Shown here in pieces: positions 1-64,000 of a stretch of DNA of 64,000 nt (positions are counted from its first letter, which is position 1; every line of letters begins with the position of its first letter). The stretch lies in assembly GCA_022606425.2 (NCBI GenBank), contig JAHDVF020000450.1, positions 62,001-126,000 of the forward strand, read 5' to 3'. A program made the position numbers and the translations under genes. Origin of the DNA: Lepidostoma basale (taxonomy: Eukaryota; Arthropoda; Insecta; Trichoptera; Lepidostomatidae). The notes under the pieces were generated by a model. It was not told where the DNA came from. It worked only from the letters and a program-made list of their open reading frames with translations, and made no database searches.

Positions 1-317
1 GGAAAGGTTAACAGAAATTACGAAATGGCTAACGAATATTTAGTTTTTACTTTTGAATCAACATAACTTATATTCATGATATTTAATTATTGTATTGTAG
101 TTCGTCAAAGCCGGTTGTAATTTTGGACTTTGAGTACAGAGATATTTATGTATTAACGTGAATAGCACTTGGAATACGCATAAAATTATGAAATATGTGT
201 TAAGGAAAACTATAATACATGTGTCATAAAATAAATTAGAATTTTAAGTATTTTTATTTGTATTTTATTTCTCCTTGCGGAAAAAACAAATTTGACTAAC
301 TAACTAACTAACCAAAT
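1..317. other. AT-rich stretch without a recognised gene
   Basis: No coding signal or known repeat was recognised in the first 290 bases. Positions 293-312 are a short (CTAA)n run of the kind that forms the reverse complement of LINE A tails, so it may be the tail of a lost minus-strand copy. Confidence 0.4.
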
Positions 318-855
318 GATGAAAATTCAATGAAAGCGAAAATGGCCGTTCACAATGGACTTCTGGTACCAACCCTTATGTATGGAAGCGAAGCATGGAA
401 CTGGCAGAAGAAAGATGAGAGCAGAATAAATGCGGTAGAGATGAGGTCCCTAAGACGTATGTGTGGTAGAACGATGTACGACAGAATCTCAAATGCTGAT
501 ATTAGGAAGGAATGTAGAGCGGAAGAAGGTATTATGAACAAAATTATGAAAGGATCGCTGCGTTGGTTCTGACATATGGAGCGCATGGGTGAAGAAAGAA
601 TGGTTTAAAAAGTATACGTTAACGATGTAAGTGGAATAAGGAGTCGAGGTAGACCGAGGAAAACATGGCATGACCAAATTAATCAAATATTAAAGGTTGG
701 TCATGTCAGAAGCCGGAAGAATCGACGGCGTGTATGACTCGTTGTATGAATGTGGAGGAAGCTAGAGAGGTATGTCAGGATAGAGTATTGTGGCGGTCCA
801 TTTTCTCTGCTTACCCCTGCGGGGAAACGGCGTGATGGTTTGTTGTTGTTGTTGT
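318..855 (+). mobile_element. LINE A fragment, 5'-truncated, with 3' tail
   Basis: The fragment encodes the C-terminal part of a non-LTR reverse transcriptase protein: AKMAVHNG, then [18 protein letters not shown], then SLRRMCGR. The frame is broken near 570 by a stop in what should read WFGHMER, and again downstream. The element ends with the family's GGCGTGATGG block and a (TTG)n tail at 839-855. It joins tail to tail with the minus-strand copy that follows. The RTE-like assignment is from family knowledge and is approximate. Confidence 0.75.
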
Positions 856-1985
856 ACTAACTAACCATCGCGCCGTCTCTCCGGAGGGGTAGGCAGAAAG
901 AATGGAACGCCACACTGTTCTGTCCTGACATACTTCTCTCGCTTCCTCTACATTCATACATCTTGTCATGCACGCACGTCGATTTCTCCGACTCCTCGCG
1001 TGACCGATATTTAATATTTGATTGATTTGATCGTGCCACGTTTTCCTCGGCCTTCCTCTATTTTTAGGTCCGTTCACACCGTTAACATATACCTTCTTTA
1101 CCGTTCTGTCTTCACTCATTCTTTACATGTGTCCAAGCCATCTTAATGACCCTTTCATTATTTTGTTCATAGCACTTTCATTCGCACCGCATTCACTTCT
1201 TATGCTTGCATTTGACACTCTATCATATACAGATTTGCCACACTTCGTCTTAGAGATTAACTCAAAAGACATTACAAACAGGAAAATGTTTAAGGCATCT
1301 ATTGAGTACAGGTAAAATATTATAAAAATACAACAAAATACCAGGAACGCATTAGAGATAGTTCGACATTAGAAAGACAATATACTTTCTAAATCTCATT
1401 TCTACTGCATTTATTATACTTTCATCCTTCTTTTGCCAGTTCCATGCTTCACTTCCATACATAAGGGTCGGCACAAAAACAAAAACACCATTATGCACTG
1501 CCATCTTAGCTTTTTTGGATAGGGTTTTGTTTGCAATGACAAATTTAAGTTCACTATTCACTTTGTTGCCTGCCCCAACCCTTCTTTCAATATCCTTCTC
1601 CACCCTCCCATCCTTTGTAAACATATTTCCTAAATAAACAAATTCATCCACTTGTTTCAGATTTTCACCGTTTATACTAATGTTGCAGACTGTCATGCTT
1701 CCTTCTTTTTCGAAAATCATTACCTTGGACTTATTCACATTCATCATCAAATCGTATCGCTTGCATACCTCATACATACTGGACACCAGGGCTTGTAGTT
1801 CATGCTCGTTGTCTGCAAGTAGCACAGCGTCGTCCGCATACAACAAACAGCTTACTGACACACCGTTCATTTTTGCACCTGCTTCAAACCCTTTCAGCTC
1901 TTCAATACACTTGTCCATATATAGATTAAACAACCATGGAGACATTACACACCCCTGTTTTACTCCTTTATTGATATCAAACCAG
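856..1985 (-). mobile_element. LINE A fragment with reverse transcriptase domain
   Basis: Read on the minus strand, this copy runs from GVKQGCVMSPWLFNLYMD (RT motif region) through [17 protein letters not shown], which carries the catalytic YADD box, and on to the C-terminal [13 protein letters not shown] block and the 3' end at 856. It is the longest RT-bearing LINE A copy in the window. It is truncated 5' of the RT palm and interrupted by a LINE B 3' end at 1251-1378. It is not functional. Confidence 0.8.
1251..1378 (-). mobile_element. LINE B 3' end inserted into LINE A
   Basis: The reverse complement matches the LINE B 3' end seen at 12405-12600 and 33480-33640 (AATAGATGCCTTAAACAT and TAATGTCTTTTGAGTTAA blocks). 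LINE A sequence continues on both sides, so this is a nested insertion younger than its host copy. Confidence 0.7.
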
Positions 1986-2034
1986 GCTGTAAGATCAATT
2001 TAAATGAACACATTTTTTTAAATAAATATACAAA

Positions 2035-2500
2035 TATATCAGTTGGAGAGGGTTCAAAAGAAATTCTTGAGAGCCCCCTACATGAGAGAGTACGGGGTAT
2101 ATTCTTGACTCTATAAAACGGCATTTCTCTTGGGTATGCTGTGGTATAACTCCCTCGAACTGAGGAGGGAAGGATTAATGGCAACGCATTTTTTCAAACT
2201 GATTCGGGGCTCTTTTGAGAACCCCTATGTTCTGGAGCAAATAGGTATTTTTGTTCCTGGGACAGCGCCGACATCAATTGTTCTTTGCTCCGTCACGCAG
2301 AACCGACCTGCCTTTGGTGATGCCAGTAGGAAGAGCAATTCGGACGTTGAATCTAATCGTCTCGGATTTGGACATTTTCAGTGTCAGTGAGACAGTATTC
2401 ATAAAAAAAAATTTAAAAATTCTGGAAAGAGTACTGCCTCACTGACGTCGACATATTTGGGTTCCTTCTGATATGTATGATTTTTTGGTTTCATGTTGTT
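2035..2500 (+). mobile_element. LINE B fragment (jockey/CR1-like C-terminus)
   Basis: Broken reading frames encode a LINE B C-terminus: [27 protein letters not shown], then a region equivalent to RTNLPLVMPVGRAI, with frameshifts between them. The order matches the fuller copies at 33109-33655 and 42782-43175. Confidence 0.7.
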
Positions 2501-2589
2501 TTATCTTATCTTTGTAACACCGTTTTGTATCCAAATGAGTCGCCTAAATGTTTTTCGTTTGTAATGTCTCATTTGTGTATTATGTATAA

Positions 2590-2705
2590 ATAACTAACCA
2601 ATTAACTAACCATCACGCCAGAAATATTGGACTGCCACATTTTTCTTTCCTGACATATTTCTCTCGCTTCCTCAACATTCATACATCGTGTCATGCACGC
2701 GCGCC
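2590..2705 (-). mobile_element. LINE A 3' end
   Basis: The reverse complement holds the final LINE A codons (region of [18 protein letters not shown]) and the CTAACTAACCATCACGCC end. Only about 115 bp survive. Confidence 0.65.
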
Positions 2706-3130
2706 TTGACTGGTGGAATGTGGAGCGCCCACATTGTGGAATGCGTGTTTACAACGGCGCGTCCGCCCACAAAGGTTGTTGAAGGTCAAACGAATTTTTG
2801 TTTCAAACAAGTGTCTACACAGTTCTAAACCGCCGGTGGAGACCGATGTGGAGAGCTTGCTTAAAACAGTGTGGCACGGCTTTGAATGTGTGTTAATTAC
2901 ATTGTTGAATGTTTAGGGTGACCAGGTTTCTTAATTTCTAATTAACTATGCCCATCGCTTACTTTACACTCGTAACCCAATGTCAGCATCAATATACATT
3001 TCAGATATTTTTTTGTGAATGTATACATATACTTGTACACGAATCCTGGATTTGTAATCATTCTGGTCAATTCTTTGGCATATAGATAGGAGTGATATCT
3101 CCAGGCGGCTTCTAAACAATGCGCTAATGG
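2706..3130. other. No recognised feature
   Basis: A slightly GC-richer patch at 2700-2880 has short open frames but no recognisable protein. The rest is AT-rich and without an identified repeat. Confidence 0.3.
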
Positions 3131-3505
3131 CGATAGCCTTCACATTGTGTTAATAAAGTAGTTTGCTAAATGCTAAAAATTAATCTCCATAGATGGCTTT
3201 AGTGTGTGGATTATATATTATAGATTAATCTTAAAAAGATTAACATATGTAATCAAATCTACATAGATGGCGTATTGAAACTGACATGTGAAGATAAATA
3301 TAGATTTGTAGCATATATACAACCTCCAAAAATTTGTCTTACATGGTCATAAAGAAAATAGGTGGAATGGGGAATGTTGTTATTACATAAAGCGTGCGCT
3401 TAACCCAGCCAATGACAGGTCATAAGTCCTGTAAACACCTTGATCAACCATATTCAGTTTCCTGTTTGCATCTTCGTCTCTATTGAGATACAATTAAATT
3501 TCATA
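3130..3505 (-). repeat. Dispersed repeat R1, copy 1
   Basis: This block is the reverse complement of 62950-63250, and part of it recurs at 32055-32245. Shared landmarks are TAAAGCGTGCGCTTAACCCA, GACAGGTCATAAGTCCTGT and CATCTTCGTCTCTATTGAGA. No coding capacity is seen. Class unknown. Confidence 0.6.
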
Positions 3506-3759
3506 CATTTCAGTATTCTACAATATAATTTTTTATCGTACAAGCTTCCAATGTCAAATCTTCTCAGGTTCATTACATAACATAATATGTCTCACATATT
3601 ACGAATGTATGATTCTCCAATTGAGTATATGCAGTGTGTTTAGTAAATATTTTATCAATGATGACTTGCAGTTATTGTCTATGAAAACTCCACGCGGCCA
3701 GATATCTGTTAAAATTACACGTATCCAATATTTCCTCGGAATATTTATTTATTTATTTA

Positions 3760-4215
3760 TACATGGAACTGGCAAAAGCAGGATGGAAGCATGGAACTGG
3801 CAAAATAAGGAAGTGGAATAAATGTAGTAGAAATGAGATCTCTTAGACGAATGTGTGGAAAATCTGTGTATGATAGAGTGTCGAATGAAAATATAAGAAG
3901 TGAATGCGGTGCGAATGATGGTGTCACGAACAAAATAATGAAAGGATCATAAAGATGGTTTGGACATATGGGAAAAATGATAAAAAAATTATATGTTAAT
4001 CATGTAAATGGAACCAGAAATAGAGGAAGACCGAGGAAAACTTGGCACGATCAAATAAATAAAATATTGAATGGAGTTAGGAGTCAGAAAATCGACGCGC
4101 GTGCACGACACGATGTATAAATGTTGAGGAATCGAAAGAAAAGCGGGGCAGTCCATTCATCCTGCCTACCCTTCGGGGAGACGGCATGATGGTGAGTTAT
4201 TTAGCTAGTTAAATA
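3760..4215 (+). mobile_element. Degenerate LINE A fragment
   Basis: Diverged LINE A C-terminal coding sequence is recognisable (GAACTGGCAAAATAAGG, AAATGAGATCTCTTAGACGA, GGAAGACCGAGGAAAACTTG). It carries many frameshifts and an eroded tail after GGCATGATGG near 4190. Confidence 0.7.
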
Positions 4216-4404
4216 ATTATATTATTATGATTTCGATATCAAAAACAAATCAGGTGATTAATTTGCTTGTGATGAAAACAGAAACTAAAGATGACTTGAC
4301 ACTATACCTATGTTAAAATACGTTTTCACTGTTGAACGGTACATGCAAACCCAACAGCTGAAACGTTATACAATCATGACTCTTCATTTTTAAAAGATAA
4401 ATAT

Positions 4405-4545
4405 TAACTAACTAACCATCACGCCGTTTCCCCGGAGGGGTAGGCACAGAGATGGATCACCACATTGTTCTATCCTGACATAATTCTCGCGCCTCTTCTA
4501 CATTCACACATCGTGACATGCACGCTCTTCGATTGTTGCTACTTA
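4405..4545 (-). mobile_element. LINE A 3' end fragment
   Basis: TAACTAACTAACCATCACGCC at the left is the reverse-complemented LINE A tail. About 130 bp of 3' coding sequence follow before the similarity stops. Confidence 0.65.
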
Positions 4546-4588
4546 ATAGAGGGCTGTTGTCGAGTGTGAAAATTAGAAAGGTCTCATA

Positions 4589-5877
4589 TTAGGTCCTTAC
4601 ATATGAAATTGGCGTTTTGCCGTACTGGCAACTTTGATCTCAAATATCTTCTCTTTGGTTAGGGGAATTCCAAATTCAAATTTATACAGCTATTTACTCA
4701 AGTATTTGTGTTTCGAAAATTATAATTCATTTGTTTTTTCCTCAATTGTTTTTTTTCTTTGCGTCACTCAGTTTACAAAATGGAAAACTTGAAATATCGC
4801 GTTATTTACGAGTACGAGTTCCACCGTGGCACCAGTGCTGCAGAAACGGCTCGAAGGATTAATGATGTGTATGGCGACGGTGCCGCAAAAGAAAACACAG
4901 TGCGTTTTTGGTTCCAACGTTTTCGTTCTGGAAATTTCGACCTGCAGAACAAGCCCCGTGGACGGCCGGAGACCAAAGTTGATAATGAAGAATTGAAGGC
5001 TATTGTGGAAGCGGATCCATCGCAAACCACGTCCGAGTTAGCTGCAGGCTGCGGTGTTAGTGATAAAACTGTTTTAATCCACTTGAAGCAAATTGGGAAG
5101 GTGAAAAAGCTTGAAAGGTGGGTACCTCACGAATTGAGTGAAGCAAATCAACAAACGCGCGTTGACTGCCGCGTTGCATTACTCAACCGGCACAATAATG
5201 AAGGGATTTTGAATCGAATCATTACCTGTGATGAGAAGTGGATCCTGTATGATAATCGGAAGCGCTCATCGCAATGGCTGAACCCTGCCGAACCAGCCAA
5301 ACCATGCCCCAAGCGAAAATTGACTCCAAAAAAGTTACTTGTGAGCGTTTGGTGGACTAGTGCTGGTGTCGTTCACTACAGCTTTCTTAAATCTGGCCAG
5401 ACGATTACGGCAGATGTCTATTGTCAGCAACTGCAAACCATGATGGAAAAGCTAGCTGCTAAACAACCGAGGCTGGTTAATCGCTCTAGGCCACTGCTGC
5501 TTCATGATAACGCTAGACCACACACTGCACAACAGACGGCTACCAAATTAGAAGAGCTTCAATTGGAATGTCTAAGACATCCACCGTACTCTCCGGACCT
5601 TGCCCCAACAGATTACTATTTTTTTCGAAATTTGGATAACTTCTTGCAAGGGAAAAAATTCAACTCCGATGGGGCAGTCCAAACCGACTTCAAAGATTTT
5701 ATTGATTCCCGTCCGAATGGTTTTTTTAGTAAGGGGATCGATGAACTACCTATGAGATGGCAAAAGTGCATAGATAGCAATGGTACATACTTTGATTAAA
5801 TAAATATATTATATTTAAAAAAAATCAACTTTATATTTCTCCCATACAAAACGCCAATTTCATATGTAAGGACCTAA
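4589..5877 (+). mobile_element. Complete mariner element (cecropia-like, Hsmar1-related)
   Basis: The 1289-bp element has perfect 31-bp terminal inverted repeats: 4589-4619, beginning TTAGGTCCTTACATATG, and its exact complement at 5847-5877. TA dinucleotides at 4587-4588 and 5878-5879 match the expected target duplication. The single internal frame is unbroken. The element abuts a LINE B 3' end on its right. Perfect repeats with an open transposase imply a young, possibly active copy. Confidence 0.95.
4780..5799 (+). CDS. mariner transposase, intact
   Basis: The 339-residue frame, starting at MENLKYRVIYEYEF, has the normal mariner length. An in-frame ATG seven codons upstream (4759) is possible but lies outside the conserved N-terminus. 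The N-terminal half shows the two helix-turn-helix regions with the linker GRPETKVDNEELKAIVEADP and then KQIGKVKKLERWVPHEL, the mariner WVPHEL hallmark. Catalytic residues fit DD34D: D in ITCDEKWILYDN, D in LLHDNARPH, and the last D in YSPDLAPTDYYFF, 34 residues after the second. It resembles the Hsmar1/SETMAR group. It would cut and reinsert the element at TA sites in the nucleus. Nothing in the sequence shows current activity. Confidence 0.93.
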   Translation: MENLKYRVIYEYEFHRGTSAAETARRINDVYGDGAAKENTVRFWFQRFRSGNFDLQNKPRGRPETKVDNEELKAIVEADPSQTTSELAAGCGVSDKTVLIHLKQIGKVKKLERWVPHELSEANQQTRVDCRVALLNRHNNEGILNRIITCDEKWILYDNRKRSSQWLNPAEPAKPCPKRKLTPKKLLVSVWWTSAGVVHYSFLKSGQTITADVYCQQLQTMMEKLAAKQPRLVNRSRPLLLHDNARPHTAQQTATKLEELQLECLRHPPYSPDLAPTDYYFFRNLDNFLQGKKFNSDGAVQTDFKDFIDSRPNGFFSKGIDELPMRWQKCIDSNGTYFD

Positions 5878-5879
5878 TA

Positions 5880-5975
5880 TATGTTTTACCTGTTCTCAAT
5901 AGATGCCTTAAACTATAATTCTTGTTTGTAATATCGTTTGAGAAAATAAACTGATTTAATTTGATTTGAATCGCT
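5880..5975 (+). mobile_element. LINE B 3' end remnant
   Basis: CTGTTCTCAATAGATGCCTT and the TGATTTAATTTGATTTGAA tail match the LINE B end at 43080-43170. It lies directly right of the mariner. No LINE B sequence is evident on the mariner's left side. Confidence 0.6.
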
Positions 5976-6059
5976 TTTTAATTTAGCTCTAAAAAGACGA
6001 GAAAATCTTTATTTTTATTTTTAATTTATTTTTTTAAAAACCCAATTGGGTTATATGGT

Positions 6060-6594
6060 ATGGTTACATTTTTAGATCTTACTATTAATTATGTATTGTT
6101 TCAGATATATTTTATATTGAGTTGTAGTGAGATTCCTTGTGTCTTTTGGTAGTTCATTGTAAAGTTTCAGTCCATTGTTCAATATCCTTGATTGTCCTGT
6201 CTTAGTTTGTACATTCGGTAAGTGATATCTGTCACAGTTCCTGGTCCAGTGTCTGTGTATGTCTGAATTTTTAGTTAATTTGCAGGTGCTGTCTGTTGTC
6301 TTTTCCATTGTCACTCTGTGTACAATTTTTAAGGTCTCATATTTGGTCAGGTCTGATATGTCCATTTGTTTTGTTTGTCTGTAAACTTGTATGGTTGGGG
6401 TAAGGTAGTCAATGTTATATGCTAATTTTATTATTTTATTTGGTTGTCTTTGGAGTCTGGAGATGTCCTTTTGGTTTCCTGTCCCCCAGAAGGGAATCAT
6501 ATATGGCAGTCGGCTTTTAACATACGCTTCGTACATCATTTTTTCCCTTCTTGGTATGTAATTCTGTATTTTGTAGAAGAGGCGGCACACACTG
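6060..6594 (-). pseudogene. Non-LTR retrotransposon C-terminal relic (jockey/CR1-like)
   Basis: The minus strand has an open frame with SRLPYMIPFWG, then ISRLQRQPNKIIKLAYN, and at the end GLKLYNELPKDTRNL. These are the typical order of the C-terminal region after an insect jockey/CR1-type reverse transcriptase. No RT catalytic box is present, so only the 3' coding end survives. On its right it runs into the inverted repeat at 6595. Confidence 0.65.
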
Positions 6595-7068
6595 GATCCA
6601 TTTGGCAAAAACATGGACATAGGGGTCGAACTCCGAATTTTGCCATGATTTTTTAAAATTAGGTCCTCTGTGTGATTCCAAACCACTTTTGTCTTTTAAC
6701 TTTTTTGATATAACTGCTAATTTCCAAGAAAAAAAAAATGTTGTTGTTTTTTTTTTGTATGAAGCAAAACTGATTTTTGCAATTATTTCGGAATCAGTTG
6801 GATACGTCAAAACCAAACTTAGTAAGGATTATAGAGGGCATAATCTTCTACATTACTTGTTACGACATCTACTTCATATCTCTGCCCGTTTAAAAGCAGC
6901 AGACATTATAAATCTTAATTAATTGTTAAGAGTATAAAATGGTATAAAAAAATGTTAAAAGACAAAAGTGGTTTGGAATCACACAGAGGACCTAATTTAA
7001 AAAAAATTGGACAAAATTCGGAGTTCGACCCCTATGTCCATGTTTTTGCCAAATATATCCAGTGTGCG
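6595..7068. repeat. Foldback repeat with about 115-bp arms
   Basis: Left arm 6595-6701 and right arm 6952-7066 are near-exact complements (for example GACATAGGGGTCGAACTCCG against CGGAGTTCGACCCCTATGTC). They are separated by about 250 bp of AT-rich sequence. The arms could form a long hairpin. No transposase is seen. Confidence 0.75.
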
Positions 7069-7618
7069 CCACCCAGGTTGAAAACTTATGATGTAAGCCT
7101 ATTAGAATGGGTTAAAGTACAAATACTTTTTATTTTCATTTTACCAGTAAAAAATGTACTATTGAAGAGAACTCTGAAACTCTACGACATATTATGTAAT
7201 TATTATAATATTTATTATCACTTAATTAGTACGTATACGTTTGCCTCGATTAAACATATTGCAAGAACAAAAAAATATAAAATATTTGAATACTAGAATA
7301 TTATTAACACAATTTCTGTGTAAGAACTTAAAATATACATTTATTTGATTAAATCATGATAAACTGCGTTAGAAATCCCTTAATATTCGGGATTATAAAT
7401 CAGATATATAATAAATAAGTTATTAAATCTGCTGTTAGAACCTTTGGACTTGATAAGTCAAATGATAAGGTAAAACGCAATAAAATTAAAAGAACCGGTA
7501 TATCAGCGCGTAGCGACATCAAATTATTATAAAAACATGAAAATCAAGGCAGAAAAATTGGCTTTACGTCAAACGTTTTACAAACAAATGAAATTGAAAG
7601 CAATGATTAGCGACTCAC
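7069..7618. other. AT-rich stretch within cytochrome b5 intron 1
   Basis: No repeat or coding segment was recognised. It lies downstream of the cytochrome b5 exon 1 donor and so should be intronic for that gene. Confidence 0.4.
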
Positions 7619-7732
7619 CTCGCCTAAAAATTTGGTAACATCGTAGATGCTGTTATGAATGATGATCCATGTACTTTTATTATCATTATGCTTGGACACA
7701 TCAGCGCGAGTGTATAATTTAGGTTCGGCCAT
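7619..7732 (-). CDS. Cyt-b5: Cytochrome b5, first coding exon (rest outside window)
   Basis: The minus strand encodes 38 residues: MAEPKLYTRADVSKHNDNKS, then TWIIIHNSIYDVTKFLGE. They end exactly before a strong donor, GAG|GTGAGT. In the cytochrome b5 family this stretch (TRAEVAKHN, SxWIIIHxxVYDVTKFLxEHPGG) directly precedes the haem-binding HPGG loop, so exon 2 should begin with HPGGEE. No such exon was found between 1 and 7600, so it probably lies to the left of the window. Cytochrome b5 is a haem electron carrier, usually on the ER or outer mitochondrial membrane, serving desaturases and P450s. ATG at 7732 is the natural start. The gene is divergent from CISD3. Confidence 0.88.
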
Positions 7733-8035
7733 TTCGGATTACTGGTAGATACACTTAAACAGAACTACACAAGCTAACGGCAGTCGCTAAATTATTATCA
7801 AATTATAGTGGGAACTGATAATTTATTGCGACAAACCAACGCACTCTGCAAGCTATCAGAAGCTGCTGCGAAAACTGGTGGAAGTGACGAACGACGTATC
7901 GACGAGTGACAACTAAAAGGAAAAAAAAGTGACATGTAGGTCCGGCAACACAGGGACAATTAATTAATCGGGTTACCATATTCTAAAATATTTTTAGCTG
8001 AGTAGGCGACAGATTTTTTTTTTATCTATATCAAA
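7733..8035 (-). promoter_or_regulatory. Upstream region of cytochrome b5, probably an ancestral bidirectional promoter half
   Basis: About 300 bp separate the cytochrome b5 start from the transposon complex beginning at 8036. Removing that complex would leave about 400 bp between the cytochrome b5 and CISD3 start codons, a common size for an insect bidirectional promoter. No core motif was identified; promoter function is inferred from position only. Confidence 0.4.
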
Positions 8036-8121
8036 TAGGGATGGGCAAAATGAATCACCTAAAGGATCTGAGCTGAATGGTTCCCCTCAGCAAAGTGAGC
8101 CGACTCTTTTTAACCCTTTAA

Positions 8122-9678
8122 CCGTCGCGTTGCCATGTGGTCAATTGAGTTTCCACTGCCAATTTAAAGTTGATTTTCTTAAAACCTATGGACCCTAATA
8201 TTATAAAAAAAATTGTAATCCTCCATTGAAGTGTTCTCAATATTTCGTAATAAAAAAAAAAGCAAAAATTACTTCCTTCATCCCAAAAAAAAATATTTTC
8301 TAAGACTGCCCTCACCTTCATTCGTGTTAAGGTAGAATTTGTTTTGCTAATATTTACAACTTTATCAAAAGTGACAAATACTTACTCGCTGTTTTGAACG
8401 TATTATAAATTATATGTTTGGCTTTTTCAATAGGTACGTAATAATACGGACTGTGGATGGAAACGCAGAACGCAACTTAATAATATCAGAACTGTGAAAA
8501 TATTAACACTTTACCAAAAGGGACAAATATTAATACGTACTCGTTGTCTTGAACGTACTATACATTTTGCCTGGGTGCCTTTATCATACGTAAAATCTCG
8601 TAATGTCTCACCCCGCCGGCTGCGGCGCGCAGACAAGTTTATACATGATGTCCAGTTGTTCGTATGCTGTGACGCATTCCATTTCAGAAATCGCATGGTT
8701 CCAGAAAAAAATTAATAATGATATGTTTTTCAAATAATCCATGTATGTTATAGATATCGATCTATTCCTAATGAAATTCCCTACAAGATCACATAAATTA
8801 AATTTTGATTTATCTAGTCATATGCTTGATATTTAGATAAAGTTAGCGGTAAACTGAATTACCACATGGGAGCGAGCGTTTTGTTTTGAACACGGTACGT
8901 TAAGGGTTAACGTACCGTGTTCAAAACAAAACGCTCCTGTCATGTTCAGTCAGTTACCGCTAACTAAATATCAAGCATATGACTCGATGAATCAAAATTT
9001 AATTTATGTCATCTTGTAGGGAATTTCATTAGGAATAGATCGATATCTATAACATACATGGATTATTTGAAAAACATATCATTATTAATTTTTTTCTGGA
9101 ACCATGCGATTTCTGATATGGAATGCGTCACAGCATATGAGCGACTGACACCAAGTATGAACTTGTCTCGCTCCGCCGCGCCGCGCCGCGGCCGCGCCGC
9201 TATAATTTTACGTATGATAAAGGCACCTAGGCAAAATGTATAGTACGTTCAAGACAACGAGTACGTATTAATATTTGTCCCTTTTGGTAAAGTGTTAATA
9301 TTTTCACAGTTCTGATATTATTAAGTTGCGTGCTGCGTTTCCGTCCACAGTCGGTATTATTACGTACCTATGAGAAAAGGCCAAATATATAATTTATAAT
9401 ACGTTCAAAACAGCGAGTAAGTATTTGTCACTTTTGATAAAGTTGTAAATATTAGCAAAACAAATTCTACCTTAACACGAATGAAGGTGAGGGCAGTCTT
9501 AAAAATATTTTTTTTGGGATGAAGGAAGTAATTTTTTGCTTTTTTTTTATTACGAAATATTGAGAACACTTCAATGGAGGATTACAATTTTTTTAATAAT
9601 ATTAGGGTCCATAGGTTTTAAGAAAATCAACTTTAAATTGGCAGTGGAAACTCAATTGACCACATGGCAACGCGACGG
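8122..9678. mobile_element. Head-to-head pair of TTAA-flanked elements
   Basis: The 1557-bp block is a long inverted repeat centred near 8905 on TTAAGGGTTAA. Each arm is about 780 bp and equals the single element at 32323-33105. TTAA lies at both outer borders (8118-8121 and 9679-9682). TTAA targeting is the hallmark of piggyBac-like elements (Kolobok also uses it). There is no transposase. The arms differ most at their GC-rich cores near 8615-8635 and 9170-9200. Confidence 0.8.
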
Positions 9679-9682
9679 TTAA

Positions 9683-10565
9683 CAATTTGATATAGCCATG
9701 TTTCATGGCATAATAGGTGAGATTGCACTAGATAAATTTTACATGACCGAAAATACGTTTTCTCTCTGGAGGCTTGTTTTATCTTAGTTAAGTTTAATTT
9801 TAATTAGTGATAAGACTATGAAAGACAATAATAGTGAATAGGAAAAACAATAATAGTGTTTAAAGAAGTGAAGTGACAATTGTGATTAAAAAAAATAGCG
9901 TTATGCCCCGGTATCGTACTGCCGGGCCCAATCTTCGTGAGTGATCACACTTTGGGGGGGATGACCTAACCCCCCCCCCCCACCCTGCGGATGGGAGTCC
10001 GCGCTCGACCAGTCAGTCAGTCTGTCACCGGTCCTCGGGAGGTACATCTCTACCCCGGCGAACGCGCGCCGGGGAGGTAGAAAAAGATCGCGAGTAGTCC
10101 GTGACCGACCTACGGTGGAAGTGAATCAAAACGAGGAGGAGATCGTGATATACGTGCCGCATGACGCCAGCTACCAAGGGCCAGATTATCATCATGGAAG
10201 CCCGAAGCTGGCCACTGCTGTCGCTGCGAAGGGGACCCGTGCCATCCGCGGTCCATCATCCGCGTGATGCTTCTGTACCGTGCAGCCTCCGGCAGTCCTC
10301 GTGCTGGCCAAACAGCCGCGCCGTCACACCGGCTTCCGTCAGCGTCGGTCCTCGCCAGAGATCACCGCTTTCGTAGTTACGTTAGTTTTAGTTCGTTGGC
10401 CAACGAATAGCATGTAAGTCCTCTTTAGTTTATAAGTAATCTTGTTTCTTTATTTTGTGTCATTAAATGTAATTGTAAATAGTAAATATTGGTTTCAATC
10501 TCATATCTTCGTAACAAATTCATGGTTCACCATTGTGAGTCGTTTGTTAAAAATGAATTTCTGCA
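9683..10565 (+). repeat. Repeat G, copy 1
   Basis: It begins TTGATATAGCCATGTTTCAT and includes ACGTTTTCTCTCTGGAGGCT and TTCGTTGGCCAACGAATAGC. The same blocks occur at 40005-41015 and, inverted, at 36600-37095. The GC-rich middle (9900-10370) carries short open frames without recognisable protein. It could be a long terminal repeat or a non-autonomous element; class unresolved. Confidence 0.6.
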
Positions 10566-10686
10566 GAGTTTGAATTCACCCAGCGGATCATTGAGCTGCC
10601 GCTCTTTTTTTATGGATCATCGCTCACTCGCTCAACGAAATGAGTCGATTCTTTGAATCATCTCGTGAGCGGATCGCACATCCCTA

Positions 10687-10779
10687 ATCAAAATCTCTAT
10701 GGTATTTGAACTTTGACAGATAGTTTTTGTTAATTACTAATAAGTTTTGTATAACTTAAATTTATTCTCCTATTTTAAA
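10687..10779 (+). promoter_or_regulatory. CISD3 proximal upstream region
   Basis: Only 93 bp separate the end of the transposon complex from the CISD3 start codon. Any core promoter must lie here or inside the transposon. The stretch is AT-rich with no clear motif. Confidence 0.35.
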
Positions 10780-10833
10780 ATGTTATCCATAAAAAGATTG
10801 AATATTTCTATTACCACTAACAGAATTTTGCAG
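10780..10833 (+). CDS. CISD3: CISD3 exon 1 (presequence)
   Basis: Eighteen codons end in CAG before GTTTCT. The phase-0 join to exon 2 reads RILQ|YSTTSKKG. This exon is too short to stand out alone; the frame-preserving splice and the presequence-like composition support it. Confidence 0.75.
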
Positions 10834-13800
10834 GTTTCTTGCGAGCACTTGAATTGATTTTAAATACTAAGAAATCAATCAATTTTTTTGCTTATAGGTT
10901 ATGTATTTTTTATGTTCCAGTATTCCACGACTAGTAAAAAGGGATCAGGAATTCCAACAAATACATTAAAAGATACGTATACAGCAAATTATCAGCCGGA
11001 GAATGGCTCTATATACGACAAGAAACCCTTTAAAATGCCCCTGGTGGCTGGGAGGAAATATTTTTGGTGCGTATGTGGAAAATCTCACAGTCAGCCAATT
11101 TGCGACGGCACTCACAAAGATATATTCTTGAAGATAAAATTGAGGTTTGTTGGCTTTACAGCTTTATCTAATATACAAACTATCTTAACTGTCCTACTCG
11201 CAGACAACGAGCATGAACTACAAGTCCTTGTGAATTGTATGTATGAGGTGTGCATGCGAAATGATCTGATGATGAATGTTAATAAGTCCAAGGTAATGAT
11301 TTCTGAAAAAGAAGAAATCATGACAGTCTGTAACATTAGCGTGAATGGTGAAAATTTGGAGCAAGTAGATGAGTTAGTGTATTTAGGTAGTATGTTTACA
11401 AGAGATGGGCGAGTAGAGAGGGATATTGAAAGAAGGGTTGGGGCAGGCAACAAAGTGAATGGTGCACCTAAAGTTGTCATCGCAAACAAAAACCTATCCA
11501 AAAAAGCTAAAATGGCAGTGCACAATGGTGTTCTTCTACCGACCCCTATGTATGGAAGCGAATCATGGAACTGGCAAAAGAAGGATGAAAGTAGAATAAA
11601 TGCAGTAGAAATGAGATCTCTTAGACGAATGTGAGGATATTCTGTGTATGATAGTGTCTAATGAAAATATAAGAAGTGAATGATGGTGTTATGAACAAAA
11701 TAATGAAAGGATCATTAAGATGGTTTGGACATATGGAAAGAATGAATGAAGAAAGAATGGTAAAAAAAGTATATGTTAATGATGTAAATTGAACCAGAAA
11801 TAGAGGAAGACCGAGGAAAATGTGGCACGATCAAATAAATCAAATATTGAATGTCGGCCATGTGAGGAGTCAGAGAAATCGACGTGCGTGCATGACACGA
11901 TGTATGAATGTTGAGGAAGCGAGAGAAATATGTCAGGAAAGAAAAGTGTGGCAGTCCATTCTTTCTGCTTACCCCTTCGGAGAGATGGTGTGATGGTTAG
12001 TTAGTTAGTTAGATTCTTAACTGACTATCACACCGATGGACCACCACACTGCTCTATTCTGACATACTTCTCATTCTTCCTCTATATTCATACATCGAAA
12101 CTTGCACTTCGCTCTTCGATTTTTCTGGCTTCGAATGTGTCCACCTTTCAGTAATTTGGTTATGCCATGTTTCCTCATTTGTCTTCAGTTTCTATTTCCA
12201 TTCACACCACTTGTTTACAACTATTTAACCATTATTTTCTCATCCATATATCCTATATGCAAACAATTGAGTGATCCTTTTTAAGGCGTCTGTTGACATG
12301 GCTTAATACATTGTTGAAAATAATTAAGGAATAAACCCCAGATTATAGAAAATCATTTCCTGGAAGTAGTTAGGGATCAGCATATTTTATATTAATGAAT
12401 GTAGGTTCAGAAGACAAATGCTCTTTAGAGAGTATCTTGTCTTCCTAATGTCGAACCATCTCTCATGCGTTCCTGGTATTATGTTGTACTCGTATATAAT
12501 GTAATATTTGACCTGTACTAAATAGATGCCTTAAACATTTATGCTGTTTGTAATGTCTGTTGAGTTAATAAACTGATTTAATTTGATTTAACGCCTTCTG
12601 TATCTTATCTAAAACAAAATAATGTGTTGTTAAAATACACAGTGTAAAGGCAGAAACATACTATTAACACGCGACGTGGCGTGTTTACTCCCACCATCGG
12701 CAACACGTCGATCTAGCTCGTCTGGATCGGGTGGCGTGTGCGCGCATGGCGTCGCGTCGGTGTTCATAGTGTGATTCTGTCCATAGAAAACAATACAATT
12801 TGATTCGACTCAACACGCATCACGTGGCATCGGGTGGCGTGGCGTGTTAATAGTATGTTTCTGCCTTTATTCTATTTATTCAAATGCTGCGACTTGTTTA
12901 TTTTCAAAAATAAATTTAAGTTTCCCATTAGCAGCCCAACTTCTATTCTTCTTGTAAATGAATACTTCTTCTTCCGGCGCCGTGTCAGGTCCCCCCCAAC
13001 GTCGGCGATCACTGCAGCAAAGGGATCTCTGTCCTGCGCCACTTGGAACAGGTTCTGAACTCTTGTCATTCCCGTCCATTCTTTTATGTTCAGCAGCCAG
13101 GAGAACTCCCCGACGTCCTTCCGTATCATATCAGTTGTAGGAGGTGGTATTTCCCTCCCCTTAGCACATGACCCAAATATGAGACCTCGAAATGTATACT
13201 TCTTATTCTCAGTCGTATTCCTCATGATTGAGGGTCGTGTCCATCTTGTAAACCATTGACCATGGCACGCCATGCGCCCCTGTCACCCGTCAGTCTCCAG
13301 GCTGCAGCTAATGAGAGTCCAGTCAGATACCTGATTTGATCGGACCAGCGACTCGGTGGTTGTCCATGTGGTCGCCTTAAAAATAATAATAATAATATGC
13401 TAACTTTTAAAGCGCCGTTTTTGTGATGTAATCACCTCAAGGGCGCATTAAGACGTGTTTTAAATCTAAAAATCTAAATGTGAGCGCTTAAAAAACGATT
13501 GGTTTAAAAGTATAGTAGAACAAAGTATAAATGTTTAAATTGGGTATGAAATATGAAAAAGATGGGTTTTCAATTTAGTTCTGAAATCTGTCGGATCATT
13601 TATGCATCTAAGGTGTGAAGGGAGATTGTTCCAAGCTGATGGACCGGCTACCGCGAACGCTCGATCCCCGAAATTCGTACTGGGGCAACGCTTCGGCTCA
13701 ACTAATCTTCCTATTGCTGAGGAGTTCGCCGAGCGAAGTGTGGATTTCCGTGAATTTAGGCTGTCCGCTATACAGAGTTCAGATATATAACTTGGTGCCA

Positions 13801-14309
13801 TTCCATGTAGCGCTTTGAAGACTGTCCAGCAGAGTTTATACTGGATTCTTTCTGGACTTTTAAGCCAGTGAAGTTCTTTGAGATGTTGTGTTATATGGGA
13901 CTTTTTTGGAATGCCTTTAATGAGCCTTGCTGCTGCATTGAACGCAGATTGAAGTTTGTTTATTTGTTGTTTTGGAATGTTTGCATAAATTCCATGACAA
14001 TAATCAAGTCGCCTTCCCTCCACTTTGCCCATGATGATGTGCTTTTCAAGGTTGTCCTGAAAAGCTCATCATCACGGGCAAGAAATGCATACATATATGG
14101 TTAAATGTAAACCGGGGTTTACTAATGTTTCATATTTAAAACTTTTATGCTTGTATTATATATATTTTTATCTTTTCAGGCCTTTAACATTTTCCGTTGA
14201 TGAAACCAAAGATTACTGGTTATGCAATTGCAAACAAACAAAGAATCGTCCATTTTGCGATGGAACTCATAAAAGGCAAGACATACAAGACGCCCCAGTT
14301 AAAGTATAG
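10780..14309 (+). CDS. CISD3: CISD3-like mitochondrial CDGSH iron-sulfur protein (gene span, 3 exons)
   Basis: Exons 10780-10833, 10921-11144 and 14180-14309 join in frame to 135 residues. The first 18 residues (MLSIKRLNISITTNRILQ) are basic and hydroxylated, like a mitochondrial presequence. Two CDGSH motifs follow, CVCGKSHSQPICDGTH (ligands C68, C70, C79, H83) and CNCKQTKNRPFCDGTH (C108, C110, C119, H123), each expected to hold one 2Fe-2S cluster through three Cys and one His. The double motif with a matrix presequence and no membrane anchor separates it from CISD1 and CISD2; human CISD3 is of similar length. Introns: 10834-10920 (GT-AG) and 11145-14179 (GT-AG, filled with transposons). It is divergent from cytochrome b5 and convergent with NUBPL. 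Confidence 0.92.
10921..11144 (+). CDS. CISD3: CISD3 exon 2 (first CDGSH motif)
   Basis: It starts after TATGTTCCAG and ends TTGAG|GTTTGT in phase 2. It carries the first cluster motif. Unspliced, the frame stays open for another 490 bases into a LINE A copy, ending at 11634. Confidence 0.9.
11150..12013 (+). mobile_element. LINE A fragment in CISD3 intron 2
   Basis: LLADNEHELQVLVNCMYEV through [13 protein letters not shown] is RT C-terminal coding sequence, open up to 11634 and then frameshifted. The 3' end is complete: GGTGTGATGG and (TTAG)n at 11994-12013. It lies in the same reading frame as CISD3 exon 2 if the intron is retained. Confidence 0.8.
12015..12285 (-). mobile_element. Diverged LINE A relative, tail to tail with the previous copy
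   Basis: CTTAACTGACTATCACACCG is a degenerate minus-strand LINE A end. The following 250 bp match the A-type copy at 28064-28570 (TTCGAATGTGTCCACCTTTCAG). Confidence 0.6.
12405..12600 (+). mobile_element. LINE B 3' end
   Basis: It has the stop-proximal AGAGTATCTTGTCTTCCTAA, the GTTCCTGGTATTATGTTG block, AATAGATGCCTTAAACAT and the TGATTTAATTTGATTTAA tail. Confidence 0.7.
12647..12866. mobile_element. MITE F, copy 1
   Basis: The 220-bp element starts AAGGCAGAAACATACTATTA and ends with the complement. Further copies are at 18010-18226, 42043-42264 and 57731-57951. The interior is near-palindromic (CACGTGGCATCGGGTGGCGT against the left arm). Flanks fit a TTA- or TA-type duplication, suggesting PIF/Harbinger or Tc1-like mobilisation, unproven. 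Confidence 0.85.
12966..13380 (-). mobile_element. Non-LTR retrotransposon C-terminal relic
   Basis: Minus-strand peptides NLFQVAQDRDPFAAVIADVG and, further upstream in the element, WRAMVNGLQDGHDP are typical C-terminal tails of insect RTE/jockey-type LINEs. Related pieces occur at 41360-41455 and 52581-52640. Frames are broken. Confidence 0.65.
13390..14080 (-). mobile_element. L2-like LINE 3' region
   Basis: A minus-strand frame (13535-14032) encodes LQSAFNAAARLIKGIPKKSH, LHWLKSPERIQYKLCWTVFK, FGDRAFAVAGPSAWNNLPSH and LKTHLF, the canonical C-terminal tail of L2/CR1-type LINEs after the RT domain. The 3' end has the AAAAACGGCGCTTTAAAAGT block and an ATT-rich tail near 13390. It lies in CISD3 intron 2. 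Confidence 0.85.
14180..14309 (+). CDS. CISD3: CISD3 exon 3 (second CDGSH motif, stop)
   Basis: It begins after TATCTTTTCAG and completes the split Arg codon (AG|G), reading KLR|PLTFSVDETKDYWLC. It ends DAPVKV and TAG. The KDYWLCxCKQTxNxPFCDGTH context is typical of the CISD3 C-terminal motif. Confidence 0.92.
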
Positions 14310-14439
14310 GATGTCACCAATCTCAAATCTGTTTGCAACTAGGATTAATCCCTTATTTTTTAAATAGAACACGATAGAAACAATACATAGCTTTGTGTTT
14401 AAAGCATTTATGAAATAATATAAGAATTTACTTAAACAC

Positions 14440-14535
14440 GATTCATATTTTTTTTATGCTGGATGTATGCCTCTTCCATTTTCTTCCACTCATCCCTGTC
14501 CTGTTCCTTCCGCATCCAGGTCGTTCTAGCTATTT
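14440..14535 (-). mobile_element. RTE D 3' end fragment
   Basis: The reverse complement encodes a short EEWKKMEEAYIQ-type ending like RTE D at 25780-25846. Only about 95 bp. Confidence 0.5.
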
Positions 14536-14636
14536 GGACAATATGACGACCTTCGTGACTGAGTGCTAAGAGCTTTGACTGCCATATGGAAGGTCTCAGG
14601 TTCGATTCCCGGCAACGGCAATGTGATTCTCACACT
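14536..14636 (+). mobile_element. SINE 1 fragment (tRNA-derived)
   Basis: GACGACCTTCGTGACTGAGT and GGTTCGATTCCCGGCAACGG match the tRNA-like head of SINE 1 at 46036-46276, with a clear box B. The 3' half is lost and the sequence runs into a mariner relic. Confidence 0.7.
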
Positions 14637-15200
14637 CACTGGAGATGAAACTTGGGTTGCACACTACACGCCTGAAACCAAAAGGCAGTCTCAACAGTGG
14701 CATCACACCTCTTCACCTTCCGCCAAAAAGTTCAAAACCACAATTTCAGCCAAGAAAATCATGGTATCCGTGTTTTGGGACTGTCAATGTATAATTTTAA
14801 TTGAATATGTGCCTCAAGGGGAGACCATCAACTCTGCAAGATACTGTGAGACCCTAAAAAAATTGCGGAGGGCGATTCAGAACAAGAGGAGAGGCATGCT
14901 GACAAAGGGAGTCTGCCTGCTGCACGACAATGCCAGAAGGAACTGCTCGCCTCATTTAAATGGGATGTCCTGAACCATCCCGCGCATTCCCCTGACCTAG
15001 CACCTTCAGATTACTATCTCTTTACCTCCCTGAAGCTGCACATGGGTGGAAAAAGGTTTTCACCCGACGAGGAGGTAAAGGAGGAGGTGGAGAAGTGGAC
15101 GAAGGGGTTGGCGGGAAACTACTTCGAGGAAGGCATCAAAAAGTTGATACCCTGCTTCACCACCTGCATTGAAAGGAATGGCGACTATGTCGAAAAATAG
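14637..15200 (+). pseudogene. mariner transposase relic (3' two thirds)
   Basis: GDETWVAHYTPETKRQSQQW includes the first catalytic D; KIMVSVFWD, RRAIQNKRRGMLTKGV and LLHDNAR (second D) follow. A frameshift near 14950 breaks the third-D region, which is still readable as PSDYYLFTSLKLHMGGKRF. The N-terminal DNA-binding half is missing. It is a different mariner lineage from 4589-5877. Confidence 0.8.
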
Positions 15201-15204
15201 CTTA

Positions 15205-15985
15205 CATATCATGGGTTCAATACTAGAACTAGATAACTCTAAATACGTAGTTTTGAGATAATGGCAATTAAAGTTTTTGGCTACACAAATCATGACATTA
15301 CTTTCAGAAGGATAGTAATTAACACGTAGTTTATTGTTGAAAAACATAGCTAAGAGTTCAAGGAAGCCACTAAATGTATAAACTTTACCAAAAATGACTT
15401 CATTATTTTTTAACAATTAAAATAGTGAGATATCTAGTTTTAGCACTAACCATTGTTGCGGGGTATATCAGGATATGTACTTGTAATAATTAGTTATCTA
15501 TGACTTTGAACCAACATTTTGACACTATTGCTTGAATTATTATACTAATGTTACTGTTTAAAAAAGTTTTAATTAGGTATATTATTTTTATACTTATGGA
15601 AGTTTTATTTAAACACTATGTAAATGTTACTTATTAATCTTTATTTAAAGCTATCGCCATTTTGGTGATGCTATACAATTCACTAGCTTAATAAAACTGA
15701 TTGACAAGCCTACAAAAGTGTTTAAATAAAACTCTTATATAAAAATGCATAGAAATTGTTACATAGTGAATGTCTCTAATATAAATTGAATAATTTTAAT
15801 CAATTTTATTGAGAAAAAAATTTATAAAGTTCAATAAATAACTTAGTCTTCCGTCATGTTGTCAAATTTTAGGTTGCTATTTAAAAAAATTATACTCCAT
15901 GCTTATAGCTGGTGGAGAAGAAGAGAATAATGAATTCAAATCTTCATATTTTTTTTGGAAATTGGACTCTGGGCCGGCATTTTCT
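15205..15985. other. AT-rich stretch, no recognised feature
   Basis: No coding region or dispersed repeat was identified. Both strands have only short random frames. Confidence 0.4.
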
Positions 15986-15989
15986 TAAG

Positions 15990-16767
15990 TTGTCTTACAG
16001 AATTATTGGACATCCTTCGAGACGATTTCGAACAGTTCACAGCGGAAAATTCATTGAATCACACTCCATCTCGGAGTGCCCTGAAGTCCTAAACTTTAAA
16101 TCTATAGATTTAACAGGCAGCTGAGAAACAGCGTGCATACACATTGCTGCTACGAATTGATTGAGATTCTGCCCACCACATCGATCACTGAAACAGCGGA
16201 TTTCTGTGGATCCTATTTGAGATTGGAAATATCTATATAGACAGGAATCAATCTCGCAGCTTCCTCTTCCTGCCTCTCCTTCGTGCCACATAAAACAAAT
16301 CCCTTCCTTTTTGACCACATCATAAATTGTAAAATTGTACGTTGCCAAACGCCTTTTGTAAAACAGAACATTGTTGGAAGGGTTACTTGGAACCATTCAA
16401 AGTTGTTGCAGGTCAAAATTTATTGATACAGTCGTACCTCCTGATCGCTCGGCTATTACTTTGTCTTCTTTTTTAACTCTTCTTGCTGCGTTCTTTATGT
16501 CTACATGCTTTTGTAATTATCCACTATTACCCCGTCTTCAACAGCCATGCAAATTTTGTATTTATCCATTTTAGGTTGATGGAATCCCAGATTAAAATTA
16601 TTGCAGAAGATATTTCTATAAGCAGAATCTTTAACACACGGTATTTGTTTTTCTTCACAATCTTTGATACAAGATCGATACAACATTTTTATATTTAAGT
16701 CTGGGGATAGATATTTTCGTTCGGTATCAGATCTGGTGTAGTGTGACGCCACAACTGGAAAAGACAA
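15990..16767 (-). pseudogene. Transposase-like pseudogene of unnamed family
   Basis: On the minus strand three frames in order give SHYTRSDTERKYLSPDLNIK, NIFCNNFNLGFHQPKMDKYK, then VFYKRRLATYN-like sequence, GRGSCEIDSCLYRYF and CFSDRCGGQNLNQFVAAM, ending SGHSEMECDSM. This layout recurs in many insect 'uncharacterized' multicopy proteins. The SDxCGGQNxN box looks like a DDE-type catalytic strand. I cannot name the superfamily. Frameshifts near 16410 and 16480 make it non-functional. Confidence 0.55.
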
Positions 16768-17110
16768 TGTGTCTTTTAAAATTTTCTATCATTTCACTAC
16801 TAGTTGTCTAGTTCTAGCACTAAACGTAGTATGATTTTTCCTTTTGTCTACTTTTGAAATTTGTCTTTAATTTAATAATGGTAGAATATTTGAAATAACC
16901 AATTAGAGCAGCATTCAGTACTCCTTGAGCAACACAAACATTTGGTAACAAACAACCACGTAATTTTTTTGTTTAAATAAAAAAATTGTAACCTACAAAA
17001 ATTCATTACACTTGCTTTCTGGATATGCCTTGTATATGACATTTTAAATACATAATAGTAAAATGTATTATATAATATATGCATAAGGCATTGAAGCAGA
17101 GCACACAGAC
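16768..17110. other. AT-rich, no recognised feature
   Basis: No repeat or coding sequence was recognised. Confidence 0.3.
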
Positions 17111-17111
17111 G

Positions 17112-17585
17112 GGTGTTGTATAATTCCCTGGTAAGAAGTCGGCTGGAATATAGTTCCGTTATTTGGTCACCGCTTGCGATCCAATATTCTCTGATGGTGG
17201 AGCGAGTGCAGAAAAATTTCTGTGCTTTCTTTACCTCAGGGAGCGCGGTTAATACTCGTGGCTCTCTCCGACTGAATTCTTGCTAGGTATACTAAGCTAC
17301 CAATCATTGGAGAGAAGGAGGAATATCCACTTGGGAGTTCACTTCTTTCGGCTGATTGGCGGCCGTATACAGAACTCGGATGTCCTGAGTGATGTATGTC
17401 TATTTGTCCCTGACCTTCGTCAAAGACAGCACAGTTTTATTTGCCGCGCTGCAGAACCAACCTGCCAATGGTTATGCCTGTGGGTAGGGCAATCTTATTG
17501 CTTAATCGATTATTAGTCGACATATTTCGTGATAGTGTGAGTTGCCTCAGGGATGCAATATCAATGTTATGATTCTTTCTAATTC
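17112..17585 (+). mobile_element. LINE B-prime fragment
   Basis: It reads in broken frames as LVTACDPIFSDGGASAEKF-like, GILSYQSLERRRNIHLGVHF and a degraded PVGRAI region. It is collinear with 21620-22075 and 48820-49170, and related to LINE B. Confidence 0.65.
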
Positions 17586-18009
17586 TTAAGCTTAATTTTT
17601 TATATATATTTTTTTATGCTTCTCTTTCAAATTCTTTTAATGTAATTGCAAACGATCTGGAATTATATGTCTGTAATGTTTGTGATTTTTATTAAAATAA
17701 ATTAAATATCATGGAAAAGCATAACTAAGAATTCAAAGATGCAATGAAAGAAAACTGTTATCATTTATGAATAAATTTTATTATAAATACCCATACAATC
17801 ACTTAATAACTTGGATATAAAAGAGTATAAAACAATAGCCTAAAAGTATAACAGAATTTTGTATAAAAATATATTTATTTCAGTGTGTTGCTAACTGATA
17901 CGATAAATTGTCCTAATACTAAAAAGATAAGTTGATATGTATGACGGTTGTCAATTAGACTTGACATTGCGGTGGGCAATTTTTTAAAATATACGAGTAA
18001 ATCAGATTT
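17586..18009. other. AT-rich, no recognised feature
   Basis: Very AT-rich, no recognised repeat. Confidence 0.3.
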
Positions 18010-18226
18010 AAGGCAGAAACATACTATTAACACTCCACGCCACCCGATGCCACGTGATGCGTGTTGAGTCGAATCAATATTGTATTGTTTTCTATGGACA
18101 GAATCACACTATGAACACCCGGCGCGACGCCATGCGCGAACACGCCACCCGATCCAGATGAGCTAGATCGACGTGTTGCCGGTGGTGGGAGCGCCACGTC
18201 GCGTGTTAATAGTATGTTTCTGCCTT
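18010..18226. mobile_element. MITE F, copy 2
   Basis: Same termini and near-palindromic interior as 12647-12866, in the opposite internal orientation. It has lost a few bases (GGAGCGCCACGTC where copy 4 has GGAGTAAACACGCC). Confidence 0.85.
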
Positions 18227-18239
18227 TATTCAGTAAGGC

Positions 18240-18625
18240 CTCTCACGCTACATGGAGCAGAGTGCTGGACTAGCAAAAAGTCCATGCTGCATCTTGGATG
18301 GGAATGCTGAGGTGAGCTGGAGACTTCATAACGCTGCACCATGTAAGGAACTAATACAGTCGTATTGCTTTTAGTCTCAGGACCTTGTCCGAAAGGCATG
18401 CAAGATGGATCAGCCATGTAATACGACAAGAAGGCCTCTTGCATGCCATAATGGAGGGTATGACCGAGGGGACAAACTCTAGGGGACGCCCGCGCCGAGA
18501 GTACCTGGAGGACCTGTTGGTGGACGTGCACTGTTCATCATATGCAGATTTCAAAAGAGCCGCACAAGACAGGGAAGAATGGAAGAGAACAATAGAGGAG
18601 TTTGCCAGTAAAGGTGTGGTTCTTC
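18240..18625 (+). mobile_element. Non-LTR retrotransposon C-terminal relic
   Basis: MSERHARWISHVIRQEGLL, NSRGRPRREYLEDLLVDV and FKRAAQDREEWKRTIEEF are a LINE-type C-terminal region. A minus-strand copy of the same family is at 55130-55375. Confidence 0.65.
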
Positions 18626-18769
18626 TACAAATAATTTATTATTCAATTTCTTCCCGAATACCGGGCGATACTGTCATCTGTGAACCATGCCACAAATTTT
18701 ATTTATTGTTTTTTGAACAGTGATGTAAAACTCCATATTAAATAATTAATACAAATGAAATCGTCAGTT

Positions 18770-18905
18770 TTCTAGAAGTTTTATTATATTTTTTGGGAAT
18801 GACATGTTTCGCCCTTCTAAGGCATTATCAAATGTTTGATAATGCCTTAGAAGGGTGAAACATGTCACTCCCATAAAATATAATATAATACTTCTAAAAA
18901 ACTGA
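18770..18905. repeat. Inverted repeat with hammerhead-like motifs (pair 1)
   Basis: Two arms of about 65 bp meet near 18838. Each outward-reading arm has TTTGATAATGCCTTAGAAGG then GTGAAACATGTC, which resembles a degenerate CUGAUGA-stem-GAAAC hammerhead core. One arm recurs at 56050-56105. Confidence 0.55.
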
Positions 18906-19079
18906 TGTTTTCATTCGTATTAATCATGTCACAAATGTTCAAAGTTTTTTGCAATGTAACTATAATACCCACGGAGTAATTCACATTTTAAATATTCTGT
19001 GATGTCATCACTTTCCTGTTGCTTGTCAACCTTTTAATGTGTAATTTAACAATAAAAATATATAATAAATAAAATAAAA

Positions 19080-19270
19080 ACTTTGTATTTAACCCTGGTA
19101 TGGTTATTATAATTGATGCCAACTAGTTTCGCTTGGACCCAAGCTTCATCAGTGCACTATAACAACTCACTAACCAGTTGTTATACTGCCCTGATGAAGC
19201 TAGGGTCCAAGCGAAACTAGTTGGCACCAATTATAATAACCATACCGTGGTTAAATACAAAGTTTTATTT
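19080..19270. repeat. Inverted repeat with hammerhead-like motifs (pair 2)
   Basis: Arms 19085-19157 and 19190-19262 are complementary. Outward, each reads CTGATGAAGCTNGGGTCCAA followed by GCGAAACTAGTTGG. CUGAUGA, a GC-UUGG/CCAA-GC stem and GAAAC follow hammerhead order, with one extra A after CUGAUGA. Confidence 0.6.
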
Positions 19271-19335
19271 ATTTATTTTATATGTTTAAAATGTCTAACC
19301 ACAAAGTGAGTGCTCCATATGAAAATTTAATAAAA

Positions 19336-19680
19336 TCATGACAGTCTGCAACATTAGCGTGAATGGTGAAAATCTGGAGCGAGTAGATGAGTTTGTGTAT
19401 TCGGGTAGTATGTTTACAAAAGATGGGCGAGTGGAGAGGGATATTGAAAGAAGGGTTGGGGCAGGCAACAAAGTGAATGGTGCACTTAAAGTTATCATCG
19501 CAAATAAAAATCTATCCAAAAAAGCTAAAATGGCAGTGCACAATGGTGTTCTTGTACTGACAAAAGGATGAAAGTAGATTAAATGCGGTAGAAATGAGAT
19601 TTCTTAGACGAATGTGTGGATACTCTGTGTATGATAGAGTGTCGTATGAAAATATAAGAATTGAATGAATAAAAATGAGA
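19336..19680 (+). mobile_element. LINE A fragment
   Basis: MTVCNISVNGENLERVDEFV through [11 protein letters not shown] is LINE A coding sequence, open to 19571 and then degenerate. No 3' tail is preserved. Confidence 0.75.
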
Positions 19681-19990
19681 TTACTTTAAAGATTATTATT
19701 AATAATTAATATATTATTAATTTATATTATCAAAAGGGAATATGCAAATTTTTATAAATCTTGAAATACACACATATCAGAATATTTTATTCCTGCATAT
19801 TTTGGGACAATTTTACAATAATATTTAAAATAAAATTATCGTAAAGCTAATAAAAAAAAATGTACATGTTTCTAATTAGATATTTATAAAGACTGCTAAT
19901 CCATAGTTGATAAAACCTTTGTGCTATAATGAAGTATTGAATCAAGATCAAATTCTAAATCTTTTTAAATCATAAAATAACTGCCAAATG
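19681..19990. other. AT-rich, no recognised feature
   Basis: Very AT-rich, no recognised repeat. Confidence 0.3.
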
Positions 19991-19994
19991 TTTC

Positions 19995-20365
19995 TTAAAG
20001 ACGTAGAGGAATAGCCATTAGAACTGAACCTCTGTAAGCCAGAAGATCCAAGTCATCAGAAATACGTAGAAGGTCGGGAGTAACAGATGTCGTCGCAAAG
20101 GTAGCAAAGCTTAAATGGTCATTTGCGGGACATGTTGCCAGATTGGTACACGATAGATGGACCAGAAGGGTGGTAGAGTGGAGAACCCGCGAAGACAAAC
20201 GAAACAAAGGGAGACCCCCCACACGATGGTACAATGACGTTAAAAGAATTGCTGGTGATTGGATGCAAAAGGCACAAGATAGGGATACGTGGAGAAGTAT
20301 GGGGGAGGCCTATGTCCAGCAGTGGACGACAACGGCTGTCCAAGTAAGTAAGTAATGCCAAATCG
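19995..20365 (+). mobile_element. RTE D fragment with (TAAG)n tail
   Basis: Frames read WSFAGHVARL-like, then RWTRRVVEWRTREDKRNKGR, AQDRDTWRSMGEAYVQQW and a TAAGTAAGTAA tail. It closely matches 24960-25235. Confidence 0.75.
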
Positions 20366-20399
20366 CCATGGTAATGTACACGATTGAGCAACACGTCCA

Positions 20400-20900
20400 A
20401 ATGATAAAACCTTATTACCAAAATGAGTGTTCGTTGGTGCACGTTGCGTCCATTTTACGGCACACGCGGTGGCCCTTCAAAATCGACACTCCGAAGTTTG
20501 ATGGCTAAATTCGAGACGACTGCTTTGGCAAACAATCAACCAACATCCGTATGTGAAAGGGACGCCAGATTGACTGAGAACATCGCCAGTGTCTGTGAAA
20601 GTGTGCAGGAGAACCCGAGGCAGTCAATTCTTTGCCGTGCACAAGAATTCGGCCTTTCATGGACTTGATGGATGATAACCAATTTATTTTGATCCGAATC
20701 AAACGATATGGATTTTTTCTCAAGTCGCAGGTCTATGCCAATAAGCCCCAATAGACCAGATGCTTTCAAAGTCGACATAACCCAGGCCATCGTTCAAATT
20801 CAGCCGGATCTATGCAGCAGAGTCATTGAAAATTGGACTTTTCGGATCCGTGCCACCTTGCAAAGCTGCGGCAGATATTTGAACAATGTCATATTCACAG
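20400..20900 (+). pseudogene. DUF4817-type transposase relic, internally deleted
   Basis: The N-terminal helix-turn-helix piece reads MSVRWCTLRPFYGTRGGPSK and TENIASVCESVQENPRQSI. After a large deletion the C-terminus follows: FFLKSQVYANKPQ-like, IVQIQPDLCSRVIENWTFRI and GRYLNNVIF. These are the two ends of a widespread insect DDE transposase with a DUF4817 N-terminal domain. The hAT MITE at 20901 sits directly at its end. Confidence 0.65.
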
Positions 20901-21498
20901 CAGTGGCGGTACGTCCATACAAGCCTAGAAGCCGGGCTTGCCTTAAAAAAATCTATATTAAAACAATGTTTTTGCGCGTCTGAGGAGTCTACGAATAAAA
21001 TATTATTTTGAATTTCACGCGAGGGCATTAATGCGATTCAATTCGTTGAGTTGGAAATGACTCCTCCGACATGCGCAGAAATGACCTACGTGTATGTTTT
21101 GTTTCACTCATAAGTACCGTAGGTGAGACGCCCGTGAAATCGCCGACGTCCACGTGTTTTGTTTCATGTTTTCGATGGGCTTCATATTGGGCTTGCAAAA
21201 TGTAAAAGGGTCCTTGTCGCACTTATGTATTTTTGGCTTGTAATCATATAGATATATCATACATATATACCAGAAGACATCTACATTTTTTGTATGGATT
21301 TGAAGCCGGGCTTTATCACTCTGAAGTATGTTACTATTCGAAGTGTCACGAACTTCATTTCTATTGTCAGAATGTTATCTGTCATTTACGTTACGTGCAG
21401 AAATGTTATGAAAAGAACGATTATGTAATTTCTTTACGAATATTTATTTATAATTCCTTGGCTTGCACTGGCTGACCCTAGGCTGAGGCACGCCACTG
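20901..21498. mobile_element. hAT-type MITE with exact 8-bp duplication
   Basis: The 598-bp element starts CAGTGGCGGTAC and ends GGCACGCCACTG. The 8-bp target duplication ATTCACAG lies at 20893-20900 and 21499-21506. CAGTG-type ends and 8-bp duplications are hAT hallmarks. It is non-coding and related to the nested elements at 52523-54587. Confidence 0.92.
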
Positions 21499-21619
21499 AT
21501 TCACAGGTCATATTCTGTACATAATGGCATATATGGGCCTTTCAAATATGAAAAGAATTTTGTTAGTACTTTATAAATAGCTTATTTTATTTCATTTCAA
21601 CATCGACCCGTCCTTATTG

Positions 21620-22075
21620 GATGACCCTATATATTCCCTGGTAAGGAGTCTGGAATATAGTTCCATTATTTGGTCACCGCCTGGGATCCGATATTCACTG
21701 ATGGTGGAGCGAGTGCAGAAAAAAAATCTGCGCTTTCTTTACCTCAGGACGGTTATTACCCGTGGCTCTTTCCGACTGAATTCTTGCTAGGTATGCTAAG
21801 CTACCAATCATTGGAGAGAAGGAGGAATATCTACTTGGGAGTCTTCTTCTTTTAGCTGATTGGCGGCCGTATACAAAACTCGAATGTCCTGTGGACCTTC
21901 GTCAAAGACAGCACAGATTGTTTTATTTGCCGCGCTGCAGAACCAACCTGCCAATGGTTATGCCTGTGGGTAGGGCAATCTTATTGCTTAATCGGGTCGC
22001 CTCGGAGGTCGACATATTTCGTGATAGTATGAGTTGCCTCAGAGATGCAATATCAATGATCCCTGGTTCAGTTTT
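21620..22075 (+). mobile_element. LINE B-prime fragment
   Basis: Collinear with 17112-17585: WSPPGIRYSLMVERVQ-like, GMLSYQSLERRRNIYLGV, then RTNLPMVMPVGRAILLLNRV. Frames are broken. Confidence 0.65.
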
Positions 22076-22079
22076 CTAC

Positions 22080-22220
22080 CACACATCGTTTTCCCGTGCA
22101 TACTTCTCAGTGATCTCATTTCAATGGCACTTATCCTACTTACATTCGTCTTTTGCCAGCTCCGAGCTTCACTTTCATACATAAGGGTTGACACTAGAAC
22201 ACCATTGTGTACTGCCAATT
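22080..22220 (-). mobile_element. LINE A-type fragment
   Basis: The reverse complement covers the VLVSTLMYESEARSWQKT region of a LINE A relative. About 140 bp. Confidence 0.55.
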
Positions 22221-22319
22221 TATTTTTATTATGTGTTTCGGAAAGTTCGGTCTATTTTTTTGTATGAAAATCGCATTTATTTGTAAGGTAAAATAAAAAA
22301 ACACATCAATCTAAATATT

Positions 22320-23240
22320 GTCTATTCTTAGCCACTACTTTCTGGTAATAGATGAATCCATCCTTCAAAGGCATGCCTCATGGATCTGAACGAGTGGTAG
22401 ACCGATGGTGCCGCGTCTGGTGAATAAGGCGGGTGAGGTATAATCTCCCAACCCACATTCTGTATGTAGTTGTAGACCGCGATTGCGATATGAGGTAGAG
22501 GTAGAGGTAGACGGTAAAGGCTGGAGAGTGCGGCATAATGACGAGCTGTACCATATTTACACAGGTCAGACTGAATAGACTGAGATGGGCCGGTCACGTG
22601 CAGAGGATGCCGTCATCGCGAACCCCAAAAAGATTGCTGGAGTGGCACCCAGGTGGTAGAAGACCAATTGGACGACCAAGGCTGCGATGGGAGGATGAAG
22701 TTGGGAGAGATGGAGCAAGATTGTTAAGAGTGTCAGACTGGAGGGTCGAAGCGGAGGGCAGGAGGAGTTGGAGGCGAAGAATACTGAAGGCCAAGGCTCG
22801 ATATGGGCTGTAGGGCCATCGAAGAAGAAGGTAGAGTATTATCGTGTTGAAGAATCAGCTTGTTGTGCCTGTTGCCCCATTCAGGTCGTTAATCAGCCAG
22901 TGCCTGCTTTAATCGCATTACTTGTTGTCGGTAATACTTCCCTCGAGACAGTTTCATCCGGTTTGATGAGTTCATTTTTCAGTCAAACTTTTTCAATCTT
23001 CCAGGGCGATCTTTGCCGTCAATGCTAAAATCACCAGCTTTGAAGCGTCTATACCATTCTCTGCATGATTTATCCGATGGGGCGTGATCTTCGTAAACTT
23101 CCACAAGCATTTTAAGCACCTCAGCTGCACTCTTCTTCCAATTAAAACTGAACAGCAGAACTTCCCGCAAATGCTTCTTATTTACCACAAAAGTCGACAT
23201 TTTAACCCTTATAGTCCGGCTGGCTACAATAGTCCGCATC
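22320..23240 (-). pseudogene. mariner relic split by an RTE fragment
   Basis: The minus strand gives the mariner N-terminus VNKKHLREVLLFSFNWKKSA and CREWYRRFKAGDFSIDGKDR at 22979-23210, then broken KPDETVSREVLPTTSNAIK, then, left of the insertion, GWEIIPHPPYSPDAAP at 22390-22460. The first and second catalytic regions are lost or unreadable. Insertion 22500-22845 separates the halves. Confidence 0.75.
22500..22845 (+). mobile_element. RTE-type LINE 3' fragment inserted in mariner relic
   Basis: RLNRLRWAGHVQRMPSSRTP, GRRPIGRPRLRWEDEVGRD and SWRRRILKAKARYGL form an RTE-type C-terminus, open from 22538 to 22813. No tail was recognised. Confidence 0.65.
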
Positions 23241-24000
23241 CTGTAAATTTACTACGATGGATCAAAAGTAAAAATGTGTATTATATACTATTATGTATTC
23301 TCTGCGATTTAGAGTTAAACTTTCATCCTTTTTGTACAAAGACTTAATTTTATTTTATTTTCTTGTAATGCGTGTCCCATACGGATCAAGGCTCGCCGCC
23401 AATCATCACACACACACAATTGCGTAACCGCTGAGCTACGAAGTGATGGTTTCTCGTATTGTGTCGGAATCTTTGATTTGAATGTGTGTTTGATTTGAAT
23501 TTGAATGTTTTTGTGTGTTTGAAGGGTGACTCTTGTATCATTACATCAGTTATCAACAGCACGATGTTTTGGCTTCATTTACAAAGAACATTTTGAATAG
23601 TAATATATTTTTATTTGTTTTCTTAAACTCAAAATGGACCAAGAAAGTCCTATTATCTTTATAAAATAAAAAATGTAAAACATTTGACTACAAAATACAA
23701 TTTATTTGATATTTTTATGTATTTTGCGTGAAGAGTAATTTAATTGTTTACAAGAGCTTCAAGTTTCAAATTCTCGCCGGCCTTTAAGGGTTAAGGAGCG
23801 ATAAAACAAATGTTGTTGTGAGAATGGCAAACATTACTGAACTTAATTGACAGATACTCAGGCTAACTAAAAGAAAATTGCCACCAGATTTGAAGACTTG
23901 AAGGAGCCAGAGGCCTCTGTTGTAAAACGGATGGTACTTTACGAAACACCTAATATATTACAAATCTTATCATAAATACATATGCTTTTTGGGATTTTGG
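23241..24000. other. No recognised feature apart from a short (AC)n
   Basis: AT-rich. 23408-23419 is a short (CA)n run. No coding region or dispersed repeat was identified. Confidence 0.35.
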
Positions 24001-24065
24001 GGAAATCTGTATAACTCATCTTTCTGGACTGACGTTTCGTAGATCGTTGCAGTCTCCATTTTCAT
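24000..24065 (-). repeat. Hammerhead-like motif repeat (type 3)
   Basis: The minus strand reads AAAATGGAGACTGCAACGAT, CTACGAAACGTCAG, then CCAGAAAGATGAGTTATAC. The same module is at 26312-26380 and 55955-56020, where it has the fuller CTGAAGATGGAG...CCGAAACGTCGG form. Confidence 0.45.
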
Positions 24066-24069
24066 GGTT

Positions 24070-24530
24070 GGTAACTAACTAACCATCACGCCGTCTCCCT
24101 GAAGGGGCAGGCAGAAAGAATGGACTGCCACACTTTTCTTTCCTGACATATTTCTCTCGCTTCCTCAACATTCATACATCGTATCATGCACGCGTGTCCA
24201 TTTCTCTGACTCCTCACATGGCTGACATTCAATATTTGATTTATTTGATCGTGCCACGTTTTCCTCCGTCTTCCTCTATTTCTGGTTCCATTTACATCAT
24301 TAACATTCTTTCCATATGTCCAAACCATCTTAATGATCCTTTCATTATTTTGTTCATGACACCATCATTCGCACCGCATTCACTTCTTATATTTTCATTT
24401 GACACTCTATCATACACAGAGTATCGTCTAAGAGATCTCATTTCTACTGCATTTATTCTACTTTCATCCTTCTTTTGCTAGTTCCATGCTTCGCTTCCAT
24501 ACATAAGGGTCGGTCGAAGAACACCATCAG
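24070..24530 (-). mobile_element. LINE A fragment with tail
   Basis: GTAACTAACTAACCATCACG is the minus-strand 3' end. The reverse complement then gives the [18 protein letters not shown] and [20 protein letters not shown] blocks and the SEAWN region. 5'-truncated near 24530. Confidence 0.75.
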
Positions 24531-24629
24531 GGTTGGTTATTTCATTAATTATTCAAAAAGAAATAAATCCAGCTCCTAAGATACGACGTAACATTGAGGG
24601 ATTTTTCTGCCAACTGCTATGACAATAAA

Positions 24630-25235
24630 TTATATTTTATGCGTAAAAACTCAAATGGAAACCAATAATTTTATGAAAGTAATAAAGAACTGCTACCTAA
24701 ATACAACCAAGACCAATATAATGACGAATCTGATCCTCGTTGGTGCTATAGAGGCTGACAATCAGCTAATAGAAGAAGTCAAAGAATACAAGTATCTCGG
24801 CCACAACATCTTACTTTCCGGAGATAATCAGACTGCTGAACTTCAGAGGAGAATCGGTCATGGGTGGGAAGTCAACCATAAGGAGACTCCGTGTAGCACA
24901 GAGGAAACACGAAAGAGCCATGATAAGAAATACGGATAAAGATCTCAGATCGGATAAGAAATACTGAAATACGTAGAAGGTCTGGAGTAACAGATGTCGT
25001 TGCAAGGGTAGCGAAGCTTAAATGGTCATTTGCGGGACATGTTGCCAGATTGGTAGACGATAGATGGACCAGAAGGGTGGTAGAGTGGAGACCCCACGAA
25101 GACAAACGAAACAGAGGGAGACCCCCCACACGATGGTCCGATTACATTAGAAGCATAAGGCACAAGACAGGGATACGTGGAGAAGTATGGGGGAGGCCTA
25201 TGTCCAGCAGTCGACGACAACAGCTGTCTAAATAA
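24630..25235 (+). mobile_element. RTE D fragment with (TAAG)n tail
   Basis: NCYLNTTKTNIMTNLI, EVKEYKYLGHNILLSGDNQT (post-RT region), and after frameshifts WTRRVVEWRPHEDKRNRGRP. It ends in TAAGTAAGTAAGTAATAAA. Confidence 0.75.
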
Positions 25236-25860
25236 GTAAGTAAGTAATAAAGAACATTACCCACAGTTATATACTCGATCATAAAATCAGACTCGGAAAA
25301 GAGAATCAAACTGCAGAGCTACCTCGAAGAGTGGGACTGGGTTGGGCCGCCTTTGGTAAACTGAGACATGTCTTTGAAAATGTTGAAATACCGGTTTGTC
25401 TCAAAAGAAAGGTCTACGATATGTGTATACTGCCCATGATGACATACGGACTAGAGACGACAACTCTTACAGCAAAAAGTGTCCACAGGCTCAAGTGTAC
25501 ACAGAGGTCCATGGAAAGACAGATACTTGGTGTGAGCTTGCATGACCGCATAAGAAATGAAGAAATCAGACGCCGCACCAGGGTTGCTGACGTCATGGAC
25601 CGAGTGGCAAAATTGAAATGGCAATGGGCTGGACACTTGGCTAGACAGGGTGGCAACAGATGGGCACCCAGGATACTCAGTTGGAGACCATGGGAAAATA
25701 GACGAAGTGTCGGAAGGCCACCGATGAGATGGACCAATGATATTATCAAAAGGGTTGGAAAATCTTGGATACAAAAGGGGCAGGATAGAGACGAGTGGAA
25801 GAAATTGGAAGAGGCCTATATCCAGCAGTGGAGGGAAGAAGGCTAGCAAAGACGACCTTC
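25236..25860 (+). mobile_element. RTE D fragment, long open C-terminus
   Basis: The 171-residue frame (25331-25846) includes [60 protein letters not shown] and [20 protein letters not shown]. It is the post-RT C-terminal region of an RTE-clade LINE. The frame is intact, but the element is 5'-truncated and lacks endonuclease and RT domains. Confidence 0.8.
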
Positions 25861-26049
25861 AGTTATAAAAATCACCAGACATGTAACCAAAACCTTAATA
25901 ATTATCAAACAGGAACTTTCATCTGAGTTAGCAGATTTTATTGCGGTTCAAAAACAGCGATTTCGGTCTGTTACACGCCATATTTTTGTTTGACACATAT
26001 ATATTTGAGTATTTTTTTCTCTTTCTTTCTTTCCATCACGCATTTTTAA

Positions 26050-26420
26050 ACACCCTGATGATGATGATGATGATTTATATAGCGCCATTTTTGTGAGAGA
26101 TTCACTTCAAGGGCGCTCAACGTCCGGAAAGCTTCTCTTAAAAAAGAAAAGTTTTAAGAGAGCTTCTGAACACTCCTTCGTCGTCTTGATTGCGGATATT
26201 GTAGGGCAGCCTGTTCCACGCTGTCGGTCCCGCGATGCCAAAAGCGCGATCTGCGAAGTTTGAAGCTTCTTGGCGCCGCGGGACGAGAAGTTTGTGTCTT
26301 GCTTCTTCCTTCGAGGTTCCTGAAGATGGAGACTGTAATGATCTCCGAAATGTCGGACCAGAAAGATGAGTTACACGAATTTTCCCAACATCCCAAAAAA
26401 CATGTTGCTCTACCAACCGT
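26050..26420 (-). mobile_element. L2-like LINE 3' end, second subfamily
   Basis: The minus strand encodes SNFADRAFGIAGPTAWNRLP and SSLKTFLF, then the GCGCCCTTGAAGTGAATCTC end block and a (ATC)n tail at 26053-26075. At 26312-26380 it overlaps a hammerhead-like type 3 module. Confidence 0.75.
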
Positions 26421-26519
26421 TAAAATCTACGCAATTATCTTATTAAAGATCTTTCAATATATTTAAACTTAAGCCATTTCTAATGAGATATAAATTCATA
26501 CAAATATAATTTTCACGTA

Positions 26520-26887
26520 TTATCTATCAGACTGTTGGTTAATCACATCGCCCTCTAAAAACTCATAAACCGTTTTGGCGAGATTCTTATATTTCAAAGC
26601 GTGATTGCTCTCGGGATCACTCAGGACGACCGGCTGGCCGATGGCCGTGGACTCGGATACCTTGTGATGCAGGGCAAAGCTCTCAAGAACGGGGATCTCC
26701 AGCTGTTTGGCGAGATTTTCCGTGTTTTCGCCGAATATGTGATTCACGGCACCGCAGCTCGTGCATCTAGAATACGCCATATTTTCTACAATACCGAAAA
26801 TGGGGATGTTGAGTTTTTCTAGCATCGTGCCTCCGCGCCGGGACACCTGGATCGCGGCAAGCTGTGGGGTTGTCACGATAATGGCCC
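26520..26887 (-). CDS. NUBPL: NUBPL exon 5 (CxxC, C-terminus)
   Basis: The acceptor TTTTCCCAG precedes GGGCCATTATC, completing the Gly codon split with exon 4. It encodes [11 protein letters not shown], the CTSC cluster-binding pair, [16 protein letters not shown] and the C-terminus, ending TAA at 26522-26520. Confidence 0.92.
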
Positions 26888-29800
26888 CTGGGAAAAAAAA
26901 TAATAAATTACATTTCATGTATATGATAGAGTGTCAAATGAAAATATAATAAATGAATACAAAGCTTCTTCTTCTTCTTGACACAGAAATCATGTCTCGT
27001 CGGATGATGAGGTCCAGCTGTCCCTCCATCTCTTAGGCGGTCTTCCAGGTGGGCGGTGTCCGGAGGGCATTTCATTAGCGGCTGTATATGCAAGTCTGTC
27101 ACCATCCATTCGGGCTACATGGTCCCTCCAGTATCTTCTTCTGGATCTACTGAACGATATCTTCTATTTCGCAGGTTTTTCTTATGTCTACGTTGCGGAC
27201 ACGACCTCGGAGGGTTTTTCCAGTAATTGATCTTAGGACCTTCATCTCCGATGTTCTTAGTAGTCCCTTGGTTCGCACAGTGTCAGCCCGCGTCTCTACA
27301 GCGTACGTCATGATAGGTCGCACGCATGTTTTATAGATTCTGATCTTGCTGTCGACACAATGTGCTTGTTCTTCCAGACCAGATACTTCAGGCATCCTGA
27401 CACGGCAGAGGCTTTACTGACTTGTTCACGTACTTCGGTATAAAGGTCATTTTGGCATATACAAAACGGTCACCAAGCCAATATTCACTAATACAGTACC
27501 CCAATCTGGGGCTATGCAGCTTTGAATCACATACAAAAACTTCAAATCCTGTAATATAAGGCTATCCGTTTATCGCTTGGTGCACCTTCATGGACCAGGA
27601 TCACACAACCGCACCTAAAATCGGGAATCGAGGAAAGTAAAGTCAAGATATACAAGGCATGCGTTCGCCCCATCATGACGTATGGAATAGAAGTCAGAGC
27701 CAATACCAATAGAACTAAGAACCTTTTTAGAGTAGTAGAAATGCGAACCCTACGCTCCATCGCAGGCAAAACCCTCAGAGATCGGATCAGAAATGAAATG
27801 ATAAGGCCTGTCTGTGGTGTTGAAGACATAGTAAAATGGGGAAGAAGCAGAAGGCGCCGAGAGACCACGTGGACCGCATGGAGAATACAAGAATTACAAA
27901 TATTGTTAAAGATGAAAACCCAAGCAGCAAGAGATTACCAGGAAGGCCACCAAAGAGATGGAGAGACTGATGGCTGGACATCATCATCCCAAGACAGCCC
28001 ACCGTCACAAACAGGTCATACGACCTAAACTAAGAGGAAGAAGAAGAACTTAATTGTAATAACTAACTAACTAACCATCACGCCATTTCTCCAGAGGGGT
28101 AAGCAGAGAGGATGGACTGCCACACTGTTCTATCCTGACTTAACTCTCACGCATCTTCGTCATTCACACACCGTGACACGCATGCTCGTTCATTGTTCTG
28201 ACTTCGAATATGGCTGCCTTTCAGTGATAAATTTTTGGCCATCCTTTGATTTCCTTGACATCTTTTTCCGTTCACGCTACTTGTTTATATATTTTAAACC
28301 ATTCTTCCCTCTTCCATTCGTTCCATATGGCTAAAGCATCTTAGTGACCCTTTCTTAATTTTATTTATAACGCATTTGTTCGCCTTGCATTCTTTTCAAG
28401 CTTCTTCGTTAGGTATTCTATTATGTATTGATTTTCCGCACATTCTTATTAGTGATCTAATTTCCGCGGCATTTATCCTACTTTCATCTTCCTTCTGCCA
28501 ACTCCAAGCTTCACTAGCGTGCATAAGGGTCGGCACTAGAACCTCATTGTGCACTGCCATCTTTACTTCAGTAGATATATATTTCAATTGTAAGATGTGG
28601 GTGTGTGTGTGTGTGTGTGTTTTTCCTCTTTCTTCATTCTTTGCGAGCCTTCTTCCCTCCACTGCTGGATATAGGCCTCTTCCAATATCCTCCACTCCTC
28701 TCTATCCTGCCCCCTTTGTATCCAAGATTTTCCAAACCTTTTGACAATATCATCAGTCCATCTCATCGGTGGCCTTCCGAAACTTCGCCTATTTGCCCAT
28801 GGTCTCCAACTGAGTATCCTGGGTGCCCATCTGTTGCCACCCTGTCTAGCCAAGTGTCCAGCCCATTGCCATTTCAATTTTGCCACTCGGTCCATGACGT
28901 CAGCAACCCTGGTGCGGCGTCTGATTTTTTCGTTCCTTATGCAGTCACGCAAGCTCACACCAAGTATCTGTCTTTCCATGGACCTCTGTGTACACTTGAG
29001 CCTGTGGACACTTTTTGCTGTAAGAGTTGTCGTCTCTAGTCCGTATGTCATCATGGGCAGTATACACATGTTGTGTACCTTTCTTTTGAGACAAACCGGT
29101 ATTTCATCATTTTCATGTGTTTGTACCCTATGCATTCCCCCATCATTCATCCAAAGAGTTGAAACATTGTACAGTTGTTGTTGGTAATTTTGGCATTTCA
29201 ACTGACAACATTTGGAGCTGGTAAAGTAGGAGCATTGCAACGCATGCCGGGCATTAGCTAGTGAGATAATAAAAAGGAATTACCGCTGATAGGAAGGTTC
29301 TGAGCGAGAGATAGGTGTGTGTCGCCCGTCCCGGGCGGGGTGTCCACCACGAGACAGTCGAGGGGGCCCCACGCCACCTGCCGCGTTAGCCGCTCCAGGG
29401 CCTGCATGACCATCAGCCCGCGCCACACCACCGCGCCCTCGCCTGACACCAGGAGACCCATCGACATGCTAAACAGAAAAATTCTACGTAGATACACTAC
29501 ATTTAAGAAATAACACTACATTCGAGAAATCACACTACATTCAAGAAATAACAATTCATTCAAGAAATAACACTACATTCAATAAATCACACTACATTCG
29601 AGAAACTACACTACATTCGAGAAATAACACTACATTTGTAGGTTATTGACCTCGCAGGCAAAGTACAAAATGCATGACCCACATAAATGGACATAATGGA
29701 CTTCGACTGCTGTACCAGCATATTTCATGATGAAATATATTGAACAAATAACCGAAAACACCTGACTTTGCACCTACAAATCACAATAATGAAATATGTT

Positions 29801-32800
29801 GAATGGCCAAAAGTGATGAATCAGGGCCCGGATTCATTCACACAGGTCACTAGAGCAGAGCATCGTATGCAAAGGGAAGCAAAGCATATAAAAGCGGTAC
29901 ATCCGACCACCCGATACGTCATTCCTTCTTGCGACTTCTAACCGACACGAGTCTACGCTGTCAAGTCTAAGTACAAAGAACCTCCGACTCTCCCACCGAG
30001 CTACGCTACTATCTATACTGCTACGCCACGTAACTTCCGACGAGTCTTCGCTCCAGCTGACCGAGGCTACTGCCCAGCGTGTCATCATCCTCTACTGCTC
30101 ACCGCCCGGACTCCGCCCCCGCTGCTATTCACGTCCAAGCGCACGCTCCATTACGAGTACATAATACTGTTAACGTATGATTACTTGTGATCTGCAATAA
30201 ACGCTGAAACTTCCACTGCTTTTAAGTCTCACCACATCCCCCAAACATTCAAGAAATAACACTACATTTAAGCTCACTTTGGGTTGTGGATTCAAATTTA
30301 AATAAATAGGATACTAAAAGGTGGCCGTGTTCGAAGTCAGAACAATCAACGAGCGTGCGTGTCACGCTGTATGAATGTAGCTGAGGCGCTAGTTATTTCG
30401 GAAAAGAGCAATGTGGTGGTCCGTTCTCTCTGCCTACCCCACCGGAGAATCGGCGAGATTAATCAAATAAGTATCAAATATGAATGTAGCGTCTGTTTTC
30501 TACACGTATATCAATAACTCCACGACGACATCCTTGGCAGAGTGGTAAAAACTACGACATACATATTCAAGGCGCGAGCGAACCAAGTTTACAAATAGAA
30601 CTTTAAGGGAAGTGGTATAATTATTAGATAAGAAATATTACCATTTAATCCCGTAATTTAAAAGGGGCTCCATCAGTTGGTCATCGTTGAGCATGGGTTC
30701 CCCGCTGATGTTCATCATGAGGGGGACGGAGGGGCCAAAAACATCAGCATCCAAGAGTCCAATTTCTTTATTCGGATCCACAACTTTCATGGCACAAGCG
30801 AGGTTCACTACAATTAATAGGTATTTTGGTTAATTATAATATAATTGTTGTTCTATAACTCAAAATCATCACAGCCAATAGAAATCGGGAAGCGGATTAT
30901 ACGGGACACTAGTCATTTAAAAAATATTTTATAAAAACAAAAGTATTTCACAATAGTACTTATAACAAACAAACAAACCATCACGCCGTTTCTCCGCAGG
31001 GGTAGGCAGAGAGAATTGACCGCCACACTACTCTATCCTGGCAAACCTCTCTAGCTTCCTCCACATTCATACAACGAGTCATACACGCACGTCGATTCCT
31101 CCGACTTCTAACATGACCAACCTTTAAAATTTGATTAATTTGGTCAAGCCATGTTTTCCTCGGTCTGACTCGACTTCGTATCCCATTTACATCATTAACG
31201 TATACTTTCTCCATCCATGCGTTCCATATGTCCCAACCAACGCAGCGATCCTTTCATAATTTTGTTCATAATACCTTCTTCCGCTCTACATTTATTTCTT
31301 ATATCAGCATTTGAGATTCTGTCGTATATCGTTCTACCACACATACGTCTTAGGGACCTCATCTCTACCGCATTTATTCTACTCTCATCCTTCTTCTGCC
31401 AGTTCCATGCTTCGCTTCCATACATTAGGGTTGGGACCAGAACTCCATTTTGAACGGCCGTTTTCGCTTTCATTGATAAATTCTTGTTTCCAATAACCAT
31501 TTTTAAAGCTCCATTCACTTTGTTACCTGCACCAACCCTTCTTTCGACGTCACTATCCGTTCGGCCATCTGCTGTGAACCATCACCTTTGACTTTCCGAC
31601 ATTCATCATTAAATCATTTGACTTGCATACCTCATACATTCTCGACACCAAGACTTGTAATTCGTCCGCACTATCCGCAACGAGAACGGCATCATAGTAC
31701 TTATAATGCAAACAAAAATTCAAATCTGTCACAATGACATTGGGCGTTTAGTTCACATTTGCGCCACCGCCAACATACGTTTGTGGCTCTATAGTCGTGT
31801 CATAAAGTTTCAGGTTTGCAATAAAGCACCCGCAGCCTAGTTCATACTCATAAAACATTGTCGTTAATTTTATTTTACTGTGAAAAAGTGTATTTAATAA
31901 TGGATAAACGCAAACGAGCCGTACTTTCAATTGAACAATAACTCTAAATAATTCAAAAGTTTGAAAATATTGCAACCGTTAAATATTTATTGAATCAATA
32001 TAATGTTGGTGATCAAACTGTACGGGACATCATTAATAAAAAGAGAAAAATGATATCTCAATAGAGACGAAGATGCAAATTGGAAACAGAATATGGAGGT
32101 CGAGGCGTTTTCAGGACTTATGACCTGTCAATGGTTGGGTTAAGCGCACGCTTTATGTAATACAACATTCCCCATTCCGCCCTTCTTACGACCACCAGGT
32201 CTGCCAAATTTTTGGAAGATGTATATAAGCTACAATGTCACACCACGCTTCACATTTTTTAGGAGCAGACTCAAAAGTGGTACTGTGATATGGAGTCCTC
32301 ACGAGGCGAGATATTCCATTAACCCTTAACGTACCGTGTTCAAAACAAAACGCTTGCTCCCATGTGGTAAGTTCAGTTTACCGCTAACTTTATCTAAATA
32401 TCAAGCATATGACTAGATGAATCAAAATTTAATTTATGTCATCTTGTAGGGAATTTCATTAGGAATAGATCGATATCTATAACATACATGAATTATTTGA
32501 AAAACATATCATTATTAATTTTTTTCTGGAACCATGCGATTTCTGATATGTAATGCGTCATAGCATACGAATGACTGGACACGCAGGTAAAGACAAGCGC
32601 CGCGCGGCGGCCGGTGCGGCTAGACTTTACGAGATTTTACGTATGATAAAGGCACCTAGGCAAAATGTATAGTACGTTCAAGACAACGAGTACGTATTAA
32701 TATTTGTCCCTTTTGGTAAAGTGTTAATATTTTCACAGTTCTGATATTATTAAGTTGCGTCCTGCGTTTCCGTCTACAGTCGGTATTATTACGTACATAT

Positions 32801-35800
32801 TGAAAAAGCCAAAGATATAATTTATAATACGTTCAAAACAGCGAGTAAGTATTTGTCACTTTGATAAAGTTGTAAATATTAGCAAAACAAATTCTACCTT
32901 AACACGAATGAAGGTGAGGGCAGTCTTAGAAAATATTTTTTTTTGGGATGAAGGAAGTAATTTTTTGCTTTTTTTTATTACGAAATATTGAAAACACTTC
33001 AATGGAGGATTACAATTTTTTTATAATATTAGGGTCCATAGGTTTTAAGAAAATCAACTTTAAATTGGCAGTGGAAACTCAATTTACCACATGGCAACGC
33101 GACGGTTAAGCTGGAGAGGGTTCAGAAAAAAATTCTGAGGTATCTCTACATGAGAGAGTATGGTAGTTATCCGTGGCTCTATCCCACGGCATTTCTATTA
33201 GGAATGCTCGGAACCAATTATTTACAGCTTTGAAGAGATGGGTATCTCATTATCCATTTCTTTAAATTAATCAGGGGATATTTCGAGAACTCGGCCGTGC
33301 TAGAGGGTGTTGGTCTTGATAGATTTCTCCGACAGCGACAGAACAGATTGTTTTACCTACCAGCCATCAGAACCAATCTGCCTCTGGTGACACCGGTGGG
33401 AAGAGCAATTAGTCTGCTGACTGCTGTCTCCTCGGAGATCGACGTCTTTCATATTAGTGAAGATACGTTCAGGAGAAAAATACTCTCGACTTTAGAAAGT
33501 ATCTTGTCTTCCTAATGTCAAACCATCTCTAATGCGTTCCTGGTACTATGTTGTGTTTTTATAATATTTTATCTGTACTCAATAGATGCCTTAAACATTT
33601 TCCTGTTTGTAATGTCTTTTGAGTTAATAAACTGATTTTATTTTATTTGATTTGAACACTAATGCCAAACATCTCCCAGAAGTGAATAAACTATACCTGC
33701 TGTGGTCGTTTTCCCTACTCCGCCCTTGCCTGAAGCAACCAGAAGAATGTGTTTCACATCCGGAATGGGAAGTCTCTTGGGTAACCCCTTAGCCATAATC
33801 TCTGCTCGCCGCTTCTCCAAGTGCTCAGTTTTTTTACTGGCAACATTTGAGGCCTGAAAACGAAATTTTTGGTAAAAAAACTTCTGATTTTAAAAAAATG
33901 TTTCATTGTTATAAGAGATTTTTAAGTAACTAGACCAGAGTTTCCCAGAGTTTCAAAACAGCTAAATTTCATGCGCTTTCAATTGTAATGTGCGAAAAAT
34001 TGCAGCACACATGGCAGAATGATTGGAACATCTCCAGTCAGTCCAAAGGGTAAATGTATTCGAAACTTCAGCCCGATGTCCTGTCGACGCCCTGGTATAA
34101 TAAACTAAAATTAAATAAATTTGAAACCAGCTCGATTTGTAGAATGCGCATCACAGAGCATTTGAGATTCTGTCGTAACGGCATCGTCCGCGTAAAGCAG
34201 ACAATTTACAGACAGATCACTCATCTTAGCACCAGCATTTATACCTTTAAGTTCTTTCATCTTTTTCTTCTTTTTGTCCTGTCACACCTCCGTGGTGCAT
34301 AGGGCCTCAAGGAATCTTCTCCACCCGACTCAATCGCATGCCTGATGCTTAACATCATCCCAAGTGAGGCCTGCCGCCTTAACCTCGTCCTGCAGGGCTC
34401 TTCTCCAGGTGGCTCTAGGTCTGCCTCGCTTTCTCTTTCCCCCCATAGGGGACCAGTCTAGTGCGCCCTGAGCGATGCAGGCTGAGTTCCGTCTCAGAGT
34501 GTGACCGATCCACTGCCATTTGCGCCTAGCGACTTGTTCTCTAATTGGCTTTTCACCTGCCATGGTCCAGAGAACGGCATTTGAGACTGTTTGGGGCCAA
34601 TAGATTTAGAATATTGAGCGAAGGCACCTATTTATTAACACCTGGAGTTTACCAATAACGTCAGCGGGAAAATTCCAAGTCTCACATCCGTACAGCAGTA
34701 CGCTTTTAACGCTACTGCTGAATACTTGGAGCTTGAGCTTTCTCGAAATGATACCGGAGCGCCATACAGGGCGAAGCTTAGTTCTTTCATACACTAGTCC
34801 ATATACAGATTGAACTTCAATTCAACAAGAACAATATTATTTTTATTATATTTTGCATTCAACAGTTCAACTGTTCTCATATTTTTCTGTCTTCTTGATC
34901 AGCTTCAGGAGCTCCGGTTACTTCATAACATATTTGTGAAGCGAGCATTTATTCCAAATAGGACATTTCTGGACCAACTGGGACAGAGTTTCTAAACCGG
35001 ATACATGTGTTGTCAAGGATGTATGAGGCATGCAAAAAGAGTGACTTGGTGATGAATGTGTCTAAATCTAAAGTGATGCTTTTTGAGAAAGAATAATGTA
35101 TGACGATTTGTGATATAAGTGCGATGGGCGAGAAATTGGAGCAAGATACCGAATTTACATATCTGGGAAGCATGTTTACAAGAGACGGAAAAATGGAGAA
35201 ACACATCGAAAGAAGGGTTGGTGCTGGGAATAAAATAAATGGCGCACTCAAAGTCATTACTGCAAATAGAAATATATCCACAGAAGCAAAGATGGCAGTA
35301 CACAATGGAGTTCTAGTGCCAACCCTCATGAATGGAAGTGAAGCTTGGAGCTGGCAAAAGAAGGATGAAAGCAGGATAAACGCCGTAGAAACGCGATCAC
35401 TAAGAAGAATGTGCGGGAAAACGTTGTATGATAGAATACCGAATGACGAAATAAGAAAGAAATGTAAGGCAGATGACTGCATCATGGATAAAATTAAAAA
35501 AGGATCCCTGAGATGGTTTGGACATATGGAACGAATGGATGAGAGTAGATTGGTTAAAATGTTGTACACAAGCAGCGCGAGTGGGAAAAGAAGCCGAGGA
35601 CGACCGAGGAAAACATGGCATGACCAAATTAATCAATTACTAAAAGGCGGCCACATTCGAATGCATGGTACGATGTATGAATGTAGAGGAAGCCCGAGAG
35701 GTGTGCCAGGGCAGAGCATTGTGGCGATCCATCCTCTCTGCCTACCCCTCCGGAGATATGGCGTGATGGTTAGTTAGTTAGTTAGTTAGACATGTCCCGG

Positions 35801-36286
35801 TGTACCGGGACGTATGGCAACCCTACTCTACGTCGATACGCAATAAATATTTATTATGTCAATAAAAATATTCATTGAAATTATTTTATTTTATGATGTG
35901 AACTGTTTAGTCATCAATTTGAAATATTTCCAAGTGTAAAATACATAATCCGACTGCGCCAAAATAAATTTTGTAAAATATTTTAAAAATACGTATTTTT
36001 CAAAATAAAAATATAAAATTAATCCTTGATTTTATTAACAACATTCAATGCTGATAAATACTCAAATTATTTCACATTTATGACATAAATTGTACGTTCA
36101 TAAGCTATGTAGCTACTGCATTAGTAATATAAAATAATAGAAAATTAAACTTGTATCGATAACGAGAATTATAATTATATACATATCAATAAAAGTAAGC
36201 GAGATAATACTTACATGTCTAATGGATTGAAAGTTGTTGCATAAAAATATTGATAAAAGTTTTTGATTTACGATTTTTATACTCAT
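26520..36286 (-). CDS. NUBPL: NUBPL/Ind1 mitochondrial Fe-S assembly P-loop NTPase (gene span, 5 exons)
   Basis: Exons 36286-36215, 33853-33697, 30807-30642, 29468-29284 and 26887-26520 join in frame to 315 residues (human NUBPL is 319). The N-terminus, [20 protein letters not shown], is a plausible mitochondrial presequence. [12 protein letters not shown] precedes the deviant Walker [11 protein letters not shown] (65-74). [10 protein letters not shown] (96-105) and [10 protein letters not shown] (172-181) are the Mrp/NBP35 switch and Walker B segments. The CTSC pair (C235, C238) is the CxxC that bridges a 4Fe-4S cluster in a dimer. NUBPL delivers Fe-S clusters to respiratory complex I in the mitochondrial matrix. 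All introns are GT-AG and filled with retroelements. The gene is convergent with CISD3. Confidence 0.94.
26940..27430 (-). mobile_element. RTE E fragment in NUBPL intron 4
   Basis: The minus strand has [39 protein letters not shown] and, further 3', [21 protein letters not shown] sequence. The 3' end lies near 26960 (CTTCTTCTTCTTG). Confidence 0.75.
27465..28055 (+). mobile_element. RTE E fragment in NUBPL intron 4
   Basis: [40 protein letters not shown] and [18 protein letters not shown] are open at 27675-28028. It ends in AAGAGGAAGAAGAAGAACTT. A homologue on the opposite strand sits at 26940-27430. Confidence 0.75.
28064..28570 (-). mobile_element. LINE A relative (A-prime) in NUBPL intron 4
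   Basis: TAACTAACTAACCATCACGCC at the left is the tail. The reverse complement then gives [20 protein letters not shown] and [20 protein letters not shown] near the 5' end of the fragment. Confidence 0.75.
28599..28620. repeat. (GT)n microsatellite
   Basis: About ten uninterrupted GT repeats at the junction of two LINE copies. Confidence 0.9.
28625..29115 (-). mobile_element. RTE D fragment in NUBPL intron 4
   Basis: The minus strand reads [40 protein letters not shown] and [20 protein letters not shown]. It is very close to the plus-strand copy at 25331-25846, with only scattered differences, so both are fairly recent. Confidence 0.8.
29284..29468 (-). CDS. NUBPL: NUBPL exon 4 (Walker B / DTPPGTGD)
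   Basis: The acceptor TTTCTGTTTAG precedes CATGTCGATGG; the Cys codon is split with exon 3 (TG|C). It encodes [20 protein letters not shown] and [20 protein letters not shown]. The donor is AGCG|GTAATT. Confidence 0.93.
29485..29636. repeat. 20-bp tandem repeat
   Basis: About seven units of a 20-bp motif near ACACTACATTCAAGAAATA run through this block. One more unit continues at 30245-30275, on the other side of the inserted LTR-like sequence. Confidence 0.8.
29637..30244 (+). mobile_element. Probable solo LTR
   Basis: The 608-bp insert begins TGTAGGTTATTG, contains TATAAAAG at 29889-29896 and AATAAA at 30197-30202, and is flanked by ACATT on both sides (29632-29636 and 30245-30249), a 5-bp duplication. 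It splits the 20-bp tandem array. Promoter, polyadenylation signal and duplication fit a solo LTR; the right end, CCCCCAA, is not the usual CA. It has no coding capacity. Confidence 0.7.
30290..30465 (+). mobile_element. LINE A-prime 3' fragment
   Basis: GGCCGTGTTCGAAGTCAGAA and GTCACGCTGTATGAATGTAG, ending CTCTGCCTACCCCACCGGAG, match the 3' coding end of the A-prime subfamily. Confidence 0.6.
30642..30807 (-). CDS. NUBPL: NUBPL exon 3 (switch region)
   Basis: The acceptor ATTAATTGTAG precedes TGAACCTCGC; the Val codon is split with exon 2 (G|TG). It encodes [31 protein letters not shown] and [15 protein letters not shown]. The donor is AAATG|GTAATA. Confidence 0.92.
30970..31690 (-). mobile_element. 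LINE A fragment in NUBPL intron 2
   Basis: The minus strand includes [40 protein letters not shown] and [19 protein letters not shown] sequence, ending at the AACAAACAAACCATCACGCC tail side. A deletion near 31570 removes the start of the post-RT region. Confidence 0.75.
31740..32060 (+). pseudogene. pogo/Tigger transposase N-terminal relic
   Basis: [13 protein letters not shown], stop codons, then [20 protein letters not shown] and [15 protein letters not shown] form the N-terminal CENP-B/Jerky-type helix-turn-helix of pogo/Tigger transposases. Stops after SIEQ and loss of the rest make it a relic. It runs straight into an R1 repeat copy. Confidence 0.75.
32055..32245 (+). repeat. Dispersed repeat R1, copy 2 (partial)
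   Basis: ATCTCAATAGAGACGAAGAT, ACTTATGACCTGTCAATGGT and TTAAGCGCACGCTTTATGTA match 62950-63110. Confidence 0.65.
32323..33105 (+). mobile_element. TTAA-flanked non-coding element (piggyBac- or Kolobok-like)
   Basis: The 783-bp element is bordered by TTAA at 32319-32322 and 33106-33109. It starts CCCTTAACGTACCGTGTTCA and ends CACATGGCAACGCGACGG. It is the monomer of the inverted pair at 8122-9678. No transposase frame. Confidence 0.8.
33109..33660 (+). mobile_element. LINE B fragment in NUBPL intron 1/2 region
   Basis: [22 protein letters not shown] sequence, then [40 protein letters not shown] and a stop, then the full 3' end with a TTTATTTGATTTGAA tail. It is one of the better LINE B copies, still with a frameshift near 33240. 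Confidence 0.75.
33697..33853 (-). CDS. NUBPL: NUBPL exon 2 (Walker A)
   Basis: The acceptor CGTTTTCAG precedes GCC TCA AAT. It encodes [19 protein letters not shown] and [18 protein letters not shown] with the deviant P-loop (two lysines). The donor is AGCAG|GTATAG. Confidence 0.94.
33860..34165. other. NUBPL intron 1, no recognised feature
   Basis: No recognisable repeat or coding sequence. Confidence 0.3.
34168..34820 (-). mobile_element. LINE A fragment with YADD box, split by LINE I
   Basis: Left part 34168-34260 reads on the minus strand as [20 protein letters not shown] then LYADDAV. Right part 34780-34820 continues upstream with the MDKCMKE region. The two pieces are separated by LINE I. 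Confidence 0.75.
34261..34779 (-). mobile_element. LINE I fragment with 11-bp target duplication
   Basis: Minus-strand peptides: [59 protein letters not shown] and [20 protein letters not shown]. The insertion is flanked by AGTTCTTTCAT at 34250-34260 and 34780-34790. A homologous copy is at 60180-60640. Confidence 0.85.
34995..35800 (+). mobile_element. LINE A fragment, longest open C-terminus
   Basis: A 225-residue frame at 35100-35777 runs from [20 protein letters not shown] through [40 protein letters not shown] and [20 protein letters not shown], almost to the family's end. The tail is (TTAG)n at 35769-35789. The RT motif region is truncated. Confidence 0.8.
35801..36214. other. NUBPL intron 1, AT-rich
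   Basis: No recognised repeat. Confidence 0.3.
36215..36286 (-). CDS. NUBPL: NUBPL exon 1 (presequence)
   Basis: Twenty-four codons, [20 protein letters not shown] then SIRH, end at a consensus donor CAT|GTAAGT in phase 0. That matches the phase-0 start of exon 2. The basic, hydrophobic, acid-free composition fits a mitochondrial presequence. A short exon inferred from splice and composition logic. Confidence 0.78.
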
Positions 36287-36289
36287 TAT

Positions 36290-36600
36290 TAGAATATAAA
36301 TTGAATGAATTTGTTATCAATGTTTTGAATAAAATATAACAACTTGTTTTGTAGTTGCCGATGCAATTCTTTCCAAGAACTGTCACTGTCAGTGTTATCT
36401 ATGGTAAAAAAAAACTTTATATAGGAATTTGTGTCGTACTGCCTCCAGACTCGAAGAATGCGTAGTGTCGGCAAGCTACCACATGTGAGGTTATTAAGAG
36501 TAAACTATGGCCACACCGGAGTACCTGGGTAGGCGCGAAGACACAGTTCGTTTGTGATCACGCCCTGTGGCGCGAACCCTATAGTTTGGCCGGTCTCTTT
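36290..36600 (-). promoter_or_regulatory. NUBPL upstream region
   Basis: The AT-rich sequence immediately upstream of the NUBPL start has no recognised core promoter motif. Function is inferred from position. Confidence 0.3.
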
Positions 36601-37095
36601 GTTAGGAGCTATTTGTCGTCACGGGGTGAAAAATATTAATTTAATCGAATTCTTCCCCGATCTCGCAATGTCAACATTGTGTAATTTGAGATATGTTCCG
36701 GGATGTATTATGATTTGAGATTGAAACCAATATTTACTATTCAAAATTACCTTTAATTAAACAAACATACAATACAAAAGAAAAAGCAAGATTTCTTCTT
36801 CAGATTATCGCCGAGCCAGGGAGATGTCGTCTAACCGGAGTCCGGAGTGTAACTCTCGCGGCTTCGCTCCACACAGCCCACCTAGTTGAAAATCCGCAGG
36901 GTGGGGGGTTGAGATCACGCCCCCCACTCACAAAATTGTCACTATTATTGTTTTTCATAGTCTTATCACTAATTAAAATTAAACTTAACTAAGATTAAAC
37001 AAGCCTCCAGAGAGAAAACGTGTTTTCTGCCATGTAAAAGTTGTTTAGTGCAATCTCATTGAGTATGCCATGAAATATGGCTATATCAATTTAGT
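36600..37095 (-). repeat. Repeat G, copy 2 (inverted)
   Basis: The reverse complement of AGCCTCCAGAGAGAAAACGT and CCATGAAATATGGCTATATC matches the start of repeat G at 9683 and 40005. The GC-rich middle differs from copy 1. Confidence 0.6.
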
Positions 37096-37211
37096 ACGCC
37101 ATATATGTTGGTTTCCCAGGTGTCACCCTAGCCTCCGACCCTAGCACTTCGATGTGGCCGTACCTAAATAGTCGAGGCTTGCGAAAGTTTGCCGTTGCTT
37201 CCCGCCCTTAA

Positions 37212-37687
37212 GGTGGTGATAGACGTACGAACTTAAAGTCTGCGGTTTTTAAGATCGCGAACTTACTTGACTCGACGTCGGCGATACACGCGCCAACTTA
37301 GGTGATAGACGTACGAACTTAAAGTCTGCGGTTTTTAAGATCGCGAACTTACTTGACTCGACGTCGGCGATACACGCGCCAACTTACTCATACCGTATCG
37401 CGATGTCGTCCACTGAAGAAGCTTTGTGTTATTTAGGAATTATATCGTATTACATTTCAAAAACTAAAAACAATAGACGAAGGCGAAAGAAACAAAATGG
37501 CGGCTCGCGGCTCGCAGTGCTGCCACACGTACGAGCCAAGACGAGCTACGAGTAAGATTTCAAACCGGTTGGATCGCCGACGAACTTACTCGGCGGTTTT
37601 AAAGTACGCGTACTTACGGTGACACACGAGCGAAAAAGGTCGTCGAGCCATAAGTACGCGTACTTGCTCGCCCGTCTATCACCCACT
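37212..37687. mobile_element. TTAA-flanked MITE with internal 86-bp tandem duplication
   Basis: The ends GGTGGTGATAGACG and (complement) AGTGGGTGATAGACG are inverted repeats. TTAA lies at 37208-37211 and 37688-37691. Inside, 37215-37300 is repeated perfectly at 37301-37386. No coding capacity. Confidence 0.75.
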
Positions 37688-38159
37688 TTAAGTATTACTA
37701 TGCTCTTGAATGTTTTCTTCAACCGATAGTGCACTCCAAACAAATATTGGCGCCACAGTTCCATTACTGTTGTTGAGCGAAATCGCTGTTTCGGCTTAAG
37801 GTAGCCCGTCCCCCGCTCTGTGTTTCAGTGAACGTCGACGTGTGCGGATGTCTTACTTTGTTCTGTGTGATTTTAAGTGCTTTTTAGGAATGGATTGTTA
37901 AACTAGAGGTAACTATTGATTAATTGTATTATTATAATCCAGCAAAATACTTGTAAAGGCTCCGGGATACTGTTTTAAAGAACATCATTTTGAAAACCAC
38001 AAAAAAACGCATAAATTGACTTTGGATAGTCTTAAAGTCTAGAGTCACGCCGGGTCACGTCATGATTTAGGTCTTAAAATATTTTCGCATCATATTAGTT
38101 TGTTGAGAACATAGTCGTTTTTTGCTATTATGTGCTAGAATAAAGATTTATATATTTTT

Positions 38160-39590
38160 TATTTATAGGTGCCCGGATTTCGCGAAAGTCATTATTTGAA
38201 TTTTGGCGTTCTACCCCGTTCAAATGCAAATTAAACGAAGTTATAATGTTTGCAAAGTCAAGATTTGTTAATTTCGTACTCAAACAAGATTAAGAGAAGC
38301 CCTTAAAGATCTTTCTGAAAAGGGAATGCGAAAAGATTCGTTCGAAATGGCTTCGTAAAAATAGACAATTACATTTATTTTTAAGTGCACACGAGGATTG
38401 GTTAAATGATGAAATTGTATTTAATATGTTCTGCGAACCGCTCCCGAAACCGAATCCCAGTGTTGGCAGATCAAAAAAAAGGTTTTGAAGATAGTTGCAC
38501 TAAATCGAAACAGCGCAAAATTCAGCATTTATTGAAAGAATATAACGATGCACAGCTATCTTTTGCTGCCCAATTAAGTGTGCGAGGCAGTGGTAAACGA
38601 GACGCTGCTAATTTAATACAGGAGGTGTCTATAGCTTCCAAGACGAGCTACCGAGTATAAAAACGCTAGAAGAAGAATTACCATAAACAAAGAACAACGT
38701 CCATACACCCCGGAGGAAGCGTTGGAATTTCACTGTGCAGATGTACAAAAATATTCAACAAGAGTCGAATGAAAGAGGTTTCCGTCTATACCCATGATAC
38801 GATCATTTAGTTAAAGTGAAAGAGCAGAGTTACCCTCCCGTCAAAAAACTAAAAAAACGTCGAATTCAACCACAATCGTAAGAGAACCTGATGAAAACAT
38901 GTACAGGTTTGGGATATCAAGCTTGCATGCTTATATCCGCACAATAGAATGCCTGCTAAATATTACTAATAGAATGGAAATAGCTTAGTGGCAAGTTAGG
39001 GGAGAGAAAAATAAAGAAATTTAAAAAAAAGAAGGATATGATAAAAGGTCAATTCAAAGAAGTTGGTCTCATTATAGACAAAATTAAACCAGGTTTCGGT
39101 ACAAGTAACGATGGCAACACCGCAAGAGCGTTTTTTCGCAATTATAAAACCGGTATTGAAGAAAATTGTATTTATCGTCTCAGTACTATTCTTGCAGCAA
39201 TGGCGTCTGGCTATTAAATTGACTCGGATAAATTTAAACAATATTGTTTGGAAACTCGGGAGTTATATCTTACTCTGTACCCATGGTATAACATGCCAGC
39301 TACATTACATAAGATCCTGGTACATGGAGCAGAAATTATAAGACATTCTATCATACCAATAGGTCAAATGTCCGAAGAGGTTTCTGAGGCAAAAAACAAA
39401 GAAATTAGGAAGGTAAGATTAGGTCACACATTAAAAACATCTCGTGTACGCACAAACTATGACTTAATTAATGTCGTCCGATCCATACATTTCACTGTTG
39501 CGGAAACTACCAAAAAAGAATACAATAAAACATCATACAGATTTAAAATCATTGTTAAAGTCAAATTAAATTATATTTAATCAAGAAATT
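38160..39590 (+). pseudogene. Transib (RAG1-like) transposase relic
   Basis: Pieces in order across several frames: LREALKDLSEKGMRKDSFEM; CTKSKQRKIQHLLKEYNDAQ with AAQLSVRGSGKRDAANLI; TPEEALEFHCADVQKYSTRV; FGISSLHAYIRTIECLLNI; KPGFGTSNDGNTARAFF; LYPWYNMPATLHKILVHGAE; PIGQMSEEVSEAKNKEIRKV. The NDGNTAR and HKxxxHGAExI...EExxEARNKxxRK blocks correspond to the RAG1 core MNGNFAR and HKTLAHVPEII...EGNESGNKxxRR. Numerous stops and frameshifts. No CACWATG-type terminal repeats were found. Confidence 0.7.
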
Positions 39591-39699
39591 TTTGTTTTAT
39601 TTACTTCCATGTCTCTAAATTGCCATGAAAGATAATTTAAAATCATGCGGCTTTGATTCTGAATTTTGTCCAGCTAGATTGGTCAAATCGTACACTGTG

Positions 39700-39750
39700 T
39701 GCCGTCTCGAAATTATTTACTAAACAGTGATTTCGAGACGGCACAAATCA
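39700..39750. repeat. Short perfect-armed hairpin
   Basis: GTGCCGTCTCGAAATTA and its near-complement TGATTTCGAGACGGCAC enclose a short loop. Confidence 0.7.
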
Positions 39751-40004
39751 ACAAGATCTTACGATACATATTAAATTTGTACGTCATCCAGACGCTTGTC
39801 GAATTCTTGCTATATAACTTATTTTACAGGTCCACATGACGCTTTCAAACCACCACATCTTCCCAAAAAACTCTGCTCTACCTTCCGACAAAATTCAACA
39901 ACGAAAATCGCCACATATGTGGGGGCAATATACCCAATGAAAAATTTCGACCACTGTTTTCTATCTTTGTAAATTTAGTTTTTATTATTTTACTTTCTTT
40001 CACT

Positions 40005-41015
40005 TGATATAGCCATGTTTCATGGCATACTCGGTAAGATTGCACTAAACAATTTTTATATGGCAGAAAATACGTTTTCTCTCTGGAGGCTTGTTTAATC
40101 TTAGTTTAGTTTAATTGTAATTAGTGATAAGACAATGAAAAACAATAATAGTGAATAGAAAAAACAATAATAGTGATAGTGACAATTTTGTGAGTGAAAA
40201 AAAAAGGCTTTCTGCCCCGGTATTGCCATTAAGTTTAAGTGCTGCCGACCGGATATGGCGAGCGACAACACGCGCGGCCATGTTTTGACAACGAAAACTG
40301 AAGATCATAAACAGAACGCGGGACTTGGAAATCAGACTCCAGAGGAGGCGGACGTGCGGCTCCCCAGCGCCCGCTGGTCGCCGGCGCGGCGCGCCGGCCA
40401 AAGGGCATTCCCGCCTCGCACGTCCCTCGAGGTGCCGGCAACAACAACAACAAACCATCACGCCGTTTCCCCGCAGGGGTAGACAGAGAGAATGGACCGC
40501 CACACTACTCTATCCTGGCACACCTCTCTAGCTTCCTCCACATTCATACATCGAGTCATACACGCACGTCGATTCTTCCGGCTTCTGACATGACGAACCT
40601 TTAATATTTGATTAATTTGGTCATGTCATGTTTTCCTCGGTCTACCTCGACTCCTTACTCCATTTACATCGTTAACGTATACTTTTTTTAACCATTATTT
40701 CTTCACCCATGCGCTCCATTCATCCCAGGTGCCGGCTGCCTCAGATTATCATCATTGGGGCCTGATGCTGGCCACTGCTGTCTCAGCGAAGGAGACCAAA
40801 CCGCCTTTCGCTTCCATGCTCTTCCCCATCGTCCGCCTCGCACGTCCCTCGTGATGAGGACGCCATTAGCGGCCAACTCGCCACCACGCCGACTTCGCAG
40901 ATCACCGTCCTCGTGCACCACGACAGCGTCGTCAGTGACTCGCTAGTTTTAATTCGTTGGCCAACGAATAGCATGTAAGTCCTCTTTAGTTCTTAAGTAA
41001 TCTTTCTTTTTCTTT
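40005..41015 (+). repeat. Repeat G, copy 3, with nested LINE A
   Basis: It runs from TTGATATAGCCATGTTTCAT to TTCGTTGGCCAACGAATAGC and CCTCTTTAGTTCTTAAGTAA. It is interrupted at 40440-40727 by a minus-strand LINE A. Its GC-rich middle (40240-40440, 40728-40930) has open frames on both strands, but none resembles a known protein. Confidence 0.6.
40441..40727 (-). mobile_element. LINE A 3' fragment with target duplication
   Basis: The (CAA)n at the left is the (TTG)n tail in reverse, followed by AACCATCACGCCGTTTCCCC. The 5' truncation is at 40727. AGGTGCCGG occurs just left (40432-40440) and right of the insert, a 9- to 10-bp target duplication inside repeat G. Confidence 0.85.
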
Positions 41016-41360
41016 TGTTGTGTCGTGAATGAGAAGGGAGAAGCCACGAGATACATCATGTTGAGCATTTAATCTCCGAACAAAAAAACCTGTGCGATGG
41101 AATAGCCTTATCCATTGATCATCAATCGCCAAAACCAGCAAAATAATTATCACATTAGTATCTTATTTTATAAATTGTTTAGTGCATTTCATTATATGTT
41201 TTAGTGATATATTATTGAATTGGTTTGTTAATTAATATATATCCAAATTCACGAAATAATTGATTCAGGGTATTGATAAAGGATAATAGAAAAAGTTATT
41301 AAAAGTGTATTATGTATTCAGGATTCTTCTTCATATTATTTTTGTGGAATCGAGGAATAC
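41016..41360. other. AT-rich, no recognised feature
   Basis: No recognised gene or repeat. A short LINE piece related to 12966-13060 follows at 41360-41455 on the minus strand. Confidence 0.3.
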
Positions 41361-41654
41361 CTTATTCTTCTTCTGGTGCTATGTCAAGTCTCCCCAACGT
41401 TGGCGATCACTGCAACAAAAGCATCTCGGTCCTGGGTTACTTAGAACAGGTTTTCAGATATAACTAAGATATAATTAATAATAATCAAAATATACATCTG
41501 ATTAATTAATAAAAACGGTGGATACGCGGGACATAAATTAAATAGACATTATGTGCACCATCTAAAATGAACATTTTGTGTTAAATTATTTTTATTTTGT
41601 TATTTTATTTTATATCATTGTATTTTAGGTATATTATTTGTTTTAGATTTATTT

Positions 41655-41855
41655 TGTGGCTGTTCGACGATCGAAGTGTGCGCGGGAGATGCCTATTGGT
41701 GGCGAAAAGGTTCGCAACCCATCACACCGCGTCTCTCGCGGGGCGAAAAGAGAAGGATGGAGTGCCGCAAGAGTAAAAGTGTGACAGTCCATTCTTTCTG
41801 CCTACCCTTTCGGGGAGACGGCGTGATGGTTAGTTAGTTAGTTAGTTAGTTACTA
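41655..41855 (+). mobile_element. SINE 2, a LINE A-tailed short element, copy 1
   Basis: A unique head (GATCGAAGTGTGCGCGGGAG, TGCCTATTGGTGGCG, then GGTTCGCAACC, a good box B match) continues through GCGAAAAGAGAAGGATGGAG into the exact LINE A 3' end, TTTCTGCCTACCC...GGCGTGATGG and (TTAG)n. A second copy of the same junction, inverted, is at 47211-47400. A shared head joined at the same point to a LINE tail in two places defines a SINE-like unit. Confidence 0.7.
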
Positions 41856-42042
41856 AGACCTGAGATTATCTTTCATTCTATTCCCTAATTGTTGGGATTT
41901 TATTTAATGAAACGTATTCATCAATCTACAACAGGCTTCTTCAACATTTAATTGACTTCAGAAACTTTATTTTTATACAACAGGTCGTTTGAATATAATT
42001 TCTCTATAAGAATTGTTTTTTTAGCTAATCTATCGCCAATTT

Positions 42043-42264
42043 AAGGCAGAAACATATTATTAACACGCGACGTGGCGTGTTTACTCCCACCATCGGCAAC
42101 ACGTCGATCTAGCTCGTCTGGATCGGGTGGCGTGTGCTCGCATGGCGTCGCGTCGGGTGTTCGTAGTGTGATTCTGTTCATAGAAAACAATACAATTTGA
42201 TTCGAATCAACACGCATCACGTGGCATCGGGTGGCGTGGCGTGTTAATAGTATGTTTCTGCCTT
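42043..42264. mobile_element. MITE F, copy 3
   Basis: AAGGCAGAAACATATTATTA to TAGTATGTTTCTGCCTT, same orientation as copy 1 and nearly identical to it. Confidence 0.85.
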
Positions 42265-42265
42265 T

Positions 42266-42395
42266 TTTATCACGTGAATTCTACATCAGAGCAAAGATAG
42301 TGTGACAATCACACTACCATCGCAGTGAAACGAACCTGAGACCTTCGTTATGGCAGTTAGAGTTCTTACCATTTTGCCACGAAGAACTTGTGATA
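42266..42395 (-). mobile_element. SINE 1 fragment
   Basis: TCACGTGAATTCTACATCAG through AACCTGAGACCTTCGTTATG is the reverse complement of SINE 1 (compare 46155-46276), with a degraded box B. Confidence 0.65.
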
Positions 42396-42747
42396 TTTCG
42401 GATAGAACCCTCGTCCTTCGTAACTTGTGGTCAAATGTTTTCAGAGAGTGGAACTAATTAATTATAAGTCTGTTAAAGAAATTGACATACGAGTATTGAT
42501 TACAATATTTTACAAAAGACTTAATTTTTTTTTTGACAATGAGTGGTAAATGTGTGAATGTATTTTCGTGTTAAATTTTACTACAAACGAACACAAGCTT
42601 GCGGCAACAATCTTAATATCGTTTGTCCTGTGCTGAGGGTACACTATTCTACAATTTTTAGAGTCCCTAAAAGAAATTTCCCAGAACCCAAAGATTCCAC
42701 GGAACTCAATTTTGAAGAACTCTGCCAAATTGTTCCACTAACCAATG

Positions 42748-43855
42748 ATACTCAACCTTTTTTGTCTTCGGGCCACATCATCAGGGGATTCTTTGAGAAT
42801 TCCGTCATCTTGGAGGCTATCCATCTTTATGTTCCGGATGGTTATCTTCGACAGCGTCAGCATAGACTGTTTTATCTCCCAACATGCAGAACCAACCTGC
42901 CTCTGGTGATGCCGGTGGGGAGAGCAATCAAACTGCTGAACATGATCGCTTTGGAGATCGATGTCTTTCATATTCGTGAAAGTACATTCAGAAGACAAAT
43001 ACTCTTGACTTTGGAGAGTATCTTGTATTCCTAATGTCGAACCATCTCTCATGCGTTTTGGTATTATATATTTATTATGTTTTTCCTGTTCTCAATAGAT
43101 GCCTTGAACTATAAAAAATGTTTGTAATGTCTTTTGAGAAAATAAACTGATTTGATTTGATTTGATTTGATTTGATACATATATTTGTAAAGCTACGCGG
43201 GCCGCAACACTATACTGGTATGAAGAAAAAAAATCATGAAACCCCCCACCCCCCATTTTTTTGGAAAACAATTTGACATTTAAAAAATTATTAACTAAAA
43301 CAGAATAATAATATTACGTATTTCTTATTATTATCAGCATACGGTTCCTTAAAAATTACAATAGTGAAAAAAGTAAAACTCAAAAGTAACATGTATCAAG
43401 GCGTTTATTTCAAAATTTGTGTGATTTTTGAAATTGATTTGTCTAAAATTTCAACAATTTTAGACAAATCGGGTTTATAATTGCTGCATGCTACCTTCAA
43501 TACGTCATCGTGATGAGAATCAGAAAGTCGATTCCCGTATACGTTTTTTTGCATATTTCATTTTGGAATATGATGATTCACAAATATATGTTGATGCAAA
43601 CAATGTAAGGAGCAGGAAAGCACAATTTTTTACAGTCTTGTATTTTTAAGGAACTAATTTACAAAAATGGATGTACTTCTTTCCCTCTCTTTTTTCTTCA
43701 AAATTAGCTTTCAGATTAGTATTGTTCATGTATCAAGATATACGAAGTATAGAATGCCAGATTTTTTTAAATCATGTCCCTGATAATAAATGTGTTTAGG
43801 GCCGCACAAAAAAGCTTGGCGGGCCGCAGGTTGAATATGGTTGCACTATACTTTC
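42748..43855. mobile_element. Probable hAT-like element interrupted by LINE B
   Basis: The left end, ACTCAACCTTTTTTGTCTTC then GGGCCACATCAT, and the right end, GGCGGGCCGCAGGTTGAATA, are inverted and resemble the TCAACC...GGGCC ends of Charlie-type hAT MITEs. LINE B occupies 42782-43175. No clear 8-bp duplication was found. Confidence 0.45.
42782..43175 (+). mobile_element. LINE B fragment with TGATT tail
   Basis: The open frame reads LEAIHLYVPDGYLRQRQHRL, TCRTNLPLVMPVGRAIKLLN, FRRQILLTLESILYS and stop, then the 3' end and a (TGATT)n tail at 43143-43175. It is the cleanest LINE B C-terminus in the window. Confidence 0.8.
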
Positions 43856-43864
43856 TAACCGATC

Positions 43865-43978
43865 GCGAAAATCAGATGCAGCGTTCACATTTAGATTTAA
43901 AACACGTCTTAATGCGCCCTTGAGGTGATTACATCACAAAAACGGCGCTTTAAAAGTTAGCATATTATTATTATAATG
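43865..43978 (+). mobile_element. L2-like LINE extreme 3' end
   Basis: AAACACGTCTTAATGCGCCC, TTGAGGTGATTACATCAC and AAAACGGCGCTTTAAAAGTT, then ATTATTATT. Confidence 0.75.
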
Positions 43979-43979
43979 T

Positions 43980-44740
43980 AGTATTTTTGAATTAGGTAGG
44001 CACCTATTCTCCATGGTTTATATGCCATAAACAATTAAACGCGTTCATTTTTTATGTCACTGGCAATTTTACCATTACCATAAACCCGAAACCTAACCTT
44101 ACCTGTTTTTACCTCTTCCAGCGAAGCCACGAAAAGTTAATCGAAGCGGTTTCCGGTGGATCATTTATTTGATAAATCGTTGTTTAAAAATATTCTGTTG
44201 AATATATACGGCGCGTATAGAGTAAGTTACTTTTATTCTTAAACAAGTATTTGAAGTGATTAGTGTCTGTCAAAATCATTGTAGGCATTCCCCCAACTCA
44301 AATCTCAAGCAAAGCGTTGTTTGTATACAAAATATTTGTTTGCATTATTTTGTCACAGTTTTACGTAAACATACTTTCTCCTTGAATTGTTTTAGCTGTT
44401 TCGTATTTATAAATTATGTTACTGCGCGTATTTACTCCATGATTTTGGCATGAACAATGCATCGTATCCCGCGCGTCATCTATACACGTTTTCGCTTAGT
44501 AATCTCGCTTACTCGCAGATTTCGTACTTATTTATGAGGTACATAGATAATTTATTGTATCCGTTTTAAATAATTATGAAAAGACCGCCCAGGAATAGTT
44601 TATTTGGTTTCCCGCTCGTTTTTGGCAAACGACTATCTGTGATCTTTCTTACACGCATGTTTGGCTTACTTCCGCGAACAAATGAACGCGATGTTCTCGT
44701 TAGTGATAAAAAAGTAACTATCGTACCGTTTATCCGCAGG
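43980..44740. other. No recognised feature
   Basis: AT-rich with a few GC patches (44460-44520, 44590-44700). No coding sequence or repeat was identified. Confidence 0.3.
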
Positions 44741-44744
44741 TGTT

Positions 44745-45005
44745 ATCTGAGATGAGCTACTGCTGCACTAACCATGTTCTACTTATTCTGTTCCTTCACA
44801 TTCGTGCACCGTGTTTTGCGTGCCCGTCGATTGTTACGGGTTTAAAAAATTCAGCTAGATCCCCACTCTTCCTCGATTTTTTGCCGTATCACATTCTTTC
44901 GGCATTCATTTGTTCTATATGCCTTTTAGTGACGATTTTTCCCACCAACTCAATGATTAGATGTCTTATTCTATGTAAACTTGTTTTGATAGTTTTCTCT
45001 ATCAA
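44745..45005 (-). mobile_element. Degraded LINE A-prime fragment
   Basis: CACATTCGTGCACCGTGTTT and TTCCTCGATTTTTTGCCGTA align loosely with the A-prime minus-strand copy at 28140-28300. Confidence 0.4.
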
Positions 45006-45007
45006 TG

Positions 45008-45800
45008 ACAAAAAAAGCCTTTCCAAGAAAGCTGAGATGGCAGTGCGCAATGGTTTTCTTGTACCGAACTTAATGTATGGAGCTGGCAAAAGAAGGATGA
45101 AAGAAGAATAAATGCAGTAGAAATGAGATCTCTTAGAAGAATGTGTGCAAAAAAATGTTGTATGGTAGAGTGTTGAATGAAAATGTAAGAAGTGAATGCC
45201 ACCACATGAAAGTGTTAAGAACAAAATAATGAAATGATCATTAACCCTTTCAATGCCAGGAGGTATTAATATGGCCGGACACTGATTTTCGGCAATTTTT
45301 TTTAAGAATCAAAACCTATTATATACACATTTTTTTGGAAATATGTTAAAAGTAGATAATAAAGACTTACCATATAAACGATTCGTGCTTAGCTTATGCC
45401 TTCATTTATAAAAATAAAATAATATTTCTCACAAGACGACAGGGTTGGCACATAACTTATCATTATAAATGAAATCAAACACTTCAAACGGGGGATTTCT
45501 GTAATTGTACGACGAGTGTCAGCCCTGCATAACGACGCATTTTGGTTGACCAACGAAGCTTTTTTTAAATTAACAAACAAACCAAAGCTAGAAATAGAGG
45601 AAGGCCAAGGAAAACGTGGCACAATCAAATCATTTAAATATTGAATGTCGGACACGTGAGGAGGCGGAGAAATTGACGTGTGTGCATGACAAGATGTATG
45701 AATGTAGAGGAAGCGAGAGAAGTATGTCAGGACAGAACAGTGTGGCGTTCCATTCTTTCTGCCTACCCCTCCGGAGAGACGGCGTGATGGTTAGTTAATT
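45008..45800 (+). mobile_element. LINE A copy split by a TTAA insertion
   Basis: KKSLSKKAEMAVRNGFLVPN starts the first part, which ends GATCATTAA at 45243. The second part resumes near 45580 with ACCAAAGCTAGAAATAGAGG and ends GGCGTGATGGTTAGTTAATT at 45800. The intact family reads GATCATTAAGATGGTTTGG, so the break falls exactly on its TTAA. Confidence 0.7.
45242..45580. mobile_element. Probable TTAA-targeting element fragment
   Basis: It begins CCCTTTCAATGCCAGGAGGT right after TTAA inside LINE A; CCCTTT resembles piggyBac-type ends. The right border is unclear because flanking LINE sequence is missing. Confidence 0.4.
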
Positions 45801-45802
45801 AG

Positions 45803-46545
45803 CAAACAAATCATCACACCGTTTCGCCGTAGGGGTAGGTGGAGATAATGGACTGCCACACTACTCTATCCTGACATACCTCTCTAGCGTCCTCCACATT
45901 CATACATCGAGTCATACACGCACGTCGATTCTTCCAGCTTCTGACATGACCAACCTTTAATATTTGATTAATTTGATCATGCCATGTTTTCCTCGGTGTG
46001 CCTCGACTCCTTACTCCATTTACATCATTAACGTAATATTATTATTTTGTTGAATCGCTCTTTACATCATGACAGCAAGAGCCAAATCGATGTAAAGGGT
46101 ATTATAGCTATCATAGTGATTTCGTGAGATGTGAGATGTAGATGTGATATCTATTGTCACATGAATTCTACACCAGACCAAAGACAGTGTGACAGTCACA
46201 TTGCCCTCGCCGGGAATCGAATCCGGAACCTTCGGGGTGGCAGTCAATGTACTAACCACTCGGCCACGTAGGTCGTCATATACTTTTTTAACCATTCTTT
46301 CTTCACCCATGCGCTCAATACGTCCGAACCAACGCAGCGATCCTTTCATAATTTTGTTCATAATACCTTCTTTCGCTCTACATTCCTTCCTAATATCAGC
46401 ATTTGGGATTCTGTCGTACATCGTTCTACCACACATACGTCTTGGGGACCTCATCTCTACCGCATTTATTCTGCTCTCACCTTTCTTCTGCCAGTTCCAT
46501 GCTTCGATTCCATACATAAGGATTCTATACATTAATTCAATGTAA
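45803..46545 (-). mobile_element. LINE A fragment split by SINE 1
   Basis: The tail side is at 45803 (CAAACAAATCATCACACCG), tail to tail with the previous copy. Minus-strand coding at 46277-46530 reads [20 protein letters not shown] and [24 protein letters not shown] 1 sits at 46036-46276 between two continuous LINE segments. Confidence 0.8.
46036..46276 (-). mobile_element. SINE 1, best copy (tRNA-derived)
   Basis: On the minus strand: GACCTACGTGGCCGAGTGG (box A region TGGCCGAGTGG), TTGACTGCCACCCCGAAGG, GGATTCGATTCCCGGCGAGG (box B), then the body GTGACTGTCACACTGTCTTT and an AATAATATT-type end. The tRNA-like head is about 75 bp. Other partial copies are at 14536-14636 and 42266-42395. It inserted into LINE A. 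Confidence 0.85.
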
Positions 46546-46775
46546 TATCGATAAATCTCGGCTTATTTTTGCAACATAGTGGCAAGAGATGTAACTATAC
46601 ATTTAAAAATTATATGTTTTTTAAAACAGTTTAACTTGGCTAGATATGAACTCTTTCCGGTCCACAAAAAAAAGTTCATTCAGTTTCACAATAGAATTAC
46701 AGAATTACACGCTAAAACAATACATTCAGGTTTTTTTTAATAAAACTATATTTATGTTTACACTTTTTATTTATG

Positions 46776-47068
46776 ATGAATAATGGTGTCATGAACAAAA
46801 TAATGAAAGGATCATTAAAATGGTTTGGACATATGGAAAGAATGGTAAAAAAATTATATATTAATGATGTAAATGGAACCATGAAATAGAGGAAGACCGA
46901 GGAAAACGTGGTACGATCAAATAAATCAAATATTGAATGTCGGCCATGTGAGGAGTCAGAGAAATCGACGCGCGTGCATGACACGATGTATGAATGTTGA
47001 GGAAGCGAGAGAAATATGTCAGGAAAGAAAAGTGTGGCAGTCCATTCATTCTGCCTACCCCTTACGGT
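46776..47068 (+). mobile_element. LINE A 3' fragment lacking tail
   Basis: AATAATGAAAGGATCATTAA through GTGTGGCAGTCCATTCATTC; it stops at CTGCCTACCCCTTA before the usual tail. Confidence 0.7.
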
Positions 47069-47210
47069 TATAGGTTTAAAGTGTTGATATTTTTCTAAAA
47101 GTACGCTCACAGTCAGCAAATAAATTAAATTATACATACAAAATTGTCAAGAAAACTGTCAAAACATCCTTAATCTGGTATGTTACCAAGAATCTCTTTA
47201 TTATTTTGAT

Positions 47211-47430
47211 TAACTAAATAACTAACCATCACGCCGTCTCCCCGAAAGGGTAGGCAGAAAGAACGGACACTGTCACACTTTGACCGATGCGGCACTCCAT
47301 CCTTCTCTTTTCGCCCCGTGGGAGACGCGGTGTGATGGGTTGCGAACCTCATCGCCACCAATAGGCATCTCCCGCGCACACTTCGATGTTGGACGATCGA
47401 GAGACGGCGTGATGGTTAGTTAGTTAGTTT
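47211..47430 (-). mobile_element. SINE 2, copy 2, abutting a LINE A tail
   Basis: AACTAACCATCACGCCGTCT is the LINE-type tail. The reverse complement then gives GAGGTTCGCAACC (box B) and GCGCGGGAGATGCCTATTGG, ending near 47400. A plus-strand LINE A end, GAGACGGCGTGATGGTTAGT, follows directly at 47401-47430. Confidence 0.7.
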
Positions 47431-47509
47431 TATTTTTATTTATTTTGAATGCATGGAATAATGCTCTAATTATTACATTTTATACGCAAATAGTTTGAAT
47501 TCACTGTTC

Positions 47510-47775
47510 GCTTCCTTCATATATTCTTCATCACTACTTTCAAACCCACAACATTGACAATCCGAATGATATTAAATCTCACCCGAAAACTCGCCTTTTC
47601 AAAATGCTGCATAAAAAATACTATCCAAAAACCCACATTTTCAACTGCATAAAATATAAACAACTTTTATCTGATTGCTGTTGTCGGATGCAGCTCTCAT
47701 GACTAAAATCATCGTCAAAGCGCCCCCTTGAGGTAAGTTATTCCCGAAAACGGCGCTATACAAATTATGTATTCA
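47510..47775 (+). mobile_element. L2-like LINE 3' end
   Basis: HIDNPNDIKSHPKTRLFKM-like coding, then AAAGCGCCCCCTTGAGGTAA and AAAACGGCGCTATACAAA. Confidence 0.65.
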
Positions 47776-48160
47776 AAGTAAACTATTTTTGTATAATATG
47801 TAATAATTAGAGCATTATTCCATACATTCAAAATAAATAAAATTGACATAAATATAGTTTAATTTAAAAAAAAAACCTGGATGTTTTGTTTTACCCTGTA
47901 AATCTGTTGTGGACCTGATGAATATTTTTTTTTGTGGACCGGAAAAGGTTAAATCTTAATTTTGTAATGTCTATTGATGAAAAAAAATGATCGGATTATA
48001 TGTTTATTATCCATTTTCCTTACCAATGCATACCAGTATCTTCTCCTTTGCCTTGGCCACGTAATGATATCCTCACCCTTGCATATCTACCTGTTTGCGA
48101 AAATAATAATAAACGGTATGTCTCTTGCAGCTATTTGTCGCAGGCAATATCAGCTGAGGA

Positions 48161-48390
48161 ATGTCAGTGAATCAGGCCCAAGCCGAGGGGGGAGTGGCGC
48201 CGGTGGCGGAGAACGGCGGCGGGGACGCGGCGGCCGAGGCCCCCGTGGACCCCGCGCCCCGCGAAGACGTCAAGAAGCACCCCACCGGCAGGACTGTCAT
48301 CGTCCGCAACCTGCCGCCCAGCATGCTCTTCAGCTTCCAGGAGGAGCTCAGGAATGAGTTCTCCAAATACGGAAATATTGGATATGTTAA
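48161..48390 (+). CDS. RRM protein coding exon 1 (N-terminus, start of RRM1)
   Basis: ATG at 48161 is the first in frame. The acceptor TCTCTTGCAG ends at 48130 (or CGCAG at 48143), so this exon probably starts with about 20-30 bp of 5' UTR. The donor is TTAA|GTGAGT, phase 2. Strong GC bias (48180-48330) contrasts with the flanks. Confidence 0.88.
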
Positions 48391-51300
48391 GTGAGTAGGA
48401 GTATTTATTATTATTATTATTTCTCGGCGCTACATCCCGGTGTGGGACTTGGAATCCTCCACAACGGTCCTCCCTTGACTTTTGTCTCTGGCCATCTCTC
48501 TCCATTCCCCAGCTCCTTCCATTTTCTTCCAATCTTTTTCCACGCAATCCGCCCATCTTTTCCTCGGTCTGCCTCTTGGTCTCTTTTTGCGAGGCACCTA
48601 TCTGGATATAATTTGTGGTGTTCTACCCTCTGGCATTCTTTCCACATGGCCAGCCCACCGTAGGCGTTGAGACTTACAGAGTCTCACTACAGTTTCCTGG
48701 TTAATTAGTTCTTCAAGTTCAAGGTTTCTTTTTATTCTGTAAGTCCCATCCTCCAGCGTGGGTCCAAAAAAAAGAAGTATTTATTATTTGATGATTAAAT
48801 AAATACGATAAAATTGTACCTCAAAGAAAACGGTTATTACCCCTGGCATACCCAACTGATTTCTTGCTGGGTATACTGGACTATCAATCATTGGAAATTA
48901 GACGAACTATCCATTTGGGTGTTCACTGATTCCCTGTCGAATACATAACTCCGATATTTTGAATGACTTGACATAGTTTGTCCCTGATCTGCGACAATGC
49001 CAACATTGATTATTTCACTCGCCACTGTGTAGAATCAATCTACCTAAGGTTATGCCCGTGGGCAGGGCCATAATCCTTCTAAACCGCATCTCTTCGGATG
49101 TGGACATCTTCCACTATAATGACGCCACCCTCAGAAAGCATCTATCTTTTATATAATGTTTTAAATATTTGCTTCTCTTGTTTTTCATATTGTACCACAT
49201 TGTTTCTTTTTACTTAATTGTTCTTAAATATATTTTCTTTTTATTTACAAATTGTTGTTATTTTTGTTATTTTTAATTGTAATTACAAATGAATTGGAAC
49301 ATGTTATAATGTAAAGGAAACACCCACAGAATGCTAATTATATTTGAAGCTAGGGCAATACATTTGTTTGATGCCTAAATAGGTTTGATGATTAGAAAAT
49401 GTATTTTTCAGACTCGGAGGAATTACGGTTGACCAGCACACCATCAACCCAACCCTCACTGCCTTCATGAACTTCTCCGACACGGAGTCCTCGGATAAGG
49501 CAAGTTTCTTAATATACATAATATCAAAAGATTAATCTTAACCCGTTGCACCACTAATAAAGTTGACATAATTTTTTCATACAACACACTATTTAATTTT
49601 GACTCATTTTTTTTATTACAATAACATTATGACTAAATTACACACAAAATAAAAATGGTAAAACTTAGATCATTATGGCTCATCTCCAGGTAGTTTTGGA
49701 ACAGTGTGATAAGCTTTAAAGCATTCTGGCATGTGGAGAGCCACCAAACATTTCTCACATTCCCATCGAGATTCACAATCATTAGAATCAAGTCACTAGA
49801 ATCACTAGAATATTCATGGGTTCGCTGTATTTGATCCTCATTTGATGAAATATTACAAGCGCGACGAGTTTGTTTACGAGTGCGTTGGGCCATTTTGGAG
49901 GTATTGACAGATGTTAAAATATCGTAATATTTTGTAATAAATAATGTGAAATGAATTGTGATTATTACATTTTATTATGAAATCAGTAACCGAAATATAC
50001 TTATTTATGTCATTTTTATGAATAAAGTTATTGTCACTCGGTTTTAATGTAAAAAAAATCATTTCAAAGACAAACCGGCGATTCGCCGGCTTTGTGTTGC
50101 AATTGGTTGACCTTTCCCTTACAGTGCTAAATTAAAAACGTGCGTTCCGGTGTAGGGTAGTCAGTACGCGTTAAAAAATTAGCGATTTTAAATCCATTAA
50201 ATAGGAACATTCATAGCTAATACCCTTATATAATTATAATTGAAGTCAAAATTTTTAATAATTGAGATCTGATTGCTAAAAACATTAAAAAACCATCTGG
50301 CAACGCTCACGGAACGGGCATAGACCCGCTCTGGTTGGAAGCCTGAAAGCGACTGCCGCCGGCGCGGCGGGACGGAGAGAGTGAGAACATTGAGCTAGAA
50401 CATATGCAAGAGTGAGATGCGAATATAGTGTCGCGTACTCAGCGCTACGAATTTTGTTTCCGATGTTCACAAAATACCTCCGATGTACCCGATGAATTCT
50501 GATTATTATTAATATTATTTTTTTAATCAATGCGTAAATATATTATGGAGGAATACCTAAAATCTTAACCTTGTATTTATTAAATGTATAGAGATATTGA
50601 TGGTTATTAGAAGCAACGTGTAGAAGATACCCATCACAGGGAAGGGAGGGTTAAACAGTGAAACCTCGTTGAAAGAAGGGCTGGTGCGGGTAAAAAAGTG
50701 AGTGGAGGTTTAAAAATATTTATTGGAAACAAGAATTTATCAATGAAAGCGAAAATGGCCGTTCACAATGGAATTCTGGTCCCAACCGTTGTGTATGGAA
50801 GCGAAGCATGGAACTGACAGATGAAGGATGAGAGAGAAGTAGAACGATGTACGACAGAATCTCAAATGCTGATGTAAGAAAGAGTCCTGGTTATAATATT
50901 GCGGATGTTTCCTCAGGCCATGGAGAGCAACGGAGTGGAGATGGGCGGCAACAGCCTGGAATTGCAGGTGCTGCGCTCCGGGGAGTACACCGCCGTCCTC
51001 AACAACATCCCGGCCATCATCAGCGAAGACACCCTGCGCTCCGTCTTCTCGCCCTGCGGCAACATCAAGAAGATCCTCAAGATCCCTGCGAGACCCACTG
51101 GTGAGTGTGCTCAATCCATTTAACTTCAGTCCTTTTATATATACAGATTTATCATCCGTCAAAGAGATCTCATTTCTACTGCATTTATTCTACTTTCATC
51201 CTTGTTTTGTCACCTCCTTGCTTCACTTCCATGCACAAGGGTCAGTACAAGAACACCATTGTGCTCTATCATCTTATCTGTATATTATGAGTGTCAAATC

Positions 51301-54300
51301 TAAATGTAAGAAGTGAATGCATTGTGAATGAAAATGTTATGAACAAAATAATGTAAGGATTATTACGATGGTATGGATTCATGAAAATAATGGTAAAGAA
51401 ATTATACAGGGATGATATAAATGGAACTAGAAATAGAGGAACACCGAGGAAAAACGTGCCACAATTAAAATTATCATGATCATCTTCGCAATTATTGTCT
51501 TACATTTTTTGTTTCATTGCAGCAATAATCAAATTTTGGCCTTACTTTTAGTCTTTAGTTGCAGCATTAATAAAATTTTGGCCTTACTTTTAGTGTTTTG
51601 TTGCAGCATTCATTGAATTTCGGCCATACTTTTATTGTTTAATTGCAGCATTAATAAAATTTTGGCCTTACTTTTAGTGTTTTGTTGCAGCATTCATTGA
51701 ATTTCGGCCATACTTTTATTGTTTGATTGCAGCATTAATCGAATTTTGGCCTTACTTTTAGTGTTTAATTGCAGCATTAATCGAATTTTGGCCTTACTTT
51801 TAGTGTTTAGTTGCAGCATTAATCGAATTTTAGTGTTTTATTGCAGCATTAATCGAATTTTGGCTTTAATTTTAGTGTTTTATTGCAGCATTAATCGAAT
51901 TTTGGCCTTACTTTTAGTGTTTAGTTGCAGCATTAATCGAATTTTAGTGTTTTATTGCAGCATTAATCGAATTTTGGCTTTAATTTTAGTGTTTTATTGC
52001 AGCATTAATCGAATTTTGGCCTTACTTTTAGTGTTTAGTTGCAGCATTAATCGAATTTTAGTGTTTTATTGCAGCATTAATCGAATTTTGGCTTTAATTT
52101 TAGTGTTTTATTGCAGCATTAATCGAATTTTGGCCTTACTTTTAGTGTTTAGTTGCAGCATTAATCGAATTTTGGCCTTAATTTTAGTGTTTTGTTGCAG
52201 CATTTATCGAATTTGATGACGAGGAGAGCTTAAACAAAATGCTGTCCCTGAACGGCACCATCTCCATGAACAACACGGACGTCACCATCCACCGACAGGG
52301 GGCTGAAATCAAACGAGTGAGTTCACCTGACAATGTAGTTATTTTTTTATTTATTTGAAAAGAAAGTTTTATTTTTAATCACAAAATGTGTCTAATAATA
52401 AACTGGCAGTAATTGAAGCAGGTCAACCGTCATCCAAGTAAGTACGTTTTGTAAACTAGCGCCACTAGCGATATCTTGTGTACCGTGATAGGCAGATGGG
52501 AATGTAGAGTGAAGGGTGCAACCAGTAGCGGTACTTCCATACAAGCCGGGAAGCCGGGCTTGCCTTAAAAAATCTATCTTCTTCGCGTACCGACGTTGGC
52601 AATCACTCCGGCGAAGGCTCTCGCCATAGTGATATCCTGGGAATGATAATCAGAGTGGTTTTCCGTTGTCTTCTCCGATGGGTTTTTCTGTAGGGGTCAC
52701 CTTCCCTTAGCTGGGGGGGCCGGTTTTATGGCGCCGGACACTCGCCATTCGCCCTCTCACTATCTGCTATGATACTGATGGTAATAACAGTGGCCACATT
52801 GCCCCCGAGAGACCACTCGTGGACGCTAGTGAGTAGGACTTGTTGGTAGTGTTGCTGGTGGTATATGCAACATGGTTTTTCGTGATATTTTATAGAAGTA
52901 TAACTTCCAGCAAGATATACCCCATCACGACCAGTGGCGTGCCTACAGTCAACCAGTAAGGCAAGCCGTCCGCCTTTTTTTTGTTATAATATTAGTAGAG
53001 GGTCACGATAATGTATTTCCCGGATTAAAAGAGTTTTATCTTTCTTAATTAATTTCGTGAATTAATTGATTTTAATTAATATTTTAGGCGTATTTTAAAT
53101 TTATACTAAAAATAATTTTCTGCGTCTTCAAATTCATGTTCTTGTATAATATAAGAATGTATTTACAGATATAAGAAGAAATATAATTAATAAGCTCTAA
53201 ATAGATAATAAAAATCAATTTGTTTACACCGAAACACGAATTATAAACAAATGTTCGTAAAAAAATGACTTAATCTTTCTTTTCATAACATTTCTGCACA
53301 TAACGTAAATGACAGATAACATTCTGACAATAGAAGAAGAATAGTAACATACTTCAGATTGATAAAGCCCGGTTTCAAATCCATACAAAAAATTGTAGAT
53401 ATCTCTTGGTATATATGCACCTAGCTATATGATTACAAGCCAAAAAGACGTAAGTGCGACAAAGACCCTTTTACATTTTGCAAGCCCAATATGAAGCCCA
53501 TCGAAAACATGAAACAAAACATGTGGACGTAGGCGTATTCGCGCGCATCTCATCTACAGCTACGGTACGTACGAATGAAATAAAATACGGCGCGTATGAG
53601 TGGAACAAAACATACATTTCTGCTCATGACAGCGGAGTCATTTGCAACGTAACGGATTAAATCGCTTTAACTCACGCGAAAATTCAAAATATTATTTTAT
53701 TCGTAGACGGCTCAAACGTGCAAAAAACATTGTTTTATTATAGATTTTTTAAGGCAAGTCCGGCTTTTCGGCTTGTATGGAAGTACCGCCACTGATCACG
53801 ACCTACCAACCATTGAACCCCAAACTATAATAAAACAATATTTTTTGCCCATTTGAGCAGTCTACGAATAAAATAATATTTAGAATTTCGCGCGAATTAA
53901 AGCGATTTAATTGCGTTGCAAATGACTCCGCTGACATGCGCAGAATTGACCTATGTGTATGTTTGTTTCACATATACGCGCCGTATTTGATTTCACTCAA
54001 ACATACCGTAGGTGAGATGCCCGCGAAATCGCCTACGTCCACATGTTTTGTTTCATGTTTTCGATGGGATTGCAAAATGTATAAGGGTCTTTGTCGCACT
54101 TATGTATTTTTGGCTTGTAATCATATAGCTAGGTGCATATATGCCAGAAGATATCTTAAATTTTTTGTATGGATTTGAATCCGGGCTTTATCACTCTGAA
54201 GTATGTTACTATTCAATGTGTCACGAACTTCATTTCTATTGTCAGAATGTTATCTGTCATTTACGTTATGTGCAGAAATGTTATGAAAAGAAAGATTATG

Positions 54301-57300
54301 TAATTTCTTTACGAACATTTATTTATAATTCGTGTTTCGGTGTTAACAAATTTATTATTATTGTCTATTTACAGCTTATTTATTATGAATTATATTTCTT
54401 CTTGTATATGTAAACACATTATTATATTACACAGAAGAAAAAAAATTGTATAGATTTATAATGAATCTTAAAATGCGATTTAAAATCAATTGATTCACAA
54501 AATTAATTTACAAAGATTCTTTTATCCGGAAAAACTCATTCAAATAGAAAGGGGTTGCCTTACTGGTTGACCCTAGGCACGCCACTGGGTGCAACAAGAA
54601 TATGTATGGAATTCTCTACCAATATTTTTGTTTGTAGCAATGCTACACTATGGTGGTCTAAAAACCAATGAAGGGTTAAACCTATGTGGTCTGTTCTTCG
54701 GAGGGTTGCTCCTCTCGTGAGGTGTATTCCCAGCGGTCCTTCCATCTTTTAAGAGATCTTTGACGAGAGTCCCGCGAGGAAGAAGAATAATGAGAGCAGA
54801 AAAGAATGGTTAAGAAGGTATATCTTTTCCAAAACACCCAAACCTGGTTATAGAAAATCAACCCATAGGTTCAGGACCCATGTCAGGACCTTCAAGTATC
54901 TAGGCGTAGACCTGGTGGGAAGAGCTGATCTGCGGGAAGAAATACAAGCTCAAGTAAACAAGGCAGCTGCAATCTCTGGGGCTCTAAAATCCACAATATG
55001 GTAAAATAAAGTCATGGCCATTAAGAGTAAGATGAGAATCTATAAAGCATGCGTAATACCAATAATAACATGGCGTCGAAAATCTTCCATTTTCATAAAA
55101 AAACAACGTAAATACGTTTTGTAAAATTTTATTTATACATTATATATAGAAAGTTTCAATCCTGGGATTGGTTTGCAGTAATTTCTTCTATTCTTCTCTT
55201 CCATTCTTCCCTGTCTTGTTCGGCTCTTTTGAAATCTGCATATGATGAGCAGCGCACGTCCACCAACAGGTCCTCCAGGTACTTGGCGTGGGCGTCCCCT
55301 CGGTCATACCCTCCATAATGGCTTGCAAGAGGCCCTCCTGACGTATTACATGGCCGATTTATCTTGCACGCCTTTATACATTACATATAATTTAATCCTT
55401 AAAACTCCGTTGGTCGCCATAGGGTTAATTTAATAATTGTTTAAGTAATATAAATAAATTTAAAAAGGAGTTTAAAAAAATAAAACCACAACCATGGGTA
55501 ATATTATTTGTTATCAGATATTAAAGTAACCGCTTTCAGAACGAATCCAAGAACAAGGCGAAAAAGTCGAAGATTGCGGCTTGCGTGAACCGTCCCGTCC
55601 CTCCCCCCGTCCCCCGCGGTCCCCCTCGCGGGGCTCCCCGCGGGGCGGGAGGCCCGCCGCGAGGGGGCCGCGGCCGCGTGGGCATCCAGCCGTGGATGCA
55701 GTCCAACTGGGGCGGGAACCAGTTCAACCAGTGGGACCAGGGCGACTTCCGAAGGAACTTTGGAGGGAACAACAACTGGGTGAGTATTCATAGTTGAAGC
55801 TTCAAATGCAATGGGGTCTTCAACCCTTTGGTTGTCGGCATTGTTGGGATCACTATGCAAAAATAAGGTGACTTTAGAGAATGTTATTCAATAGTAATGA
55901 ACGTAGAAATAATTAATACGAATTAAAATGACATTCATAAAAGGTCATTCATTACCCTGAAGATGGAGACTGCAACGATATCCGAAACGTCGGTCGAGAA
56001 GGAGTTATCACACGGTGTTACCCAAAAACACATCAAACGAATTAAAATGTCAGTTTTCTAGAAGTTTTATTATATTTTATGGGAATGACATGTTTCACCC
56101 TTTTATTAAATAATAATGGGATTCTAGTGATGACCCATATGTATGGAAGTGAAGCTTGGAGTGGACAGAAGAAGAATGAAAGTAGGATAAATTTGTAGAA
56201 ATGAAATCTCTTAGAAAAACAATTTATGATAGAATACTCAATGAAGAAGTTCGAAAGGAATGTAAGGCGGATGAATCCGTCCTAAATAAAATTAAGAAAG
56301 GGTCACTCAGTTGGTTTAGACACGTGGAACGAATGGATGAGGGAAGAATGGTCAAAAAGATGTACAGTGAAACCCCTATTTTATGTTTTTTAAGGGACCT
56401 AGAGATAAAAACGTAAATGGGGGGATAATTGCGTAGATTAGTTCGCAAAACGCGTGAAACAAAATGTAACCGATGTAGGGGTATTGAAAAAAACAACATT
56501 TAAATTTATTTATTTTTAAATCACGTAGATAAGCTCACAAAATGCGTGAACCGAAACGAAACCGATGTAAAAAGAAAGAAAATATTGTAATTTACTTTTT
56601 TTAAATTAACAAAAAACGTAAAAACTGTTTTTAAATGTCCATCGCGATTAATGTCAAAAAGAACGAAGCGCTACAAATCGAGTCGATAACCGAATGACAG
56701 AAGGACAGATGTTAACCGGTGAAAATTGAAAAATGTCGGCCAATCACCACGATTAGCGCCGTATGCCGACCAATAACAACGTCGCTCGCCGACCAATCAC
56801 GGCCGAAACGATGCGCAGACTAATTGTCAAGCGCGCTAAAAAAAAACAACGTAAAAGCGGGTAAAAAATGTTCTAAAATATATCGGGACTGAAATAATAA
56901 AACGCAATTGGCGGGAGAACGTTAAATACGGGGATGTAAAATCTGGGTTTAACTGTATACAAGTAGTGTGAATGGAAAAAGGATGGATTTCATTATGAAG
57001 ACTACAGGGGAAAAACAAGGAATGTCAGTAGAAGGTTAATTTGAATAAATTGAGAATAAAGCTAATCAAAGTCTATATATTTCTTAGCAATTAGCAATCG
57101 ATTATCTGACCATAGTCGATGACACACATGATTTTTGAATATGAAAATTTTACTGTGGATAGATACGTACAAATGCCGCTAGATGGCATTATTACATTTA
57201 TTTTGAATTTTAACTGACATTCCTTGTTTTTCCCCTGTAGTCTTCATTTCTACTGTATTATTTTTTCGTTGTTATTAATTATTTAATAAACAATTGGCAT

Positions 57301-57396
57301 TGTCCGCAGGGGAACAACGGCAACTTCCCGAACATGAACGAGGACCAGATGGGCTTCAAGAGGAGGAAACAGAACGACTGGATGTACAAGTACTAA
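48161..57396 (+). CDS. Two-RRM, RGG-tailed RNA-binding protein (gene span, 6 coding exons)
   Basis: Exons 48161-48390, 49412-49499, 50917-51100, 52201-52316, 55540-55779 and 57310-57396 join in frame to 314 residues. The acidic, Ala-rich N-terminus (1-40) precedes RRM1 (about 45-123): RTVIVRNLPPSM is RNP2 and LTAFMNFSDTESS the RNP1 strand. RRM2 (about 130-200) has YTAVLNNIPAII and TAFIEFDDEESL. A Lys-rich linker leads to an RGG-type tail, RGPPRGAPRGAGGPPRGGRG, then a Trp/Asn/Gln-rich segment, ending KRRKQNDWMYKY. The layout resembles nucleolin/hnRNP-type proteins; I do not recognise the exact orthologue. It likely binds RNA in the nucleus. Intron 2 is GC-AG, and intron 3 ends in the splice-acceptor array at 51529-52200. 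A noncoding 5' exon may exist upstream. Confidence 0.9.
48405..48775 (-). mobile_element. RTE-type LINE 3' fragment in intron 1
   Basis: The minus strand reads LRWAGHVERMPEGRTPQIIS-like, KKRPRGRPRKRWADCVEKD and AGEWREMARDKSQG. Its tail is the (ATT)n visible as TTATTATTATTATT at 48407-48420. Confidence 0.7.
48820..49170 (+). mobile_element. LINE B-prime fragment in intron 1
   Basis: TTCTTGCTGGGTATACTGGA and CTAAGGTTATGCCCGTGGGC match the B-prime copies at 17112 and 21620. Heavily decayed. Confidence 0.6.
49412..49499 (+). CDS. RRM protein coding exon 2
   Basis: The acceptor GTATTTTTCAG precedes ACTCGGAGG; Lys is split with exon 1. It encodes LGGITVDQHTINPTLTAFMN and FSDTESSDK. It ends AAG|GCAAGT, a GC-type donor, in phase 0. 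Confidence 0.87.
49542..50170. mobile_element. Miniature piggyBac-like element with N-C fused coding relic
   Basis: Borders are TTAA at 49538-49541 and 50171-50174; ends CCCGTTGCACC and (complement) CGCGTACTGAC. On the minus strand, a start at 49893 (MAQRTRKQTRRACNISSNED) runs into an acidic segment, and a +1 frame gives CESRWECEKCLVALHMPECF then KAYHT, the cysteine-rich C-terminal domain of piggyBac transposases. The catalytic core is absent. A CCGGCGATTCGCCGG hairpin lies at 50086-50100. It sits in RRM-gene intron 2. Confidence 0.7.
50175..50650. other. Intron 2, no recognised feature
   Basis: A GC-richer patch at 50290-50390 has no recognisable coding or repeat identity. Confidence 0.3.
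50660..50886 (+). mobile_element. LINE A fragment in intron 2
   Basis: AGAAGGGCTGGTGCGGGTAA through [20 protein letters not shown] and ATGTACGACAGAATCTCAAA. It ends only about 30 bp before exon 3. Confidence 0.75.
50917..51100 (+). CDS. RRM protein coding exon 3 (end RRM1, start RRM2)
   Basis: The acceptor ATGTTTCCTCAG precedes GCC ATG GAG. It encodes AMESNGVEMGGNSLELQVL then EYTAVLNNIPAIISEDTLRS and CGNIKKILKIPARPT. The donor is CACTG|GTGAGT, phase 1. High GC compared with flanks. Confidence 0.9.
51120..51480. mobile_element. Two decayed LINE A pieces in intron 3
   Basis: 51150-51270 reads as minus-strand LINE A (AGATCTCATTTCTACTGCAT); 51300-51465 reads as plus-strand LINE A (AAACACCGAGGAAAAACGTG). 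They are opposed and both truncated. Confidence 0.6.
51529..52200 (+). repeat. Tandem array of 3' splice-site/exon-start units before exon 4
   Basis: Eighteen GCAGCA-type units occur at 51529, 51561, 51603, 51645, 51687, 51729, 51771, 51813, 51843, 51885, 51927, 51957, 51999, 52041, 52071, 52113, 52155 and 52197. Spacing is 42 or 30 bp (one 32), with a 42+42+30 higher-order period. The unit is TTTTAGTGTTTTGTTGCAG|CATTAATCGAATTTTGG. The last unit is the true acceptor, TTGTTGCAG|CATTTATCGAATTTGA, where exon 4 begins. Each upstream unit keeps a pyrimidine-leaning tract, CAG and an imperfect copy of the exon's first 14 bases. Confidence 0.93.
52201..52316 (+). CDS. RRM protein coding exon 4 (RNP1 of RRM2)
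   Basis: Completes the split Ala codon (G|CA): AFIEFDDEESLNKMLSLNGT and ISMNNTDVTIHRQGAEIKR. AFIEF is the RNP1 core. The donor is CGA|GTGAGT, phase 0. Confidence 0.9.
52322..52435 (+). repeat. Dispersed repeat shared with 61297-61766
   Basis: CACCTGACAATGTAGTTATT at the left and AATGTGTCTAATAATAAACT at the right match the two ends of the longer copy at 61297-61766, so this looks like an internally deleted form. It begins at the exon 4 donor. Confidence 0.5.
52581..52931 (-). mobile_element. LINE C-terminal fragment inside the outer hAT
   Basis: The minus strand near the left end reads MARAFAGVIANVGTR, related to the AAVIADVG relic at 12966. It forms the DNA into which the inner hAT inserted. 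Confidence 0.55.
52932..53794. mobile_element. Inner hAT MITE with exact 8-bp duplication
   Basis: Ends CAGTGGCGTGCC and GTACCGCCACTG; duplication ATCACGAC at 52924-52931 and 53795-53802. It is 863 bp, in opposite orientation to the outer element, so the two together form long inverted repeats. Confidence 0.9.
54600..54830. other. Intron 4, unclassified
   Basis: Possibly a LINE remnant (CCATCTTTTAAGAGATCTTT, GAGAGCAGAAAAGAATGGTT), too short to assign. Confidence 0.25.
54835..55080 (+). mobile_element. RTE-type LINE fragment in intron 4
   Basis: In one frame: FKYLGVDLVGRADLREEIQA, QVNKAAAISGALKSTIW, then SKMRIYKACVIPIIT. It is the post-RT region of an RTE-clade LINE. Confidence 0.65.
55130..55380 (-). 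mobile_element. LINE relic, same family as 18240-18625
   Basis: The reverse complement gives GDAHAKYLEDLLVDVRCSSY-like sequence and FKRAEQDREEWKRRIEEIT. Confidence 0.6.
55540..55779 (+). CDS. RRM protein coding exon 5 (Lys linker and RGG tail)
   Basis: The acceptor ACCGCTTTCAG precedes AAC GAA TCC. It encodes NESKNKAKKSKIAACVNRPV, the Pro/Arg/Gly-rich repeat and QPWMQSNWGGNQFNQWDQGD. The donor is TGG|GTGAGT, phase 0. Very GC-rich at 55590-55680. Confidence 0.92.
55955..56020 (+). repeat. Hammerhead-like motif repeat (type 3)
   Basis: CTGAAGATGGAGACTGCAAC then GATATCCGAAACGTCGG: CUGANGA, a GGA/UCC stem and GAAAC in hammerhead order. Followed by GAGAAGGAGTTATCACACGG, as at 26345. A pair-1 arm follows at 56050-56105. 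Confidence 0.5.
56108..56364 (+). mobile_element. LINE A fragment in intron 5
   Basis: GGTATTCTAGTGATGACCCA-like start, then [38 protein letters not shown] and RHVERMDEGRMVKKM. It continues after the pogo insertion at 56958 (CAAGTAGTGTGAATGGAAAA). Confidence 0.75.
56365..56955. mobile_element. pogo/Tigger-like MITE with TA duplication
   Basis: Ends CAGTGAAACCCC and GGGTTTAACTG are inverted; TA lies at 56363-56364 and 56956-56957. LINE A sequence is continuous once this 591-bp element and one TA are removed. Non-coding. Confidence 0.85.
56996..57246. mobile_element. Short element with perfect 34-bp inverted repeats
   Basis: 56996-57029 (TGAAGACTACAGGGGAAAAA onward) and 57213-57246 are exact complements. 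The 251-bp unit ends 63 bp before exon 6. No obvious target duplication; superfamily unknown. Confidence 0.8.
57310..57396 (+). CDS. RRM protein coding exon 6 (C-terminus)
   Basis: The acceptor CATTGTCCGCAG precedes GGG AAC AAC. It encodes GNNGNFPNMNEDQMGFKRRK and QNDWMYKY, then TAA. The Lys/Arg pair cluster could be a nuclear signal. Confidence 0.9.
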   Translation, partial: GNNGNFPNMNEDQMGFKRRKQNDWMYKY

Positions 57397-57730
57397 GTTG
57401 GCCGGCTCCCTCTCCCTTCAATTCTAGAAAATATGATCCGCAGCGGCCAAACAGGCCCTGCGCCCGGTTGTAACTTATTGCCTTCTCCGCGTATCTAGTA
57501 CAATTGTAACGGGGTTCCGTTGAGCTCTCCTTGATCACTTTGTTTCACACACTTACATGTATTTATGGTAGTACTTAAAAACAAAACTATTTCTATCTTG
57601 ACCTCTCGGACGTCGGGATCTTTTATCATTCATAACGCCGCCGTAGAATTACATAACAAATTAAAACACCTCGTATTTTTTTTTTTACACTTTGGAAATG
57701 GTGAAATTCAAAGGTATTTTAAAAACCCTT
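57397..57730 (+). other. Probable 3' UTR of the RRM gene
   Basis: GC content falls off gradually after the stop. ATTAAA at 57660-57665 is a candidate polyadenylation signal, about 70 bp before MITE F copy 4. Confidence 0.4.
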
Positions 57731-57951
57731 AAGGCAGAAACTTACTATTAACACGCCACGCCACCCGATGCCACGTGATGCGTGTTGAGTCAAATCAAAT
57801 TGTATTGTTTTCTATGGACAGAATCACACTACGAACACCCGACGCGACGCCATGCGCGCACACGCCACCCGATCCAGACGAGCTAATCGACGTGTCGCCG
57901 ATGGTGGGAGTAAACACGCCACGTCGCGTGTTAATAGTATGTTTCTGCCTT
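57731..57951. mobile_element. MITE F, copy 4
   Basis: AAGGCAGAAACTTACTATTA to GTATGTTTCTGCCTT, orientation as copy 2, with flanking TTA on both sides. Confidence 0.85.
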
Positions 57952-58083
57952 TATCGGACGCTTGCTTTTGTATCCTTTGAATGCAATATTCTATTAATAT
58001 TTAATTTTAAAAAGGTACTGTTATTCCACAGACAACAAGATTTATCGTGTCACCTTATGTGTGCCATACGAGCGCAGCATATA

Positions 58084-58965
58084 CAGTCGAATTCGGTTAT
58101 TATGATCATGGAAATAGCAAAATTTTGGATGTAACGTGATTTTGTCACGCGTCTTGGCGAGTTCTTCTCTCTGCGTTGGTCTATGCAAAATATGGTCCAC
58201 TGGGATTGATTACCCGATCTCGTACATGTCCGTCATAGTTTCCAAGGAGACCAAGCGTAGAGGTGCAGATCAGAATTGAAGACGTCCCAACCCCGTGCGC
58301 TCCCGAGACACAAAAATCATCCCGAAACCCCATAACGACGATGGGAGAGAGTCAGAGGGTTACTGAATGGAAGCCAAGGTTGGGCCAGAAAAGCGTCGGC
58401 AGATTGGTAGGTGATATTGCGCAGACGGCGGGAAGAAGCTGGAAAAAACTGGTGAGAGACAGTGAGTGATGGTGCGAACGAAGAAGGTTACATACTGTTT
58501 CTCTTTTAAAAAAAAAAACTAATTAACCATCACGCGGTCTCTCCGAAGGGGTAGACATAAAGAATAGACTGCCACATTTTTCTTTCCCGACATATTTCTC
58601 CCGCTTCCTCAACATTCATACATCGTGTCATGCACGCGCGTCGATTTCTCTGACTCCTCTCGTGGCCGACATATTTGATCGTGGCAAGTTTTCCGCGGTC
58701 TTCCTCTATTTCTGGTTTCATTTACATCGTTAAAATATACTTTTTTTTACCTTTCTTTCTTCATTCATTCTTTCCATGTGTCCAAACCATCTTAATGATC
58801 CTTTTATTATTTTGTTCATAACATGATCATATGCGCCACATTCACTTCTTATATTTTCATTTAATGCTTACAAAAATTCCCATCACATGAAGACATGAAT
58901 TATCTGCTTCCTCGTTACATCTGAGATCTCGCCATTACCGTGATCATAATAACTGAGTTTGACTG
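58084..58965. mobile_element. pogo/Tigger-like element interrupted by LINEs
   Basis: Ends CAGTCGAATTCGGTTATTAT and (complement) CAGTCAAACTCAGTTATTAT; TA at 58082-58083 and 58966-58967. It contains an RTE-like fragment (58300-58480, VTEWKPRLGQKSVGRLVGDI) and a minus-strand LINE A (58520-58880). Confidence 0.75.
58520..58880 (-). mobile_element. LINE A fragment
   Basis: ACTAATTAACCATCACGCGG is the tail side. The minus strand then reads [20 protein letters not shown] and the KTWHDQIN region in broken frames. Confidence 0.7.
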
Positions 58966-58969
58966 TATA

Positions 58970-60175
58970 ACATCATATTTCACACCGTGAGTGTAAAACC
59001 GAGATAAGTGCAAATATACATTTTGGAGATAAGACATTTAAAGTAATATACCTATAAACCGAAAATCATTGGTTTATTAAAAAAAAAACAGTTTTTCCAA
59101 GCAATATGAAGTCTTTAAACTCCCATATCTCCAAAATTTATATTTGCAGTTATCTTGATTTAAATACTCGTGTTAAAAGGTGTTATTGTAGCAATTGAGA
59201 GGTTAAGTTTTAGTTTTGTCATTCTGCAAAGCGGTTAATTTCCGAGATGCCCGCGTCTCCTTAATATTTCAACGTGAAGTGCTCTTAGTCTTTCAAATGA
59301 TCCTGTCCAAATCGTAAGATATTTTAATCGAAAATAAGTTTTCGCAATCGGCGTGTTTGTAATAATATTTTATAAAAATTATTTGCTTGCTTTAGAATTT
59401 ATTATAAGTACAAATTTTCATCCATTCCTTACAGAAAGTCCCGCGCTCCTTTGTTTGCAATTCATTAAATTATATCGTCTCTTGCAGCTACGAATTGTGT
59501 AGGCACCAATGTTTCCAATAATAGATTTTTACCCCATTTTTATGAAATAGTTCCATGGGTAATGGTGTGTTTCCTCACAGGCGACACCGCCATAAATTTG
59601 TGTTGTTTGTTTGTTGTAAATGTTTAAAATCAATGCCGTCTCGAAATCGCTGTTTACACGGATTCCACTATGCGACTGGCCATCATGTCGGCCCATTGAA
59701 ATTTCTCCATAGTTGCTCACGTTTTGGTAAATACTTTCAAGACTGCATGTTTAAAACAGTATGTTATATCGTAGCATAAATTAACTAATTTAAACGGTTT
59801 ATCCCATTGATATAAAAGTGTCGGTCAATTCATTCACCGTTCCCAATAACTAACTTAGTTTACGAGTCTTTTAATGAATTTTCTGTTTGTTTTAAATTAA
59901 TATTCTTAATATTAAGTATTCTGAAGTGATGTTAAGAAGATGACAGCGATACGTAGCTCTTGCTGGTGTAGGTAATTGAATTAATACTAAAAATATAATG
60001 ATAGAACCGTAATTACTTAGCACTTGATTATATAAAAGAACTGAATTGGTAATCCCGGACTTCCTTTCATAGTGCTCGTTTCAGATCGGTCGCCCAAACC
60101 CAATACATGTAATTTTCCACAGCCACCCTCGAAATGATAACACGTCTAAACAACTGATACTCAAACAGCTCATTA
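58970..60175. other. No recognised gene; mostly unique AT-rich sequence
   Basis: About 1.2 kb without a supported feature. A short stretch near 59640 (GCCGTCTCGAAATCGCTGTT) echoes the hairpin at 39700. Confidence 0.35.
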
Positions 60176-60640
60176 TTTTTGTCCTGTCACACCTCCGTGG
60201 TGCATAGGGCCTCAAGGAACCTTCTCCACCCGACTATCGCATGCCTGATGCCTAACATCATCCCAAGTGAGGTCTGCTGCCTTAACCTCGTCCTCCAGGT
60301 AGCTCTAGGTCTGCCTTGCCTTCTTTTTCTCATCATAAGGGACCAGTCTAGTTCACCCCGAGCGACGCAGGCTGGGTTCCGTCTCAGAGTGTGCGTCTAA
60401 TTGGCTTTTCGCCTGCCATGGTCCAGAGAACGGCATTTGACACTGTTTGGGGCCAATAGATTTTGAATATTGAGCGAAGACATCTATTTATAAACACCTG
60501 GAGTTTACCAATAACGTCCGCGGTAGACTTCCAAGTCTCACATCCGTACAGCAGTACGTTTTTAACGCTACTGCTGAATATTTGGAGCTTGAGCTTTCTC
60601 GAAATGATACCGGAGCGCCATACAGGGCGAAGCATAGCAA
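60176..60640 (-). mobile_element. LINE I fragment, copy 2
   Basis: The minus strand reads [40 protein letters not shown] and [14 protein letters not shown]. It is collinear with 34261-34779 but has small deletions near 60290 and 60395. Confidence 0.8.
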
Positions 60641-60779
60641 ACAGCTAACGTGCCAAAATCACTTAAAAACGAATGCCGAAACAACGATTGTATGCTGTTC
60701 TGTATGTTGCATTTGTTTAACTGCAATTCCAAATTATAAATATAGTATCTTTTTGTTATTTTTTTCTTTTAATTGACCT

Positions 60780-61095
60780 GACGATCTGCGACACGGAAAT
60801 CATGTTTCCTGAGACGAAGAGGTCCAACTGTCTCTCCACATCTCTTTTCAAATCAAATCAGTTTATTATCTCGAAATGTTGCAATAATACCAGGAACGCA
60901 CGAGAGGAGAGATGGTTTGACTTGAGGAAGACGAGATACTCTTGTCTTAGGTGATCTTCCGGGAAGGGGATTTCCCAAGCGGCTGCATATCCGAGTCTGT
61001 CACTGTCCATTCTGGCTACATGGTCCCTCCAGTATCTTCTGGATCGAAAGCACCAAACGATATCCTCTATTTTGCAAATTTTTCTTATTTCAAAT
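60780..61095 (-). mobile_element. RTE E fragment with nested LINE B end
   Basis: TGACGATCTGCGACACGGAA and ATGGTCCCTCCAGTATCTTC match the minus-strand RTE E at 26970-27150. A minus-strand LINE B end (AAATCAAATCAGTTTATT onward) is inserted at about 60846-60945. Confidence 0.65.
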
Positions 61096-61296
61096 AATAA
61101 TTAAATCAAACGATGATTTTTTTAAAAATTTTATTGCAAATTAGAATACGGGAAGAAGAATTTAAAAAAATATATATACCTATGTTGATAAAAATGTGTT
61201 TGTAGCAAATTTACTAGAAAGCTAAATTTGATATCATTTCATAACATATTTTATTATTACACAAAATAAATGATTCAACATGATATAAATGCTCAC

Positions 61297-61766
61297 CTGA
61301 CAATGTAGTTTTTATTTGAGGGTGTTATCACCAACAACCAAAAGTGAGATATGAATTGGGTCTTATTCATAATACATTTGCACACAATTTTTATTGATTT
61401 TCAGTTTCAAATTCGGCTTCATTCTGAAGAATTTTGCTATTAAAAGATAGGGTTTGTTGCAAACATGGCAACCTCCACTTGAGTGTTGCAAAGCTGGCAA
61501 CACTCCAAAATGAAATTCATTATTTTACTTTAATTATCAACATAATTATGATTATTTCATGGCTGATTACTTTTAAAATACTAACTGGTTGAGATGAAAA
61601 TAATAAATATCGTAAAAAAGCGCATTTTATTAGTGTATCAGTTTTTTGCGATTTACTCAGAACATCTAATGATGGAGTTTGCTGGGTTTGCAAGTAATAC
61701 CCTCATTTATTTATATATATATATTTTTAAATCAAAATGTGTCTAATAAACTGTCAGTAAGGTTTA
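61297..61766 (+). repeat. Dispersed repeat, longer copy
   Basis: CACCTGACAATGTAGTTTTT to AATGTGTCTAATAAACTGTC; its ends match 52322-52435. No coding seen. The sequence from 61100 to 61296 is AT-rich and unassigned. Confidence 0.5.
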
Positions 61767-62737
61767 CCGTGCACTAAGCGGGCCAGGCTGCCGCAGCCAG
61801 AAATATTGAGCGGCCAGTTACAGCAACCAATGAGTCAATCGACGCGCGAAGGCCAGTGACCTTTCCGCCAAGCGATATGGACGTGGATGATCTTATAATT
61901 GTTTACCTTTTGTCTCGCAAGAAACGTAAAGCAAAGAAAAGACATTGGATTCATCATATTTTTCTAGAACGGCACTCGATACGTCTGGCCGCTACGACAT
62001 GTGCGCGAAGACTGACGGCAACCACATACAATCGCCTACTATTGTTCGCGCTAGTTCTGGCTGCTAGCAGCCAGCTGGTTGCCGTGCACTCATGCAGCAG
62101 CAAGACTCATTAAAGGCATTGCAAAAAAGTCCCATATAACACAACATCTCAAAGAACTTCACTGGTTTAAAAGTCCAGAAAGAATCCAGTATAAACTCTG
62201 CTAGACAGTCTTCAAAGCGCTACATGGAATGACACCAAATTATATATCTGACCTCTGTATAACGGACAGCCTAAATACAAGGAAATCCATACTTGGCTCG
62301 ACGAACTTCTCGTCAATAGGAAGATTAGTTGAGCCGAAGCGTTGCCCCAGTACAAATTTCGGGGATCGAGCGTTCGCGGTAGCCGGTCCATCAGCTTGGA
62401 ACAATCTCCCTTCACACCTCAGATGCATAAATGATCCGACAGATTTCAGATCTAAACTGAAAACCCATCTTTTTCATATTTCATACCCAATTTAAACATA
62501 TATACTTTGTTCTACTATACTTTTTGACCGATCCCGAAAATTTTAATGCGCCCTTGAGGCGATTACATCACAAAAACGGCGCTAAAAAAGTTAGCATATT
62601 ATTATTAATCAGACGCGTTCTAATGGCTGCCGCAACCAGAATATCGTGGTTGCCTAGTGCGCGCTCTCCCATACACCGCCATATGTCGGACTGGCTGCCG
62701 CAACCTGGTTGCGGAAACCTGGCTGCTTAGTGCGCTG
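61767..62737 (+). mobile_element. Harbinger-like element with N-terminal coding relic, interrupted by L2
   Basis: Ends GTGCACTAAGCGGGCCAGGC and (complement) GCGCACTAAGCAGCCAGG are inverted. MDVDDLIIVYLLSRKKRKAK then KRHWIHHIFLERHS resembles the N-terminus of PIF/Harbinger transposases (RRRxxWVHPI block). The catalytic core is missing. L2 is inserted at about 62101-62612. Confidence 0.6.
62101..62612 (+). mobile_element. L2-like LINE 3' region
   Basis: LHWFKSPERIQYKLC, YISDLCITDSLNTRKSILGS, FGDRAFAVAGPSAWNNLPSH and KTHLFHISYPI, then AAAAACGGCGCTAAAAAAGT and ATTATTATT. It is a close relative of 13390-14080. Confidence 0.85.
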
Positions 62738-62814
62738 TAAGCCTAAAAGAAACAGGTCACCCATATATCAAAGTAAAAGTAATTTAAACTTATTGAAAGT
62801 TAAGGCATTAACAC

Positions 62815-63590
62815 TGGAATTCCATAATAATCTACTTTGGAAATTAAAAAAACATTGTTTAAACCACTTTAAAATACACGACATGTTTCAGAGGATACCT
62901 CCATCTTCAGGTGTAAAAATATAACAAAAACTAAACAAAGAAATTTGATTGTATCTCAATAGAGACGAAGATGCAAACTGGAAACTGAATATGGTTGATC
63001 AAGGTGTTTACAGGACTTATGACCTGTCATTGGTTGGGTTAAGCGCACGCTTTATGTAATCACAACATTCCCCATTCCACCTATTTCTTTATGACCATGT
63101 AAGACAAATTTTTGGAGGTTGTACGATATCTCGTATATATGTTACAAATCTATGCTTATCTTCACATGTCAGTTTCAATACGCCATCTATGGAGATTAAT
63201 TTTTAGCATTTAGCAAACTACTTTATTATCCAGTATTCATATACAAGTATAAGTATACATTCACAAAAAATATTTGTAAACCAAATGCAAATTAATCATT
63301 TATTAATTTCTATATAAATTATATATTTTCAAATGTATGTTTTTTCTAAATTATATTATCATTGTGTTATTTAATATTTTACTGTTGAAAATAATTGTTA
63401 GTACCTACTTATAACAAATAGCCCAACTTAATTTTTAATTTTTGTATTGTATTTTAAATGCGTTTTTTATTAGTCTTTCTTGGTTTAGTTTTTGTTATAT
63501 TTTTACACCTGAAGATGTCGTGTATTTTAATATTTTTTTATATTAAAAAGTGGTTTAAGCAATCTTTTTATAAATTCCCAAAGTAAAATA
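62815..63590. repeat. Foldback with hammerhead-like motif, enclosing repeat R1
   Basis: Left arm 62820-62945 (ACTTTAAAATACACGACATG; minus strand CCTGAAGATGGAGGTATCCT then CTGAAACATGTCG) pairs with 63480-63590 (ACACCTGAAGATGTCGTGTA). R1 lies between them. Confidence 0.6.
62946..63250 (+). repeat. Dispersed repeat R1, copy 3 (longest)
   Basis: TGTATCTCAATAGAGACGAA to AGCATTTAGCAAACTACTTT; compare 3130-3505 and 32055-32245. Confidence 0.65.
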
Positions 63591-63774
63591 GAAAAATTTG
63601 TAAACTAGCGACACTTGGTGATGGTGCATGCATGGTAATCTGTACAGTAGAACGTCGTTTATCCGGACGCCAGTTAACCTCCCAGAGATGATGAATCTCC
63701 GATTATTTTTTCAGCCCTGTAGAGTAATGCAATCCTTTTTATGTATGTCTATGTACTACATACATACTTGTTCA

Positions 63775-64000
63775 CTAACTTACCATCACGCCGTCTCTCC
63801 TAAGGAGTACGCAGAAAGAATGGTCTGCCACACTTTTCTTTCCTGACATATTTCTCTCGATTCCTCAACAGTCATACATCGTGTCGTGCACGCGCGTCGA
63901 TTTCTCTGACTCCTCACGTGGCCGACATTCAATATTTGATTTATTTGATCGTGCCACGTTTTCCTCGGTCTTTCTCCATTTCTAGTTCCATTTACATCGT
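63775..64000 (-). mobile_element. LINE A 3' fragment running off the window
   Basis: CACTAACTTACCATCACGCC is the tail side. The reverse complement continues as MTRCMTVEESREICQERK-like sequence and [13 protein letters not shown] to the window edge. Confidence 0.7.

Follow-up and report, generated by a model that had tools for sequence, protein, structure and literature searches.

Tandem repeats that span intron/exon boundaries were named 'mirages' in the amphioxus Adh3 gene, and were also described in the amphioxus globins BflGb6/BflGb9 and troponin C, with similar repeats in PGBD5 (PMC3087553, PMC3902484; statements on these papers refer to the portions of their text available to us). Mirage units measure 10-72 bp in Adh3 and 150-160 bp in BflGb6 (PMC3087553, PMC3902484). 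In these portions, Adh3 data and RT-PCR of the globins are said to suggest that regular splicing is undisturbed (PMC3087553, PMC3902484), and the globin paper adds that alternative transcripts could arise if the copied signals served as cryptic sites (PMC3087553). In C. elegans, CeRep25B is an intronic minisatellite located near alternative exons and tied, in the accessible part of its description, to multiple splicing decisions (PMC4039745).

Here we examine a tandem array of acceptor motifs in an RRM gene of the caddisfly Lepidostoma basale, located in a window of 64,000 nucleotides (the whole stretch of DNA that was analysed, whose coordinates are used throughout). Decoy exons, detained introns and the poison exons of NMD autoregulation likewise place extra splice sites beside a real one and give non-productive products, and in NAGNAG and other close tandem acceptors several AGs compete for one donor. 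Our best explanation, to which we assign a probability of about 0.76, is that the array is a minisatellite of the mirage type that is largely silent, with the last acceptor being chosen via its exon context.

The host gene and the anatomy of the array

The RRM gene consists of 6 exons on the + strand (48161-57396) and closes as a 945-nt ORF encoding 314 aa. Exon 1 (48161-48390; coding from the ATG, donor GTGAGT) is supported by the closed gene model and by homology to protein P0002 of the caddisfly Arctopsyche grandis, and exon 2 (49412-49499), taken from the gene model, leads into GCAAGT, a GC donor of non-standard type. Exon 3 (50917-51100) ends with ...CCCACTG/GTGAGT in phase 1, at an intron position common to the paralog L022. 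Exon 4 (52201-52316) begins with AFIEFDDEE... after the true acceptor TTTTGTTGCAG/CATTTATCG, and P0002 makes the equal join (AFVEFEDEE). The gene model is completed by the Pro/Gly/Arg-rich exon 5 (55540-55779) and by exon 6 (57310-57396, stop TAA). Two stretches of the protein match RRM_1 (Pfam), the better of which, residues 134-193, is split across exons 3 and 4.

A motif search in 51100-52330 retrieved 18 TTGCAG acceptors, with intron ends at 51522, 51564 ... 52158 and 52200, separated by 42 bp in 14 cases and by 30 bp in the other 3. TRF called the repeat at 51499-52214 (period 42, 17.9 copies), with a second call at 51714-52173 (period 114, 4.0 copies, 98%). Together with the TTGCAG spacing, this delineates a junction-spanning minisatellite on the + strand, 51499-52200, composed of 17 decoy acceptor units and the true acceptor. 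The unit spans the boundary, with 28 nt from the end of the intron 3 side and 14 nt from the start of the exon 4 side; its commonest 42-bp form starts with the exon-like CATTAATCGAATTT, continues with TGGCCTTACTTTTAGTGTTTAG and closes with TTGCAG, and the 30-bp units are the 42-bp unit without its 12 middle bases. True exon 4 opens with CATTTATCGAATTTGATGAC, and the exonic bases of unit 17 agree with the true exon start (CATTTATCGAATTT) in 13/14 positions, an identity with a chance of ~1.6e-6 at a fixed place. The authentic boundary is both the end of the array and the boundary of the gene model.

An earlier, sequence-only reading of this DNA had proposed 18 tandem 3' splice acceptors, the last being the real exon 4 boundary, in units of 30 or 42 bp that cross the intron/exon junction, and all of this is borne out by the motif spacings, the gene model and the exonic part of unit 17. 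It had placed the array start at 51529, which TRF moves to near 51499, and its 42+42+30 super-period holds in the 3' part of the array (shift 114) but gives way to an 84-bp period in the 5' part.

Adjoining the array on its upstream side is a dispersed repeat (51412-51476, + strand) that is found in at least 40 further places, 40 of 1286 candidates having been scored and each match being confined to 51400-51482; it is probably transposon-derived. Further features were seen elsewhere in the window. Intron 2 (49500-50916), with its donor AAG/GCAAGT and an AG acceptor, is a GC-AG intron. Intron 4 contains a large imperfect foldback (52523-54588) that resembles a transposon of the foldback or MITE type. 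It comprises 11 pairs of inverted repeats, whose arms measure 33-153 nt and are complementary to 83-93%; most pairs are nested around ~53.8 kb. A 357-aa open frame at 4726-5799 with HTH_48 (Mos1-type) and Transposase_1 domains encodes a mariner-like transposase; an open frame at 10864-11634 carries a CDGSH iron-sulfur domain (Pfam matching the CDGSH part only), after which its in-frame tail looks like a retroelement; and 37215-37386 is a perfect tandem duplication of 86 bp.

Origin, growth and distribution of the array

The 3' part of the array (51768-52173, + strand) has a perfect 114-bp period over 406 bases, with an exact self-match of 292 bases from 51768 at shift 114. Such perfect periodicity points to a recent expansion, and to recent change at a locus that was found in one copy in the assembly. 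The older 5' part (51559-51732, + strand) follows an 84-bp super-period, marked by an 82-base exact self-match run from 51559; units 2 and 4 are identical there, and units 3 and 5, differing at one base, are 98% identical. The most diverged units are units 1-5 at the 5' side, with unit 1 being 76-93% and unit 5 76-98% identical to the others. Such a pattern fits a minisatellite that grows through slippage or unequal crossover and keeps its older copies at the edge, and the number of units is probably variable. No decayed older units were detected further upstream in intron 3, where the best ungapped match was 21/42, as compared to a mean of 20.3 and a maximum of 25 of 42 in 300 shuffles.

The array arose from a duplicated intron/exon boundary. 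The paralog keeps the AFIEF motif, as does A. grandis in the form AFVEF, so copying most likely went from the exon to the array. Initially, the terminal 28 nt of intron 3 would have been duplicated in tandem together with the opening 14 nt of exon 4; at least two rounds of expansion via slippage or unequal crossover would have followed, with super-units of 84 bp and 114 bp. Slippage of a duplicated splice site had been offered earlier as the null model, and both the junction-spanning units and the homogenised 114-bp repeats speak for it.

A search of the 769-Mb genome, in which simple repeats and very common words were skipped, found no second place for the array. In the paralog L022 (contig C1254), the intron at the matching position and phase ends in a single TTTCAG/CCTTCATCGAATTCGAAG, and the exon start after it also encodes AFIEF; this intron was inspected whole, and from exon 3 to exon 4 of the paralog TRF detected no tandem repeats. 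Downstream of the exon 4 match, at L022:5719-5925, the paralog has a tandem array of its own (41-bp x 5), whose unit contains the donor-like word GGTAGGT.

The sole near-full-length relative that we found is LOC143912054 (P0002) of A. grandis, with 95/191 aligned residues identical and likewise two RRM_1 stretches. It reads ...PARPTAFVEFEDEE, which is the join produced by the last acceptor position; its ortholog may be either the RRM gene or the paralog. A protein-fragment search gave one match, P0001 (77 aa, from a second species), which reads PTG-KFDIS after exon 3 and fits an equal intron position, its acceptor lying outside the view. The translation of the array itself, a 171-aa open frame, had no protein database match at E <= 1 among 7996 candidates scored.

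As a base rate, we surveyed 60 stretches (205,882 bases), half of them surrounding RRM matches (30 of the 129 listed) and half surrounding kinase matches (30 of the 136 listed); these are partly redundant, with several per contig or gene and with the C77 and C301 matches looking duplicated. They contained 44 tandem-repeat rows of period at least 10. Four of the repeats lay in or near an open frame (copies 2.0-3.5), and none of the four resembled an acceptor array, as judged by consensus unit and copy number alone. The survey weakly bounds the frequency of such arrays in the genome.

Probable acceptor choice and predicted fate of decoy products

Splicing of exon 3 to any of the 17 decoy units yields a premature stop, as the sequence-only reading had predicted for 17 decoys beside one real acceptor. 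It had further expected ALIEF from every upstream unit and a stop within about 10 codons. ALIEF is encoded by 12/17 decoys (units 6-17), the remainder reading ALIKF (units 2 and 4), AIIKF (unit 1) or AFIEF (units 3 and 5); the stop comes at codon 6-10 after the junction in 15/17 decoys but at codon 24 in units 3 and 5. These two units (51606-51648 and 51690-51732) are without the TTTTAG stop. Their AFIEF is synonymous to the exon 4 start, from which it differs by two synonymous changes; that it is a fossil of earlier exon sequence is suggestive only, with two substitutions behind it. In shuffled array sequence 83% of frames stop within 28 codons, and the units were copied from one another, so the decoy stops are no evidence of design. 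Early stops were accordingly rejected as a sign of function, being expected from copying and base composition.

The acceptor signals themselves do not single out the last site. A branch-point-like yTnAy motif (a loose pattern) is located 19-36 nt before the AG in 18/18 acceptors, and the pyrimidine content before the AG is 0.65 at the true site and 0.60-0.75 in the decoys, indicating that the true acceptor is not intrinsically stronger. That the last pyrimidine tract is no stronger than the decoy tracts is a point against our best reading; others are that in classic experiments with duplicated 3' splice sites the donor-nearest site can win at equal exon context, and that an 18-copy array might be a burden in a functional gene unless tolerated or used. 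The cryptic-site potential that the globin paper allows for the copied amphioxus signals (PMC3087553) also counts against it, as does the folding of the array, which is better than that of its shuffles (see below).

Downstream context, on the other hand, sets the last acceptor apart from all 17 decoys. The first 60 nt past the true acceptor have a purine fraction of 0.55 (0.40-0.43 for the decoys) and two GAR/GANGAR-like matches (none in each of the decoys), exon 4 carries a purine-rich stretch, GACGAGGAGAG, from about +18, and the donor lies 116 nt away, as compared to 158-794 nt from the decoys. Exon definition and SR-protein enhancers are established principles of splice-site choice, and under these principles the downstream purine/enhancer context suggests that the last acceptor should win. 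On paper each unit is an acceptor, its TTGCAG being preceded by a mediocre pyrimidine tract and by a motif that resembles a branch point. Most likely the spliceosome would still pick the last copy, because exon sequence follows this copy alone, with enhancer-like purines within ~20 nt and the donor at 116 nt. Some leakage into the decoys may occur; it would lead to a premature stop and probably to removal by nonsense-mediated decay (NMD), at little cost. We infer the choice of acceptor, the decay of the leak and the near-neutrality of the array from sequence features.

In a different and improbable reading, the array is an unproductive-splicing rheostat, whose decoys would send transcripts to NMD in a proportion that depends on copy number, perhaps with feedback by the RRM protein. 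The product of the gene has two RRM stretches, and proteins of this class are known to regulate themselves through NMD-coupled alternative splicing. Each of the 17 decoys would lead to a premature stop and has, besides its CAG, a T-rich tract and, 19-36 nt before the AG, a loosely defined branch-point-like motif. However, the stops and the motif conservation are as copying gives, the paralog intron has no array, and the units were recently homogenised, so that their number is probably variable. Less probable still is that the slippage-prone array length would tune the dose of the RNA-binding protein, which may itself bind the array. U2AF titration, slowed splicing, a copy-number rheostat and autoregulation had all been suggested by the sequence-only reading; they lose ground given the one copy found in the genome, the array-free paralog and the recent homogenisation, and the acceptor conservation and stops on which such functional ideas draw are accounted for by copying or chance.

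The motif-invariance, stop-codon and unit-length comparisons revealed no sign of selection on the array. With 12 variable columns of 42, none of them within the six of TTGCAG, the invariance of this motif has a chance P of 0.11 (0.51 for AG alone), and we rejected it as a sign of function. The same holds for the unit lengths both being multiples of 3, expected in ~1 in 9 cases and without coding effect.

Even less credence goes to a splicing-factor sponge or brake, in which the pyrimidine-AG units would bind U2AF or competitors and slow the removal of intron 3 (a detained intron). The 18 T-rich acceptor cassettes within ~0.7 kb would suit such a role and comparable 'decoy exon' cases exist in other genes, but G and A interrupt the pyrimidine tracts, which are mediocre at 0.60-0.75, and the comparisons above gave no sign of selection.

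RNA structure might also hide the decoys, for example through pairing of neighbouring UGCA palindromes, leaving the last CAG alone accessible; this we regard as very improbable. The whole array folds better than 20/20 shuffles (z -2.95, a score that tandem repeats can inflate), and in 80-nt windows the last CAG is unpaired at 0.26 as compared to 0.01-0.09 for decoys 7-17. However, decoys 1-6 are similarly or more accessible (0.22-0.80), and in 150- and 240-nt windows the value for the last CAG drops to 0.04 and 0.01, with its advantage gone. Being window-dependent, structure was rejected as a sign of function. Finally, perfect tandem repeats can expand or collapse during assembly and the 114-bp repeats would be prone to this, but an array of ~0.7 kb on a 493-kb contig, with diverged and individually recognisable 5' units and a junction-spanning design that is independent of exact copy number, makes a partly artefactual copy number the least probable reading of all.

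Relation to described systems

The best explanation, a largely silent minisatellite of the mirage type, builds on structural features that the caddisfly array appears to share with mirages. Usable-looking splice signals are present throughout (18/18 TTGCAG and, under the loose pattern, 18/18 yTnAy). As far as the available portions of the amphioxus papers go, both systems consist of boundary-spanning tandem repeats, AG/GT being kept in many but not all amphioxus units; in BflGb6, as here, the 3' end of an intron and the 5' part of the next exon are duplicated; and in both the inner units are homogenised while an edge unit is distinct. Unlike the amphioxus mirages, the caddisfly array sits in an insect RRM gene and has a 114-bp higher-order period, and its 17 extra copies compare with the 6 and 3 repeat units described for the two BflGb6 haplotypes. 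Regular splicing and length polymorphism belong, in those portions, to the amphioxus mirages, whereas the caddisfly array is known from sequence alone.

CeRep25B is similar in being a minisatellite associated with splicing decisions; in contrast, it is a family found at many places, and the part of its description available to us includes no splice-junction duplication (PMC4039745). The decoy and poison-exon systems resemble the array in their extra sites by the real site, their non-productive products and their occurrence in RNA-binding-protein genes, but the caddisfly units are half-sites (acceptors only) rather than exons. From NAGNAG-type acceptors the array differs in that its acceptors are 30-42 nt apart and are full cassettes, one of which alone is productive.

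The array also forms an uncommonly clean natural experiment, offering 18 similar cassettes that differ in downstream sequence and in their distance from both donors. Junction counts per unit would gauge the relative weight of proximity, scanning and exon context in the choice made by the spliceosome, and would also tell whether new introns or regulatory leaks originate in arrays of this kind. No insect case of the mirage type was found in one open-licence library, in part among top-ranked entries only. The kind is already described, and the caddisfly array would be a long and orderly insect example of it, an indication that mirage minisatellites across splice junctions also occur outside the lancelets.
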